Source: an uncultured SAR86 cluster bacterium (lineage in GTDB: Bacteria > Pseudomonadota > Gammaproteobacteria > Magnimaribacterales > D2472). From it: 64,000 nt of DNA. A program made the translations under genes and the position numbers. This document shows positions 1 to 64,000 of the stretch, piece after piece. Positions within the stretch are counted from its first letter, which is position 1; every line of letters begins with the position of its first letter. Under the pieces are notes generated by a model, which was not told where the DNA came from, made no database searches, and saw only the letters and a list, made by a program, of their open reading frames with translations. The stretch covers positions 124,001 through 188,000 of the forward strand of contig CACEAP010000002.1 in NCBI GenBank assembly GCA_902557645.1, given 5' to 3'.

Positions 1-1626
1 ATAGCCGCTGTATTTTGTTTCAAGCATTGCCCTTTCAAGAAGGTGTGTTTCTTTTTTGGTTGTTTTGGAGATTTTTATTATGTTTTCTTTACAAACGTCT
101 GTTCTTTTTAAGATTTTTAAAATACTGGTTTTTTCATGAAGTTTTATTTTTTCATTTTTAGAGTTTGTGAATGATTGTATTTTTATGTTTTTTATTTTTT
201 TATCAAAAAAGTTTATGTATGTTTTTTCTTTAGCGCTAAACTCTTGTGCTCTTTTTTTATCAATTAAGCCAAAGGCGTGTGCTTTTTTTATTAATCTTTG
301 CTCGGCGTTGTTTTGACTCAGCATTAGCCTATGTTCGGCTCTGCTGGTAAACATTCTATAGGGCTCTGTCACCCCTTGTGTTGTTAGGTCGTCTATTAAA
401 ACCCCTATATAAGCCTCACTCCTTTCTAAGATTAAGTTTTTTTGCTTTTTTATTGCGCAAGCTGCGTTAGCTCCAGCTATTAAGCCTTGTGCTGCAGCCT
501 CTTCATAGCCTGTTGTTCCATTAATTTGCCCTGCTAGATAAAAGTTGTTTAAAAATTTTGTTTCTAGTGTTGGTTTTAGTGATCTAGGGTCTATAAAATC
601 GTATTCTACCGCGTAACCGTATTCGGTTATTTTAGATTTTTCCATGCCGGGAATAGAGCAAATAAACTCCTCTTGTGCTTCCTGAGGCAGGCTTGTTGAA
701 ATGCCGTTTGGGTATACTAGGTCTTTATTAATACCTTCTGGTTCAATAAAAATTTGGTGGCTGTTTTTGTCACCGAATTTAAAAACTTTATCTTCAATAG
801 AGGGGCAATATCTTGGGCCTATGCCTGAAATGTTACCAGAGTACATTGCTGATAAGTGTATGTTTTTTTTAATTATGTCGTGGGTTTTTTTGTTGGTTCT
901 GGTGATAAAACATGAGACTTGTTGTAGGTGTTTTTCTTGTTGTCTTGATATAGCCATCCATGGTGTTGGTGTTTCCCCTTTTTGCTCCTCCATAACATCA
1001 AGATCCAAACTAGACATTTTTATTCTTGCTGGTGTGCCTGTTTTTAATCTACCCATCGGTAACTTTAGATCGTATAGTTTTTTAGATAAGGGTATAGCGG
1101 AAGCTTCTCCTGTTCGTCCGCCTATAATTTTTTCTTGCCCTGTATACATAACACCATTTAAAAAAGTTCCTGTGGTTAGTATTGTTTTTTTTCCTTTAAC
1201 TTCTGTTGTGTTATTTATAACTACGCCATAAACCTCTTTAGCGTCTGCTATTAAATCAGTTACTTCACCTTCTATAATATCTATATTGGTTTTTTTAATA
1301 ATTTCCTGGATTGCTTTTTTATAAAGCCCTCTATCGCATTGAACTCTTAGAGCTTGAACCGCATCACCCTTTCTGGTGTTTAAAGTTCTGTATTGAATAC
1401 CAGAAGCGTCTGTTGCTTGAGCCATCACACCACCCATAGCATCTATCTCTCTAACTAGGTGCGATTTACCTAGCCCGCCAATTGCTGGGTTGCAGGACAT
1501 TTGGCCAATTGTGGTTTTTGAAAAAGAAATTAAAACACAAGACAGTCCAGATCTGAAGGCTGCGTGTGCAGCCTCAACACCAGCATGTCCTCCACCAACC
1601 ACAACTATGTCATAACCTTTTTTCAT
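1..1626 (-). CDS. mnmG: tRNA uridine-5-carboxymethylaminomethyl modification enzyme MnmG (C-terminus cut by window edge)
   Basis: The frame starts at ATG 1626 and stays open to base 1, giving 542 residues; the family is about 625, so roughly 85 C-terminal residues lie outside. MnmG is the FAD-dependent partner of MnmE and modifies wobble U34 of certain tRNAs. The N-terminus carries the dinucleotide-binding motif GGGHAG, followed by [39 protein letters not shown] and FTSRAEHRL, all family hallmarks. It lies downstream of mnmE on the same strand, as in most proteobacteria. Its third codon positions are rich in A and C, the opposite of mnmE, and the protein is accordingly rich in Lys, Thr, Gln and Asn. 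Confidence 0.97.
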
Positions 1627-1846
1627 AAACTTATTAAGAGTAACTTAAGTATTATTATACTTATAGTTATGTTTATTAGTATCTAGGTTTTCTGTGTATA
1701 AAGCTTTAAAAAGCCAAAAACTAAGCAAAAAAACCTGTATAAAAACCTGTTTAAAAAAACTTAACACATAACGAAAAAGATATTTAAAAACTGTTAACAA
1801 AAAACCATTATTCTTTTGATAACAACTTACCAACATTCAAATAACA
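1627..1846. other. mnmG-mnmE intergenic region, site of a strand-composition switch
   Basis: This 220-base gap is the longest gene-free stretch in the window. The plus strand is A/C-rich and holds two copies of AAAAACCTGT near 1730-1750. Coding-strand composition reverses across it. A 63-codon hydrophobic minus-strand frame (1645-1836) fits inside, but it looks like a by-product of base composition. The mnmG promoter or leader presumably lies here. I see no perfect DnaA box and no terminator. Confidence 0.5.
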
Positions 1847-3163
1847 TTATTTACCAATACAAAAATCATTAAAAATATCACCCAAAAGCGAGTCCGCTGT
1901 TTTAACCCCAACCACCTCATCTAAATCAGCCCGAGCTAATCTTAAATCTTCTGCAGCAAGGTCCAAATCCTCACCCTTTTTTAGTTTTAACATAGAGCTC
2001 TCAAGAGAATTTAAACATCTATCAAAAAGTCGAACATGCCGCATGCGAGCAAAGTATTTTTGATCTCCAGGCCCCTTTTCTTCAAGCAGTTTTGAGAGGG
2101 AATCCTTAAACTCCACAATACCAGCACCAGTTTTAGCTGAAAGCAGAAAATCAAAACCCTTAACATCCTCAAAATCACCAAGATCAGATTTGTTCAAAAC
2201 CGCAACAAACAACTTGTCACCCACCAAAGAAACAACCTCACTCAAACGCGCCCTATTTCCATCATCAAACACCCCAACCACAACATCAGCCTCTTTAATT
2301 TTCTTAAGAGCCAAAGTTATACCGCTTTTCTCTATTATGTTTGTTGTCTTTCTTAACCCAGCAGTATCAACAACCCCAAAAGACAGATTGTTATAAAAAA
2401 CCTCTGATTCAATTAAGTCTCTAGTTGTACCGGGGGAGCTAGACACTAAAGCTCTATCAGAACCTAAAAGCCTATTGAACAAAGACGACTTACCTGAGTT
2501 TGGAGGACCCACAAACATAACCATTTTCTTTGAGTCAGACTCACCAGATACATAACACTTACTAATAAAGCCCCCAAAATCAGCGCACAAACAACTCAAA
2601 GAGTCTAAAACACCACCCTCTTTAATAAAATCATAATCTTCATCAGAAAAATCAATAGAACCCTCAACATGTTTCCGCAAAACATCAATCTTTTCAGAGA
2701 AATCAAACACCTCAGCAGAAAAACCCCCAACTAAAGAATTTGTAGAAGCCTCCAATGCACGCTTGTTGGAGGCGTTAATAACATCAACAACGCTTTCCGC
2801 CTCACTTAAAGAAAGCTTATTATTTAAAAAAGCACGCTTTGTAAACTCTCCAGGACCCGCCTCATTAAAACCTTGCTCTTGAAGAAGTTCAACAACAGAA
2901 CCCATAACAGCAAGACCCCCATGAGCATAAATCTCAAAAGAGTCTTCGCCAGTGTAACTGTTAGCACCTTCAAAAAAAACAATACCAACACTGTCAACCA
3001 AAGCGCCTTGTGACACCAAAAGACGATTATAAAAAACCCTTGGCTTAACAAGGGGAGCATTACAAATATCCTTTAAACAATCCAAACAACCTTCACCAGA
3101 AACCCTAAAAACGCACAAAGCAGACCTAGAGGCTGGCGTAGCTAATGCAAAAACAACTGACAA
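1847..3163 (-). CDS. mnmE: tRNA modification GTPase MnmE
   Basis: MnmE is the GTPase partner of MnmG in U34 modification of tRNA. The 438-residue protein has the N-terminal formyl-THF-binding domain (ATPASRSALCVFRVSG), a helical domain, and an inserted G domain with P-loop GPPNSGKSS, DTAGLR and NKSD. It ends in the catalytic CIGK motif. Length is close to the usual 450. The start is TTG at 3163, two bases after the yidC stop. An in-frame stop at 3182-3184 leaves no ATG or GTG upstream, so TTG is forced. Third positions are strongly T/G-rich, giving a protein full of Val, Gly, Phe, Ser and Asp. Confidence 0.97.
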   Translation of the reverse strand: MSVVFALATPASRSALCVFRVSGEGCLDCLKDICNAPLVKPRVFYNRLLVSQGALVDSVGIVFFEGANSYTGEDSFEIYAHGGLAVMGSVVELLQEQGFNEAGPGEFTKRAFLNNKLSLSEAESVVDVINASNKRALEASTNSLVGGFSAEVFDFSEKIDVLRKHVEGSIDFSDEDYDFIKEGGVLDSLSCLCADFGGFISKCYVSGESDSKKMVMFVGPPNSGKSSLFNRLLGSDRALVSSSPGTTRDLIESEVFYNNLSFGVVDTAGLRKTTNIIEKSGITLALKKIKEADVVVGVFDDGNRARLSEVVSLVGDKLFVAVLNKSDLGDFEDVKGFDFLLSAKTGAGIVEFKDSLSKLLEEKGPGDQKYFARMRHVRLFDRCLNSLESSMLKLKKGEDLDLAAEDLRLARADLDEVVGVKTADSLLGDIFNDFCIGK

Positions 3164-3165
3164 AA

Positions 3166-4707
3166 CTATGAATCTGTAAGCTTAGCGCCAACAGTTTTAT
3201 AGATCAAAACCTGCTGCAGATATGTAACTAAAGAGTTGGTTACAGAGTATAAAACCAAACCAGAAGGTAAAAATATAAAAAACAAAGAGAACATAACAGG
3301 CATAAACTTCATAACAGCAGCTTGAGTGGGGTCTTGTCCAGGCATTGGCGGTGCAAGTTTTTGCGTCATAAACATTATCAAAGCCATTAAAATTGGCAAT
3401 ATAAATAAAGGGTCGGGCGCAGAAAGGTCTTGAAGCCACAAACCCAAAGGAGCATGTCTTAACTCAACAGTTTCACGTAGAGCAAAAAACAAAGCAATAA
3501 AAAAAGGAAACTGAGGAAGCATCGGCAAACAACCACCAAGCGGGTTGATGCCTTTTTTGCCATAAAAAGCCATGGTTTCTGTTTGCATTTTTTGAGGGTC
3601 GCTTTTGTACCTCTCTCTTATATCTTGAACCTCATCTTGATATAAACGCATTTTAGCAACAGACCTAAAACCCTTTGAAGAAAGCGGCCAAAAAACAATT
3701 TTAATTATAAAAGTAAGCAGAATTATTGAAACACCCCAATTGCCAACTAGGCTGTTTATTTGTGCCAACAACCACACCATTGGCTGAGCTAGAAACCAAA
3801 ACCAACCCATATCAATTGAAAGCTCAAGGTCGCTTACACCCTCTTTATTGGCAAGCATATCGCGAGTTTTAGGCCCAATAAAAACCCTATGTTCAAAACT
3901 ATTTAAAACCTCAAAGTTTTCAATATCAGGCTCAACAAAATACCCCATAGAATAAAGACCAGCGCTCTTGGCGGGGTTGGCAAAATATGTATACTCAAAC
4001 CTATCCGAACCCAAAAGAGCGGCCATAAAATATTTTTGTATAAAAGCAACCCAGCCTCCAGCTTGTCTGTAATTTTGAGCAACATCCAAAGACCCAAGCC
4101 TAGTATTTAGATAGGGGTCCTCATTAGTATTAAAAGCGACACCTCTGTATGATGCGTTTGCAAAAAGCCCAGTTGGCATATCTATTGGTAAAGCGTCATT
4201 TCTATATAAAGCAACATAAGGTTTGTATGAAACACCTGACGTATTTTCATCTAAAATATTAATCTCATAAGGGGTTTCTGAAAGAGAGATTGTTTTACGC
4301 GCACCAAACTCTTTAGACTCAAGAACAACCTTACTCTCTGACTCACTGACAATTGCGTAAGGAAAAGGGGTGTTTTTATTTAAACCATTAAAACCGCTTT
4401 TTATATAATATTTAAGACCAACATCACCACCCTCATCAAAACCTAAAACCCTTACACCGCGACTTGATCCCGGATAAACAGGATATTTTTTTAAACGCGA
4501 CTCAACAATGTTTCCATTCTTATTATTTATCTCAATCTTTAACAAATCATTTTCTAAAACCGAGATATTTCCAACCCCCTCTAGTTCAACAGCTGCCCTA
4601 GCCTCCTCTACATCAAGGTTCTGCTCTTGTTGGATCTGGCCCCATTGGAAAAATAAAACATAAGACAAAGATAAAACAACCGCCATGTATATATATCTTG
4701 GATTCAT
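3166..4707 (-). CDS. yidC: Membrane protein insertase YidC
   Basis: YidC inserts and folds inner-membrane proteins, alone or with SecYEG. The 513-residue protein has an N-terminal membrane anchor, a large periplasmic domain (about residues 40-310) and a conserved C-terminal five-helix core that includes NWGVSIILLTFIIK, NPLGGCLPMLPQFPFFIALF and the cytoplasmic KMRLYQDEVQDIRERYK loop. The usual gammaproteobacterial length is about 540-560, so this is slightly short. It lies between rnpA (22 bases upstream) and mnmE (2 bases downstream). The small yidD gene that normally precedes yidC is absent. The coding strand is G/T-rich. Confidence 0.97.
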   Translation of the reverse strand: MNPRYIYMAVVLSLSYVLFFQWGQIQQEQNLDVEEARAAVELEGVGNISVLENDLLKIEINNKNGNIVESRLKKYPVYPGSSRGVRVLGFDEGGDVGLKYYIKSGFNGLNKNTPFPYAIVSESESKVVLESKEFGARKTISLSETPYEINILDENTSGVSYKPYVALYRNDALPIDMPTGLFANASYRGVAFNTNEDPYLNTRLGSLDVAQNYRQAGGWVAFIQKYFMAALLGSDRFEYTYFANPAKSAGLYSMGYFVEPDIENFEVLNSFEHRVFIGPKTRDMLANKEGVSDLELSIDMGWFWFLAQPMVWLLAQINSLVGNWGVSIILLTFIIKIVFWPLSSKGFRSVAKMRLYQDEVQDIRERYKSDPQKMQTETMAFYGKKGINPLGGCLPMLPQFPFFIALFFALRETVELRHAPLGLWLQDLSAPDPLFILPILMALIMFMTQKLAPPMPGQDPTQAAVMKFMPVMFSLFFIFLPSGLVLYSVTNSLVTYLQQVLIYKTVGAKLTDS

Positions 4708-4729
4708 AAAAAACTTATTAAATTATTTA

Positions 4730-5008
4730 TCATGATTTTACAGCCTTACATATCTCAAAAGAAGCCTCTTTATAACTTAATGATAAAAAAGGTGTGAAAA
4801 CCATAACAACAAAAATAACATCGTTCTGATAGAGGTTGTTTTTTTGAAAAATATTTTTTATTTGTCTTTTTATTTTATTCCTATTTACTGCAAGTTTAAA
4901 AAGCTTTTTGGGTGTAGATACCCTCAACCCAGGTTCTGATGATTTAACAGCAAACACCCTTATACTTTTAGAACTAAAAATAGGTTTAGAAAGTTTTTGG
5001 AGAACCAA
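4730..5008 (-). CDS. rnpA: Ribonuclease P protein component
   Basis: RnpA is the protein subunit that helps the RNase P RNA bind precursor tRNA. The diagnostic RNR-type signature AVNRNKIKRQIK is present, followed by the typical basic and hydrophobic C-terminus. The start is TTG at 5008, five bases after the rpmH stop, with no clear Shine-Dalgarno sequence. An in-frame stop at 5033-5035 excludes an upstream ATG. At 92 residues it is shorter than the E. coli protein (119), the loss being N-terminal to the RNR helix. Translation is probably coupled to rpmH. Confidence 0.92.
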   Translation of the reverse strand: MVLQKLSKPIFSSKSIRVFAVKSSEPGLRVSTPKKLFKLAVNRNKIKRQIKNIFQKNNLYQNDVIFVVMVFTPFLSLSYKEASFEICKAVKS

Positions 5009-5013
5009 GTTTT

Positions 5014-5148
5014 TTATGCAGAAAGGACCTTTCTACCCTTTTTTCTTCTATTAGACAGCACAGCCCTTCCAGCTTTAGTAGCCATACGAGCTCTAAATCC
5101 ATGCGTTCTACTTCTTTTAAGAGTGCTGGGTTGAAATGTTCTTTTCAT
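5014..5148 (-). CDS. rpmH: 50S ribosomal protein L34
   Basis: This 44-residue basic protein begins [20 protein letters not shown] and ends with an arginine/lysine-rich tail, matching L34 (46 residues in E. coli) almost throughout. It is a structural protein of the large ribosomal subunit. The ATG is at 5148. It heads the minus-strand operon rpmH-rnpA-yidC-mnmE-mnmG and diverges from dnaA across the probable origin, the classic pseudomonad arrangement. Confidence 0.98.
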
Positions 5149-5206
5149 ATCTGTCCTATAAAAATTGGTTGTGCATTATAGCGCAAAATTTACAAAAACA
5201 ACCCAA

Positions 5207-5239
5207 TATATAAATAAAATGTGCTACTTTATTTATATA
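5207..5239. repeat. 33-bp AT-only inverted repeat in oriC
   Basis: Arms TATATAAATAAA (5207-5218) and TTTATTTATATA (5228-5239) are perfect 12-bp reverse complements around a 9-base loop. The repeat ends four bases before the DnaA box. It could be part of the unwinding element or could carry overlapping -10 elements for the divergent rpmH and dnaA promoters. Confidence 0.85.
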
Positions 5240-5243
5240 CAAG

Positions 5244-5252
5244 TTATCCACA
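5244..5252 (+). promoter_or_regulatory. DnaA box
   Basis: TTATCCACA is a perfect match to the high-affinity DnaA box. It lies about 70 bases before the dnaA start codon and could serve origin firing and dnaA autoregulation. A second, imperfect copy (TTATCCTGT) lies at 5267-5275 in the same orientation. Confidence 0.85.
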
Positions 5253-5291
5253 AGAAATACTAACACTTATCCTGTAGATATCTTGTTAATT

Positions 5292-5308
5292 TTTGTTAGA
5301 CTAACAAA
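5292..5308. promoter_or_regulatory. 17-bp perfect palindrome upstream of dnaA
   Basis: TTTGTTAG-A-CTAACAAA has perfect 8-bp arms around a single base. It lies 7 bases before the AAGGAG ribosome-binding site of dnaA (5316-5321). It could be an operator for a dimeric regulator or a leader hairpin. No known site is recognised. Confidence 0.6.
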
Positions 5309-5321
5309 TCTAATTAAGGAG

Positions 5322-6623
5322 ATGAGTTTGGAATTTTGGTCAAAATTTACTGAAAAACTTGAAAGCAAACTAACACAAGAGGAGTTTAATACTTGGGTTA
5401 GGCCTTTAAAAGGGAGTTTAAATGATAAAACTCTTGAAATAACAGCACCAAATGATTTTGTTTTAAATTATGTAATGCAAAATCTATCAGACGAAATAAC
5501 AAATACGGTTAATAAAGAAATAAAAGGCAACATAAGTCTAATTTATAAAACTCTTGATAAAGAGACGTTTGTTGATAAATATCAATCAAAACAAACAAAA
5601 CCCCAAACAAAGCTTGTAGAATCATATATTTTCGATAGTTTTGTGGAGGGGAAATCCAACCATGTCGCTTTAGCAGCTGCAAAGCAGGTTGCATCTAACC
5701 CAAGCGGGGACTATAACCCATTGTTTATATATGGAGGTGTTGGCCTTGGAAAAACTCACTTAATGCACGCTGTAGGCAATGAAATTCTTCGGGAAAGTCC
5801 AGATAAAAGAATAGTTTATGTTCATTCGGAAAAGTTTGTTTCCGATATGGTAAAAGCGTTACAACTTGGTGCAATGAATGAATTCAAGTCTTTTTATAGA
5901 AATGCCGATGCTTTATTAATTGATGATATACAGTTTTTTGCGGGCAAAGAGCAGTCCCAGGAAGAGTTCTTTCATACCTTTAACGCTTTATTAGACCAAA
6001 ACAATCAAATGATATTAACTTGTGATAAGTATCCAAAAGAAATTGACGGTCTGGAAGATAGGCTTAAATCAAGGCTGGGTTGGGGTCTTCCTGTGGTTAT
6101 TGATCCGCCTGAGCTTGAAACAAGGGCGGCGGTACTGTTAAAAAAAGCAAGTATTATGGGAGTTAATTTGCCAGAAGATTGCGCTATTTATATTGCTCAA
6201 AGGATTAGATCCAATATAAGGGAGTTAGAAGGAGCTCTTAAAAGGGTTTCAGCAAATGCTAAGTTTACAAACAAACCAATAGACTTAGCTTTAGTAAAAG
6301 ATGCCCTTAAAGATTTATTTGTTATATCAGCCAAAATGGTTAGTATTGAAAATATACAAAAAACAGTTTCAGAATACTATAATATAAAACTTTCTGACCT
6401 TTTATCAAAAAGAAGGAGCAGGTCAATAACTCGCCCAAGACAGCTTGCAATGGCGCTAACAAAAGAGCTCACCAACCACAGTCTCCCAGAAATTGGCGAA
6501 GCTTTTAATGGAAGAGACCATACAACAGTTCTCCATGCTTGCAAAAAAATTGCCGAGTTAAGAAAAGAAGACCCTTCACAAGAAGAGGATTATAGGAATT
6601 TAAATAGAGCATTAACCAACTAA
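5322..6623 (+). CDS. dnaA: Chromosomal replication initiator protein DnaA
   Basis: DnaA binds DnaA boxes and opens oriC. The 433-residue protein has the N-terminal DnaB-interaction domain, an AAA+ core with Walker [10 protein letters not shown] and Walker [10 protein letters not shown], and the C-terminal DNA-binding signature [11 protein letters not shown]. The E. coli protein has 467 residues. The start is placed at ATG 5322 because MSLEFW matches E. coli MSLSLW. The AAGGAG site directly abuts this ATG, however, and TTG 5328 would have the ideal 6-base spacing, so initiation there is possible. A TTG at 5283 is less likely. dnaN follows after 5 bases. Confidence 0.97.
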
Positions 6624-6628
6624 TTAAT

Positions 6629-7731
6629 ATGGATTTTTATATTCAAAAACAAGACATTGTAAAAGCATTATCTTTAACCCTGGGCGTTGTTGAGAAAAGA
6701 CAAACACTCCCAATTCTATCTAATGTTTTAATTGAAGTAGATGAGTCATCTATGCAGCTAACTGCTACAGATTTAGAATCTCAAATTTCCACCAGTTCCA
6801 GCATTGGTAATTTTGTGAGTGGGGGCAAAACTACAGCACCAGCAAAAAAACTAAGTGAGTTGTGCCGGCTTCTTCCAGATGATTCAGAAATTCATATTTC
6901 TCTGGATGGCGATAAGTTAATAGTTGAAGCGGGTACTGGAAAATATAATCTCAAAACGCTTCCTAGTGACGGTTTTCCTGTGTTTGAAGATGAATCAGAT
7001 GGTCAAGCAATAAAGATAGACTCACAAAAATTAAAAAATCTAATTAACAAAACTTCATTTGCAATGGGCAATCAGGACTGGAGGCACTATCTTAATGGTT
7101 TATTTATAACAATAGAAGAATCTGACATCCTAGCAGTAGCCTCAGATGCCCACAGGCTTGCAATAGCATCATCAGACCTAGACGTTAAAGCAGACAATAA
7201 CATAAGCGGAATAATACCAAGAAAATCTATTAATGAGATTGCTAAGTTAGTTGGCGAGGTTGAGGGCGTTGTTGAAATTAATTTAAGTAATAATTCAATA
7301 AAAACAAGCACACCAATAGCCTCCTTTGTAAGTAAGTTGATAGAGGGAAAATTCCCTGATTATGAACAAGTCATACCATCAGGAGATAGTTCTGTGCTAA
7401 AAGTTTCAACTAAGCAGTTTTCAGAAACCTTGAGCAGGGTTAGTGTTCTTTCAAGTGACAAGTATAGGGGAGTTAGGATGGTAACTTCTGACAAGGGTGT
7501 TATGATCTCAGCCAACAACCCAGACCAAGAAGAGGGCGAAGAATTTTTTAGCGCATCATATGGGGGAGAGAATTTAGATATAGCCTTTAATGTAAATTAC
7601 TTTCAGGAAATACTATCAACAATAGATGATGATGAATGTGAGATTCATTTTTTTGGAGCTGACAAGAGCTGCTTAATTACCACTCCAAAAAATCACCAAC
7701 TTAAATATGTTGTAATGCCTTTACTTATATA

Positions 7732-7732
<1 letters not shown>
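6629..7732 (+). CDS. dnaN: DNA polymerase III beta sliding clamp
   Basis: This 367-residue protein is the ring-shaped processivity clamp of the replicative polymerase, and its length matches E. coli (366). The start MDFYIQKQDIVKALSLTLGV and the end of the form YVVMPLLI (compare E. coli YVVMPMRL) are characteristic. It is the second gene of dnaA-dnaN-recF-gyrB. Its stop TAG shares its G with the GTG start of recF (TAGTG junction), so translation of recF is probably coupled. Confidence 0.97.
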
Positions 7733-11433
<3,701 letters not shown>

Positions 11434-11468
11434 ATTTTAGACATTATAAATATCTCATCACCTAGTTA

Positions 11469-12830
11469 TTAGACATTTGTTGCTTTATTAAGCATTTTTT
11501 GTAAGTTTTCTTTTACTTCTTTTATTGAAACTCTTTTTTGCTCCATTGTGTCTCTATCCCTTAGAGTAACAGTGCCATCTTCTAATGAGTCAAAATCAAC
11601 AGTTATGCAAAATGGAGTTCCAACTTCATCATGCCTTCTATAGCTTTTGCCAATATTTCCTGAATTTTCAAGCAATATGCGCCCAAGTCTCAAATTCTGT
11701 AGCTCAGATTTAATTTTAGCAGCCAAACTAACCAAACCTTCATGATTTCTTTTTAAGGGTATTACAGCTGCTTTTATTGGAGAAAGATGTGGTTTAAGAC
11801 CTAATACAACCCTCTCTTTCCCACCTTCAAGCGATTCAACTTTATATGCCTCATTAAGTATAGCTAAAACACCTCTATCAACACCTGCTGAGGGCTCGAT
11901 TACATAAGGAACTTTCCATTTATTTGAATCAAGGTCTTGCATCGCCAGCTTGGCATTTGAAGCTTTATTTTCAATAACCTTAGCTTTTATATTTAGCTCT
12001 GCTTGATTTTTGCTATGTGATCCGAGATCAAAGTCAGTTCTGTTAGCTATACCCTCCAACTCTTCTAAACCATGAGGAAATTTATACATAATATCCACTG
12101 TTGCCTTAGAATAATGTGCTAACTCATCACTAGGGACGTGGTATAACTCTATAGCATTCCTCTTTACTCCTTGCTCCTCCCACCAATCTAATCTTAATTC
12201 CACCCAGCTCTTGTGCCAATCTTCATCAGAGCCTGCTTCACAAAAAAACTCTAATTCCATTTGCTCAAACTCACGCACTCTGAAAATAAAATTTCTTGGA
12301 GTTATTTCATTTCTAAAAGCCTTGCCAATTTGTGCTATACCAAAAGGAAGTTTTCTTGCAGTTGAGTCAACAACATTTTTAAAGTTTGTGAATATGTTCT
12401 GAGCAGTTTCAGGCCTAAGATAAGCAAAAGATTTATCATCTTCGATCGGGCCTACATTTGTTTTGAACATTAAGTTAAACTGCCTGGGCTCAGTTAAGTC
12501 TTCTGGTTTACAGTGTTCAGGCACTTGATCTACTCTGAATCTTAAATTGCAAGACTTACAGTCGACCATTGGGTCTGAAAAAGTATCTTCATGACCAGAA
12601 TGTTTTAATACATTTGGAGCAGTTAAAATAGAAGCATCCAGCCCCTCAACATCATCTCTGTCATAAACCATAGATGCCCACCAAGACTGTTTTAGATTAT
12701 TTTTTAGCTCAACGCCCAGCGGACCATAATCATATAGACCCTGCATGCCTCCATAAATTTCATTAGATTGAAAAATGAAGCCCCTTCTTTTACAAAGTGC
12801 TACAAGTTCTTCCATTGTTTTAGCAGCCAA
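11469..12830 (-). CDS. glyS: Glycine--tRNA ligase, single-chain (alpha2) type
   Basis: The enzyme charges tRNA-Gly. The 453-residue sequence is the class II homodimeric form found in Firmicutes, Actinobacteria and eukaryotes ([45 protein letters not shown]), not the alpha2beta2 GlyQ/GlyS pair usual in gammaproteobacteria. It occupies the locus where glyQ and glyS lie in pseudomonads. The start is TTG 12830, supported by an upstream AAGGA at 6-base spacing; ATG 12815 is the alternative. It is divergent from the lpxL-like gene and probably co-transcribed with the plsC-like gene. Confidence 0.95.
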
Positions 12831-12936
12831 ATCTTTTCCTTATATTTATAAAACTGATCAAGATTATAGATCTCAGTATATTACTGTAAAATAACAATTA
12901 TATATTTAAAAACAGTTTTTTTTAATTAAACATGTA
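12831..12936. promoter_or_regulatory. Divergent promoter region, glyS / lpxL-like
   Basis: This 106-base AT-rich gap must hold promoters for both directions. It ends with ATGTAATG (12932-12939): an ATG followed at once by TAA, whose last A is the first base of the lpxL-like start codon. I see no clear -35 element or known operator. Confidence 0.4.
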
Positions 12937-13782
12937 ATGCGATTAATACTATTTCTATTTTCTATCCTGCCATTAAAGCTAGGCAAGGCATTAATTAGAC
13001 AAACTATGAGAATTTTTCCAATAACGTTTTTAGATTCTTATAAAACTACTCTAATAAATATAAATATTTGTTTTAAGCATCTATCCGTGGCTGAGAAAGA
13101 ATTGCTTGCAAGAAATAGCCTAATAGAGTCAATTTGTGGCCTATATGAAACATTTTATGCTCTTTCTAGATCAACAAAGACTATCTCGAAGAACATTAAA
13201 AGAATTGATAATAAATATTTATTAGCAAGCAACACTAGAGCTAATAATGGACTCATAATTTCAGGCATACACAACAGAAGTGTTGATGTTGCTCTTCAAT
13301 GGGTGAATGGACAAGCCCCAACGGTTGGGCTTTATAAACCACCCAAAATTAAGCTGCTAGATGTTTATGTCAAAAAACATAGAGAACAAAATAACAATAA
13401 AGTTTTTACAACAAGCTTTAAAGGTGTAAAAGAGTTATTTAAAGCTATTAATAAAAATGAAATAGTTATTATGGCTTCTGATCAAGTGCCAAAAGATGGA
13501 ATGGGCGAATATGCTAAGTTTTTTAATAGAGAGGCATATACAACAACCCTAATAACATCTTTAGCAAATAAAACAGGAAAACCTCTTATATATATAGCTC
13601 TGCTAGGAACAAAAGATAATGAAATTAAAATAGTTTTCAAAGATGCTCCAGAGATAAAAACTGTTGAATCAATGAACTCTACTATGGCTGAAATAATAAA
13701 GATTAATCCTCAAGATTATTCTTGGGAATACAAAAGATTTAAAAAGCCGCCTAAAGGTATAGAAAATCCTTATAGGAATTAA
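12937..13782 (+). CDS. LpxL/HtrB-family lipid A acyltransferase
   Basis: This 281-residue protein resembles the late acyltransferases that add lauroyl or myristoyl chains to lipid A. It has an N-terminal hydrophobic segment, the H-X4-D catalytic motif HNRSVD, SDQVPKDGMGEYAKFFNR, and the C-terminal pattern YSWEYKRFKKPPKG. It is slightly short (E. coli LpxL has 306). A paralogue occupies the same position after the glycyl-tRNA synthetase genes in pseudomonads. Its TAA overlaps the trkH stop within TTAA. Donor chain and acceptor cannot be assigned. Confidence 0.85.
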   Translation: MRLILFLFSILPLKLGKALIRQTMRIFPITFLDSYKTTLININICFKHLSVAEKELLARNSLIESICGLYETFYALSRSTKTISKNIKRIDNKYLLASNTRANNGLIISGIHNRSVDVALQWVNGQAPTVGLYKPPKIKLLDVYVKKHREQNNNKVFTTSFKGVKELFKAINKNEIVIMASDQVPKDGMGEYAKFFNREAYTTTLITSLANKTGKPLIYIALLGTKDNEIKIVFKDAPEIKTVESMNSTMAEIIKINPQDYSWEYKRFKKPPKGIENPYRN

Positions 13783-15212
13783 CGCCTCCAAAATAAAGGC
13801 ATAAATAGAACCAAGACAGTGAATATTTCTAGTCTTCCAAGAATCATGCCAAAAGCTAAAACCCCTTTACCAATTGAAGTTACAGAAGAGTAATTGCTGG
13901 AGACCTCTCCCAGTCCAGGCCCTAAATTATTAAGGCATGCACCAATAGCAGAAAATGCCGTAGTAAAATCAAGCCCAGTAGCTAATAAAGCAAATAGCAG
14001 AAGCATAAAGCTAATTACATAAATGGAGAAGAAGCCCCAAACAGATTCTGCTACTGAGCTATCAACTACCTTTGTTCCAATTTTTACTGAAACAACAGCA
14101 TTAGGATGTATTATTTTAATAAGCTGTTTTTTTGCATGATTAAGCATAATAAGAATCCGCCAAGACTTTATACCTCCACCAACTGAGCCAGAGCAGCCTC
14201 CTATAAAAGCGCCAATTAAAAGCAAAAAACCTATAACAGTTGGCCAAGCTGAATAATCTGTTGTTGTAAAACCAGTTGTTGATACTATTGAAACAACTTG
14301 AAACAAGATATTTCTTTGAGACTCAAAACTCCCTAAATCAATAAAAAGAATAATAGAGCTCACAAAAAATATTAACCCCATTATGCTAATAAAAAATTTG
14401 AACTCTGGATCATAAAAATATCTCAAAGCTCTTCCTTTAAATATTGCAGAATAATGAAGTGCAAAGCTAGACGCAGAAACAATCATAAAAAAAACGCAAA
14501 CCATTTCAATACTCAGACTATTAAAGTGACCAATGCTTTCGTCGTAGGTAGAAAAACCACCGATTGATACTGTGCTTAAGCTATGAGCTATCGCATCAAA
14601 GGTATTCATACCAGCTAGCCAATACAAAGCTGCGCATAAAACAGTAAGGCCAAAATATATTATCCATAACGCTTTAGCGGTTTCTGTTATTCTGGGAGTA
14701 AGCTTTTGATCATTCATAGCCCCAGGAATATCAGCTTTATATAATTGCCCTCCACCTATACCTAAAATTGGCATTACAGCTATAGCTAAAACTATTAACC
14801 CCATGCCACCCATCCATTGCAGAAGCTGCCTATAAATTAATAATGACTCATCTAATGATGAAATATTTGTAATAACTGTTGCGCCTGTTGTAGTAATGCC
14901 TGACATTGCTTCAAAAAAAGAGTCTATTGGGGTCATGCCGCTAAGAAAGAAAGGTATGGATCCTGCCAGCGCAAGAACCAACCAAAAAAGAGTAATTATT
15001 ATAAAACCATCATTAGTATTTAATTCTTGCTTATGACCTTTAGAAAAATACCAAAAACTTAAACCAAGAAAAGCAACAACAAGAAATGTAGTAATAAAAA
15101 TATTAAGACTAGTATCCTTATATAAAAGAGAAACTCCTATTGGAATCATAAATGAAACACTGAATAGAACTAACAAGATACCAAAAAGATTTAAAATAGC
15201 TTTTAGATTCAT
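13779..15212 (-). CDS. trkH: Trk potassium uptake protein TrkH
   Basis: TrkH is the membrane channel subunit of the low-affinity Trk K+ uptake system. The 477-residue, very hydrophobic protein shows the repeated pore-loop elements of the family (SGITTTGATV, STVSIGGFSTYD, STTGFTTTDYSAWP, GACLNNLGPGLG), whose glycines line the selectivity filter. It starts at ATG 15212, sharing one base with the trkA stop (TAATG), so TrkA and TrkH are translated as a pair. In many relatives trkH also follows trkA. Confidence 0.96.
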   Translation of the reverse strand: MNLKAILNLFGILLVLFSVSFMIPIGVSLLYKDTSLNIFITTFLVVAFLGLSFWYFSKGHKQELNTNDGFIIITLFWLVLALAGSIPFFLSGMTPIDSFFEAMSGITTTGATVITNISSLDESLLIYRQLLQWMGGMGLIVLAIAVMPILGIGGGQLYKADIPGAMNDQKLTPRITETAKALWIIYFGLTVLCAALYWLAGMNTFDAIAHSLSTVSIGGFSTYDESIGHFNSLSIEMVCVFFMIVSASSFALHYSAIFKGRALRYFYDPEFKFFISIMGLIFFVSSIILFIDLGSFESQRNILFQVVSIVSTTGFTTTDYSAWPTVIGFLLLIGAFIGGCSGSVGGGIKSWRILIMLNHAKKQLIKIIHPNAVVSVKIGTKVVDSSVAESVWGFFSIYVISFMLLLFALLATGLDFTTAFSAIGACLNNLGPGLGEVSSNYSSVTSIGKGVLAFGMILGRLEIFTVLVLFMPLFWRR

Positions 15213-16567
15213 TAGCTTTTAGTAAATAACTTTTCTACCTCTTTTACCTTGTCTTTATTTGATAAGAAAATAATCAAATGATCCTCAATACAAAGTTCTA
15301 TACTTGAAGAAGGCATTACCACAACCCCCTTCCTAACTATTGCTCCAATCGAAGCCTCTTCTGGCATAGGTAAACTTTTTATAGGCTTTCCAAAGTAGTC
15401 GCTTGTGTACTCATTTGCATGGACAATGCCTTCTATTGCTTCTGCGCCAGAGTGCATTTTTAGAATTACATCCTGAGCAACATCACTTTCTCTTAGGTGC
15501 TGGAGGACTGATGAAACAGTTAATCTATGCGGAGCTATACAGCTATCAACAAATCCGGGTAATATATTTACATAAGAAGGGTTATTAAGGATAACCATTG
15601 TTTTGGTAGCCCCCAGCTTCTTAGCTAACAATGATGCCATGATATTAGCTTCATCGTCATTTGTTAATGAGCAGAATACATCAACTTGTGAAATATTTTC
15701 ACTCTTAAGAAGCTCTTGATCAGCACCTTTTCCTCTTAAAACAATTGTTTTTTCTAATGATCTTGATATTTCTTCACATCTTTCTTCATTAGGCTCAATT
15801 ATTTTTACTTTGTATGAGTCTTCTAGTTGTTTTGCTAAGTTAAATCCAATTTTTCCACCGCCTATAATCATAACTCTTGAATAAGCTTCTTGCTCAAGCC
15901 GCATTTCATTAACAACAGCATCTACATTTTCACTTGCTGTAACAAAATAGACCTCATCACCTTCTTTTACAATAGTATCCCCATCAGGAATAAACGGTTT
16001 TCCTTTTCTATAGATCGTAGGAATATAGCTATCAACCCCTGGCATATCATCTTCAATAGTTCGCAAGGCCTTATCAACTAATTTACCTGTTTTTTTAACT
16101 TTTACCGAAACCAGTTTAACCCTCCCATCTGCAAACTCTTCAATTTGCTCAGCCCCCGGATGATCAATAAGTTCTTTTAAGTGTGAAGTTACTTCATTTT
16201 CAGGACTAATAGGAATATCTATAATATTTGCGCCAAATGAATCAAGACAGTCCAAGTACGTACTGTCTTTAAACCTACAAATAGTTTTTTTAACTGAAAA
16301 TTTATTTTTAGCAATCTGACAGGCAGCTATATTTACCTCATCATTATTTGTTACTGCAAGAAGAATAGTTTCTTCATCGGCACCAGCTTTTTTAAAAGTT
16401 GAAGGATGAGCCGCATGGCCAATAATAGCGGCAATATCTAATCTATCTTGAAGCTCATCAACCTTATTTTTGTTAAGGTCGACAATAGAAATATCATAGC
16501 CATCCTGAGACAAATTTCTTGCCAAACTCTCTCCAACTTTACCTGCACCCAAAATAATAACTTTCAT
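15212..16567 (-). CDS. trkA: Trk system potassium uptake regulator TrkA
   Basis: TrkA is the cytoplasmic NAD-binding gating ring of the Trk channel. The 451 residues form two RCK repeats, each beginning with a dinucleotide-binding motif (GAGKVGESLA near residue 7, GGGKIGFNLA near residue 236) and each followed by a TrkA-C domain. It is upstream of and coupled to trkH. The usual neighbour rsmB, normally between fmt and trkA, is missing, leaving a 52-base gap to fmt. Confidence 0.96.
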   Translation of the reverse strand: MKVIILGAGKVGESLARNLSQDGYDISIVDLNKNKVDELQDRLDIAAIIGHAAHPSTFKKAGADEETILLAVTNNDEVNIAACQIAKNKFSVKKTICRFKDSTYLDCLDSFGANIIDIPISPENEVTSHLKELIDHPGAEQIEEFADGRVKLVSVKVKKTGKLVDKALRTIEDDMPGVDSYIPTIYRKGKPFIPDGDTIVKEGDEVYFVTASENVDAVVNEMRLEQEAYSRVMIIGGGKIGFNLAKQLEDSYKVKIIEPNEERCEEISRSLEKTIVLRGKGADQELLKSENISQVDVFCSLTNDDEANIMASLLAKKLGATKTMVILNNPSYVNILPGFVDSCIAPHRLTVSSVLQHLRESDVAQDVILKMHSGAEAIEGIVHANEYTSDYFGKPIKSLPMPEEASIGAIVRKGVVVMPSSSIELCIEDHLIIFLSNKDKVKEVEKLFTKS

Positions 16568-16619
16568 AGCCTCTTAAATTAAACCTCTTTTGACACAATT
16601 AAAACCCCTATTGGAATTT

Positions 16620-17543
16620 TTACGATTTAAGAAAAAAATCAGAATAGGAGTTATTTGCATCTTGAGCGCTAATAATTTTCTTATTAGGAAATTGTAAGTG
16701 AGTGATTACTATTGCTGTATCACCTGTTTTTATAGCAATACCATTGCTATCAAAATTAATAATTTCCCCATTAAGCCCACTCCGAACATCTTTTAATTCA
16801 TACATTCCATGAATTTTAATTACTGTATCTTTGTATAAAAAATATGAGTCTGGCCATCCTTTATATGCCTTAAATTTATTAATAATGTTATTTGAACTAT
16901 CATTAAAATCTACCTTTCCATCAGACTTATTAATTTTAATACAGTAGGATGCATCTTCATGATTCTGCTTTTTTAGGTTAAAACTGTTTTCATTTATACT
17001 TTTTAAAATATCTCCAATATTGTTAGCAGCTAGATTTGACAGTTTATTTTCTAGGGTGATCTTGTCATCAGTTTCTTTAATATCTAAAACTAGTTTTTTA
17101 ATAAGATCACCTTCATCCATCTTTTCATTCATTTTAATAAAACTTATTCCAGTTTTAGAATCACCATTAATTAATGAAGTTTGTATAGGTGATGCGCCTC
17201 TATATTTTGGGAGCAAAGAATAATGAATATTAATACTCATTTTATTAGGAACTTTTAACATCCAGGCAGGCAATATTTTTCCATATGCAGAAACAACAAG
17301 AAAGTCTATATCTATACTCTCAACTTCTTGTCTGAATGCACCATCATTTAAGTCCAATGGTTTTAGTGTATTAAGGCCAAGATTTAGCGCTACTGTTGAG
17401 ACTTCACTCAAATCAACAGATTTACCCCTTTTTTTTCTTTTGTCAGGCTGTGAAATCACTAGCGGTATACTAAAGCCAGCTTTATATAGTTTTTCCAGTA
17501 TATTTGCAGATATCTGTGGACTTCCAACAAAAACAATATTCAT
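16620..17543 (-). CDS. fmt: Methionyl-tRNA formyltransferase
   Basis: Fmt formylates the initiator Met-tRNA using 10-formyl-THF. The 307-residue protein begins MNIVFVGSPQISANILEKL and carries the signature HYSLLPKYRGASPIQ, which contains the active-site region. The C-terminal OB-like domain is present. It follows def by 73 bases on the same strand, the classic def-fmt pairing of adding and removing the N-formyl group. Confidence 0.96.
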   Translation of the reverse strand: MNIVFVGSPQISANILEKLYKAGFSIPLVISQPDKRKKRGKSVDLSEVSTVALNLGLNTLKPLDLNDGAFRQEVESIDIDFLVVSAYGKILPAWMLKVPNKMSINIHYSLLPKYRGASPIQTSLINGDSKTGISFIKMNEKMDEGDLIKKLVLDIKETDDKITLENKLSNLAANNIGDILKSINENSFNLKKQNHEDASYCIKINKSDGKVDFNDSSNNIINKFKAYKGWPDSYFLYKDTVIKIHGMYELKDVRSGLNGEIINFDSNGIAIKTGDTAIVITHLQFPNKKIISAQDANNSYSDFFLKS

Positions 17544-17616
17544 CTTACTTTAAAATCCATTAATTTCTCTTATATTCGTCTAAGTTCTTATAAAAGTAGC
17601 TAAAATATATATTAAA

Positions 17617-18108
17617 TTACCTAGTTGCTCTATTTTTAAGCCTTGATCGCTTAAGAGGGCTTAGGTAATCAACCAATAATTTTCCTTCAAGATGATCTAT
17701 TTCATGTTGAATGCATACAGCAAGAAGGCCTTCTGGGTTAGATTTATGTTGTTTGCCTTTTAAATCTGACCAATGAAGCTCTATTTTGTCTGGACGGGAA
17801 ACCTCAACACTTGCGCCTGGTATTGATAAACAGCCTTCTTCGCATGGAACTAGACTTTTGTTGTCTAATATTTTTACTTCTGGATTAACAAATATTAAAG
17901 GAGTGTCTCTGTCATCGCTTATATCTATAACAACCAGACGTATATGCACATCAACCTGAGTAGCAGCAAGCCCAATACCGTTTTCGGCATACATAGTTTC
18001 AAGCATATCTGTAGATAAATTATCTAGACTTTTGTCGAATATTTCCACTTCTTTTGCTACAGTTCTTAGGCGAGGATCAGGATATTTAAGTATTTTTAGA
18101 ATAGACAT
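17617..18108 (-). CDS. def: Peptide deformylase
   Basis: Def removes the formyl group from nascent proteins. All three motifs are present in the 163-residue protein: GIGLAATQ, EGCLSIPG (metal-ligand Cys) and QHEIDHLEGKLL (HEXXH metal ligands and catalytic Glu). Length is near E. coli (169). It is divergent from purE across a 59-base gap that holds two copies of TATAATCT, plausible -10 material. Confidence 0.97.
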   Translation of the reverse strand: MSILKILKYPDPRLRTVAKEVEIFDKSLDNLSTDMLETMYAENGIGLAATQVDVHIRLVVIDISDDRDTPLIFVNPEVKILDNKSLVPCEEGCLSIPGASVEVSRPDKIELHWSDLKGKQHKSNPEGLLAVCIQHEIDHLEGKLLVDYLSPLKRSRLKNRATR

Positions 18109-18167
18109 ATTGCTATATTATAATCTCTTAATCTATAATCTGCATAATTTAATAAAATAAGGAATAT

Positions 18168-18668
18168 ATGGCAGAAAATAATGTCGATGTAGCGGTTTTA
18201 ATGGGTTCAGACTCAGATTTGCCTATTGTTAACGAAGTTTTTAAGATTTTTGATGATTTTGGCGTTAAATATTCAAAAAGTGTCTTATCTGCCCATAGAA
18301 CTCCTCACCAAGTGATAGAGCTTATTAAAAAATCAGAATCTAATGGCTGCAAGCTATTTATTGCAGCAGCTGGCATGGCAGCTCACCTTGCTGGAGCAGT
18401 CGCAGCACACAGTTTAAAGCCTGTAATTGGTATACCGATTGAGTCTGGTGGTTTAGGAGGATTAGATTCTCTATTGTCTACTGCTCAAATGCCTCCAGGA
18501 ATCCCAGTTGCAACTGTTGCAGTTGGAAAAGCTGGAGCAAAAAACAGCGCAATATTGGCTATCCAAATGCTAGCCATATCAGATCAAGCGCTTGCAGAAA
18601 AAATGCGTAACTATAGACAAAATATGACAAATGAAGTCTTGGAAAAAAATAAGAAGTTAAATTCATAA
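18168..18668 (+). CDS. purE: N5-carboxyaminoimidazole ribonucleotide mutase
   Basis: PurE converts N5-CAIR to CAIR in de novo purine synthesis. The 166-residue protein has VLMGSDSDLPI, SAHRTPHQV and AAGMAAHLAG, the phosphate and substrate loops of class I PurE. An AAGGA sequence precedes ATG 18168. The usual partner purK is not adjacent; tsaC follows after 3 bases. Confidence 0.96.
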   Translation: MAENNVDVAVLMGSDSDLPIVNEVFKIFDDFGVKYSKSVLSAHRTPHQVIELIKKSESNGCKLFIAAAGMAAHLAGAVAAHSLKPVIGIPIESGGLGGLDSLLSTAQMPPGIPVATVAVGKAGAKNSAILAIQMLAISDQALAEKMRNYRQNMTNEVLEKNKKLNS

Positions 18669-18671
18669 TCT

Positions 18672-19232
18672 GTGTTAGATCTTTTAACTCAGACAGATGC
18701 TTCTGAGTGGCTAAAAAAAGGAAATATTTTAATATATCCTACTGAAGGTGTATGGGGAATTGGTTGTGATGCACTCAATGAAAAATCAGTATCAAGGGTG
18801 TACCAGCTTAAAAAAAGGCCACTTGATAAAAGCCTTATAATTTTATGCAACAATATTAATGTTATGAAAAAATTCTTAATGCCTTTATCAAAAAAAGAGT
18901 TAAATTTTATCGATGAAATGGATGGCGATCCTGTTACTTTTTTATACAAATATAACCCATTAAATACACCAAGTCATTTACAAAATAAATCTGGCAAGCT
19001 AGCTATAAGAGTAAGTACTTACTACCATATTACTCCATTATTAAAAGCATTTAATGGTCCTATAACCTCTACATCTGCTAATATCTCAGGACAAAAAATT
19101 TTATCAAATATTGATGAAATAATAAAAGATTTTGACTTTGAAGATGTTGCATTTTATAACAAGCCACTAGGCCAATTAAATAAATCAACCCCTATAATAG
19201 ATTTATATACAAAGGAGATTATTCGACCATAA
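18672..19232 (+). CDS. tsaC: Threonylcarbamoyl-AMP synthase (TsaC/YrdC family)
   Basis: TsaC makes the threonylcarbamoyl-AMP intermediate for t6A37 tRNA modification. The 186 residues show YPTEGVWGIGCDAL, the KKRP nucleotide-binding motif and TSTSANISGQ. The start is GTG 18672. The TAA stop shares its last A with the ATG of hemF (TAATG). The tsaC-hemF-aroE order matches pseudomonads. Confidence 0.94.
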   Translation: MLDLLTQTDASEWLKKGNILIYPTEGVWGIGCDALNEKSVSRVYQLKKRPLDKSLIILCNNINVMKKFLMPLSKKELNFIDEMDGDPVTFLYKYNPLNTPSHLQNKSGKLAIRVSTYYHITPLLKAFNGPITSTSANISGQKILSNIDEIIKDFDFEDVAFYNKPLGQLNKSTPIIDLYTKEIIRP

Positions 19233-20134
19233 TGATTATGACTTTTGACGACCAATTTTCTAAGATTCAATCGCAAATTATCGAAAAATATTGCAACCTT
19301 GAATCAAGTAAATCATGTGTTATCTCAGATGATAATTGGGTCCGCAAAGAGGGTGGCGGCGGAAGAACATTCATAATTGAAAAAGGAAAATTTTTTGATA
19401 AAGCAGCTATTAATTTTTCATCAATATCTGGGAAAAAATTGCCAAAATCTGCACTAGATTATTTTGAGAAAAATAATGCAAATTCATATCAAGCAATGGG
19501 GGTTTCAGTAATAACCCATCCCAAGAACCCTTTTATACCTACAAGTCATATGAATGTAAGATTATTCTTATTATTAAATAAGAATAAAGAAGTAATTAAT
19601 TGGTGGGTAGGAGGCGGGTATGACCTTACGCCTTATTTTGCATATGAGAAAGACTGCATATTTTGGCACAAAGCAGCCAAAACCAATCTAGATGCCTTTA
19701 ACAAAGGTTTTTATAAGAAATTTGCTAGTAATTGTGATGAATACTTCTATTTACCCCACAGAGACGAAAAAAGAGGTATAGGAGGCATATTTTTTGATAA
19801 TTTCAATGATTTACCTATTGATAAATCTTTAGAAATGCTTGAGAGCGTTGCAAACACATATCTAAAAAGCTATTTAAAGATAATAAAACTAAGACAAAAT
19901 CGAAGTTTTTCCGCATCAAATAAAGCTTTTCAGGAATATAGAAGAGGAAGATATGCGGAGTTTAACCTTTTATATGATAGAGGCACCTCATTTGGGCTTC
20001 AATCTGGAGGAAGAATAGAGTCCATTCTTGCATCTTTGCCACCAATGACCTCATGGATTTACAAAAAAGACAATAAATTTAAAAAATATGAGGAAAATCT
20101 TCTATTTATCCTCAAAAAGAGGTGGAGAGGTTAA
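19232..20134 (+). CDS. hemF: Oxygen-dependent coproporphyrinogen III oxidase
   Basis: HemF oxidatively decarboxylates coproporphyrinogen III in heme synthesis and needs O2, consistent with an aerobe. The 300-residue protein has the conserved EGGGGRTF, WWVGGGYDLTPY, KKRGIGGIFFDNF-like and EYRRGRYAEFNLLYDRGTSFGLQSGGR regions. A second in-frame ATG two codons in (19238) is an equally possible start. It feeds heme to the oxidase genes downstream. Confidence 0.96.
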   Translation: MIMTFDDQFSKIQSQIIEKYCNLESSKSCVISDDNWVRKEGGGGRTFIIEKGKFFDKAAINFSSISGKKLPKSALDYFEKNNANSYQAMGVSVITHPKNPFIPTSHMNVRLFLLLNKNKEVINWWVGGGYDLTPYFAYEKDCIFWHKAAKTNLDAFNKGFYKKFASNCDEYFYLPHRDEKRGIGGIFFDNFNDLPIDKSLEMLESVANTYLKSYLKIIKLRQNRSFSASNKAFQEYRRGRYAEFNLLYDRGTSFGLQSGGRIESILASLPPMTSWIYKKDNKFKKYEENLLFILKKRWRG

Positions 20135-20146
20135 AATCCTAGAATA

Positions 20147-20953
20147 ATGTCAAAAATATACAAATTAGGAGTCATTGGAGATCCAATTGATCACTCATTA
20201 TCCCCTTTTATACATTCAAGGTTTGGCAGACAGGAAAATATAAGTTTAGATTATAGAGCCTATAAAGTAAGCAATATTGACCTAAATAGCTTCATAGATG
20301 AATTTTTTTCATCCAAATCTGCAAAAGGATTAAATATTACTCTGCCACATAAAAAAAATGCAGTAGCTGCTGTTGATAAATTATCAGAAGAAGCATCTTT
20401 TTTAGAAGCAATTAATACTATTAATCAAAAATCTACAATGCTTTATGGGCATTCAACAGATGGAGATGGATTAATTAAAGACTTAAATGAGAAAAATATT
20501 AATATTAAAGATAAAAGAATTCTGATTATTGGTGCAGGCGCAGCAATTGAAAGCGTACTTTACAAAATCATTAATGCAAAGCCAGCGACCCTTACAATTC
20601 TTAATCGAACAATAGAGAGAGCGGAAATACTGCAAGTAAAATATCGATCAATGATAAACATCTCAATCAGAGCCGAATCAAGTTTCTATGATCTTGTTAT
20701 TAATGGATCATCCGCAGGATTAACAGGCGAATTTAGCCCGCCTGATGAAACCCTTTTTAACAAAGATACAATTTTTTATGATTTAAACTATTCCCTTAAT
20801 GGAACGAGCTTCTGTAACTGGGCTGAGAACATATCTGAAAATTCTTATGACGGAACCGGAATGCTCATTGCTCAAGCCGCCTTATCTTTTTATGAGTGGT
20901 TTGGAGTAATGCCGGATACAAAAAAAATTGCTAATGAGATAAGTGATCTTTAA
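20147..20953 (+). CDS. aroE: Shikimate dehydrogenase
   Basis: AroE reduces 3-dehydroshikimate with NADPH in aromatic amino acid synthesis. The 268-residue protein has GDPIDHSLSPFIHS (substrate binding), GLNITLPHKK with the catalytic Lys, and the GAGAAIESVL nucleotide loop. Length matches the family (272). Its stop overlaps the next ATG in a TAATG junction. Confidence 0.96.
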   Translation: MSKIYKLGVIGDPIDHSLSPFIHSRFGRQENISLDYRAYKVSNIDLNSFIDEFFSSKSAKGLNITLPHKKNAVAAVDKLSEEASFLEAINTINQKSTMLYGHSTDGDGLIKDLNEKNINIKDKRILIIGAGAAIESVLYKIINAKPATLTILNRTIERAEILQVKYRSMINISIRAESSFYDLVINGSSAGLTGEFSPPDETLFNKDTIFYDLNYSLNGTSFCNWAENISENSYDGTGMLIAQAALSFYEWFGVMPDTKKIANEISDL

Positions 20954-21171
20954 TGACAAAAAAATTTACTCAATTTATTGCTGGAGCTATATGTCCAAGC
21001 TGTTCAGAAAAAGATTCTATAGCAATTCACAAAGATAATGATGAGATTTATTGTGTAAAATGCTCTTATAAAGAGTATCGACCTGGGTCAAAAAAAGACC
21101 CTGTTAAAAGTGTAAAATCAAGAGCAGTTAATGTGGTAGATATAACCAATTTTAATGCTATTAAAAAGTAG
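20953..21171 (+). CDS. YheV-like putative metal-binding protein (DUF2387)
   Basis: This 72-residue protein opens with TKKFTQFIAGAICPSC and has a second pair CVKC, making a CX2C...CX2C zinc-ribbon. The FIAGA-CPxC pattern is that of the YheV/DUF2387 family, whose function is not established. It is translationally coupled to aroE and ends the purE-tsaC-hemF-aroE run. Confidence 0.85.
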   Translation: MTKKFTQFIAGAICPSCSEKDSIAIHKDNDEIYCVKCSYKEYRPGSKKDPVKSVKSRAVNVVDITNFNAIKK

Positions 21172-21230
21172 TAATTTCACTGCAAAAATTATAGAATACA
21201 CGCAAAATTAGCTGTAAAAAAAACATTACT

Positions 21231-21258
21231 TTTAACGGCATCAAAAAAGTTCTATAAA
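21231..21258 (+). promoter_or_regulatory. Candidate sigma-70 promoter of the cytochrome oxidase cluster
   Basis: TTTAAC (21231-21236) and TATAAA (21253-21258) are spaced by 16 bases. They lie just upstream of coxB, which has an AAGGG ribosome-binding site at 21269-21273. The -35 match is weak. Confidence 0.45.
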
Positions 21259-21279
21259 AACTAGTTATAAGGGATATAC

Positions 21280-22431
21280 ATGACTAATGTTAGAAATCTA
21301 ATTTGTACATTTAAAACACAATTTATAGTTATAGCATTTGCACTTTCAAGCCAACTATCGGCTGAATGGGATGCATTAAATATGACTAAAGGCGCTACCG
21401 AAATAAGTAGAGAAGTCTATGACCTTCATATGCTTATTTTTTGGATATGTGTAGCTATTGGAGTTTTGGTTTTTGGAGTAATGTTTTATTCCATGTACGC
21501 CTATACTAAAAAGAAAAATCCCGTTGCTGCCACATTTCATGAAAGCACTAAAGTAGAAATTGCATGGACGATAATTCCTTTTCTAATTCTCATTGCAATG
21601 GCAGTGCCTGCATCTAAGACTCTTCAAACAATGTACAACGACGAAGCTGGTGATATTAATATTCAAGTAGTGGGCTACCAATGGAAATGGCAATACAGAT
21701 ACTTAGAAGATGATGTCAATTTTTTTGCAAATCTAACAACTGATTTAGACGAAATTTATAATAAAGTCCCTAAAGGTGAAAACTACTTAGAAGAAGTTGA
21801 TGAAATGGTCGTAATACCAGTTGGGAAAAAAGTAAGATTTTTAATAACAGCCAATGATGTTATTCATTCTTGGTGGGTTCCAGCGTTTGCTATTAAGCAA
21901 GATGCAATACCAGGATTCATAAATACCGCTTGGACAATTGTTGAAGAGCCAGGAATATATAGAGGAAAATGTACTGAGCTATGTGGTAAGAATCATGGCT
22001 TTATGCCCATAGTTGTTAAAGCAGTTGAACAAAATGAATATGATTCATGGATAGCAGAAAAACAAGCTGCAGCAATTGCAATGGCAGAATTAACAGAAAA
22101 AGATTGGACTGCTGAAGAATTAGTTGCTCGCGGAGAAGCTTTATATACAACTAATTGTGTTGCTTGTCATCAAGTGAATGGACAAGGAATAACTGGAATT
22201 TTTCCTGCTTTAGCTGGAAGTGAAATAGTAATGAATGACAAAGCAAGAAATATTGAAATTTTGATGGAGGGCGTGCAAGGAGCAGCCATGAATTCATTTA
22301 GTTATCTTTCAGAAGTTGAAATGGCTTCTGTGATAACTTACACAAGACAATCTTGGGGTAATGCGCAAAATGGCGATGGAGAAATAGTCGCACCTAAGGA
22401 TATTGTTGAATATAAGAAAAATAAAATTTAA
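21280..22431 (+). CDS. coxB: Cytochrome c oxidase subunit II with fused cytochrome c domain
   Basis: Subunit II takes electrons from cytochrome c through its CuA centre. The 383-residue protein has a leader and two membrane helices (residues about 10-110). A periplasmic cupredoxin domain follows, with WWVPAF and the CuA motif CTELCGKNHGFM. A C-terminal cytochrome c domain carries CVACH (near residue 292) and a later Met ligand region. The fused c domain marks a caa3-type subunit II. It heads the operon coxB-coxA-ctaG-coxC. Confidence 0.97.
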   Translation: MTNVRNLICTFKTQFIVIAFALSSQLSAEWDALNMTKGATEISREVYDLHMLIFWICVAIGVLVFGVMFYSMYAYTKKKNPVAATFHESTKVEIAWTIIPFLILIAMAVPASKTLQTMYNDEAGDINIQVVGYQWKWQYRYLEDDVNFFANLTTDLDEIYNKVPKGENYLEEVDEMVVIPVGKKVRFLITANDVIHSWWVPAFAIKQDAIPGFINTAWTIVEEPGIYRGKCTELCGKNHGFMPIVVKAVEQNEYDSWIAEKQAAAIAMAELTEKDWTAEELVARGEALYTTNCVACHQVNGQGITGIFPALAGSEIVMNDKARNIEILMEGVQGAAMNSFSYLSEVEMASVITYTRQSWGNAQNGDGEIVAPKDIVEYKKNKI

Positions 22432-22449
22432 TACTTAAAGAGGGTATAT

Positions 22450-24036
22450 ATGAGTGCTGTAATTGAAAATCACCATAATGAACATGATCACCATGGTCCA
22501 GCTAAGGGACTTAAAAGATGGTTTTATACAACTAATCATAAAGATATAGGAACTTTATATTTATGGTTTAGTTTTGCTATGTTCTTAATCGGTGGCGCTA
22601 TGGCGATGATTATAAGAGCTGAACTTTTTCAGCCAGGCATGCAAATAGTTGAACCTGAGTTTTACAATCAAATGATAACTCTTCATGGATTAATTATGAT
22701 TTTCGGTGGAGTAATGCCGGCCTTTGTTGGTCTTGCAAACTGGCTGGTGCCAATGATGATTGGCGCACCAGATATGGCGTTACCAAGAATGAATAACTTA
22801 AGTTTTTGGATTCTTCCTTTTGCATTCTTTGTTTTATTATCATCTTTATTTATGGAAGGCGGAGCACCTAATTTTGGTTGGACTTTTTACGCTCCTTTAT
22901 CAACCACCTATGCACCTCCAAGCACCACATTCTTTATTTTCTCTGTTCATATCATGGGAGCTTCTTCAATAATGGGCTCTATAAATGTTATCGTTACCAT
23001 CATGAATATGAGAGCTCCTGGAATGGGCCTCATGAAAATGCCTTTATTTGTATGGTCATGGTTAATAACTGCATACTTGTTAATAGCGGTAATGCCTGTC
23101 TTGGCAGGAGCAGTAACTATGATGTTAATGGATATACATTTTGGCACTAGTTTTTTTAACGCAGCAGGCGGTGGAGACCCAGTTCTATTCCAGCATATTT
23201 TCTGGTTTTTTGGACATCCAGAAGTATATATTATGATTTTACCTGCTTTTGGAATTGTTTCTCACATCATTGAAACTTTCTCAAGAAAACAGTTGTTTGG
23301 ATATTCTTCTATGGTTTGGGCAATGTTGTCTATAGCAATATTATCATTTGTAGTTTGGGCTCATCACATGTTTACAGTAGGAATGCCTTTAGCGGCAGAG
23401 TTATTTTTCATGTGGTCAACTATGCTTATAGCTGTTCCAACTGGTGTTAAGGTTTTTAATTGGATTGCTACAATGTTCAAAGGCTCAATAACATTCGAAA
23501 CTCCTATGTTATTTGCTTGCGCATTTGTTGTGCTTTTCACTCTTGGTGGATTCTCAGGCTTAATGCTTGCTATCACCCCAGCTGACTTTCAATATCATGA
23601 TACTTATTTTGTTGTTGCACACTTCCATTACGTTTTAGTTCCAGGAGCTATATTCTCAATTATGGCTGCGGTTTATTATTGGATACCTAAGTGGACCGGT
23701 AATATGTACGATGAAAGATTAGGCAGACTGCATTTTTGGCTATCATTTATTGGTGTAAATGTTACATTTTTCCCACAGCACTTTATTGGTTTAGCAGGAA
23801 TGCCAAGAAGAGTTCCTGACTATGCATTGCAATTTGCAGATTGGAATATGGTTTCTACCGCAGGAGCATTTCTCTTTGGATTTTCCCAGGTATTTTTCCT
23901 ATTCATTGTTGTCAAAACAGTAATGGGAGGCAAACAAGCAACCGATCAAGTCTGGGAAGGAGCCAGAGGTCTTGAATGGACTGTTGATTCGCCAGCTCCT
24001 TATCATACATTTAGTGTACCTCCCAAAGTAAGTTAA
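22450..24036 (+). CDS. coxA: Cytochrome c oxidase subunit I
   Basis: This is the catalytic heme a / heme a3-CuB subunit and proton pump. The 528-residue, twelve-helix protein has the HGLIMIF heme-ligand region, the GHPEVYIMILPAFG motif with the His-Tyr pair, the CuB ligand pair WAHHMFTVGM, and the heme-ligand region around YFVVAHFHYVL. A GAGGG-like sequence precedes ATG 22450. It lies 18 bases after coxB. Confidence 0.98.
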   Translation: MSAVIENHHNEHDHHGPAKGLKRWFYTTNHKDIGTLYLWFSFAMFLIGGAMAMIIRAELFQPGMQIVEPEFYNQMITLHGLIMIFGGVMPAFVGLANWLVPMMIGAPDMALPRMNNLSFWILPFAFFVLLSSLFMEGGAPNFGWTFYAPLSTTYAPPSTTFFIFSVHIMGASSIMGSINVIVTIMNMRAPGMGLMKMPLFVWSWLITAYLLIAVMPVLAGAVTMMLMDIHFGTSFFNAAGGGDPVLFQHIFWFFGHPEVYIMILPAFGIVSHIIETFSRKQLFGYSSMVWAMLSIAILSFVVWAHHMFTVGMPLAAELFFMWSTMLIAVPTGVKVFNWIATMFKGSITFETPMLFACAFVVLFTLGGFSGLMLAITPADFQYHDTYFVVAHFHYVLVPGAIFSIMAAVYYWIPKWTGNMYDERLGRLHFWLSFIGVNVTFFPQHFIGLAGMPRRVPDYALQFADWNMVSTAGAFLFGFSQVFFLFIVVKTVMGGKQATDQVWEGARGLEWTVDSPAPYHTFSVPPKVS

Positions 24037-24038
24037 AA

Positions 24039-24599
24039 ATGGGAAGCAAAAAAAAGACAATTCTAAAACTTTCAGGTGCTGTCGCTGCAATGTATCTTTT
24101 TTCTTTTTTGCTTGTGCCTCTGTATGATGTTTTTTGTGATATAACTGGATTAAATGGAAAAGTTGCGCAAACAACAAACGCAGAATCTTCGATATCAATC
24201 GAAGGTAGAGAAATAGGGCTTCAATTTATTTCTCATAACAACGCTGGGATGCCGTGGACATTTAAGCCCTCTAAAGAGGTTTCAAAAATAAAAACTGGAA
24301 CTATGTATGAAGCAACTTTTTATGCAAAAAATACTACTAACAAAATGATGGTAGGAAGAGCAGTTAATAGTGTTGCTCCAACAAATGCAAAGGACTATAT
24401 AAAGAAAATAGAGTGCTTTTGTTTTGCTGAGGGCATTGAGCTTATGCCCGGCGAAGAAGTATTGTTGCCTATCAAAATGGTGGTTGATAACGAGCTGCCT
24501 AAAAATATTAAAAACATTGTGCTTTCTTATACTATTTTTGATAGCAATTTAGAAAATAATATAATTATGGATCACGATAGTGATCATGCGGGGTCATAA
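24039..24599 (+). CDS. ctaG: Cytochrome c oxidase assembly protein CtaG/Cox11
   Basis: CtaG delivers copper to CuB of subunit I. The 186-residue protein has one N-terminal membrane helix, a periplasmic immunoglobulin-like domain and the conserved copper-binding segment CFCFAE near residue 127. It lies between coxA (2-base gap) and coxC (3-base gap), the normal position. Confidence 0.95.
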   Translation: MGSKKKTILKLSGAVAAMYLFSFLLVPLYDVFCDITGLNGKVAQTTNAESSISIEGREIGLQFISHNNAGMPWTFKPSKEVSKIKTGTMYEATFYAKNTTNKMMVGRAVNSVAPTNAKDYIKKIECFCFAEGIELMPGEEVLLPIKMVVDNELPKNIKNIVLSYTIFDSNLENNIIMDHDSDHAGS

Positions 24600-24602
24600 A
24601 AT

Positions 24603-25520
24603 ATGAGCGGTGGAAACTATTACGTACCTGATTCCAGTAGGTACCCAATTTTTGCAGCAACGTCATTGTTCTTTTTGGTCATGGGCGCTGGCGGAACAAT
24701 AAATGGAACAGATAACGGTACAACAGTTTTATATCTAGGATTTATTTGTATGACTTTAACCATGTTCTTTTGGTTCAGAACAGTGGTGCAAGAGCATCTC
24801 GCTGGATTGGACAGCGCACAATTAAAGAAATCATATGTTTTTGGAATGGCTTGGTTTATTTTTTCTGAAGTAATGTTTTTTGCTGCATTTTTTGGAGCAC
24901 TATTTTACGTTCGTACTTTTGCAGTCCCATGGTTAGCAGGCGAAGGAGAAAAAGGCGCTCCTATAGAATTTGTTCAAGAGATGGGTGTAGATTTTTGGAC
25001 AGGATTTGAAAATACCTGGCCTGTTATAGCAACCCCTGATAATGGTTCGGAATATGAAATAGCTGACAAGACCATGGCATTTCCAGGCTGGTCGAATGTG
25101 CTTGCATGGCTACCATTGTGGAATACAATTATTCTTTTAAGCTCAAGTGTTACAGTCCATTTTGCCCACTTAGGTTTAAAAAATGGGAGTAGAAAATCTT
25201 TTAACAGATGGTTAGGAGCAACTGTTGGATTGGCAGTTATTTTTTTAGGTTTACAAGCTGCAGAATACTATGAAGCATATGCTCATTATGGCTTAACTCT
25301 TAATTCAGGCATATATGGATCAACATTTTTTATGTTAACTGGTTTTCATGGTTTTCATGTTTTTCTAGGTTGTTGTATGTTGTCAGTAATGTTAGTTAGA
25401 TCAGTGTTTTTTAATCACTTTGAAACTCATGACCACTTTGGATTTGAAGCTGCATCTTGGTATTGGCATTTTGTTGATGTTGTGTGGGTGATGTTATTTT
25501 TCTTTGTTTATATAATCTAA
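24603..25520 (+). CDS. coxC: Cytochrome c oxidase subunit III
   Basis: Subunit III stabilises the oxidase core and proton uptake. The 305 residues include several membrane helices, the FSEVMFFAAFFGALFY motif, TGFHGFHVFLG and the C-terminal ASWYWHFVDVVWVMLFF signature. Its TAA stop overlaps the stop of the convergent DUF2909 gene in CTAA. The segment around residues 120-150 probably forms a periplasmic loop. Confidence 0.97.
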   Translation: MSGGNYYVPDSSRYPIFAATSLFFLVMGAGGTINGTDNGTTVLYLGFICMTLTMFFWFRTVVQEHLAGLDSAQLKKSYVFGMAWFIFSEVMFFAAFFGALFYVRTFAVPWLAGEGEKGAPIEFVQEMGVDFWTGFENTWPVIATPDNGSEYEIADKTMAFPGWSNVLAWLPLWNTIILLSSSVTVHFAHLGLKNGSRKSFNRWLGATVGLAVIFLGLQAAEYYEAYAHYGLTLNSGIYGSTFFMLTGFHGFHVFLGCCMLSVMLVRSVFFNHFETHDHFGFEAASWYWHFVDVVWVMLFFFVYII

Positions 25521-25741
25521 TTTACTTGGTCCCAGGGCACACTATTTCCTAGTTGACCTGTATAAAGGCCATAAGTAATTAGAATTATTAAAACAACACC
25601 GAGACTAACTCTCATACCCAAACCATAAACAGTTCTCTTGCTTTGGGTTTGCCCTTGATCTTTCAATAAAAAGAACAGGCTTCCACCTAAACTTAAGAGA
25701 ATTAAAGCGATTACAATGAATATTGCTGTTTTTAATAACAT
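25517..25741 (-). CDS. DUF2909 twin-transmembrane protein
   Basis: This small protein (about 74 residues from ATG 25741, 81 from ATG 25762) has two membrane helices separated by FLLKDQGQTQSKRTVYGLGMR, which matches DUF2909. That family is found beside SURF1 in gammaproteobacterial oxidase clusters and has no established function. I prefer the inner start because family members begin directly with the first helix; neither ATG has a clear ribosome-binding site. It runs opposite to its neighbours, sharing stop bases with coxC. Confidence 0.8.
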   Translation of the reverse strand: MLLKTAIFIVIALILLSLGGSLFFLLKDQGQTQSKRTVYGLGMRVSLGVVLIILITYGLYTGQLGNSVPWDQVN

Positions 25742-25778
25742 ATTACAGGTATTGTAAAACATAGTATTTTTTTTAGAT

Positions 25779-26489
25779 ATGATTAAACAAAAATCTTTTA
25801 ACCCCGGAACAAAGGTAACAATTTTCTTTATGTTTTTTTCTATATTATTTTTTTTCTTAGGACTATGGCAGATTGAGAGAGGGCAGAATAAACAAGAGGT
25901 TATAGATTTATTTGACTCTTCTATAAAAGCAAAACCCTCAGCACTTAATGAAGAATCTCATAAATGGCAAAGGGTATATGTAAATGGGAGTTTTGACGAG
26001 TCTCAACAAATATTAATCGACAATGTCATTTATCGAGGAAGAGTAGGCTTTAAAGTTTTTACTCCTTTAAGCATTCAAAACGAAGCACGATTATTGTTAG
26101 TTGATAGAGGCTGGATTGCAAAAGGATCTCTGAGAGAAGACATACCAGATATTTCTATTGGAAATAGCTTTAATGAACTAAGCGGGTTATTGGTGCAGCC
26201 AGAGCTTGGATTTGTCTTATCTGACGACCTAATATCAAAGTTATGGCCTAAAATAAGCCAGACACAATCTTTAGATTATCTTGCAAAAGCATATAAAGTT
26301 GAGCTATATCCATTTATTCTTGTTGCCGAACCAACTTACAAAGATTCATTAACTTATATGGAAGTAATACCTACTAACATGTTGCCAGTAAAACATTATG
26401 GATATGCATTACAGTGGTTTACCATGTTTCTTGTTTTATGTGGGATGTATATATATTTTGGACTAAAAAATAAAACTTATGAAAAATAA
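25779..26489 (+). CDS. SURF1 family oxidase assembly protein
   Basis: SURF1 proteins help insert heme a into the oxidase. The 236-residue protein has an N-terminal helix ending GLWQIERGQNKQ, the conserved VDRGWI segment, and a C-terminal helix after HYGYALQWF, all SURF1 features. It diverges from the DUF2909 gene. Its end overlaps the next start by 11 bases. Confidence 0.94.
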   Translation: MIKQKSFNPGTKVTIFFMFFSILFFFLGLWQIERGQNKQEVIDLFDSSIKAKPSALNEESHKWQRVYVNGSFDESQQILIDNVIYRGRVGFKVFTPLSIQNEARLLLVDRGWIAKGSLREDIPDISIGNSFNELSGLLVQPELGFVLSDDLISKLWPKISQTQSLDYLAKAYKVELYPFILVAEPTYKDSLTYMEVIPTNMLPVKHYGYALQWFTMFLVLCGMYIYFGLKNKTYEK

Positions 26490-27027
26490 AATAGCACTTC
26501 TTTTTATATTATTGACACCAATATTTATTGTTGCACTTTCATCTATCTATTTCACAATGGGATATGCGCCAGAAGGAACTAAGAATGAAGGAGTCTTTTT
26601 TAATGAATATGTTGATGTATCAGATATGGAAATTTATGACGGTAATGCCAAAATAGAATTCCAAGACGGCAAGTGGGTTCTTGGTGTTTATATTACAGAC
26701 GCAATAAAAGCAGAAAATTCTTTGTATCTTATGCGGCAATTAAATGTTGCTTTAAATAGAGATATTTTCAGAATTAAAAGAGCTGCATTCTTTAGCGATG
26801 CTTATGAAAATGATATGACACAAGAGGTAAAGAAGGAGTATCCAAGAATAGAAATATATGAAGATTTAAATAACGCACTCTTTGATGTCTTACAAACTAA
26901 CTCTGTCTTAGATTTTCAGCTTAATAATCCAATTTTTGTAATAGATCCATACGGAAGAGTTGTTATGTATTTTGATCCAAATCTTGATCCTAAAAAGATT
27001 CTCAAAGATTTAAAGGTGTTAATTTAA
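26479..27027 (+). CDS. Uncharacterised membrane-anchored protein of the oxidase cluster
   Basis: This 182-residue protein has an N-terminal membrane helix (residues 4-26) and a soluble, presumably periplasmic domain. It ends NPIFVIDPYGRVVMYFDPNLDPKKILKDL, reminiscent of the last strand and helix of SCO/thioredoxin-like proteins, but it has no cysteine. A gene of similar size stands between SURF1 and COX15 in pseudomonad oxidase clusters. It overlaps SURF1 by 11 bases and abuts ctaA (TAATG). An assembly role is inferred from context only. Confidence 0.8.
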   Translation: MKNKIALLFILLTPIFIVALSSIYFTMGYAPEGTKNEGVFFNEYVDVSDMEIYDGNAKIEFQDGKWVLGVYITDAIKAENSLYLMRQLNVALNRDIFRIKRAAFFSDAYENDMTQEVKKEYPRIEIYEDLNNALFDVLQTNSVLDFQLNNPIFVIDPYGRVVMYFDPNLDPKKILKDLKVLI

Positions 27028-28001
27028 TGATAGCTATTAGAAACTTATCTTTGTTTGGCGTTTTATTTGGTTTTGTAGTTGTTGCTCTTGGAGCTTGGAC
27101 TAGATTAGTTGATGCAGGGTTGGGCTGTCCAGATTGGCCTGGATGTTATGGATTTGTAGTTTTTCCTACAAGCGAGGCCGACGTGGTAATTGCTGAAGCT
27201 AGATTCCCACAATTCCCATATGATATTAATAAAGCTATTCCTGAAGTGGTTCATAGGTATTTTGCAGCCACCCTAGGCCTGGTTGCAATAGCATTGTCTT
27301 ATATTTCATTTAAACAAAGAGAAGATATTAATATCAGGTATTGGTGTTTAGGCTTGCTTGTTTTTATATGTTGTCAGGGACTATTTGGATATTTAACAGT
27401 AAGTTTAAAATTATTGCCGATAATAGTTACGGGACATCTTTTTGGAGGTTTTATTACAGTTTCTTTGTTCTTTTTTATTTTTGTAAGAGCTGGAAATTTT
27501 GATTTACTTGATAGCTTTAACATACAAGGGCTTAAATATATTGCTTTAACTTGCTTATTCCTTTTACTAATACAAATATTTTTGGGTGCTTGGACTAGTA
27601 CAAATTATGCTTCGCTTGCATGCCCAGATTTTCCTACATGTCAGGGCTCTTTTTCACCAGAAATGGACTTTAAGAAAGGATTTAGTTTTGATCAAGAAGT
27701 TGGGCCAAACTACCTATATGGTCTCTTAGATAATCCTTCAAGAGTAGCCATTCATTACTCGCATAGAGTTACTGCACTTATTTTAACTTTTGCCTATCTT
27801 ATTCTTATATCAAGGCTATGGTTTACAGCTGCTGCACCGCTGGCATCAACTGTTGGAGTAATCTTATTAACTCAAATATCTTTGGGAATTATGAATGTTG
27901 TATACGTGCTTCCGTTATATATTGCTATAGCTCATAATTTAGTAGCGGCAATGCTTTTAATCTCTACCTTAATGATTAATTATTTAGCCTGGAAAAAATG
28001 A
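27027..28001 (+). CDS. ctaA: Heme A synthase (COX15/CtaA)
   Basis: CtaA oxidises heme O to heme A for the oxidase. The 324-residue membrane protein has the family start GAWTRLVDAGLGCPDWPGCYG with its cysteine pair, EVVHRY, the second-half repeat GAWTSTNYASLACPDFPTCQG and the later HYSHRV ligand. It overlaps ctaB by four bases (ATGA). Confidence 0.96.
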   Translation: MIAIRNLSLFGVLFGFVVVALGAWTRLVDAGLGCPDWPGCYGFVVFPTSEADVVIAEARFPQFPYDINKAIPEVVHRYFAATLGLVAIALSYISFKQREDINIRYWCLGLLVFICCQGLFGYLTVSLKLLPIIVTGHLFGGFITVSLFFFIFVRAGNFDLLDSFNIQGLKYIALTCLFLLLIQIFLGAWTSTNYASLACPDFPTCQGSFSPEMDFKKGFSFDQEVGPNYLYGLLDNPSRVAIHYSHRVTALILTFAYLILISRLWFTAAAPLASTVGVILLTQISLGIMNVVYVLPLYIAIAHNLVAAMLLISTLMINYLAWKK

Positions 28002-28861
28002 GCCTTATTAAGAATTATTACGAACTCTGCAAACCAAATGTTGTTTTAATGATGTTGTTATGCGCCTTGGTTGGAATAATTCTTGCCAGTGATACATTGC
28101 TACCTCTTATTGAGATTCTAGTACCCTTAGTTGGAATAGGTTTATGCTCAGGCTCAGCAGCAGCTATAAATCAAATTATAGATAGAGAAGCAGATGCTGA
28201 AATGGCAAGGACAGACAAAAGACCAATACCCCAAGGAGAGATTTCTGTAACAAACGCTTCAATTTTTGCATTTGTTATAGGCTTGTTAGGTGTTTTAATT
28301 CTTGTATATTTTGTTAACAGTCTAACTGCAATTCTCACTATTTTTGCCTTAGGCGGTTATGCATTTATTTATACAATTTTTCTCAAGCGAGCAACACCAC
28401 AAAATATTGTAATTGGTGGTCTTGCAGGCGCAGCACCGCCACTTCTAGGCTGGGCCTCAGTAACAAACACCATTGAACCAAATGCCTTGATTTTGGTGCT
28501 TATAATATTTATTTGGACCCCACCTCATTTTTGGGCGCTTGCAATATACAGAAAAGATGATTACGCAAAACAATCAATTCCCATGTTGCCTGTAACGCAT
28601 GGAGTTGCTTTTACAAAGCTGCAGATAGTTCTGTATACAATTATTTTATTTTTGGTTAGTCTATTCCCGTATATTGTTCTTATGTCAGGAGCCGTATACC
28701 TTATATCAGCAATCATTCTAAGCTCTTTGTTTCTTTTTTATTCTATAAGACTGTATCTGAGTGATGATGATAAATATGCAATGCAAACTTTTTGGTATTC
28801 TATTTACTATATCTTTTTAATCTTTATCGCTCTTATTATCGACCATTTTATTTATATATAA
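27998..28861 (+). CDS. cyoE: Protoheme IX farnesyltransferase (heme O synthase)
   Basis: This UbiA-family prenyltransferase converts heme B to heme O, the precursor used by CtaA. The 287-residue, multi-helix protein has the two Asp-rich regions: NQIIDREADAEMARTDKRP and YRKDDYAKQSIPMLPVTHG. It is also called CtaB. It lies between ctaA and the SCO gene with no spacing. Confidence 0.96.
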   Translation: MSLIKNYYELCKPNVVLMMLLCALVGIILASDTLLPLIEILVPLVGIGLCSGSAAAINQIIDREADAEMARTDKRPIPQGEISVTNASIFAFVIGLLGVLILVYFVNSLTAILTIFALGGYAFIYTIFLKRATPQNIVIGGLAGAAPPLLGWASVTNTIEPNALILVLIIFIWTPPHFWALAIYRKDDYAKQSIPMLPVTHGVAFTKLQIVLYTIILFLVSLFPYIVLMSGAVYLISAIILSSLFLFYSIRLYLSDDDKYAMQTFWYSIYYIFLIFIALIIDHFIYI

Positions 28862-29512
28862 ATGCAAAAAAACATAAAATTAAATATAGCGCTTATAGTT
28901 TTATTTATTTGTGTAGTATTAACGTTATTTATAAATAATTTAACCACCCCTCGACCGCTTTCAAATCAAGAACTTTTGGTAAATGGATTATTTCTTTTTC
29001 AAGAGCCCAAAGAAATTTCGGACTTTGTTTTTGATACAAGTAATGGAGAAAAATTTACAAAGGATGATTTAATGGGCAAGTGGTCATTGTTATATTTTGG
29101 TTTTTCTAGATGTCCAGATGAATGTCCAGTTGCAATGTATGAAATATCAAAATTAATTAATGTATTGAGGGAAAAAGAATATTATTTGGAAGATAAGCAA
29201 TGGGTATTAATTACTATAGATCCAGAAAGAGATTCTCCAGAAATTATAGATAATTATGCAAAAGGGTTCGATGCTGATTTTATAGGCCTAAGTTCAAGTA
29301 GGCCCATGCTATTAAACCTTTCAACACAACTAGCTGTGAACAATAAAATGCCACCAATGAACAATGATATGAAAAGTCATGAACATCTTGATGACCATGT
29401 AAATAATATTATTCTTATAAATCCTGAGGGCAGGTTTGTTGGATTTTTTAGACCACCTTTTGATATATCCAGGTTATCACTGACCTATCAATCAATTACT
29501 CAAGCTAATTAG
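28862..29512 (+). CDS. SCO1/SenC family copper chaperone
   Basis: SCO proteins load the CuA site of subunit II. The 216-residue protein has an N-terminal membrane anchor and a thioredoxin-like domain with the copper motif CPDECP near residue 83. The distal His is in the DDHVNNIILINPEGRFVGF segment. It is the last gene of the oxidase cluster. The convergent lipoprotein gene ends one base away, leaving no room for a terminator. Confidence 0.94.
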   Translation: MQKNIKLNIALIVLFICVVLTLFINNLTTPRPLSNQELLVNGLFLFQEPKEISDFVFDTSNGEKFTKDDLMGKWSLLYFGFSRCPDECPVAMYEISKLINVLREKEYYLEDKQWVLITIDPERDSPEIIDNYAKGFDADFIGLSSSRPMLLNLSTQLAVNNKMPPMNNDMKSHEHLDDHVNNIILINPEGRFVGFFRPPFDISRLSLTYQSITQAN

Positions 29513-29513
29513 T

Positions 29514-30005
29514 TTAGGGCGACTCAGGTAAATTTTCGTAATTCAGATCATTGTATGGATTTTGAGCTGCAATCGCATCTGGATGAACTACAGAAATATC
29601 TATATCGCTTCCATAATCCCCTGTTATAAATCCTTGGAAAGTTCCCCTAGGAGCAATGTAAATAGTAGCAAATCTTCCATTTTTTGCATAAACCAAGGTA
29701 ACTTCTTCACCAACCTTAGATGATATAAGCTGCCATCCAGTAGTTAAAGTTTCTGTTCCATAAAAGATTAAGTTTTCAGCTGGACTAAAGCCAGATGTTA
29801 ATATAATTCTTCCAGATATAGCCTCTCCGGTACCCAATAATACAGTAGGGGCTTTTATAATTTCAGCATCAGAAGGAAGCGGAAAATCCTCTAGTAAATA
29901 GGCTATCACTTTTCTTTGGTTAGCCTGATACTCGTCAGTTACAAGAGCACAGCCGGAAAATAATATAGTTGAAAAAAGAAGGGCAAGTAAAGTTTTGTTT
30001 TTCAT
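29514..30005 (-). CDS. Putative lipoprotein of unknown function
   Basis: This 163-residue protein has a signal peptide ending in lipobox FSGC (Cys19), so it is probably a membrane lipoprotein. The mature part has regions such as PLPSDAEIIKAPTVLLGTGEAISGRI and YGSDIDISVV, predicted mostly beta. I do not recognise a named family. It lies 41 bases downstream of the quinone oxidoreductase gene on the same strand. Confidence 0.75.
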   Translation of the reverse strand: MKNKTLLALLFSTILFSGCALVTDEYQANQRKVIAYLLEDFPLPSDAEIIKAPTVLLGTGEAISGRIILTSGFSPAENLIFYGTETLTTGWQLISSKVGEEVTLVYAKNGRFATIYIAPRGTFQGFITGDYGSDIDISVVHPDAIAAQNPYNDLNYENLPESP

Positions 30006-30046
30006 TTATAGATTATGACAAAAGAATTATGATTTTTCATCAATAT

Positions 30047-31045
30047 TTACATATTTATAATAACTTTTCCCTTAGCTTTTCTGTTGGCAAGATGAGTAAA
30101 AGCGTCAGCGGAGTCAGCTAATGAGTATTTTTGTGATACTTCAGGATTTATTTTGCCTGCAGCATGAAGACTGAAAAGCTCGTCAAAGTTTTTTTTATTT
30201 TCATCCGGGAATTGACCAACCCATGCGCCCCAAAAAACACCAACAATTTGGCATCCCTTTAATAAAGTAATATTTAGAGGTATTTTTGGTATTTGTCCAG
30301 CAGCAAAACCAATTACTAGGTATCGGCCTTCCCATGCAGTTGCTCGAAGACAAGGCTCAGAATAACTATCGCCCACAGGATCATAAACTACGTTTGCCCC
30401 CAAGCCGCCAGTTAATTCTTTAATCTTATTTGATAATTCTTTTTGTTGATCTCTATCAAGATCTCCTGATGGGTATATAAAGCCCTCATCCGCACCATGT
30501 GCCATGCACATATCAATCTTATCTTGTGTTGATGCGGCTGCAATAACTTTTGCACCCATAGCTTTCCCTAGTTCAATAGTTGCTAAGCCAACTCCTCCTG
30601 AAGCGCCCAAAACAAGCAACGTTTCTCCTGGCTGAAGATTTGCCCTTTGTTTTAGCGCATATAAGCTTGTTCCATACGTCATTGATAATGCTGCAGCAGA
30701 ATCAAAATCCATAGAATCTGGGATTGCCATGCAACTAGCTTCCGCAGCTAAAATCTTTTCTGCAAAAGCTCCGACGCCGGTCATTGCAAATACTTTATCC
30801 CCAACTTTAAATTTAGAGACGCCTTCCCCCACCTCAGATACAATCCCTGCAGATTCTCCTCCTGGAGTAAAAGGCATAGGAGGTTGGAATTGATATAGCC
30901 CTTGAATCATTAAGACATCAGGAAAGTTTATACTCCCAGACTTCACATCTACAACAACATGACCGGGTATTACTTCAGGGGCTTCAATTTCATTAATTTG
31001 AAGTTTATCAGGACCACCTAATTCTACACATTGTAAAGCTTTCAT
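30047..31045 (-). CDS. Zinc-independent NAD(P)H:quinone oxidoreductase family protein
   Basis: This 332-residue medium-chain dehydrogenase has a GroES-like N-terminus (PFTPGGESAGIVSEVG) and a Rossmann domain with LGASGGVGLATIELGKAMGAKVIAAAS, typical of quinone oxidoreductase/crotonyl-CoA reductase relatives. Structural zinc cysteines are not apparent. Substrate is unknown. It follows gshA by 8 bases, so a redox or detoxification role is plausible. Confidence 0.88.
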   Translation of the reverse strand: MKALQCVELGGPDKLQINEIEAPEVIPGHVVVDVKSGSINFPDVLMIQGLYQFQPPMPFTPGGESAGIVSEVGEGVSKFKVGDKVFAMTGVGAFAEKILAAEASCMAIPDSMDFDSAAALSMTYGTSLYALKQRANLQPGETLLVLGASGGVGLATIELGKAMGAKVIAAASTQDKIDMCMAHGADEGFIYPSGDLDRDQQKELSNKIKELTGGLGANVVYDPVGDSYSEPCLRATAWEGRYLVIGFAAGQIPKIPLNITLLKGCQIVGVFWGAWVGQFPDENKKNFDELFSLHAAGKINPEVSQKYSLADSADAFTHLANRKAKGKVIINM

Positions 31046-31053
31046 TCTCTCTC

Positions 31054-32586
31054 CTATATCTGCGAGTTATATTTTTTTACATAAGCCTCTATATCTTTAT
31101 TGGGGCTACTTTCTATTTCCTCAAATTCTTTCAATGATCTTTCTCTTTCAGCATTAAGATAATCTAAATCCAATCTATTATTTTGCCTCAATTCTTTTGT
31201 ATTTTGGATACTTTTTGCAAGAGCAACTTCATGAAAGCTCGAATCTTGATCAATCTTTTTTAAAAGTGCGGAACTTTTATGCTCATCATTAATAATATTT
31301 TTAAGTGCATTAGAGTAAATTTCATTATCAGCATCTAAACTTTTTGCTAACAAACTAAGTTCATTAACCAGTTCTGTCAGAGCGTCTCCAGTTTTCATCA
31401 TGGTATTTTTGTAGAAAATCATCGTAGAGTTATTTTGTCCTGAAGCAACCATATCAGTATGATTTTTTTGAAGTTTTTCATTTTCTTCATTGGTTAGTTC
31501 TGGGCTATGACTCACAAAACAATGAATTAGAAATAAGTCTAATAGATGCATTTGATTTTTTGATATACCAACCAAATCATCAGGATTAACATCCACCCCT
31601 CTGATTTCTACATACTCTATACCATGATCGTTTAATGAATTAGCTGGTCTTTGCCCAATCTTTGAAGTTCTTTTAGGTCTTATGGTGTCATAAAGCTCAT
31701 TCTCAATCTGAATAATTCCATCTGATATCTGTTGCCGTTCGCCTTCATCATCATAAAGACCAAGATTAGTGAAATTTTTATAAGGAGTTTTAATGCCTCT
31801 TTTTACAGAATTAATGAATCCATTTAATGTGTTATATCGAATGCCTAATGAGCTTTGTATAGGACTTTGATATCCAATGTTACTCATTCTCAAAGAGGTG
31901 GCATTTTCTAAGAAAACGTCTTCTTTCCCAAGTTCTTTAAGGTGATGATTTCTCCCAGCAACATATGTTTTATCTGCAACTGGTGAAGCTCCTAATTGAT
32001 TTAAGATAAACCAAAAATTCCTTTTAAAATTTCTGATCAATCCTAAATATAAGCTATCTACCATAGCTTGGGAATAATTTTCGCCAAATAAGGCAACATA
32101 ACTTTTATCATCAATTGAAAAATTATAATGAATGCCTGAAACACATTGCATAATAGATCCATATCTAACTTTGAGACCTTTTCTATATATATGTTTAAGC
32201 ATTCCTGAATCATTTGATCCATATTCTGCAATATTTATATCTGCTTCATCTGTTATTTTGCAAGGCATCGAATAAGCCCATAAGCATTCATTTTTATCAA
32301 TATTATGTGCGGTAAAAACATGCAAATCCTCAAGACATGAATATAAAGAATCTACACTACCAAATTTTGGGGTTACCAGCTCTATTAGTGATTCAGCAAA
32401 ATCTGTAGTTATATAGGAATTAGTAAGAGGGGATCCTAAGCCTGATGGATGCGGTAGTTTAGAGAGGGATCCATTTGTTGTAACCCTTAATGTTTCTCGT
32501 TCAACACCTCTATTAAAACCAAGGGTTTTTAAAGAATTATTTTTATTCCATTTGCTTAGCTGGGCAGCAAAACTATCATCAAACAT
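31054..32586 (-). CDS. gshA: Glutamate--cysteine ligase
   Basis: GshA makes gamma-glutamylcysteine, the first step to glutathione. The 510-residue protein is of the enterobacterial type (E. coli 518), with GFNRGVERETLRV, TDFAESLIELVTP and EYVEIRGVDVNP. It starts at ATG 32586, sharing a base with the pckA stop (TAATG). gshB is not in the window. Confidence 0.95.
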   Translation of the reverse strand: MFDDSFAAQLSKWNKNNSLKTLGFNRGVERETLRVTTNGSLSKLPHPSGLGSPLTNSYITTDFAESLIELVTPKFGSVDSLYSCLEDLHVFTAHNIDKNECLWAYSMPCKITDEADINIAEYGSNDSGMLKHIYRKGLKVRYGSIMQCVSGIHYNFSIDDKSYVALFGENYSQAMVDSLYLGLIRNFKRNFWFILNQLGASPVADKTYVAGRNHHLKELGKEDVFLENATSLRMSNIGYQSPIQSSLGIRYNTLNGFINSVKRGIKTPYKNFTNLGLYDDEGERQQISDGIIQIENELYDTIRPKRTSKIGQRPANSLNDHGIEYVEIRGVDVNPDDLVGISKNQMHLLDLFLIHCFVSHSPELTNEENEKLQKNHTDMVASGQNNSTMIFYKNTMMKTGDALTELVNELSLLAKSLDADNEIYSNALKNIINDEHKSSALLKKIDQDSSFHEVALAKSIQNTKELRQNNRLDLDYLNAERERSLKEFEEIESSPNKDIEAYVKKYNSQI

Positions 32587-34130
32587 TAAAAACCTGGGCC
32601 AGCTTTTACTATTCCATCACTTACATCAAAGTTTTTAAAATTTTTATTAAACTCATTAACTACTTTGCTTAAAGTTTTCTTATAAGATTCTTTATCTTCC
32701 CAGGTTTTTATTGGATTAAGAAGGTTACTATCAACACCATCAACTTTAAGAGGCACATCTAGATTGAGCCCAGGAATGCTTTCAGTTTCAGCTCCTTCAA
32801 GCTCTCCATTTTGAATAGCATTTACAATTCTTCTTGTAGTTGGAATATCAAAACGTTTACCAACTCCATGAGATCCACCTGTCCATCCAGTATTAACAAG
32901 ATAAACTTTTGAGCCAAATGCTTCAACTCTTTTCATAAGCAACTCTGCATAAACGCCTGCAGGCCTTGGAAAGAATGGAGCACCGAAGCATGTAGAGAAA
33001 GTAGACTCAATAGTTGATGTAGATCCAACTTCAGTAGATCCAACTTTTGCTGTGTAGCCACTTAGAAAGTGATATGCAGCAGCTTCTTTTGAAAGGATAG
33101 ATACAGGAGGAATAACCCCAGTAAGATCACATGTTAGAAAGATGACTGAATCTGGTTCACCAGCAGCATTTTCTGGGACGGCATCTTGAATAAACTCTCT
33201 TGGATAACAACATCTGCCATTTTGGGTAAGGGAAACATCAGAGTAATCAGGCTTTCCATATTCATCAAGAACGACATTTTCTAATATGCTTCCACTTTTT
33301 ATTGCATTCCAGATCACCGGCTCATTTTCTTCTGAAAGATCGATTGTTTTCGCATAGCAACCACCTTCAAAATTAAAAACAGAACCTTCTCCCCATCCAT
33401 GTTCGTCATCACCTATTAGTGAGCATGACGGGTCTGCTGATAAGGTTGTTTTTCCTGTTCCAGATAAACCAAAAAATAGAGCCACTTTGCCATCAGAGTT
33501 AACATTTGCAGAACAGTGCATAGGTAATACGTCTTTTTCAGGCATTAGAAAATTCTGAATACTAAACATAGATTTTTTCATCTCACCAGCATATTTCATA
33601 CCAGCTAAAATGACCTTCCTTCTAGCAAAGTTGATTATTACGCAACCCTCTGAATTGGTTTCGTCTTCATCTGGCGAGCATTTAAAGCTTGCTGCGCTCA
33701 TAATTTCCCATTCTTTTTTAGCAGCATGATTATATGTATCAGGCATTATAAAAATTAACTTTGAAAATAAACTATGCCAAGCAGTTTCGGTTGTCACTTT
33801 AACAGGCAAATAGTGCTCTGAATGCGCACCAACATGAACTTTGGTTAGGTATCTGTCCTTCTCTGCTAAGTAGCTTTCCACTTTATCCCACAATGCATCA
33901 AATGCATCCGAGCTAAAAGGCTTATTTACATCACCCCAATCTATTAAATCTTGAGTGCCAGGCTCTTTAACAATAAATCTATCATTGGGACTTCTGCCTG
34001 TTCTTTCACCAGTAACTGCAGTAAGAGCTCCGTTATCTGCAAGTACAGCTTCATTATTGTTAATAGCTTTATCTATTAATTCGTTATTTGAAAGCTCTAA
34101 GACTTTAGAAGCTGTTGATTCCGCATTCAT
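32586..34130 (-). CDS. pckA: Phosphoenolpyruvate carboxykinase (ATP)
   Basis: PckA converts oxaloacetate to PEP, the entry to gluconeogenesis. The 514-residue protein has [11 protein letters not shown], the kinase loop [24 protein letters not shown] and [14 protein letters not shown]. It is upstream of gshA, and a candidate promoter precedes it. Together with pgk, class I aldolase and transketolase elsewhere in the window it suits growth on amino or fatty acids. Confidence 0.97.
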
Positions 34131-34169
34131 CTATCTATATACCAATTTTTATAATATTTTGTAGTGAAG

Positions 34170-34196
34170 TTAATATTAATAGGTTTTAAAAGTCAA
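34170..34196 (-). promoter_or_regulatory. Candidate promoter of pckA
   Basis: On the minus strand TTGACT (34191-34196) and TATTAA (34170-34175) are 15 bases apart, about 40 bases before the pckA ATG. Spacing is shorter than ideal. The rest of the 123-base dsbB-pckA gap is AT-rich, with a small hairpin GTAGT-AAA-ACTAC right after the dsbB stop. Confidence 0.4.
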
Positions 34197-34253
34197 TAAT
34201 AGCGCTTTTCTTTGTTAATACAGCTTTAAATAGAATGTATTCCTGTAGTTTTA

Positions 34254-34775
34254 CTACTTAATTAGTTTATTTTTAACCTTATATAAGCTAGATACAAGAT
34301 AAATAATAAAGAAAATTAGTCCCCATTCAGCAAAATTAAATACAAACCTCCAACTTTCTTCAGCACAAGTTGGGCCGCCTTTATATGCATTTGCCAAGCC
34401 TCCAAAGAGACCAAAATATTCAATTTGTGTTTGCAAAGGCATATCGCAACCCATTGGCAGCATTGCTATTTCTTCAGGACTTAAATTTTGTAGATATATT
34501 AATTTTTGCGAAATAATAATGCCGTAAACTGCAGCAGCGGCAATTAATAACTTATTAACTATATCTAGTCTTTTTACAAGTAGATCTATTAATGAAATGA
34601 TTGCAATAACTCCAAAAATATATCTTGTTAATATACATAGAGGGCATGCTCTAAGATTTAGCACATTATCTAGCAAGATGGCTATAAGAATAATAGAAGT
34701 TGCACCAACAAAAGAAGCAATCTCGAAGTAGTTTGAGTATATATTTTTAATCAGTTTAATAATTTTCTTAAACAT
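34254..34775 (-). CDS. dsbB: Disulfide bond formation protein DsbB
   Basis: DsbB reoxidises DsbA and passes electrons to ubiquinone. The 173-residue, four-helix protein has the first periplasmic cysteine pair in ACPLCI. The second pair is in the long loop: GCDMPLQ, and PTCAEESWRF, which resembles the family's CxxxxW segment. It is divergent from polA across 75 bases. The partner dsbA is at 38843-39475. Confidence 0.93.
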   Translation of the reverse strand: MFKKIIKLIKNIYSNYFEIASFVGATSIILIAILLDNVLNLRACPLCILTRYIFGVIAIISLIDLLVKRLDIVNKLLIAAAAVYGIIISQKLIYLQNLSPEEIAMLPMGCDMPLQTQIEYFGLFGGLANAYKGGPTCAEESWRFVFNFAEWGLIFFIIYLVSSLYKVKNKLIK

Positions 34776-34850
34776 ATTTTGTTTATATATCCCTTCTTTT
34801 ATAGCGATTAAAAAAAACCAATGACATAATAGATTTTAACTTAACTATAT

Positions 34851-37538
34851 ATGAAAAACAGAATATTTATTATCGATGGCTCATCCTATTTATATAGGGC
34901 TTATCATGCTATGCCGCCCTTAACAACTTCAAGCGGCAAGCCTACAGGCGCAGTAAAGGGTGTTACAAACATGCTAATGAATTTAAAAAAGGAGAGCGAA
35001 GGTTCTCCAATAGTTGTAGTTTTTGACGCTAAGGGCAAGAATTTTAGGCATGATATTTTTGAAGAATATAAATCAAATCGCCCGCCAATGCCTGAAGATT
35101 TAAGAGAGCAATTAAAGCCAGTAAAAGATATATGTAAGGCAATAGGTTTCCCACTACTTGAAGTAGAAGGTGTCGAGGCTGATGATGTAATTGCAACTTT
35201 AGTAACTGTTGCAAGAGATAAAGATTTTACATGTGTAGTCTCAAGTCTTGATAAAGATCTGATGCAGCTTGTTAGAGATCCTGACACAACTTTAATGAAT
35301 ACCATGACCCATAAGACTTTTAATGAAGAGAAAGTTTTTGAAAAGTTTGGAGTTAAACCAACACAAATAAGAGACATGTTAGCACTGGTAGGAGATTCAT
35401 CTGACAATATACCAGGCGTTCCAAAAGTGGGACAAAAAACTGCTGCCAAATGGCTTAATGAGTTTAATGATATTGAAAATATTAAATTAAATGCTGAATC
35501 TTTTCCTGGAGTAGTCGGCAATAATTTAAGAGAGTTTTTGCCTAATTTAGATAGAAATATTGATCTTGTTTCCTTAAAAACAGATATAAAGCTCGAGATA
35601 GCCTTTGAAGATTTACTTACGCTAAATGCTGATGAAGAGGCTCTTGAGAAGATTTATACAGAGCTAGAATTTAAACCGTTAAAAAATAATCCAGTTAAAA
35701 AAACTCCTGAAGCTTTGGCAGAAGCTAATAGCAAGTATGAAACAATTTATGAAGAGCAACAGTTAAAAGAATGGGCAAAAAAACTAGATGATTGTGAAGC
35801 TTTCACAATAGACACAGAGACCTCATCTCTAGACACAGTCTCAGCTAATTTGCTTGGAATTTCATTATCTGTTGAAGAAGAAAAGGGTTGTTATATTCCA
35901 ATTGGGCATGACTATGAAGATGCACCAAAACAATTATCTATTGACTCAGTTGTAAAAATTATTGGTAGTTCAATAGTTGTAAATCAAGATAAAGCAGTTG
36001 GTCAAAATCTTAAGTTCGATATACCTATTTTAGATAGGCATGGAATAAAACTCACATCATTTCTTGCAGATACCATGTTGATGTCTTATGTATTAAATAG
36101 CACTGCCACAAGGCATAGCATGGATAGAATGGCAGAATACTATTTGCAGCTATCGACAATTAAATATACAGACATAACAGGAACAGCATCTAAGCAAATC
36201 AATTTCTCTAAAGTTGATATTCCAACAGCAACAAATTATGCAGCTGAAGATGCAGACATTACTTTAAGACTCTATAACCATTTAAAAATCCTCCTAAAAG
36301 GGCAAAATAGCCAACTAAATTTATTACAAGAAATAGAATACCCTCTTGTTTTAGCACTTGTTAGGACTGAAACCAATGGTGCAAAAATTGATAAAGCAAA
36401 ACTTGCTGCACATTCTAAAGAACTTGGCGAAAAGATAGACAAGTTAACACAGCAAGCACACAAACTTGGGGGACAAGAATTCAACTTAGATTCTCCCAAA
36501 CAGCTTTTAGAAATTTTATATGAGAAACAAGGACTTCCGGTATTACAAAAGACACCAAAAGGCCAGCCTTCTACTAATGAAGCTACATTACAAAGATTAG
36601 CTGAAGAGTACGATCTGCCAAAAATTATCTTAGAGTATAGGACTTTAGCAAAATTAAAATCCACATACACCGATAGTCTTATAGCAATGGAGAATCCAAT
36701 TACTAATAGGATTCATACGTCTTATCATCAAGCGGTAACCTCAACTGGCAGACTTTCATCAACAGAGCCTAATTTACAGAATATACCTATTAAAACTGCT
36801 GAGGGGAGAAGAATAAGAGAGGCTTTTGTACCTGAAAAGGGCAATGTACTAATCTCTGCAGATTATTCGCAAATTGAGTTAAGAATAATGGCGCACCTAT
36901 CAGGCGACAAAAATTTAACTAATGCCTTTAATAATAATTTAGATGTTCATTCAGCAACCGCAGCAGAAATTTTTGGAGTTGATATCAATAAAGTAGATTC
37001 AGACCAAAGAAGAAGCGCTAAAGCAATTAACTTTGGACTTATGTATGGTATGTCCGCTTTTGGTCTTACACGACAGCTTGATATCACAAGAGCAGAAGCA
37101 CAATCTTATTTAGACACTTACTTTGAACGTTACACAGGTGTTAGAGATTATATGGATAATGTCAGGGCAGAAGCCAAGAAAGATCTATATGTTCAGACCA
37201 TCATGGGCAGAAGACTTTATGTTAATGAGATAAATGCAGCGAACGGCCTTAGAAGACAGGCAGCTGAAAGAGCGGCCATTAATGCCCCACTGCAGGGTTC
37301 AGCAGCAGATATTATTAAAAAAGCTATGTTAGATGTCGATGCCTGGATAGCAGATGAGGCTTCAGATACAACCAAAATGATTATGCAGGTTCATGATGAA
37401 TTGATTCTTGAGGTAAAGAAATCAGAATCTGAAGATGTTCTAAATAAAGTAAAAGAAATTATGGAAGCAGCAGTTGATCTAAATATTCCTTTAATCGTAG
37501 AAGCATCCATCGGTTTAAATTGGAATGAAGCCCACTAA
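34851..37538 (+). CDS. polA: DNA polymerase I
   Basis: PolA fills gaps and removes RNA primers. The 895-residue protein has an N-terminal 5'-3' exonuclease (IIDGSSYLYRAYHAMPPL), a 3'-5' exonuclease domain whose DxE motif FTIDTETSSLD is intact, and a polymerase domain with SADYSQIELRIMAHLSGD, RRSAKAINFGLMYG and QVHDELILEV. It faces convergent engB, as in pseudomonads, with a 24-base gap. Confidence 0.97.
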   Translation: MKNRIFIIDGSSYLYRAYHAMPPLTTSSGKPTGAVKGVTNMLMNLKKESEGSPIVVVFDAKGKNFRHDIFEEYKSNRPPMPEDLREQLKPVKDICKAIGFPLLEVEGVEADDVIATLVTVARDKDFTCVVSSLDKDLMQLVRDPDTTLMNTMTHKTFNEEKVFEKFGVKPTQIRDMLALVGDSSDNIPGVPKVGQKTAAKWLNEFNDIENIKLNAESFPGVVGNNLREFLPNLDRNIDLVSLKTDIKLEIAFEDLLTLNADEEALEKIYTELEFKPLKNNPVKKTPEALAEANSKYETIYEEQQLKEWAKKLDDCEAFTIDTETSSLDTVSANLLGISLSVEEEKGCYIPIGHDYEDAPKQLSIDSVVKIIGSSIVVNQDKAVGQNLKFDIPILDRHGIKLTSFLADTMLMSYVLNSTATRHSMDRMAEYYLQLSTIKYTDITGTASKQINFSKVDIPTATNYAAEDADITLRLYNHLKILLKGQNSQLNLLQEIEYPLVLALVRTETNGAKIDKAKLAAHSKELGEKIDKLTQQAHKLGGQEFNLDSPKQLLEILYEKQGLPVLQKTPKGQPSTNEATLQRLAEEYDLPKIILEYRTLAKLKSTYTDSLIAMENPITNRIHTSYHQAVTSTGRLSSTEPNLQNIPIKTAEGRRIREAFVPEKGNVLISADYSQIELRIMAHLSGDKNLTNAFNNNLDVHSATAAEIFGVDINKVDSDQRRSAKAINFGLMYGMSAFGLTRQLDITRAEAQSYLDTYFERYTGVRDYMDNVRAEAKKDLYVQTIMGRRLYVNEINAANGLRRQAAERAAINAPLQGSAADIIKKAMLDVDAWIADEASDTTKMIMQVHDELILEVKKSESEDVLNKVKEIMEAAVDLNIPLIVEASIGLNWNEAH

Positions 37539-37562
37539 GGCACAATGAACAAAAACTTTTGA

Positions 37563-38138
37563 TTAGTAGGAAAGAAGTAGCTTGCTTAGTTTTATAAAGC
37601 CAACTATATCCTTGGAAGATACTGCATAAGTATCAATACCACCCAAGTCTTTTGATACCTTTGCTACTGCTTGAGCTACTTTATTTTTTGATAATTTATC
37701 ACTTTTAGTCAAAACAGGAATACAGTCTACTTCAGATTTCATGCATAGATTTATTAGATCAATATCAGTATCTTTTAATGGATGACGAATATCCATAAAC
37801 AATAAAACAGCTTTAAAAGATTGCCTCATATTAAAGTACTGACTTAATAGCGGACCCCAATCTTTTTTTCTTGAATGTCCAGATTTTGCATAACCATAGC
37901 CAGGTAGATCAACTAGTTTGAGGTCTTCATTTACTTTAAAGTAATTTACTTCGGTTGTTCTTCCTGGAGTCTTACTTATACGCGCTAATTTTTTATTTTC
38001 TGTTAAAGCATTGAGTGCGCTTGATTTCCCAGCATTAGATCTTCCAGCCAAAAGTATCTCAGTTCCAGTATCCTCAGGCAGGTTTTTATACTGAGTTACT
38101 CCCATCATGAATTCAGTATTTTTAAAAAGGTTTTGCAT
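37563..38138 (-). CDS. engB: Ribosome biogenesis GTP-binding protein EngB/YsxC
   Basis: EngB is an essential GTPase for 50S assembly. The 191-residue protein has P-loop GRSNAGKSSALNAL, KTPGRTTEVNYF (switch I), DLPGYGYA (G3) and TKSDKLSK (G4). It diverges from the cytochrome c4 gene. The polA-engB-c4-dsbA neighbourhood is conserved in pseudomonads. Confidence 0.96.
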   Translation of the reverse strand: MQNLFKNTEFMMGVTQYKNLPEDTGTEILLAGRSNAGKSSALNALTENKKLARISKTPGRTTEVNYFKVNEDLKLVDLPGYGYAKSGHSRKKDWGPLLSQYFNMRQSFKAVLLFMDIRHPLKDTDIDLINLCMKSEVDCIPVLTKSDKLSKNKVAQAVAKVSKDLGGIDTYAVSSKDIVGFIKLSKLLLSY

Positions 38139-38199
38139 TTAATCGTTTATCTAAGTCCCAGCTATGTTTATAATACCCACTCTAAGGAATCTCAAACAA

Positions 38200-38850
38200 A
38201 TGTCTATAAGAATATTATTTGTAACAGTATTTATTTTTAGTATAAATGCTTTTACAGCTGAAAAAGAAATGCCTAGCACCTTCAAAGATGGTGATGCATC
38301 TAAAGGCTCAAACCTTATTGCATCTTGCGCTGCCTGTCATGGAGCAGATGGAAATAGTATAAGCTCAGATTGGCCAAAGCTCGCAGGTCAGAACCAAAGA
38401 TATTTATTGGAGCAACTGCAGTATTTTAAAAGTGGTGAGCGTGTGAATATTCTTATGTCGAGTGTTCTGCCAATTCTTAACTCTTATACAGACCAAGATC
38501 TTTTAGATATAGCAGCATTTTATTCATCGCAAATTCAGACTAATGGCCAAGCTGAAGATGATGCAGAATTACTAGCAGTTGGAGAAGCTTTATACCGAAG
38601 CGGAGATATGAAGAAGGCTATTCCTGCTTGCACTGCATGTCATTCAGTCAATGGTAAAGGGAATGAATTAGCTGGCTTCCCATCTGTTGCGGGCCAACAA
38701 AAAGCTTACTTAGTCTCAACATTAAAAGCATATAGATCTATGGAAAGAGATGCAGGTGATTATGCTTTAGTGATGCAGGCTGTTTCTCAAAACCTAAGCG
38801 ACTATGAAATAGAAGCTTTAGCAAACTATATGCATGGATTATATGAATAA
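38200..38850 (+). CDS. Diheme cytochrome c4-type protein
   Basis: This periplasmic electron carrier has two heme-binding motifs, CAACH and CTACH, each followed by the PKLAGQ or PSVAGQ pattern of the c4 fold. From ATG 38200 it has 216 residues beginning with signal peptide MSIRILFVTVFIFSINAFTA, and an AAGGA sequence stands 11 bases upstream. An in-frame ATG at 38164 would add 12 residues. It could donate electrons to the caa3-type oxidase. Its end overlaps dsbA in ATGAATAA. Confidence 0.92.
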   Translation: MSIRILFVTVFIFSINAFTAEKEMPSTFKDGDASKGSNLIASCAACHGADGNSISSDWPKLAGQNQRYLLEQLQYFKSGERVNILMSSVLPILNSYTDQDLLDIAAFYSSQIQTNGQAEDDAELLAVGEALYRSGDMKKAIPACTACHSVNGKGNELAGFPSVAGQQKAYLVSTLKAYRSMERDAGDYALVMQAVSQNLSDYEIEALANYMHGLYE

Positions 38851-39475
38851 AAATTATAAATACTTACTTCTTTGTGTCTTCGGATACACATTAATAGCCT
38901 TTTCTGCAAATTTACAAGCAGACTACAAGTTAGGCAAAGACTATCGTTTAATCGATGACCCATTGCCTGTAAGACAAGATGGAATGGTTGAGGTTACTTA
39001 TGCATTTTGGTATGGGTGTAATCATTGTTTTTCATTTGATTCTACAATTAACAATTGGAAGAGCTCTCAGCCTGATTATATTAAATTTGCAAAGATGCCA
39101 ATTACTTGGGGACAAATCCATCAATTGCATGCAGCTTTATACTACTCGATTGAAGCTTTGAAGTTAGATGCAGGTTCTCATACAGCAGTTTTTACAACTA
39201 TACATAGAGAAAATAATTTTCTTGCAAGTGAAAATGCCGTTGTTAAATTCTTAGCAAAATTAGGAGCTGATGAAGTGAAGTCTAAACAGTATTTAAACTC
39301 TTTTGCTATAAAGCAAAAAGTAAGTAGAGCTATTCAGGTGTCTCGACAGATTAAAATAACTAGCACACCAATGCTCATCGTTGATGGTAAATATATTATT
39401 GAATCTAAGCCAGACAGACAAGAAACTTTAAAAGTTCTTGATTATGTTGTTGAGTTACAAAAGACCAGTTCTTAA
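38843..39475 (+). CDS. dsbA: DsbA-type thiol:disulfide oxidoreductase
   Basis: DsbA introduces disulfides into periplasmic proteins. It has a signal peptide and a thioredoxin fold with active site CNHC in YGCNHCFSF (the usual form is CPHC), and the cis-Pro segment STPMLIVDGKY. The start is placed at ATG 38843, which overlaps the cytochrome stop in ATGAATAA; ATG 38834 would add three residues. DsbB at 34254-34775 is its probable oxidant. Confidence 0.92.
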   Translation: MNKNYKYLLLCVFGYTLIAFSANLQADYKLGKDYRLIDDPLPVRQDGMVEVTYAFWYGCNHCFSFDSTINNWKSSQPDYIKFAKMPITWGQIHQLHAALYYSIEALKLDAGSHTAVFTTIHRENNFLASENAVVKFLAKLGADEVKSKQYLNSFAIKQKVSRAIQVSRQIKITSTPMLIVDGKYIIESKPDRQETLKVLDYVVELQKTSS

Positions 39476-39489
39476 GAGGTTATTAATTA

Positions 39490-40077
39490 ATGAAACGAAA
39501 TATTTTATTCTTGATCTTGCCATTGTGTTTCTTATTTTTATTTAACGGCAAAAAATATGATGATGCTGTAATTGAAAGGATTCAGGTTCCTGTAAAGATA
39601 TGCCTTGAAGGTCAAGCCTGTGGACAAAGCACAACATCAACGCAAATGTCTTCAGCAAATACCACAGCAGTTAAAAAAGTTGAATTATCAGAAGGCTCTG
39701 AACATGTTGTTAAAATGTTAAATATGGGAGAAGGTGGTGCAATGATTTTTGAGCCAGCCGTCCTAAAAGTTTCAAAGGGTGACACAATTCATTTTAAAGC
39801 AACCGACCCCTCTCACAATGCCGAGACTTTACCAAGCATGATTCCTGATGGCGCGGAAGGTTGGATGGGAGCTTTGAATGAAGATATTTCAGTCACTATA
39901 GATACCGAAGGTGTTTTTGTTTACCAATGTAGTCCTCATGCAATGCTTGCAATGGTCGGAGTTATTCAGGTGGGCGAAGCTGTAAATCTTGATGCTGTTA
40001 AAGAGGCTGCTCAAAATATGAAGTCCACCTTCGTTAGCAATTCTGACAGATTAAATAATTATTTAGCGCAACTATAA
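39490..40077 (+). CDS. Pseudoazurin-like cupredoxin with N-terminal extension
   Basis: The C-terminal two thirds match pseudoazurin, a type 1 copper electron carrier: KMLNMGEGGAMIFEPA, ligand His in DPSHNAET, and Cys, His and Met ligands in YQCSPHAMLAMVG. The 195-residue protein is longer than usual. Between the membrane or signal segment and the copper domain lies DDAVIERIQVPVKICLEGQACG, which recalls the stretch before the heme domain of cytochrome c5-like proteins, plus a Ser/Thr-rich linker. It follows dsbA by 14 bases and is convergent with ubiK, with abutting stops. Confidence 0.87.
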   Translation: MKRNILFLILPLCFLFLFNGKKYDDAVIERIQVPVKICLEGQACGQSTTSTQMSSANTTAVKKVELSEGSEHVVKMLNMGEGGAMIFEPAVLKVSKGDTIHFKATDPSHNAETLPSMIPDGAEGWMGALNEDISVTIDTEGVFVYQCSPHAMLAMVGVIQVGEAVNLDAVKEAAQNMKSTFVSNSDRLNNYLAQL

Positions 40078-40305
40078 TTTTTTTTCTAACTCATCTATTC
40101 TTGCTTCAAGCTTAGTAGCAATATTTTTAAGCGCGTTATATTTAGACTGCGAAACAAAACCTGCAGCATTTAAAGCTTCTTCAACTTTAGGTTCAATATG
40201 CTCTTTTAAAAAAGCAGGGCCCTCAGAAGGAAGCAATGACGAAAGATTTTTTAGGTCTTGTTCAAGGATATTTATAATCGCATTTAACACTTTATCTTCT
40301 TTCAT
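40072..40305 (-). CDS. ubiK: Ubiquinone biosynthesis accessory factor UbiK (YqiC/BMFP family)
   Basis: UbiK assists UbiJ in the soluble ubiquinone-synthesis complex. The 77-residue protein ends in a coiled coil (NALKNIATKLEARIDELEKKL), the trimerisation region of the BMFP/YqiC family. It overlaps yigB by four bases (ATGA) and ends the long minus-strand run. Its stop TAG is the reverse of the last sense codon of the pseudoazurin gene. Confidence 0.87.
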   Translation of the reverse strand: MKEDKVLNAIINILEQDLKNLSSLLPSEGPAFLKEHIEPKVEEALNAAGFVSQSKYNALKNIATKLEARIDELEKKL

Positions 40306-41000
40306 GTGCTCAACTCTTCTATTTTTTGATAATTATACCAATCTGAAAAAGTAGTTGGTTGGTTATAGTTTTGAGCCCACTCGGCAGCATCCTTATTAAA
40401 CCAGACTGCATGCATGCCTGCATTTAACGCTCCAGTTACGTCATTAATCTGATGATCTCCTACATGTATAACTTCTTGAGGGAGCAGCTTAGAGTTGCTT
40501 AGAGCTTTCTTAAAATGACCTTCCTCAGGTTTATTGCTTTTTACATCAGCAGAAGATATAGAAAAGTTAAAATATTTATCAATACCCAATCTCTTTATGT
40601 CAGCATTTCCATTTGTTAATACTCCAAGTTCATATTTTGTAGACAAAGCCTCTAAAGCATCAATTACTCCGTCATAAAACACAACTTCATGTCTTTTATT
40701 TAAGAAGAAATCAAATGCTTGGTTAACAAGATCTTCTAATTCTTTAGAATTAGAAATAATTGGACTCAGTTTAACTCTAAAAATCTCTCGTCGTAATTTT
40801 CCTAGATCCCAATTTAGAGATTGATCATTTTTAGCAAGTTGATTTCGTAATTCAAGGAATGATTGTAAAGTTCCCCATTCTATTTCTCCAACTTTTTCTT
40901 CTAACCACTTTCTTGTGGTCATTTCTGCATTAATGATTACAGGGCCAATATCCCAAAAAGTATCATCTAAATCAAAAGTTATTAATTGAACTTTGCTCAT
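40302..41000 (-). CDS. HAD-family phosphatase, YigB-like
   Basis: This 232-residue haloacid dehalogenase-type hydrolase has FDLDDTFWD (nucleophile Asp), VLTNGNAD (motif II) and VGDHQINDVTGALNAGM (motif IV). In E. coli the YigB orthologue dephosphorylates FMN and other substrates and also follows xerC. It overlaps xerC by four bases. Substrate here is inferred. Confidence 0.88.
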   Translation of the reverse strand: MSKVQLITFDLDDTFWDIGPVIINAEMTTRKWLEEKVGEIEWGTLQSFLELRNQLAKNDQSLNWDLGKLRREIFRVKLSPIISNSKELEDLVNQAFDFFLNKRHEVVFYDGVIDALEALSTKYELGVLTNGNADIKRLGIDKYFNFSISSADVKSNKPEEGHFKKALSNSKLLPQEVIHVGDHQINDVTGALNAGMHAVWFNKDAAEWAQNYNQPTTFSDWYNYQKIEELST

Positions 41001-41899
41001 ATTTTTTTTGCCTTAGGATGCGCTTCATCATATATCTTTACAAGATGTTGGTAATCTAATTTAGTATATATTTGAGTAGTTGATAAAGAACTATGCCCTA
41101 ATAGTTCCTGAATTGTTCTTAGATCACCTCCAGATTCAAGCATGTGAGTGGCAAAACTATGTCTTAACATATGAGGATAAACAGGCGGCAGGCCTTGTTT
41201 AAGCGCTAATCTTTTAAGCCTTAGCTGAATACTTCGCGTTGTAATTCTGCCACCTTTAAGATTAACAAAAAGCGCATCTGAAATTATATGAATTTTTTGT
41301 CTTTCTATAAGCCAATTTTGAATAGCTTGTTTTGCAAAACGACCAATAGGAACAAGTCGTGTTTTTGATCCTTTCCCAAGCACTCTTAAAAACTGCATAT
41401 CTTCTTCAAAATCATTAAGATTAACTGCAGAGGTTTCAGACACCCTAAGACCTGATGAATACATTAATTCAATTATTGCTAGGTCTCTTATTTCTAAATT
41501 ATTTGATGGCTTAAAGTTCATAAGAACCTCAACATCTTCAGGCGAAAGAACATCAGGCAAATGCTTTGCTGCTTTAGGTCCAGAAATTAGATCAAAAGGA
41601 GAAGATTCTATAATTTGATTTTTTAATAAAAATTTGAAAAATCCTTTAGCTGAAGATAAATGTCTCTGAATACTCTTTGGATTATTGTTTGCTGCAAAAA
41701 GATTGCCTATCCAGCTGGAACATACAGATTCTGTAGTTTCAGAATAAGAGGTAATACCAAGTTCTTGTAAATATTTCACTAGCTTGAGAAGATCTCTTTT
41801 ATATGACTCAACAGTATTAGAAGAAAGATTTCTAACCGAAGCTATGTATATTAAATAGGCCTCAAGATCAGTTTCTATGAAATAGCTTGAATTACTCAT
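40997..41899 (-). CDS. xerC: Tyrosine recombinase XerC
   Basis: XerC with XerD resolves chromosome dimers at dif. The 300-residue protein has an N-terminal core-binding domain and the catalytic residues Arg in SSGLRVSE, the HMLRHSFATHM His-Arg pair, the later His in LLGHSSLSTTQIY and the nucleophile Tyr in the same segment. The dapF-DUF484-xerC-yigB order matches E. coli and Pseudomonas, supporting XerC over XerD. Confidence 0.95.
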   Translation of the reverse strand: MSNSSYFIETDLEAYLIYIASVRNLSSNTVESYKRDLLKLVKYLQELGITSYSETTESVCSSWIGNLFAANNNPKSIQRHLSSAKGFFKFLLKNQIIESSPFDLISGPKAAKHLPDVLSPEDVEVLMNFKPSNNLEIRDLAIIELMYSSGLRVSETSAVNLNDFEEDMQFLRVLGKGSKTRLVPIGRFAKQAIQNWLIERQKIHIISDALFVNLKGGRITTRSIQLRLKRLALKQGLPPVYPHMLRHSFATHMLESGGDLRTIQELLGHSSLSTTQIYTKLDYQHLVKIYDEAHPKAKKI

Positions 41900-42527
41900 G
41901 TGAGGCTAGAGAAGACAGCCTTGTCTCAAGAACATCTCTTACATATTCAATAAATGTTGTATCTTCATCGCCTAGATATTTAGTTCTGTCTTTACTACCT
42001 AATTGCAAAAGGCCAATTTTTCCGCCATAAACTAGCACAGCAATTACTGCCGAACTAATTTCTTTGTCCTCAAAAAGGATAGACAATTTTGCTGAAGAAA
42101 AACTTCCACAATGCACAGCTCCCTTATGCAAAGATAGATCAGTCTTATCTTCAATTGCTGAGACCTCAGAATTATCAAAGAATTTTAGAGTGCATACATC
42201 AACACCAAAATTATCCTTAAATTCTTTTTCAATTCGATTGATTACGTCTTCTTCATCACTAGCTTCTTGTATAGATAGAGTTAAATTTTTTGATTTAATA
42301 AATAAATCCTCATTAACTTTAGCTTCCTCAACAAATGAAGTTAATAGCTCTATTAAAGTATTATGCTCTTCTCTTAGCCTTTTAATTTGTCTTTCCAATA
42401 ATGATGAGGCATTTCCAGAATCATGCTTAAAATTTAATTCAGTTAATAAGGCTTCTCTAGAAACAAAAAAATCAGGATTATCTAATAGGAATATTTCAAC
42501 ATCTTTGGCATCAATAGATTTACTCAT
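41892..42527 (-). CDS. DUF484 family protein
   Basis: This 211-residue protein has a helical or coiled-coil N-terminus (FLLDNPDFFVSREALLTEL, LLERQIKRLREEHN) and a GAF-like C-terminal domain ending near GKIGLLQLGSKDRTKYLGDED. DUF484 always seems to sit between dapF and xerC in gammaproteobacteria; its function is unknown. It overlaps both neighbours by eight bases in ATGAGTAA. Confidence 0.9.
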   Translation of the reverse strand: MSKSIDAKDVEIFLLDNPDFFVSREALLTELNFKHDSGNASSLLERQIKRLREEHNTLIELLTSFVEEAKVNEDLFIKSKNLTLSIQEASDEEDVINRIEKEFKDNFGVDVCTLKFFDNSEVSAIEDKTDLSLHKGAVHCGSFSSAKLSILFEDKEISSAVIAVLVYGGKIGLLQLGSKDRTKYLGDEDTTFIEYVRDVLETRLSSLASHE

Positions 42528-43299
42528 TTATAACTCCATCAAAATCTAATTTAGTAGGACCACGCATGATTAGTTTATCATTTGCATTGAAGAAGTTAAG
42601 AAAGCCTCCTTCAGAGTTAACTTTTAATGATTCCTTATTTTTAGTTTCAAGAAAGGCAATAGATGCTGCAGCAGAGCCACATGAAAGTGTTTTACCAACC
42701 CCATTTTCAAATGTAGACATCACAACCTCTTTGTTTTTAATTGTGTATATTGAAATATTCATTTGATAAGGCCTAACAAGAGCCCTTATTTCCTCATATA
42801 AATCATTCAAATTTAATTCATTTATATCTTTGACCTTTATACATAAATGAAGGTTACCAGAATCCACCATAAAAAAAGGCTGCTTAATAAAACTCTTTAA
42901 TGAGTCTTCAAGAGTTAAATCTTCATAGTAATTTGGTAAGTTTATAGATACTTCTATTAAGTTTTTTTCAGCTGGTTTCACAGCCGATACCTGATTTGTT
43001 GTTTCAATCATCATTTCTTTTCTAGGCGCTAAATTTTTCATCCAGATGTAATCGCTGGCACATCTTACTCCATTAAGGCACATAAGGGCTTCACCACCAT
43101 CTGCATTGTAGAATTTCACAAAAAAATCATTTTGATAAGTCTTTGGAGCTGAGATTAGTATCAATTGATCAAAACCAATACCCTTTTTTCTGCAGGCAAT
43201 TTTTTGAATAAAATCTTTTTTTAAATTAATAGCGGATTCAATAGAATTAATTATTACAAAATCGTTTCCATTGCCATTCATCTTTGAATAATTAATCAT
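42520..43299 (-). CDS. dapF: Diaminopimelate epimerase (divergent active-site motifs)
   Basis: DapF interconverts LL- and meso-diaminopimelate for peptidoglycan and lysine. The 259-residue protein keeps the N-terminal GNGNDF, NADGGEALMCLNGVRCA and the second catalytic Cys in TLSCGSAA. Motifs usually reading CGNG, ERGAGET and CGSGA are here CLNG, ENGVGKT and CGSAA, so both cysteines remain but the substrate-binding Arg is Asn. It is preceded by lptM (11-base gap), not lysA. Confidence 0.9.
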   Translation of the reverse strand: MINYSKMNGNGNDFVIINSIESAINLKKDFIQKIACRKKGIGFDQLILISAPKTYQNDFFVKFYNADGGEALMCLNGVRCASDYIWMKNLAPRKEMMIETTNQVSAVKPAEKNLIEVSINLPNYYEDLTLEDSLKSFIKQPFFMVDSGNLHLCIKVKDINELNLNDLYEEIRALVRPYQMNISIYTIKNKEVVMSTFENGVGKTLSCGSAAASIAFLETKNKESLKVNSEGGFLNFFNANDKLIMRGPTKLDFDGVINE

Positions 43300-43310
43300 G
43301 CAATTTTTTT

Positions 43311-43418
43311 CTACAAGCTTCCAAGAATGTTTAATAGATTAATAGGCCCTTTGACTCCACAAGCGCTAAGGACAATTAAAATAAAAAATATATTGACTAA
43401 GTTCTTAAATTTTTTCAT
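43311..43418 (-). CDS. lptM: LptM (YifL)-type small lipoprotein
   Basis: This 35-residue protein was found by reading the gap upstream of dapF. It has a basic start MKKFKN, a hydrophobic helix, lipobox LSAC and, directly after the lipid-bearing Cys20, GVKGPI, the CGxKGP hallmark of YifL/LptM. LptM helps the LptDE lipopolysaccharide translocon mature its disulfides in E. coli, where yifL also immediately precedes dapF. The start is ATG 43418 and the stop TAG 43311-43313. Confidence 0.88.
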   Translation of the reverse strand: MKKFKNLVNIFFILIVLSACGVKGPINLLNILGSL

Positions 43419-43465
43419 AGAGCTTATTATGATTAATAAACCCTATGATTGTAAGATGATAACTT

Positions 43466-44860
43466 TTAATATTTGTAGGTTTCTTCCTTAAATGGACCAT
43501 CTTTTGGCACATTAATATAGTCAGCTTGATTTTGAGTAAGTTGAGTCATCACTCCGCCAAAACCTGCAACCATTAGGGAAGCAACCTCTTCATCTAATTT
43601 TTTAGGAAGGATTTCCACACTTATCATCTCAGCCTTTGTTTCTTCATCATTAATATTTGCAAAACCTTGCTTATATAAGTGAATTTGAGCCAGAACCTGG
43701 TTGGCAAAAGAGCCATCCATAATTCTGCTAGGATGCCCTGTAGCATTTCCAAGATTAACCAGTCTTCCTTCAGCAAGTAAGATAATATAATTTTTACTAG
43801 TCAAGTCTGGTGTTTGTTCAGGAGTGGTATCTCTAAAGATTCTATGAACTTGCGGCTTAATTTCATCCCAATACCACTTATCTCTCATATAAGCAGTATC
43901 AATTTCGTTATCAAAATGGCCAATATTACAAACTACAGCAGTATTTTTTAAAGTGCTAAGCATCGCTGAGTCACAAACATTAACGTTCCCTGTTGTTGTT
44001 ACAATAAGATCAGTGTCTTGCATAACATTTAAATTAATATCCTCATCTTTCCTTGTAACTACGCCATCTTTATAACAAGAAACTACCTGAAATCCATCCA
44101 TACATGCTTGCATTGCACAGATAGGATCTGATTCAACTACACTTACAATCATTCCTTCTTGAGCTAAACTAGCAGCAGAGCCTTTTCCAACATCACCATA
44201 ACCAATAACTAGGCCTTTTTTACCAGAAAGAAGCATATCAGTACCTCTTTTTAAAGCATCATTAAGACTATGACGACAGCCATATTTATTATCATTTTTA
44301 GCTTTTGTGACAGCATCATTGACATTGATTGCAGGAATTTTTAACTCACCTTTTTGAAGCATCTCTTTTAATCTATGCACTCCAGTTGTGGTTTCTTCCG
44401 AAACGCCATGAATTTTATCAAGCATATCAGGAAATTTATCATGAACCATAGCTGTCAGATCACTACCATCATCTAATATCATATTTGCATCCCAGGGAGC
44501 ACCATCTTTACAAATGGTTTGTTCTATACACCATTCAAATTCTTCTTCAGTTTCACCTTTCCATGCAAAAGTTGGAACACCTCTTGCTGCCATTGCTGCT
44601 GCAGCATGATCTTGAGTTGAAAATATATTACATGATGACCATCTTAGCTCTGCGCCAAGATCAATTAATGTTTCCATTAAAACAGCTGTTTGAATAGTCA
44701 TATGGATACAGCCCATAATCTTAGCTCCAGCCAAAGGTTGTTCAGCCCGGTATTTTTCTCTTAAAGCCATTAAAGCTGGCATTTCATTCTCAGCAAGAGA
44801 AATTTCTCTTCTGCCGAATTCTGCAAGATTAATATCTGCTACTTTATAGTCATTTTCCAT
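43466..44860 (-). CDS. ahcY: Adenosylhomocysteinase
   Basis: AhcY hydrolyses S-adenosylhomocysteine to adenosine and homocysteine. The 464-residue protein has [15 protein letters not shown], the NAD loop [13 protein letters not shown] and the C-terminal [11 protein letters not shown]. It follows metK by 26 bases, pairing synthesis of S-adenosylmethionine with recycling of its by-product. This SAH route replaces the Pfs/LuxS route of enterobacteria. Confidence 0.97.
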
Positions 44861-44886
44861 TTTATTTCCTTAATTTAAGATTAATT

Positions 44887-46041
44887 TTATTGTGATATTT
44901 CTGATGCTTTATCAGTATTTTCCCATGAAAGATCTATATCTGATCTGCCAAAGTGCCCATAAGCAGCTGTTGGAAGATATATAGGCCTCTTTAGATCAAG
45001 CATATTGATAAGACTTTTTGGTCTAAGATCAAATTCTTCTTCTACAATTTTTACTATAGCCTCTTTAGAGATTTTCTCGCTATTAAAAGTCTCAACATGA
45101 ATTGACGTTGGCTTTGCAACACCAATAGCATATGAAACTTGGATTTCGCAATAATCAGCAAGGCCAGCAGCTACTATATTTTTAGCTACATATCTTGAAG
45201 CATAGGCTGCAGATCTATCAACTTTTGATGGGTCTTTCCCTGAAAAAGCTCCACCACCATGCCTTGCCATACCCCCATAAGTATCCACAATTATTTTTCT
45301 TCCAGTTAGACCACAATCGCCAACAGGACCGCCAATTACAAATTTGCCAGTTGGATTTATATATATGTTAGTAGAATCTAGCAGCCACTCTTCGGGAACT
45401 ATTGGTTTAATAATCTTATCCATTACTTCAGCCTTAATCTCATCCTGTGAAACATCTTCATCATGTTGAGTGGATAAAACTACAGCAGATAAACCCTCTA
45501 TAGTTTTACCATCATCAGAATAGATCACGCTTACTTGGCTTTTTGCATCAGGTCTTAACCATTTAAGCTCACCACTTTTCATTACGTCAGCTTGTTTTTT
45601 AACCAATCTATGAGAAAGATCAATAGGCAATGGCATTAAAGATTCTGTTTCAGTACAAGCATATCCAAACATTAGACCCTGATCACCTGCACCTTGCTCG
45701 AGGTTCTCTCCTTCTCCCTCAGTGACTCCTTGAGAAATATCTGGAGATTGCTCAAATACAAGATTAGTAAACTCACAAGTATCTCCATTAAAACCATATT
45801 CATCGGTGTTATAGCCGATATCATTAATTGTTTTTCGTACCACAGGCTCTAAATCTGGACTAGCAAGTGAAGTTATCTCTCCAGCAATATAGACCATATT
45901 ATTTTTTATCATGGTTTCGCAGGCTACTCTACTATTTGGATCTTCTGCTAAGTAAGCATCAAGAACTGCATCAGATATTTGATCACAAACTTTATCTGGG
46001 TGACCACCAGAAACTGATTCAGACGTAAAAATATAACTCAT
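44887..46041 (-). CDS. metK: S-adenosylmethionine synthetase
   Basis: MetK makes S-adenosylmethionine from methionine and ATP. The 384-residue protein (the same length as E. coli) has [35 protein letters not shown] and [16 protein letters not shown]. It is first in a run of same-strand genes that reaches ubiK. The upstream gap (46042-46215) contains competing hairpins that may regulate it. Confidence 0.97.
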
Positions 46042-46069
46042 TTCTTTTCTCCCAATAATTCAAAAAAAC

Positions 46070-46125
46070 TGTGAGAAAAAATATTTTTTTAAGTGAAATC
46101 ACTCTATAAGAGTAAAAAACTCACA
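46070..46125 (-). promoter_or_regulatory. Candidate structured leader of metK
   Basis: Inverted repeats overlap in the metK-tkt gap: outer arms TGTGAG (46070-46075) and CTCACA (46120-46125), AGTGA-AA-TCACT (46092-46103), ACTCT-ATA-AGAGT (46101-46113) and GAGT-AAAAA-ACTC (46110-46122). Several cannot form together, as in a switch. The position about 30 bases before metK suggests SAM-responsive control, but I do not recognise a known SAM riboswitch class or a MetJ box. Confidence 0.4.
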
Positions 46126-46215
46126 AGGAGTATCTTTATATCAAAAAAGTCTATATTTAGCTATTATTTTTATAAGTAAAATATTATTATTCTTAAAACT
46201 ACTTCGGAAATAATA

Positions 46216-48204
46216 TTGAACCAATCTGAATCAATAAATGCCTTAAGATTTCTATCAATGGATGCTGTCCAAAAAGCCAATTCTGGACATCCGGGAATGC
46301 CGATGGGTATGGCAGAAATAGCCACAGCTCTTTGGAAAAATCATTTAAATCATAACCCAAGCAACCCTCGTTGGTTTAATAGAGATAGATTTGTCCTATC
46401 AAATGGGCATGGCTCAATGCTTTTGTATAGTCTTCTTCATCTAACTGGCTACAACATGACAATTGATGATTTGAAGGATTTTAGGAAACTGAAATCTAAA
46501 ACGCCAGGCCATCCTGAATATGACATAGATTATGGTATTGAGACAACAACTGGACCTCTAGGTCAGGGTATTGCAAATGCAGTAGGCATGGCAATTGCTG
46601 AAAAGCGATTGGCTGCAGAATTTAACTCACAAGATATTAAGCCTGTAGACCACTATACGTATGCATTTTTAGGAGATGGTTGTCTTATGGAAGGTATATC
46701 ACATGAAGCCTGTTCTTTTGCTGGAACCCATGAGCTTGGAAAGTTAATTTGTTTTTATGATCAAAATGGCATCTCTATTGATGGGGAAATTGATAATTGG
46801 TTTACAGATAATTCTGAAAAGAGGTTCGATAGTTATGGCTGGCAAACAATATCAGTAGATGGCCATGACATTGATGCTGTAGATCAGGCAATTAAATCTG
46901 CAAAAGAAGACAAAACTAAGCCGACCATGATTTTTTGTAGAACCACTATTGGATTTGGTTCACCTAATAAAGCAGGAACTAGTGATGTTCATGGAGCAGC
47001 ACTTGGAGATGAAGAAATAGCTAAGACAAGAGAAGCTCTAGGGTGGCAACATGAACCATTTGTCATTCCAGATTCAATATATAAATTTTGGAACGCCACA
47101 GAAGAAGGAATAGAAAAGAATAAAAATTGGGATTCAGTGATGCAGTCATTAAATGAATCCAGCCCAGAAAAACATCAAGAATTAACAAGAAGAATAGCAG
47201 GCGATAAGCCTGAAGATTTTTCAAATAAATATAAAGATTTTCTTCAACAATGTGACGCAGAGAATAAATCGATGGCAACTAGGAAAGCCTCTCAAGTATG
47301 CTTAGACTTTTTTGTTAAAGAAATGCCAGAACTACTGGGTGGTTCAGCTGACTTAACTCCTTCAAATAATACTTTTTCAAAAGCAAGCTCAACATTTTTT
47401 AATGATAATCCTTCAGGAAATCATATTAACTACGGAGTAAGAGAATTTGGAATGTCGGCGATTATGAATGGCATGGTTCTTCATGGAGGAGTGAAGCCAT
47501 ATGGAGCAACCTTCTTAGTCTTTACTGATTATGCTAGAAATGCAGTTAGGTTATCTGCATTAATGGGCCTGCCAAATATTTTTGTATATACCCATGATTC
47601 AATAGCTTTAGGAGAAGATGGCCCAACACATCAGCCGGTTGAGCATTTAGTTACTCTTAGATCAACCCCTAATTTGAATAATTGGAGGCCTGCAGACCTA
47701 GTAGAAACTGCTGTTGCATGGGAGAATGCAGCTACTTCAAAGACGACTCCAACCTGTTTAATTTTTTCTAGACAAGGTACTTCTGCAATAACAAGAGATA
47801 AAGATCAAATCGAAAGCATTTCAAATGGCGGCTACCTTCTTGAAAGTAATTCTCAAGCACAATTGACTTTAGTTGCCTCAGGAAGTGAAGTTCAAATGAT
47901 GTTAGACGCTGCAATTAAGTTAAAAGAAGTAGGAATCATTGCCAATGTTGCATCAATCCCATGCCTAGATATTTTCTTAAATACATCTAAAGAGTATCAA
48001 TCCTCTGTCATTCAAGACAATTTACCAACTCTTGTTGCTGAATTAGCACATCCAAATTCTTGGTATAGATTATTAAACAAAAATGACAAAGTATTAGGAA
48101 TCGAAACTTTTGGCGAGTCCGCACCAGCCAGTATCTTATTAGAGCATTTTGGCTTTAATGTCGAAAATGTAGTTAAGACCGCCAAGTCTTTAATCGATGA
48201 ATAA
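46216..48204 (+). CDS. tkt: Transketolase
   Basis: Transketolase moves two-carbon units in the pentose phosphate pathway. The 662-residue protein (E. coli 663) has LSMDAVQKANSGHPGMPMG, the thiamine diphosphate motif around LGDGCLMEGISHEA, and TTGPLGQG. The start is TTG 46216, which aligns with the E. coli N-terminus; the ribosome-binding site is weak (GGAAA). Its end overlaps pgk by eight bases in ATGAATAA. The usual epd gene between tkt and pgk is absent. Confidence 0.97.
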   Translation: MNQSESINALRFLSMDAVQKANSGHPGMPMGMAEIATALWKNHLNHNPSNPRWFNRDRFVLSNGHGSMLLYSLLHLTGYNMTIDDLKDFRKLKSKTPGHPEYDIDYGIETTTGPLGQGIANAVGMAIAEKRLAAEFNSQDIKPVDHYTYAFLGDGCLMEGISHEACSFAGTHELGKLICFYDQNGISIDGEIDNWFTDNSEKRFDSYGWQTISVDGHDIDAVDQAIKSAKEDKTKPTMIFCRTTIGFGSPNKAGTSDVHGAALGDEEIAKTREALGWQHEPFVIPDSIYKFWNATEEGIEKNKNWDSVMQSLNESSPEKHQELTRRIAGDKPEDFSNKYKDFLQQCDAENKSMATRKASQVCLDFFVKEMPELLGGSADLTPSNNTFSKASSTFFNDNPSGNHINYGVREFGMSAIMNGMVLHGGVKPYGATFLVFTDYARNAVRLSALMGLPNIFVYTHDSIALGEDGPTHQPVEHLVTLRSTPNLNNWRPADLVETAVAWENAATSKTTPTCLIFSRQGTSAITRDKDQIESISNGGYLLESNSQAQLTLVASGSEVQMMLDAAIKLKEVGIIANVASIPCLDIFLNTSKEYQSSVIQDNLPTLVAELAHPNSWYRLLNKNDKVLGIETFGESAPASILLEHFGFNVENVVKTAKSLIDE

Positions 48205-49342
48205 TTTATCTGATTTAGATCTAAAAAATAAAAGATTACTTATAAGAGCTGATATGAATGTTCCAATTCAAAATGGAACCGTAAAAGACAACACAAGGAT
48301 ATTAGCATCATTACCAACTATAGAGATGTGCCTTGAAGCAGGGGCAAAAGTTTTATTGATATCCCATCTTGGTCGCCCTATAGAAGGAAATCCAGAAAAG
48401 ATATTTTCTTTGCAACCTGTTGCAGAAGCATTATCTAAAATTATCAATGAACCTGTAGAGTTAGTTTCAGAAATATCTTCATCTAAATTATTTAATTCAT
48501 CCTCAAAGATACAGATGCTAGAAAATATAAGATTTTTTAAAGGGGAAAAGGCTAATAGTGAATTGCTAGGAAAACAGCTTGCTGATTTATGTGATATTTA
48601 TGTTTTCGATGCTTTTGGAACCTCACATAGAGAACAAGCATCCACGCATTCAGCTATAACTCAGTCAAATCAAGCCTGTTCAGGGTTATTATTAAATAAA
48701 GAAATTGAGGCATTAACAAAAGCATTAAATAACTATAAAAAACCTTACACCGCAGTTATTGGTGGTGCAAAAGTTTCAACTAAGCTTGAACTCATAACTA
48801 ATATCAATAAAAAAGCTGATCACATAATTGTTGGGGGCGGTATTGCAAATACATTTATAAAAGCTGCTGGATATGAGATAGGCCAATCTTTATATGAAGA
48901 ATCAATGATAGATCTTGCAAAGAGAATTTTAGATGACGGCAAAATTATTTTACCTGACATATTAATAACATCTCTTACATTTGAGGGAGAAGCAGTTAAA
49001 GAGAAAAATATTAATGAGGTTACTGAAGATGAGATGATCTTAGATCAATTTTTAACACCTGCGATGCAAGATGTTATAGCATTATCAAATACCATTTTAT
49101 GGAATGGCCCATTAGGCGTTTTTGAGAATCAACTATTTGAAATTGGAACAAAAGAGCTCTCAAAAGCAATAGCAAAATCTAGCGCTTTTTCTTTAGCTGG
49201 TGGCGGAGAGACTATATCAGCAATTAATAAATTTATTGATCCGGATGATGTATCATATTGCTCTACAGGTGGAGGTGCTTTTTTAGAATTTATGGAAGGC
49301 AAAGAGTTGCCATCGCTACAAGCATTGAGATCTAAGAATTAA
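48197..49342 (+). CDS. pgk: Phosphoglycerate kinase
   Basis: Pgk interconverts 1,3-bisphosphoglycerate and 3-phosphoglycerate. The 381-residue protein has RLLIRADMNVPIQNG, LISHLGRP, IGGAKVSTKLEL and LAGGGETISAI. Length is near E. coli (387). The ATG 48197 overlaps the tkt stop, implying coupled translation. It is followed by class I aldolase after 18 bases. Confidence 0.97.
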   Translation: MNNLSDLDLKNKRLLIRADMNVPIQNGTVKDNTRILASLPTIEMCLEAGAKVLLISHLGRPIEGNPEKIFSLQPVAEALSKIINEPVELVSEISSSKLFNSSSKIQMLENIRFFKGEKANSELLGKQLADLCDIYVFDAFGTSHREQASTHSAITQSNQACSGLLLNKEIEALTKALNNYKKPYTAVIGGAKVSTKLELITNINKKADHIIVGGGIANTFIKAAGYEIGQSLYEESMIDLAKRILDDGKIILPDILITSLTFEGEAVKEKNINEVTEDEMILDQFLTPAMQDVIALSNTILWNGPLGVFENQLFEIGTKELSKAIAKSSAFSLAGGGETISAINKFIDPDDVSYCSTGGGAFLEFMEGKELPSLQALRSKN

Positions 49343-49360
49343 ACAAGGAGAGAAAAAAAG

Positions 49361-50374
49361 ATGTCATTAAACACATTAGAAGAAATAGCTGCTTATATTG
49401 TCTCAGAGGGCAAAGGCATTCTTGCAGCAGATGAGAGCAATCCAACATGTGGAAAAAGGTTTGATTCAATTGGAGTTGAGTCAACAGAAAATAATAGAAG
49501 AGATTATCGTGAAATGCTTTTTAGATCCAAAGGAATGAAAGGAAATATTGGCGGAGTTATCTTATTTGATGAGACCATTAGACAGAATGCAAAAGACGGC
49601 ACACCTTTGATCAATATTATTGAAGATCAAGGCGCCCTTCCAGGCATTAAAGTAGATAAAGGCTTGCAACCAATTGGAGATTCAGAAGAAACAGTTACTG
49701 TAGGTTTAGAGGGCCTAGATGAAAGATTAAAAGAATATGCGGCCATGGGAGCAAAGTTCACTAAATGGAGAGCTGTAATAAAAATAGGGGATGGAATACC
49801 ATCTCAAGAATGTATCGATGCAAATATGAAAGCTTTAGCTGATTATGCAAAATTAGTTCAAGATAATGGCATGGTGCCTATGGTTGAACCAGAAGTCCTA
49901 ATGGATGGAGGACATTCAATTGATGATTGCTATGAAGCAACAGAAAGATCTTTACAATCTTTATTTACCCACCTGATAGCTAATGAGGTCAACATAAAAG
50001 GAACTATACTAAAGCCTAATATGGTAACTTCAGGATCGACTGCAGAGAAGCAAGCCGGGGTTCAAGAAGTTGCAGAAAAAACAGTAGACTGTTTATTAAA
50101 AAATGTTCCGGCAAGTCTTCCTGGCATAACTTTTTTATCAGGAGGCCAATCTGATATTCATGCCACAGCACATTTAGATGCTATGAATAAATTAGGCGGC
50201 TTATTATGGAAAGTTAGTTTTTCATATGGAAGAGCTCTTCAGGCTGCAGCATTAAAAGCCTGGAAGGGGAAACCAGAAAATATGTTTATTTCTCAAGATG
50301 CCCTATCACACAGAGCGTTAATGAATAAATTAGCTTCGCAAGGAGAATGGGATTCAAGTTTAGAAGACCAATAA
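49361..50374 (+). CDS. Class I fructose-bisphosphate aldolase
   Basis: This 337-residue aldolase is the metal-independent, animal-like class I type: GKGILAADESNPTCGKRF, KWRAVIKIGDG, EPEVLMDGGHSID, and the Schiff-base Lys in GTILKPNMVTSG. A class II fbaA usually occupies this place in the tkt-pgk-fba cluster of gammaproteobacteria. A clear AAGGAG ribosome-binding site precedes ATG 49361. Confidence 0.95.
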   Translation: MSLNTLEEIAAYIVSEGKGILAADESNPTCGKRFDSIGVESTENNRRDYREMLFRSKGMKGNIGGVILFDETIRQNAKDGTPLINIIEDQGALPGIKVDKGLQPIGDSEETVTVGLEGLDERLKEYAAMGAKFTKWRAVIKIGDGIPSQECIDANMKALADYAKLVQDNGMVPMVEPEVLMDGGHSIDDCYEATERSLQSLFTHLIANEVNIKGTILKPNMVTSGSTAEKQAGVQEVAEKTVDCLLKNVPASLPGITFLSGGQSDIHATAHLDAMNKLGGLLWKVSFSYGRALQAAALKAWKGKPENMFISQDALSHRALMNKLASQGEWDSSLEDQ

Positions 50375-50378
50375 AAAT

Positions 50379-50816
50379 TTGTTAGCAATAGTCCAGAGAG
50401 TTTCTTCAGCAGAGGTTTCTGTAAAAGGCTTGGTTCATTCTTTCATTAACAAAGGGATTGTTATTTTTATCTGTATTGAAACTACAGACACAATTCATAA
50501 TGTTAAAAAAATGAAAGAAAAAATACATACGTTTAAGATTTTAGATGAAGGCGATAAAACTATGTCTTCATCATTAAAAAATATAAATGAAGACATTATG
50601 ATTATAAGTCAATTTACTTTAGCAGCTATAACCTCAAAAGGCTCCAAGGCTAGTTTCCATAAATCTGCTAAACCTATAGATGCGAAGTTATTGTATGATG
50701 AATTTGTTAACGAATTTAAAAAAGAGAAGAACAAAATTGTTGAAGGGGTTTTCGGGGAATATATGGATGTAAGTTTAACCAATAAAGGCCCTATTACTTT
50801 TAATTTCAAAGTTTAA
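50379..50816 (+). CDS. dtd: D-aminoacyl-tRNA deacylase
   Basis: Dtd removes D-amino acids (and glycine from tRNA-Ala) mischarged to tRNA. The 145-residue protein has IVQRVSSAEVSV at the start, the SQFTLAA motif carrying the catalytic-site Thr, and NKGPITF, the Gly-Pro motif. The start is TTG 50379, four bases after the aldolase stop. No nearer ATG fits the family N-terminus. Confidence 0.95.
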   Translation: MLAIVQRVSSAEVSVKGLVHSFINKGIVIFICIETTDTIHNVKKMKEKIHTFKILDEGDKTMSSSLKNINEDIMIISQFTLAAITSKGSKASFHKSAKPIDAKLLYDEFVNEFKKEKNKIVEGVFGEYMDVSLTNKGPITFNFKV

Positions 50817-50820
50817 AAAT

Positions 50821-51408
50821 ATGAAAATAAAAAATATATCTGTCTTTTGTGGAGCTCATGAAGGTAAAAATCCTATATATGCACAAGAAGCTAAGAACAT
50901 AGCATCATTGATCGCAAAAGAAGGGATCAATGTTGTTTTTGGAGGAGGCAATGTTGGTTTAATGAAAGTAGTTTCTGATACTGCTCTTGATAATGGTGTT
51001 GATGCTTTGGGTATCTCTCTAAAGTCCTTATATGAGCTAGAACTCTCAAACCCAAGATTGAAAGAGGTGGTAGTTGCAGATACCTTGCTAGAAAGGAAAG
51101 ATTTTTTTATGAAAAGATCCGATGCCTTTATTGTACTGCCTGGAGGAGTCGGTTCATTGGACGAACTTGCAGAAATTATGGCAAGCAATCAGCTTGGGAT
51201 AATTAATAAACCAATCGGCATATTAAATACAGCTGGTTATTACGATAACCTTATAGCATGGATGCAAAAAGCAGTTGATGAAGGCTTTATCTCTGATGCA
51301 AATTATAATGAGTTAATCATTAGTGATTCATGCGAAGTTCTTATTGAAAAGATTATCAATCAGACAAGGCCAAGTGATGATGATTGGACAAATCGACTTG
51401 GGCTATAG
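50821..51408 (+). CDS. LOG-family nucleotide 5'-monophosphate phosphoribohydrolase
   Basis: This 195-residue Rossmann-fold protein has the family signature PGGVGSLDELAEIM (consensus PGGxGTxxE) and GGGNVGLMKVVSDTAL. LOG proteins cleave the base from nucleoside monophosphates, including cytokinin nucleotides; the bacterial substrate is often unclear. Older annotation calls them lysine decarboxylases. It follows dtd by 4 bases and ends 4 bases from convergent tatC. Confidence 0.9.
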   Translation: MKIKNISVFCGAHEGKNPIYAQEAKNIASLIAKEGINVVFGGGNVGLMKVVSDTALDNGVDALGISLKSLYELELSNPRLKEVVVADTLLERKDFFMKRSDAFIVLPGGVGSLDELAEIMASNQLGIINKPIGILNTAGYYDNLIAWMQKAVDEGFISDANYNELIISDSCEVLIEKIINQTRPSDDDWTNRLGL

Positions 51409-51412
51409 AAAA

Positions 51413-52132
51413 CTATTTATTTTTAGATAATAAAAGCCCAATCTCAAAAAGTAACCACATGGGTATGGCTAAAAAAAGCTGAGAGAAAATATCTGGCGGC
51501 GTCAAAAACATAGCTAATATAAAAAACATCACAATTATATATGGACGAGATCCAGCAAGAGTCTCTTTTTTTACAATATTTGAATTTATCAGCAGGAAGG
51601 TTGCTACCGGTATCTCAAATGAAATTCCAAAAGCAAATATTAGCTTAATAAAGAATCCAAAGTATTGATTAATATCTGTCATAACCTGGATAGACTCAGG
51701 AGCTGCAGCAATAAAGAAGCTAAATATAATAGGAGCAACTATAAAATAGGCAAAAGATATTCCTAAAACAAATAAAATAACCGTAGATAGCATTAAAGGC
51801 GCAATAAACTGCTTTTCATTTTCAAATAAACCGGGCGCCATAAATATCCATATTTGATAAAACATATATGGAATAGTTAAAAGTATAGCCACAAAGATGG
51901 TTAATTTAATTGGGACCATAAATGGAGTACTTACCTCAGTTGCTATCATTGTGCTGCCAGCAGGCAACGCATTTATGAGTGGACTTGATACAAATGAATA
52001 TATTTCAGCTGCAAATGGAAGTCCTATAATTGTTAAAATTGCAAGTAATCCTAGGACCCTTAAGAGTCTGGTTCGTAATTCAACAAAATGACTTGTTATA
52101 GAGTCTTCATTCATTATCTTTTTTGTTTTCAA
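51413..52132 (-). CDS. tatC: Sec-independent translocase subunit TatC
   Basis: TatC binds twin-arginine signal peptides and forms the receptor complex with TatB. The 239-residue, six-helix protein has SHFVELRTRLLRVL at the N-terminus and FAFGISFEIPVATFLL in the conserved later loop. It overlaps tatB by 26 bases. Confidence 0.96.
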   Translation of the reverse strand: MKTKKIMNEDSITSHFVELRTRLLRVLGLLAILTIIGLPFAAEIYSFVSSPLINALPAGSTMIATEVSTPFMVPIKLTIFVAILLTIPYMFYQIWIFMAPGLFENEKQFIAPLMLSTVILFVLGISFAYFIVAPIIFSFFIAAAPESIQVMTDINQYFGFFIKLIFAFGISFEIPVATFLLINSNIVKKETLAGSRPYIIVMFFILAMFLTPPDIFSQLFLAIPMWLLFEIGLLLSKNK

Positions 52133-52364
52133 AGAGCTCAGATTGCTCTAATTCTTCCATGCGAAGCTCATTATATATATCTTGTTTGATATCTTTAGTA
52201 TCCAGCTCTTTTTCAATCGCGGTTTGAAAGCTTGTTAAGTTTTGTTGTAATTTTTTATATTGCTTAATAACAAATTTAATAACAACAGGAAGTTGCTTTG
52301 GACCAATTATAACTAGACCAAGTGAAAGGATAAGTAGAATTTCAAAGAAGCCTATCTGAAACAA
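52107..52364 (-). CDS. tatB: Sec-independent translocase subunit TatB
   Basis: TatB works with TatC in substrate recognition. The 85-residue protein starts MFQIGFFEILLILSLGLVII, then GPKQLP and an amphipathic helix with a charged tail. The start is TTG 52364, three bases after the tatA stop, chosen because MFxIGF is the invariant TatB N-terminus. The C-terminal tail is shorter than in E. coli (171 residues). Confidence 0.93.
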   Translation of the reverse strand: MFQIGFFEILLILSLGLVIIGPKQLPVVIKFVIKQYKKLQQNLTSFQTAIEKELDTKDIKQDIYNELRMEELEQSELFENKKDNE

Positions 52365-52367
52365 TTT

Positions 52368-52538
52368 TTATGAGTCTTTATTATCAGATTCTTGTTCGGC
52401 CTCTTCTTCATTAAGCCCTTTTTTAAAACCTTTTACAGCCCCTCCTAAGTCAGAGCCAATATTTTTCAATTTTCGAGTTCCAAATATTAATGCCACTATT
52501 ACTAGAACAATTAATAATTCTTGCCATCCAAATCCCAT
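52368..52538 (-). CDS. tatA: Sec-independent translocase subunit TatA
   Basis: TatA oligomers form the protein-conducting element of the twin-arginine pathway. The 56-residue protein begins [20 protein letters not shown], followed by [21 protein letters not shown], the hinge and amphipathic helix with the FG and K-IG-DLG pattern of TatA, and an acidic tail. The start is ATG 52538. It lies 46 bases after ubiB and begins tatABC. Confidence 0.95.
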
Positions 52539-52584
52539 AAATATCCTCCAATGAGAAACTAGTTTAACCTTTACTAAGCCAAAC

Positions 52585-54141
52585 TTAAAATATTTGCATT
52601 GCTAAAATAACTACAACCCCGATTGCAATTATCCTAACAATAAACTTTTCCTTAGAAAGTTGTTCTTTTAGTGCATTTATCTTCATGCTGCTTGAGTTTT
52701 TATTTTTTGAGTAGCCCCTTAGTTCATCTAAGACCTCGTAGACTAGATTTGGCATTTCAGATGTTTTTAAAAGAATCTCATCTTTATTCTCTAATATAAA
52801 ATCTTTTAGTTTAAGGGGATTAAATTGCTCCATTAGCCATTTATCTAAATAAGGTTCTGCAATTCCCCAGAAATCTAATTCTGGATAAATTTGTCTTCCC
52901 ATGCCTTCTATATGTATTAAAGTTTTTTGCAGCAGTACAAGAGATGGCTGTAGAGATAATCCAAATCTTCTTGTGCTCTGAAAAAGATATAGCAGAAGTT
53001 TGCCAAACTCTATTTCTGATAATGGTTTTTCAAATATTGGCTCACAACAAGCTCTCAAAGTATTTTCTAATTCAAGAATATTTGTTTCAGGTTCCACCCA
53101 TTGTGAGTTAATAAATAGTTGGGCTAAAGCTTTATAATTTTGTTTTAAAACAGCTTGCAACATTCTAGCCAGAGCATATCTTTCTTCATTAGATAATGAG
53201 CCGGTAATTGCACAATCTATTGCTATATAGCCAGGAGATTCAGGATGCTCTTTTGATACAAATATATTTCCTGGATGCATATCAGCATGAAAAAAATTAT
53301 CTCGAAAAACCTGGTCTAGAAAAATAGTTACACCATTTTCTGCTAATAATTTTTTATCTATCTTGTTAGCTTCTATTTCACTAATATCAGTGCATGGAAT
53401 ACCATCTATCTTTTCAAGAGTAAAAACATTTGATGTGGTTAAGTCCCAGTAAACTTCTGGGATATATAGTCTTTTAGAATTAGAAAAATTTTTTCGAGTA
53501 AGATTTGTATTTGCAGCCTCCAGCTTAAGATCTAATTCTTTAAAAATAGTTTCCTCGTAATTTTGAATAACCTCTTTTGGCTTCAATCTATAACTATCTT
53601 TATATATAACTTCAAACACAGAAGCAGCACCCTTAAGAAGCCTTACATTTCTTTTAACACTTTTCTTAATACCAGGCCTTAAAATTTTTATTACAACTTC
53701 CTTATTTGAATTTTTAATTTTTGCTGTATGAACTTGTGCCAATGATGCTGCTGCAATTGGCTCATCTGCAAAATCATCAAATAAATCATTTAAACTGCCA
53801 CCTAATTCCTTTTCAATTAATTTTTTAGCTATCTGTGAGTCAAAGTTTTTACATTGATCTGTAAGTATTTGAAGGTCCTTTGCAACTGCAACATCAAGGA
53901 TATCTGTTCTAGTTGATAAGAGTTGACCAAATTTAATGAATACAGGACCTTGAGATTCTATTAAGGCTACTAGTCTTTGCCCCTCTCTTAAATTATGAAA
54001 TTTAAAATAAAATGGGTTTAGATACTTAAGCGCATTAAGAAGAGGATTCGAACTATTTTCGAGAGGTATACTCAAAAGCCCGTACCTTGCCGAGCTAAAT
54101 AGCAAACCAAAACTCCCAAATATTAATGTTATAAAGTTCAT
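52585..54141 (-). CDS. ubiB: Ubiquinone biosynthesis kinase-like protein UbiB
   Basis: UbiB is an atypical ATPase of the ADCK family needed for ubiquinone synthesis. The 518-residue protein has [16 protein letters not shown] (KxGQ motif), [13 protein letters not shown] (the Ala-rich replacement of the kinase loop) and [11 protein letters not shown], with membrane helices at the C-terminus. It directly follows ubiJ without a gap. Confidence 0.96.
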
Positions 54142-54672
54142 TTATTTCTCATTTGCAAAAGCTTCCAACCTGTCAAGTCGAATACTTAAAGATCTTAATT
54201 GCTTCGAAAGATTATCTTCATTAATTGTATCATCGGATGACTTATTCATTTTGCCATCAACTAAATAGGATAAAGCTCCCGGCAAATGCCCAAAGTTTCT
54301 TTCAATCAGAATTGGCAAATCAATATGAGCGCCTTTAAGCATATTTATAAAAACAAAAGCTCTCTCTTCATCCCCTTTTATATGCTTTCTATCAACGGAT
54401 CCAGTTTTGATATATTTCAAAATCTCTAAAGTGCCAATATCAATAGAAAATTCAGTATTGCTATGTTCTGCAAAATCAATATTAACGCCATCATCGTTTA
54501 TTTGAATAAATAAGGCATCTAGAAAATCAACTTTTATACTAAATGATATTGGAGATAAAGTATTAATCTTATTTTGGAGATCTGGTGAAGAGCTCACAAG
54601 ATCCTTTACAAATTTTTTAAGAGAAGATCTAGTTGTATTACTTATACCCAACATGTATAGCCACAATTCCAT
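54142..54672 (-). CDS. ubiJ: Ubiquinone biosynthesis accessory factor UbiJ
   Basis: UbiJ is a lipid-binding SCP2-domain scaffold of the ubiquinone complex. The 176-residue protein has the SCP2-like core (FSIDIGTLEILKYI, VFINMLKGAHIDLPILIERNF) and a C-terminal helix LSKQLRSLSIRLDRLEAFANEK that pairs with UbiK. It overlaps ubiE by 35 bases. ATG 54654, six codons in, is an alternative start. Identity relies partly on the ubiE-ubiJ-ubiB order. Confidence 0.88.
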   Translation of the reverse strand: MELWLYMLGISNTTRSSLKKFVKDLVSSSPDLQNKINTLSPISFSIKVDFLDALFIQINDDGVNIDFAEHSNTEFSIDIGTLEILKYIKTGSVDRKHIKGDEERAFVFINMLKGAHIDLPILIERNFGHLPGALSYLVDGKMNKSSDDTINEDNLSKQLRSLSIRLDRLEAFANEK

Positions 54673-55375
54673 TTAAAAGGTTATAAAACTTACAATCTTG
54701 AAAACCATTTTCTATAATCAATTTTTTTAGATTCTCTTGATCTGGATGCATTCTTATAGATTCAGCTAGATATTGGTAGCTATCACTATCGTTTGCTAAC
54801 AATGCTCCTAGCTTTGGAAGGATATTAAATGAATACCAATCATAAACTTTACTAAATAATAGATTATTGGGCTTTGAAAACTCTAGGATAAGCAACCTGC
54901 CATTTTTTTTAAGACACCTTCGCATCTCTTTAAGTCCAGCCGACTTATCTGTAAAATTTCTGAGACCAAAACCAATGGTAATAACGTCAAATGCAGCATC
55001 ATTAAATGGAATGGCCTCACCACTTAATTGACAAAAATGGGTATTATTTGAGAAACCTTCATCAATAGATCTCTCTCTGCCAAGCGAAAGCATTTCATTA
55101 TTAATATCTGATACGTAAATCTCTGAGGATGGAAATTGTTTAGAAATTAATTTTGCAATATCTCCAGTTCCTGCTGCAATATCAAGCACAACATCGTTAT
55201 CTTTAATCCCAGCTATTTCAACTAATACGCGTTTCCATAGCCTATGAAGACCTATAGACATTGCATCATTCATAACGTCATAACTATTAGCAACAGATGT
55301 AAAAACACCACCAACGTGCTTAGCTTTTTCTTTTACGTTTACCTCTTTAAAGCCAAAGTGAGTTTTCTTATTCAT
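54638..55375 (-). CDS. ubiE: Ubiquinone/menaquinone C-methyltransferase UbiE
   Basis: UbiE methylates the C2 position of the benzoquinol ring using SAM. The protein has THFGF at the N-terminus, YDVMNDAMSIGLHRLWKR, the SAM loop VLDIAAGTGDIA and ITIGFGLRNFTDKSAGLKEMRR. The start is set at ATG 55375 (245 residues), where ATGAATAA overlaps the rsgA stop by eight bases. An upstream TTG at 55390 would add MSRYQ and seems less likely. Confidence 0.96.
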   Translation of the reverse strand: MNKKTHFGFKEVNVKEKAKHVGGVFTSVANSYDVMNDAMSIGLHRLWKRVLVEIAGIKDNDVVLDIAAGTGDIAKLISKQFPSSEIYVSDINNEMLSLGRERSIDEGFSNNTHFCQLSGEAIPFNDAAFDVITIGFGLRNFTDKSAGLKEMRRCLKKNGRLLILEFSKPNNLLFSKVYDWYSFNILPKLGALLANDSDSYQYLAESIRMHPDQENLKKLIIENGFQDCKFYNLLNGIVAIHVGYK

Positions 55376-56243
55376 CTGATATCTGCTCAAGGAATTTTAT
55401 AAAATTATTGTATCTACTTTTATGTATTTCTCCATCATTAACCTTCAGAATTACATTACAACCCTCATCACTCTTATGACTACAGTTTGAGAACTTACAT
55501 AATTTAGCTGATTGAGAAATTTCAACAAATCCGCTGGTAATTTCTTCACTAGATAAGCTCTCTATTGATATATCCCTTACTCCAGGCGAGTCAATTATCT
55601 CAAGACCATTTGAGAGTGAATAAAGACTTGATATAGAAGTAGTATGACCACCTTGATTATTAGACAAAGATTTTGTCTTTATATCTTTGCCAGTAAGTTT
55701 TGAGGTTAAAGTAGACTTACCAGCGCCAGAATTACCCACGAATATTGTGCATTTATTCTCTAGATATTTTTGGAGACTGTCTATACCATCCCCCCTCTTT
55801 GCAGATACATCAAATACTTTAATATCTAAATCTTTATAAATTTTTAATTTTTGTGCATATTCAGCATCAATATCAATATCAATTTTATTATTAATAATAA
55901 AGGGCTTAATGTTTGATGCTAAAGCAGAAACAATCCATTTATCTATAAATCCAGAAGAAGTTTTAGGATTTTGTACTAGTAATATACCAACGTGACTAAT
56001 ATTTGCAGCAATAGCCTTAGAGTTCCTTAATCCTTTTTTATTAAGCTTAGAAAGTCTTTTAGCTCTTGAGGTTATAATAATTGAATTAAGATCATTATCG
56101 TTTTGGTATTCTAAGAACACATTATCACCAACAACAATATCTTGCTTTCCTAATATTGAACATGGCAATTTTTGACCATTAATATCAACTAAACAGCTAT
56201 TTGAATAGAATTCTATTACTCTACCAGTTTGAACTTTTCCCAT
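55368..56243 (-). CDS. rsgA: Ribosome small subunit-dependent GTPase RsgA
   Basis: RsgA is a circularly permuted GTPase in late 30S assembly. It has an OB-fold N-terminus, NNKID (G4) before the P-loop GNSGAGKSTLTSKL (G1), DSPGVRD (G3), and a zinc knuckle CKFSNCSHKSDEGC near the end. The start is placed at ATG 56243 (291 residues); GTG 56261 is possible. It lacks the basic N-terminal tail of E. coli RsgA. It is divergent from orn, as in many gammaproteobacteria. Confidence 0.95.
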   Translation of the reverse strand: MGKVQTGRVIEFYSNSCLVDINGQKLPCSILGKQDIVVGDNVFLEYQNDNDLNSIIITSRAKRLSKLNKKGLRNSKAIAANISHVGILLVQNPKTSSGFIDKWIVSALASNIKPFIINNKIDIDIDAEYAQKLKIYKDLDIKVFDVSAKRGDGIDSLQKYLENKCTIFVGNSGAGKSTLTSKLTGKDIKTKSLSNNQGGHTTSISSLYSLSNGLEIIDSPGVRDISIESLSSEEITSGFVEISQSAKLCKFSNCSHKSDEGCNVILKVNDGEIHKSRYNNFIKFLEQISDE

Positions 56244-56284
56244 ATAAAGCACAAAATACACTATAGGACAGAATATAAAAAGTT

Positions 56285-56845
56285 ATGAAGACCCAACAAT
56301 CAAAAGAAAACTTAGTTTGGATCGATCTAGAAATGACAGGATTAGATCCAGAAAGAGAAAGAATTATTGAAATTGCAACTTTAATAACTGATTCTCAGCT
56401 CAACTATGTTGCCGAGGGCCCAAATTTTATTATTAAACAACCTCAGGACTTTCTTGACGGAATGGATGAATGGAATCAAAAGCAACATGGTAATTCCGGC
56501 TTAATAGATTCTGTTAAAAAGAGTAACATCACACAACAAGTTGCTGAACTTGAAACTTTAGAATTTATTGCAAAATATGTTCCTGAGAAACATTCGCCTA
56601 TGTGCGGTAATACCGTGTCACATGATAGAAGATTTCTTGCAAAATATATGCCTACCCTTGAGGCTTATTTTAATTATCGTCATATAGATGTATCCACTGT
56701 CAAAGAATTAGCAACTAGGTGGATTAATGAAGCCCAAGTTTATGAGAAAAAAGGCGCTCATAGAGCAATGGGAGACATAAAAGAATCTGTGGAAGAATTA
56801 AGATTCTATAAAAATTTAATTTTTAATGAAGAAGAGCTATTTTAA
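56285..56845 (+). CDS. orn: Oligoribonuclease
   Basis: Orn degrades 2-5 nucleotide RNA fragments and pGpG. The 186-residue DEDDh exonuclease has LVWIDLEMTGLDPERERIIEIA (Exo I), HGNSGL, and CGNTVSHDRRFL with the later YEKKGAHRAMGDIKES (Exo III). Length matches E. coli (181). It ends one base from the convergent DUF1820 gene. Confidence 0.97.
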   Translation: MKTQQSKENLVWIDLEMTGLDPERERIIEIATLITDSQLNYVAEGPNFIIKQPQDFLDGMDEWNQKQHGNSGLIDSVKKSNITQQVAELETLEFIAKYVPEKHSPMCGNTVSHDRRFLAKYMPTLEAYFNYRHIDVSTVKELATRWINEAQVYEKKGAHRAMGDIKESVEELRFYKNLIFNEEELF

Positions 56846-56846
56846 T

Positions 56847-57173
56847 TTATTCATTCTTATTTGCGGGTTGGATATTTAAAGGGAAAGGGCTAACAGAGCT
56901 TTTATTTTCCTTAATTTTAGCTTCCCCAGATTCAATCACTTCATCAATCCTAATAATTGCATTTATTGGTATATAGCTTCTTTCAACTTTATTGAATTCA
57001 TTTTTTAGCTTTTCAGCAGTAGGATCTACAACTAGTTGTTTATCTTTTTTAAATATATAATCTTCTACCTCTATGAAACCATACATATCACTTTGATAAA
57101 TTTGCTTAGCAAAAACCTCATATATTTCGTTGAGTTGCATGAAGATTATTTTATAAGATGTTTTTTTATTCAT
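56847..57173 (-). CDS. DUF1820 family protein
   Basis: This 108-residue soluble protein contains YEVFAKQIYQSDMYGFIEVEDYIF and RSYIPINAIIRIDEV, the conserved core of DUF1820, a proteobacterial family of unknown function often next to miaB. It is divergent from miaB with only 10 bases between the start codons, so each promoter probably lies inside the other gene or transcription comes from further away. Confidence 0.85.
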   Translation of the reverse strand: MNKKTSYKIIFMQLNEIYEVFAKQIYQSDMYGFIEVEDYIFKKDKQLVVDPTAEKLKNEFNKVERSYIPINAIIRIDEVIESGEAKIKENKSSVSPFPLNIQPANKNE

Positions 57174-57183
57174 AATTATTAAT

Positions 57184-58518
57184 ATGGGTACTAAACTTTA
57201 TATTAAAACCTTTGGCTGTCAAATGAATGAGTATGATTCACAAAAAACTGTGGAGATACTTCAAAATAAAAAAGATATGGAGGTTACTGCTAATGCAGAA
57301 GAAGCAGATATCATCCTTCTTAATACTTGCTCAATAAGAGAAAAAGCTGAAGATAAAGTTTACTCAGAGCTAGGAAGGCTTAATAAGTTAAAGATTAAAA
57401 ATCCTAATATCAAGATTGGTGTTGGCGGCTGTGTTGCAACCCAGGAGGGCTCTAACATCACGAAGCGAGCTCCTTATGTTGACTTAATATATGGACCCCA
57501 AACTCTTCACAAGGTTTCAGATTTGCTTGATGAGGATGATAAGTTAAAAGCTATAGATATTACGTTTCCAATTGAGGAGAAGTTTGACTCTTTGCCAGAG
57601 CCAACTGCAACTAGTCCGTCTAGTTTCGTTGCAATCATGGAAGGCTGCTCTAAATATTGTTCTTTTTGTGTTGTTCCCTATACAAGAGGAGATGAAGTTA
57701 GCAGAAAAGCACAACAAATCTTTGATGAAATAGCCCGGCTTGTAGAACAAGGTTCATCTGAGATTGTCTTTGTTGGCCAGAATGTTAATTCTTATAAACA
57801 AGTTCATGAAGGAAGAACCTTAAGGCTTTCAGACCTTATAGATATAGCAAGCAATATAAATGGGGTTGAAAGAATTAGGTACACAACATCACATCCACTG
57901 GATATGACAAATGACTTAATTGAAATATATGGATCTGTACCCCAATTAGCCAATCAACTTCATCTTCCAGTTCAATCAGGTTCAGATAGAATACTTAAAG
58001 CAATGAAACGTAATTACACAGCAGATTCATACAGGGAGATCATTAAAAAAGTTAAAAAGATTAGGCCAACTATTAAAGTAACATCTGACTTTATAGTTGG
58101 CTTCCCTGGCGAAACTCATGATGAGTTTTTAGAGACTATGCAATTAATAGAAGATATTCAGTTTGATTCATCATTTAGTTTTATATATTCACCTAGGCCT
58201 GGAACCCCAGCTTCTGTCCTTAAAGATGATGTTACAAAGGATGAGAAAAAGAATAGGCTAAGCTTACTTCAAGGCAGATTAAATGAAATTCAAAGAGGTT
58301 TTAGCAAAGAGATGATTGGAAGCATTCAAAGATGTTTAGTAACTGGCATTTCAAAAAAACGGCTAGATCAACTTCAAGCCAGAACAGAATGCAACAGGGT
58401 TATAAACTTCCCCTTTCAAAATATTGGATTTATAGGTAAATTAGTAGATATAAAAGTTGAGGAAGCATTGGCGTATTCATTATTAGGAACATTACATAAC
58501 AACAAGGAATTAATTTAG
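57184..58518 (+). CDS. miaB: tRNA-2-methylthio-N6-dimethylallyladenosine synthase MiaB
   Basis: MiaB adds the 2-methylthio group to i6A37 of tRNA. The 444-residue radical SAM protein has the N-terminal cluster-binding region TFGCQMNEYDS, LLNTCSIREKAE and GVGGCVATQ, the SAM cluster motif CSKYCSFC, and a C-terminal TRAM domain. It heads the run miaB-ybeZ-ybeY-corC-lnt. Confidence 0.97.
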   Translation: MGTKLYIKTFGCQMNEYDSQKTVEILQNKKDMEVTANAEEADIILLNTCSIREKAEDKVYSELGRLNKLKIKNPNIKIGVGGCVATQEGSNITKRAPYVDLIYGPQTLHKVSDLLDEDDKLKAIDITFPIEEKFDSLPEPTATSPSSFVAIMEGCSKYCSFCVVPYTRGDEVSRKAQQIFDEIARLVEQGSSEIVFVGQNVNSYKQVHEGRTLRLSDLIDIASNINGVERIRYTTSHPLDMTNDLIEIYGSVPQLANQLHLPVQSGSDRILKAMKRNYTADSYREIIKKVKKIRPTIKVTSDFIVGFPGETHDEFLETMQLIEDIQFDSSFSFIYSPRPGTPASVLKDDVTKDEKKNRLSLLQGRLNEIQRGFSKEMIGSIQRCLVTGISKKRLDQLQARTECNRVINFPFQNIGFIGKLVDIKVEEALAYSLLGTLHNNKELI

Positions 58519-58525
58519 TTAATAA

Positions 58526-59512
58526 ATGCATAGAGCTCACGATTCCTTAAAAAATATCTTCTTAGAACCTTCGGATGCAAAAAGATTAGCAATCTTCGCA
58601 GGAGAATTAAACGGCAATATTAAGTTAATAGAAAAAAGTTTTAATGTAAAAATTTATCACAATGGTAATAAACTAAATATTAAAGGTACTGACAAAAATT
58701 CAGATAAAGCTGCTAATGCCCTTCTAGATTTATATAAACAAACCCAAGAAAATAATGAAATTACCAAAGAATCTATTCATTTATGTATCCAAGAACACAT
58801 GAATCATCCAACTACTAACTCAATTTCTCTTAAAGAAGTAAAGAGCTCTTATCAAATACAAACGCCAAAAAAGAAAATTACTCCGAGAGGTAAAAATCAA
58901 GAAGATTATCTTAATAACATAGAGTTAAATGAGCTTAATTTTGGAGTTGGGCCAGCAGGTACCGGTAAAACATATTTAGCTGTGGCAGCTGCTGTGAATG
59001 CCTTAATGAATGATCGAGTCCAGAAGATTGTTTTAATTCGTCCAGCGGTTGAGGCTGGTGAAAAATTAGGATTTTTGCCAGGAGATTTAGCGCAAAAAGT
59101 AGACCCTTATTTAAAGCCTTTATATGACGCATTATATGAAATGTTAGGAGTAGACAAGGTACAAAAGTTAGTTGAAAGGGATATTATCGAAGTTGCCCCT
59201 CTAGCCTATCTTAGAGGCAGAACCTTAAATAATGCATTTATTATTATGGATGAAAGCCAAAATACTACTATAGATCAGATGAAAATGTTCTTAACAAGGA
59301 TGGGTTATGGCTCATATGCTGTTGTTAATGGAGATTTAACCCAAATAGACTTGCCCAGTAACTTAACCTCAGGTTTAAGTAATGTTCTAGAGGTTTTATC
59401 GAAGACAGAGAATATTGGGGTAACGAAATTTAATTCTCATGATGTTGTAAGACATCCATTGGTAAAAAAAATAATAGATGCTTATGAAACTTTTAAAGGT
59501 ATCAAAACATAG
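58526..59512 (+). CDS. ybeZ: PhoH-like ATPase YbeZ
   Basis: YbeZ is a PhoH-family ATPase linked with the RNase YbeY. The 328-residue protein has a KH-like N-terminal region, Walker A GPAGTGKTYLA and Walker B FIIMDESQNTT, and RPAVEAGEKLGFLPG. Its TAG stop shares the G of the GTG start of ybeY. Confidence 0.94.
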   Translation: MHRAHDSLKNIFLEPSDAKRLAIFAGELNGNIKLIEKSFNVKIYHNGNKLNIKGTDKNSDKAANALLDLYKQTQENNEITKESIHLCIQEHMNHPTTNSISLKEVKSSYQIQTPKKKITPRGKNQEDYLNNIELNELNFGVGPAGTGKTYLAVAAAVNALMNDRVQKIVLIRPAVEAGEKLGFLPGDLAQKVDPYLKPLYDALYEMLGVDKVQKLVERDIIEVAPLAYLRGRTLNNAFIIMDESQNTTIDQMKMFLTRMGYGSYAVVNGDLTQIDLPSNLTSGLSNVLEVLSKTENIGVTKFNSHDVVRHPLVKKIIDAYETFKGIKT

Positions 59513-59964
59513 TGACTATTAATTTAAGTAGCGATGATGATTATTATTTATCAGATAAATTAGTCAATAATCTAAATAAGATGTTTAAACATATTTCAAG
59601 CAAAGAGGGGCTAGAAGATAACAATGTGAATCTAAGATTTATCTCCTCAAAGGAAATGAAAGAATTAAATTCTCATTACAGAGGAATTAATAAAGATACA
59701 AATGTCCTCTCTTTTGAAAATCAAGATTTATCTAAGGATCATACAAAGAATATTGGAGATATAGCTATTTCTTATCGTTATGTTAAAAATGAAGCAATAA
59801 CTCAGGAAAAAAATCTAGATGATCATATTATGCATATGTTTACTCACGGAATTTTACATATCTTGGGTTATGATCATAATAATCACCATAAAGCAAATGA
59901 TATGGAATCAAAAGAGATTGAATTTTTATCAAAGTTCAATATCATTAACCCTTATACACTATGA
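59512..59964 (+). CDS. ybeY: Endoribonuclease YbeY
   Basis: YbeY is a metal-dependent RNase in 16S rRNA maturation and quality control. The 150-residue protein has the three-histidine zinc motif HGILHILGYDH near the C-terminus and NTDVLSF-like KDTNVLSFENQ earlier. The start is GTG 59512, overlapping ybeZ by one base. It overlaps corC by four bases (ATGA). Confidence 0.95.
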   Translation: MTINLSSDDDYYLSDKLVNNLNKMFKHISSKEGLEDNNVNLRFISSKEMKELNSHYRGINKDTNVLSFENQDLSKDHTKNIGDIAISYRYVKNEAITQEKNLDDHIMHMFTHGILHILGYDHNNHHKANDMESKEIEFLSKFNIINPYTL

Positions 59965-60815
59965 ACGAAAAAACAGAACCTGACTCGGGAAACTCATCTG
60001 CTGGATTATTTTCCAGGCTAAAGAAATACCTTAGAAACCCCTTTTTTATTAAAACTACATCTGTTGCTGAAGTATCTGAATTTTTAGAAAATGCCAGACA
60101 ATCAAATGTTATTGATAAAGAAGCGCAGATAATGGCAAATAAAGCCTTAAGGTTAGGCGATACTTCTGTTAAAGAAATTATGGTTCCCAAGGTTGAAATG
60201 ATTACTGTTGCTATTGATGAGCCAGCAACCTCATATATTGAAAGAATTATCCAGTCAGGTCACTCAAGATATCCTGTTTTAGGGAAAGGGATGGATGAAG
60301 TGAGCGGGATATTGCTTGCTAAAGACCTTTTACCCATACTATCTTCTGGACAAACCGAATTTAATATCGAAGATATGCTTAGAAAGGCAAATGTAGTTCC
60401 TGAGACAAAGAAAGCAGACTCTTTGTTAGAAGAATTTAAACAAGATAGATCCCACTTAGCCATAGTTGTTGATGAATATGGAGCTATATCAGGTTTAGTA
60501 ACTATTGAAGATATTCTTGAAGAATTAGTTGGTGAAATAGAAGATGAGCATGACATTGAAGACGAAGAGTTAATTCAAATAACTGAGAAGGAATTCATTG
60601 CTGATGCTAAATTAGACATAGAATCATTTGAAGAGCATTTTGATCTAAGCGTGGGAGATTTAGACGTTGAAACTATTGGTGGACTTATGATTAGCAAGCT
60701 TGGAGTATTACCTAAAATCAATGATGAAATCACTTTAGGGAATATGAAATTAAAAGTTGTAGCAGCTGATAAAAGGAAGATAAAGAAAATTGGTATTAGC
60801 ATCTCTTCTGGATAA
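59961..60815 (+). CDS. corC: CorC/HlyC-family CBS-domain protein
   Basis: This 284-residue soluble protein has two CBS domains (VKEIMVPKVEMITV, and DEYGAISGLVTIEDILEELVGEIEDEHD) and a C-terminal CorC/HlyC transporter-associated domain. The family is tied to magnesium and cobalt efflux. It overlaps lnt by 26 bases, the standard corC-lnt arrangement (ybeX-lnt in E. coli). Confidence 0.94.
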   Translation: MNEKTEPDSGNSSAGLFSRLKKYLRNPFFIKTTSVAEVSEFLENARQSNVIDKEAQIMANKALRLGDTSVKEIMVPKVEMITVAIDEPATSYIERIIQSGHSRYPVLGKGMDEVSGILLAKDLLPILSSGQTEFNIEDMLRKANVVPETKKADSLLEEFKQDRSHLAIVVDEYGAISGLVTIEDILEELVGEIEDEHDIEDEELIQITEKEFIADAKLDIESFEEHFDLSVGDLDVETIGGLMISKLGVLPKINDEITLGNMKLKVVAADKRKIKKIGISISSG

Positions 60816-62283
60816 ATCCAAACAGTTTTTATTATTCTTAATTCCTTTTATATTTGGAATATTAGGAGTATTCGCATTTGCGCCCTTTTCAATAAAGTTC
60901 TTAATTATTCCATCATATAGTTACCTTATTCACTTAGTTTTTTTTACTTCTGATAATGGCTTTATTAAGAAATTAATCTTATGGACATTGGGGCACTGGG
61001 GTATAGGAGTATCATGGATAATAGTAAGTGTTTACTATTATGGAAACATAGGATATACAGCATCTGCAATAGTTTACTTAATATTTTTAAGTTTAATACT
61101 TATGTTTGCTGTTGCTCCTTTAAGGCTCTTTAAAATTCATGAAAAATATAATCTCAGTTTATATTCATTAGCCTATATAGCATCAGCACTTATTCTAATT
61201 GAACTTACAAGAGATTTCTTCTTTAAAGGCTTTCCTTGGCTCGTTCCTGGTACAACAGGCATAGACACCCTCCTCTCAAAAGCTTTGCCAATATTTGGTG
61301 TTTCAAGCGCCTCTTTTATTATCTATTTTGTGGCTGCTTATATTGCAGGTTATTGGAATATATCAAAAAGCAAATCAGTGCTTATATTGTTAATATCATC
61401 TTTGTTATTTCTTCCATTTAATTTAAAAAATACAATAAATCCAGAAGATGCATTAAAAATAAAAATAGTGCAGCCTTCAATAGATATTAAAATTAAACAA
61501 AGTATTGATAAAAGATACCTTATAAAAAAAGAACTTGTAAATTTATCAAAAGAAGATTGGAATAATCCAGAGTTATTAATTTGGCCTGAAGCCGAACTAC
61601 CTTTTACTTACAAAAGTAGAGAATATTTCGAATTAAAAGAATTATTTTCAGAATCAACTGAGTTAGTAACTGGAATATGGCATTTTGAGGGAAATTTACT
61701 CTTTAATTCGTTTGTTAACATAAAAAATGATGAAATCTACAAAAAACAACATTTAGTGCCTTTTGGAGAGTATATTCCTTTAAAAGCAATACTCAATCCA
61801 ATACTAAGTTACTTTGGAGCTCCAATATCAGATATAACACCCGGTAGAAGCAACCAGGAACCTATTTCGATTGGCAAAGATATAAAATTAGCACCATTAA
61901 TATGTTATGACATTGTTTTTGCTAATGATGTAAGAAAAGCGGTCAAAAGTTCTAATTTAATTGTAAATATAAGTAATGACTCTTGGTTTGGAAGATCTTT
62001 AGGGCCATATCAACACTTAGAAATTTCAAGAATTAGAGCTTTAGAGAATAATAAATGGTTAGTAAGAGCTACAAATGATGGATTTTCAGCTATTATTGAT
62101 AATAAAGGAACAATTGTTGATTTAATGGGTAAAGGTCAAAAGGGGTCCATAAATTCTATTATATATGCAAAAAATACAACACCAATATATGCATTATTTG
62201 GTTATTATGTGCCATACTCTATGGCAATACTTTATTTACTTTTAACAATAGGAAGGTTTATATGGTTAAAAATACGGCCTTAA
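60790..62283 (+). CDS. lnt: Apolipoprotein N-acyltransferase
   Basis: Lnt adds the third acyl chain to the N-terminal Cys of lipoproteins. The 497-residue protein has several N-terminal membrane helices and a nitrilase-like periplasmic domain. The catalytic Glu is in LIWPEAELPFTY, the Lys lies in or near HLVPFGEYIPLK, and the Cys is in LICYDIVFANDVR. The start is TTG 60790 because MVLASLL aligns with the E. coli N-terminus. It overlaps the following L,D-transpeptidase gene by 22 bases. Confidence 0.95.
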   Translation: MVLASLLDKSKQFLLFLIPFIFGILGVFAFAPFSIKFLIIPSYSYLIHLVFFTSDNGFIKKLILWTLGHWGIGVSWIIVSVYYYGNIGYTASAIVYLIFLSLILMFAVAPLRLFKIHEKYNLSLYSLAYIASALILIELTRDFFFKGFPWLVPGTTGIDTLLSKALPIFGVSSASFIIYFVAAYIAGYWNISKSKSVLILLISSLLFLPFNLKNTINPEDALKIKIVQPSIDIKIKQSIDKRYLIKKELVNLSKEDWNNPELLIWPEAELPFTYKSREYFELKELFSESTELVTGIWHFEGNLLFNSFVNIKNDEIYKKQHLVPFGEYIPLKAILNPILSYFGAPISDITPGRSNQEPISIGKDIKLAPLICYDIVFANDVRKAVKSSNLIVNISNDSWFGRSLGPYQHLEISRIRALENNKWLVRATNDGFSAIIDNKGTIVDLMGKGQKGSINSIIYAKNTTPIYALFGYYVPYSMAILYLLLTIGRFIWLKIRP

Positions 62284-62801
62284 CATTAATAGCCTGCTTT
62301 TTTTCATTAAACAGTTATTCTGAAACTCTAATAAGGGTTGATATTAGTGAACAAAGACTTTATTTAATTAAAAATCAGCAAATCTTAGTAAGTTATCCAA
62401 TATCATCATCATCATATGGTGAAGGACAAACAGAAAACTCATATAAAACGCCATTAGGCATGCATAAAATCAAAGAGATGATAGGAAGCAATGCTCCTAA
62501 AGACACTATTTTTATTTCAAGAATAAATACAAAAAGAACTGCAAAAATTATTAAACTGCCAAATGATACAAAAGATGATTTTGTAACATCCAGGATTATG
62601 TGGCTAGAAGGTCAAGAAGATGGATTTAATAAGGGCAAGGGCATAGATTCATATGATAGGTATATTTATATTCATGGAACACAAGAGGAGGGCCTTATAG
62701 GCTCGAAAGCCTCACATGGCTGCATTAGAATGTTCAACAATGATGTTATTGAATTATATAAAATGGTTAAAGAAGGGACAAAAGTTCTAATTGTTGTTTA
62801 A
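62262..62801 (+). CDS. L,D-transpeptidase (YkuD family)
   Basis: This 179-residue protein has a signal peptide and a single YkuD domain. The catalytic motif is YIHGTQEEGLIGSKASHGCIRM, with the nucleophile Cys in SHGCIRM. L,D-transpeptidases make 3-3 peptidoglycan cross-links or tether lipoproteins to the wall. It has no LysM or other binding domain. Start ATG 62262 lies inside lnt, so expression is probably coupled. Confidence 0.92.
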   Translation: MVKNTALTLIACFFSLNSYSETLIRVDISEQRLYLIKNQQILVSYPISSSSYGEGQTENSYKTPLGMHKIKEMIGSNAPKDTIFISRINTKRTAKIIKLPNDTKDDFVTSRIMWLEGQEDGFNKGKGIDSYDRYIYIHGTQEEGLIGSKASHGCIRMFNNDVIELYKMVKEGTKVLIVV

Positions 62802-62823
62802 ATTTGTCCCTACCAGATAAAAT

Positions 62824-64000
62824 TTATAGATTTCCGGCTACCGAAGACTCAGAAAAGCTCAATTTTTCTTTTCTTTCTTCTTTTGAAGGCGCATCACCAA
62901 ATTTACCATCTACCTCGGCAAGCTTTGTAATAAGGCCTGCAGGCTTAAATACATCACTTTTAGTCATTTCATGATATATATTCAGCTTTTTTAGGACTTC
63001 AGCCATACCCATAGCATTTGCATGATGCATAGGTCCGCCTCTCCATATAGGAAAGCCATAACCATTTATATAAACAACATCTAAATCAGCTGCTCTTTGC
63101 CCAACACCTTCTTCAATAATATCTGCACCTTCATTAATAAGTGCAAGAATACACCTATCAACAATTTCCTCATCTGATATTTCACGTCTTTCAATGCCAT
63201 TTTCAGCAGAAACAGCCTTATATATCTCTTCATTCTCTGGGGCTGGGTTAGGAGCTCTTGAGCCTTCACTATAATTATAAAAACCTTTACCATTCTTTTG
63301 ACCAAATCTATCTTGTTCACATAACTGGTCTCCTATTTTTGAAGGCAGAGCTGCTTCTGCGCCGCTTAGCTTTCTAGCTCTCCAACCTAAATCTAGACCA
63401 ACTAAATCTAACATTCTGAAGGGTCCCATATTCATTCCAAAATTCTCCAAAGCTTGATCAACTTGATGGGGAAGGGCACCTTCTAAAAGTAGCATATTTG
63501 CTTGTGCTGTATAACCAAACAACATTCTATTTCCTATAAAGCCTGGAGCATTAAGAGAAACAACTGCAGCCTTTTTTAATTTCTTACCTACAGCCATAAC
63601 AGTTGCCAAAGTTTCATCAGATGATTTAGATCCTCTCACAACTTCAAGCAATCTCATAATATTTGCTGGACTAAAAAAGTGAGTACCCACTACCAGCTCA
63701 GGTCTTTTTGTTACTGCAGCTATAGAATCTACATTTAAACCAGAAGTATTACTAGCAAGTATGGCATCATCTTTTACAACTTCATCTAAGGTCTTAAATA
63801 TTTTCTCTTTTAGATCTAGATTCTCATAAACAGCTTCAATAACAATGTCACAATCAGCAACATCGTTATAATCCAAACTAGAAGAAATTAAACCAAATAC
63901 ACCTTCTTTCATTTCTTGATTCATTCTTCCTCTATCAACCATAAATTGATAGTTTTTTTCTATAACTGAAACACCTCTTTTGAGGTTATCTTCATCTTGG
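62824..64000 (-). CDS. 3-hydroxyacyl-CoA dehydrogenase / enoyl-CoA hydratase multifunctional enzyme (5' part outside window)
   Basis: The frame is open to base 64000 on the minus strand, so only the C-terminal 391 residues are present. They include the end of the NAD-binding domain (SNTSGLNVDSIA), the catalytic His segment THFFSPANIMRLLEVV, NAPGFIGNRML, and two C-terminal 3HCDH segments ending near NGYGFPIWRGGPMHHANAMG. This is the FadB/FadJ-type beta-oxidation architecture. The hydratase domain would lie beyond the window. ATG 63942 is an internal Met, not the start. Confidence 0.93.
   Translation of the reverse strand, partial: QDEDNLKRGVSVIEKNYQFMVDRGRMNQEMKEGVFGLISSSLDYNDVADCDIVIEAVYENLDLKEKIFKTLDEVVKDDAILASNTSGLNVDSIAAVTKRPELVVGTHFFSPANIMRLLEVVRGSKSSDETLATVMAVGKKLKKAAVVSLNAPGFIGNRMLFGYTAQANMLLLEGALPHQVDQALENFGMNMGPFRMLDLVGLDLGWRARKLSGAEAALPSKIGDQLCEQDRFGQKNGKGFYNYSEGSRAPNPAPENEEIYKAVSAENGIERREISDEEIVDRCILALINEGADIIEEGVGQRAADLDVVYINGYGFPIWRGGPMHHANAMGMAEVLKKLNIYHEMTKSDVFKPAGLITKLAEVDGKFGDAPSKEERKEKLSFSESSVAGNL

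Follow-up and report, generated by a model that had tools for sequence, protein, structure and literature searches.

The lptM locus of the window

The closest described counterpart of the gene reported here is LptM (YifL) of E. coli. In E. coli K-12, lptM is found in the gene order cyaY, lptM, dapF, yigA (DUF484) and xerC, followed by yigB. In the excerpts of PMC10567701 considered here, deletion of lptM impairs LptD oxidation and makes DsbC essential, and the C-terminal moiety of the enterobacterial protein is poorly conserved outside Enterobacteriaceae. The corresponding excerpts of PMC12644819 state that only LptM residues 20-29 (ten mature residues) were buildable in the holo-complex, that LptM delta44-67 still co-purifies and that LptM delta22-30 strongly impairs association. 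In the sections of PMC12685063 drawn on here, LptM beyond Gln45 is resolved against LptE in one structure and only about 10 residues are resolved in another.

The stretch of DNA analysed here (64 kb, hereafter the window) contains a comparable locus (Table 1). The minus strand of 43311-43418 translates to MKKFKNLVNIFFILIVLSACGVKGPINLLNILGSL followed by a stop (35 aa), and the plus strand across the same bases contains four stops. This frame is placed between ahcY and dapF, all three on the same strand, and 11 bases separate it from dapF; further downstream, past the DUF484 and tyrosine recombinase genes, lies a gene for a HAD-family protein. The frame shares with E. coli LptM (PDB 8h1r chain C, 9ia2 chain C) a signal peptide, the CGxKGP core and the order lptM-dapF-DUF484-xerC, but it has 16 mature residues versus 48 and bears neither the LYFPP segment nor the C-terminal half, the full-length C-terminal moiety of enterobacterial LptM being absent. 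The lipobox Cys is followed by Gly at +2 (LSA-CG), and lipidation is predicted. The window has a single short frame in which a signal-like stretch leads into [GASN]CGx[KR][GA]P, against 0.025 such frames per 64 kb in 40 first-order Markov windows.

Table 1. Features of the lptM region and dsb genes in the window
Feature	Position	Strand	Evidence or remark
dsbB match	34284..34718 (= G000:C2:158284-158718)	-	PF02600 E 3.6e-19
dsbA-like gene, CNHC motif	38834..39475	+	PF01323 E 1.8e-9
Tyrosine recombinase (xerC position)	40997..41899	-	PF00589 E 1.2e-45
DUF484 gene (yigA position)	41892..42527	-	PF04340 E 1.9e-35
dapF	42520..43299	-	TIGR00652 E 3.5e-50
lptM, 35 codons + stop	43311..43418	-	ORF; NF047847 and PF13627 both below curated cut-off
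Short hydrophobic tail INLLNILGSL	43314..43343	-	LYLP and the long C-terminal tail, known from other LptM, are absent
CGVKGP codons (lipobox Cys + core motif)	43344..43361	-	constrained within genera
Predicted signal peptide (19 residues) of a lipoprotein, with LSA just before the Cys	43362..43418	-	read from translation
CATAAT, -10-like box, 7 nt before ATG	43426..43431	-	matches TATAAT with one mismatch
ahcY (adenosylhomocysteinase), upstream of lptM	43466..44860	-	PF05221 E 2.8e-122

The frame scores 21.1 bits against PF13627 (cut-off 27.3; E 2.6e-4) and 22.4 bits against NF047847 (cut-off 27.7; E 9.5e-5). Since both cut-offs are annotation thresholds, a threshold-based annotation would miss the gene, and the remark in the preliminary description that it is easily missed is plausible. 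When the 22 SAR86 LptM sequences of one alignment were scanned, an LptM model was matched at E <= 1 by all 22 with NCBIfam and by 21 with Pfam, the best NF047847 match having E 9.8e-8. Conversely, the profile of this alignment retrieved E. coli LptM from the PDB (8h1r_C, E 6.7e-7; 9ia2_C, E 8.5e-7), with the next match at 0.048. Together with the E. coli synteny, these matches in both directions show that the window frame is an LptM ortholog, the identity first proposed for it.

It could also be a different small lipoprotein that shares with LptM only the lipobox and the position. Much of the match falls in the signal peptide, there is no LYLP segment and the scores are below the thresholds. 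However, the same locus recurs across the order, LptM is the sole model matched by nearly all the members scanned, and the sister families f3 and f183 supply intermediates: their LptM reads CGxKGPLxxP with 19-26 mature residues and is placed ahead of lysA in 11/11 loci read, as in most SAR86 f1 genomes. This alternative is very improbable.

Of the 83 family lptM genes, 74 have a TATAAT-like box with at most one mismatch 6-7 nt ahead of their start, where both the start and the distance were set so as to fit best; among 58 window ORFs used as control, 5 had such a box at a fixed 6-7 nt and 0-6 at other spacings. Of the 77 relatives in which a -10-like box was seen, 76 have 15-19 codons of predicted signal peptide before the Cys. 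The lptM transcript may start at the start codon, i.e. be leaderless. An inverted repeat, for example ATTATGGGC-N6-GCCCATAAT in locus L055, lies over the -10 box upstream of lptM in g7, in g9 and in some members of g8. RNAalifold on 14 hand-picked sequences gave 10 pairs, three of which had two-sided changes and were still paired, with a covariation term of only 0.02. The repeat is a candidate operator or hairpin.

Both dsbA and dsbB, pointed out as neighbours in the preliminary description, are present in the window (Table 1). A pseudoazurin match (39490-40077, plus strand, TIGR02375 E 4.5e-39) lies beside dsbA.

Conservation and length of LptM in the SAR86 family

A DapF alignment scanned against named genomes assigned the family (f1) to the SAR86 cluster; among named records, SAR86B FRAM18_bin308 matched best (55% identical in DapF). 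DapF was detected in 87 of 107 family genomes, and the sequence preceding dapF was extracted from each of these 87 loci (30 + 57). The suggested search of relatives for a CGxKGP peptide upstream of dapF was productive, as lptM precedes dapF, or lysA-dapF, in 84 of the 87 (83 in an automatic table, and G027 by eye plus profile; the counts of 83 given here exclude G027). The three misses are G102 and G067, where the contig ends, and G043, a 59% complete genome of genus g1 with no lptM between ahcY and dapF. In G043 (L136), an unrelated zinc-ribbon-like stretch occupies the expected site and dapF is split in two pieces; this oddity is probably an assembly error. The preliminary description had let its 35-residue gene ahead of dapF depend on conservation of the frame in close relatives. 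G041, G042 and G044, of the same genus and with unbroken dapF, all keep lptM with the same 16-residue mature part, and this conserved frame, with the open frame on the minus strand, confirms a real gene.

The gene is less than 400 bases from dapF in 15 of 83 genomes (g1 4/4, g8 10/28, g5 1/21). In the other 68 it is more than 1 kb away, with a decarboxylase frame in between, which was checked in one locus (L055, PF02784 E 8.4e-58) and which, by its position, we presume to be lysA. Among the 20 family genomes without DapF, ten make up genus g3 and the other ten are 55-80% complete, with a convincing LptM match only in G028 (E 1.3e-7). In the genomes searched for a second lptM, matches elsewhere all had poorer E-values than the gene linked to dapF.

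Within genera, the CGxKxP codons have pN 0 in g1, g5 and g6 and pN/pS of 0.015 in g8 and 0.021 in g9, with pS of 0.17-0.82, while the signal peptide and the tail are less constrained (pN/pS 0.40-0.76 and 0.12-0.68, respectively); these are uncorrected proportions from non-independent pairs of equal length. Between genera, the third mature residue is V, M, Y or L, and g5 has CGMKAP, i.e. KAP instead of KGP. Gly at +2 of the lipobox Cys is found in 83/83 relatives. Part of the invariance of the CGxKGP segment comes from the choice of rows, which were required to match C[GSA]x[KRNQ][GA]P, although 84 of 85 readable loci did so. These results showed that CGxKxP is under purifying selection.

The mature part has 16 residues in 4/4 g1 genes and 9-10 in 28/28 g8 genes, where it reads CGVKGP[LI]IF or nearly so; the range across the 83 family genes is 9-23. 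A class-wide sample was drawn from about 150 best-scoring listed matches, as the 30 highest-ranking loci plus 40 chosen chiefly because their open frames were short or of moderate length. In this sample, which is biased toward good matches, mature LptM has 18-47 residues (68 of 70 loci readable). These other gammaproteobacterial proteins (NF047847/PF13627) have in common with the SAR86 form the lipobox and the CGxKG core, but LY[LFIVM]P at mature residues 7-10 is common among them (58/68), whereas the LY motif occurs in 0/83 SAR86 f1 LptM. In addition, the P of their KGP is often D or A, and only 36 of 68 start with CGx[KR]GP. NF047847 is matched over its cut-off in 314 of 369 class genomes and at E <= 0.001 in 340 of 369, a level at which the non-proteobacterial controls B. 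subtilis and Deinobacterium match too.

Such a short frame could be a decaying lptM relic in a streamlined genome, since it is far shorter than LptM elsewhere, falls under the curated cut-offs, and belongs to a gene lost outright in g3. Yet the CGxKxP codons combine high synonymous with near-zero amino-acid change, and the mature length is steady in both g8 and g1. Motif constraint and steady length already contradict a relic, which is extremely improbable. Judged by its sequence, SAR86 LptM is instead a reduced variant of LptM and appears to be a natural minimum, and the g8 form with 9-10 mature residues is about the size of the published anchor of about ten resolved residues. Among the best matches of a broad literature search, nothing relevant was found on very short mature lipoproteins.

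LptM and the disulfides of LptD

A search for LptD in the window's own 87.5%-complete assembly found none, and relatives were used instead. LptD was detected in 84 of 107 family genomes and in 19/19 of those at least 90% complete. All 50 family loci read have the CC pair, 49 have C2 and 48 have C1, the remainder being gaps; the rows are the longest frame with an xCC motif, which all 50 and all 5 loci had, none being lost. DsbB gave a match in 92 of 107 family genomes and so did DsbC_N, the window genome having both. The family thus has what oxidative LptD maturation needs. A role of LptM as a stand-in for a missing DsbC was considered and rejected, as DsbC_N is there, also in the window genome. 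In SAR86 lptM carriers, the residue aligned with E275, the predicted partner of E. coli K23, is Asn, and an invariant Glu aligns two residues earlier, so the LptM-LptD contacts differ in detail. Among the best matches of a literature search, nothing on point was found on SAR86 with LptM or LptD, or on non-conserved LptD cysteines.

The presence of lptM had been proposed to argue that oxidative LptD maturation is under selection, and LptM may have been kept in SAR86 because a four-cysteine LptD needs it for this maturation. The cysteine and Dsb counts above agree with this explanation, as does the effect of the E. coli deletion on LptD oxidation and DsbC (PMC10567701, excerpts). A double dissociation stands against it.

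On one side, genus g3 has the cysteines without lptM. No lptM was found there by profile, the best matches (E 2e-4 to 0.03) lying in frames of at least 153 aa, with none in G008; the CGxK[GA]P DNA pattern and a dapF or DAP epimerase match are absent from 10/10 genomes. In 9/9 g3 loci, ahcY is directly followed by DUF484 and xerC-type genes (names checked in one, L209), which indicates that the lptM-(lysA)-dapF block is gone. The LptD tree, rooted on the long E. coli branch, places g3 inside the family, flanked by lptM carriers (support 0.83), and with this nesting the absence is most simply a loss. Nevertheless, four cysteines are present in 7/7 full-length g3 LptD proteins, and an eighth, a partial frame, has three. 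In g3 (L208-L216), lptM, dapF and, at the same site, lysA were lost together, which raises the question of peptidoglycan making.

On the other side, the sister family f3 has lptM without the CC pair. LptM was found in 8/8 f3 loci read, chosen from genomes already with an LptM match, as CGxKGPLxLP ahead of lysA. Both genes could be read in five f3 genomes, and in 5/5 of these LptD has YENPG, YENDG or YEDEG instead of the CC pair. The three f3 LptD with intact N-termini have no aligned C1, and G499 has one Cys at open-frame residue 6. In the LptD of L360, L362, L363 and L364, from which the CC pair is missing, a CPC motif was observed at the C2 position of the beta-taco.

These results showed that lptM is decoupled from the LptD cysteines within the order, in both directions. 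The presence of lptM is therefore weak evidence for oxidative LptD maturation, the selection argument of the preliminary description does not follow from it, and retention for the sake of LptD oxidation is unlikely.

The presence of lptM tracks that of LptD better than that of the LptD disulfides, g3 being the exception. In family f2 (G137, G550, G560), LptD gave no match in 3/3 genomes, of which two are 93% complete or more, and none of the three has a credible LptM: G137 gave no NF047847 match, and those of G550 and G560 reach only E 8e-4, cover profile positions 1-20 and lie in frames of 116 and 537 aa, respectively. Family f2 may thus be a sister family of SAR86 that lacks LPS export.

A possible role of the short LptM and the LptD changes of g3

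Taken together, these features make it likely that SAR86 LptM is a minimal form that acts as a lipidated anchor at the lateral gate of LptD, help with the disulfides being optional. If the E. coli structures are a guide, the acyl chains of the lipidated peptide would sit at the lateral gate and CGVKGP would lie against the inner wall of LptD strands 1-4. The peptide would keep LptD competent for assembly and transport and would ease opening of the lateral gate for LPS. In E. coli, according to the excerpts of PMC12644819, LPS crosslinking at LptD T236 drops by more than 90% without LptM. Where LptD has four cysteines, as in g1, the conformation held by LptM would also favour the native disulfides, which would be a consequence and not the reason for keeping LptM. 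This core job would not need the long enterobacterial C-terminal tail. Lipidation, LptD binding and gate function of the SAR86 protein are inferred from the E. coli work. Several points count against a minimal anchor: LptD was not found in the window's own assembly, the LptM-LptD contacts differ in detail from those of E. coli, g3 manages without any LptM, and the segment beyond Gln45 that contacts LptE in the excerpts of PMC12685063 cannot be copied by a peptide of 9-16 residues.

If a lipopeptide of 9-16 residues works as LptM, the unit would be small enough for a synthetic ligand directed at LptD, which is an antibiotic target. The decoupling from the LptD disulfides also separates the two proposed roles, disulfide helper and gate opener, which are hard to separate in E. 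coli, and a lineage without LptM and with an altered LptD offers concrete residues for compensation.

The LptD of g3 is changed at columns 154, 218, 227, 258, 275, 277, 340, 684 and 733 (E. coli numbering), which are otherwise invariant (97% or more in all other genera). In region 212-280, which joins the published hydrogen-exchange peptide 212-240 and the published strands 1-4 contacts, g3 has 5 of 23 such columns changed, versus 5 of 149 when the nine other genera are taken together (Fisher P 0.0045), and outside it 4 of 55 versus 22 of 413 (P 0.37); one fragment row (G043) was left out. Within g3 alone, inside versus outside 212-280 gave Fisher P 0.08, which is not significant. Six choices of region were compared for g3 versus the other genera: 212-280, 205-300, 212-285 and 225-285 gave P <= 0.02, and the other two, 212-240 and 230-280, missed P 0.05 (0.08 and 0.07). 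As the region was fixed post hoc, after the list of changed columns was known, the narrower choices lose significance and there is a single loss event, the excess in g3 is a lead.

The discussion of PMC12644819, in the excerpt considered here, asks whether lacking LptM is offset by compensatory mutations. A tentative and rather doubtful extension is that the lipidated nonapeptide CGVKGP[LI]IF would be a complete LptM, with a gate role independent of the LptD disulfides, and that g3 would have compensated in the vacated LptM pocket. If true, this would answer that question.
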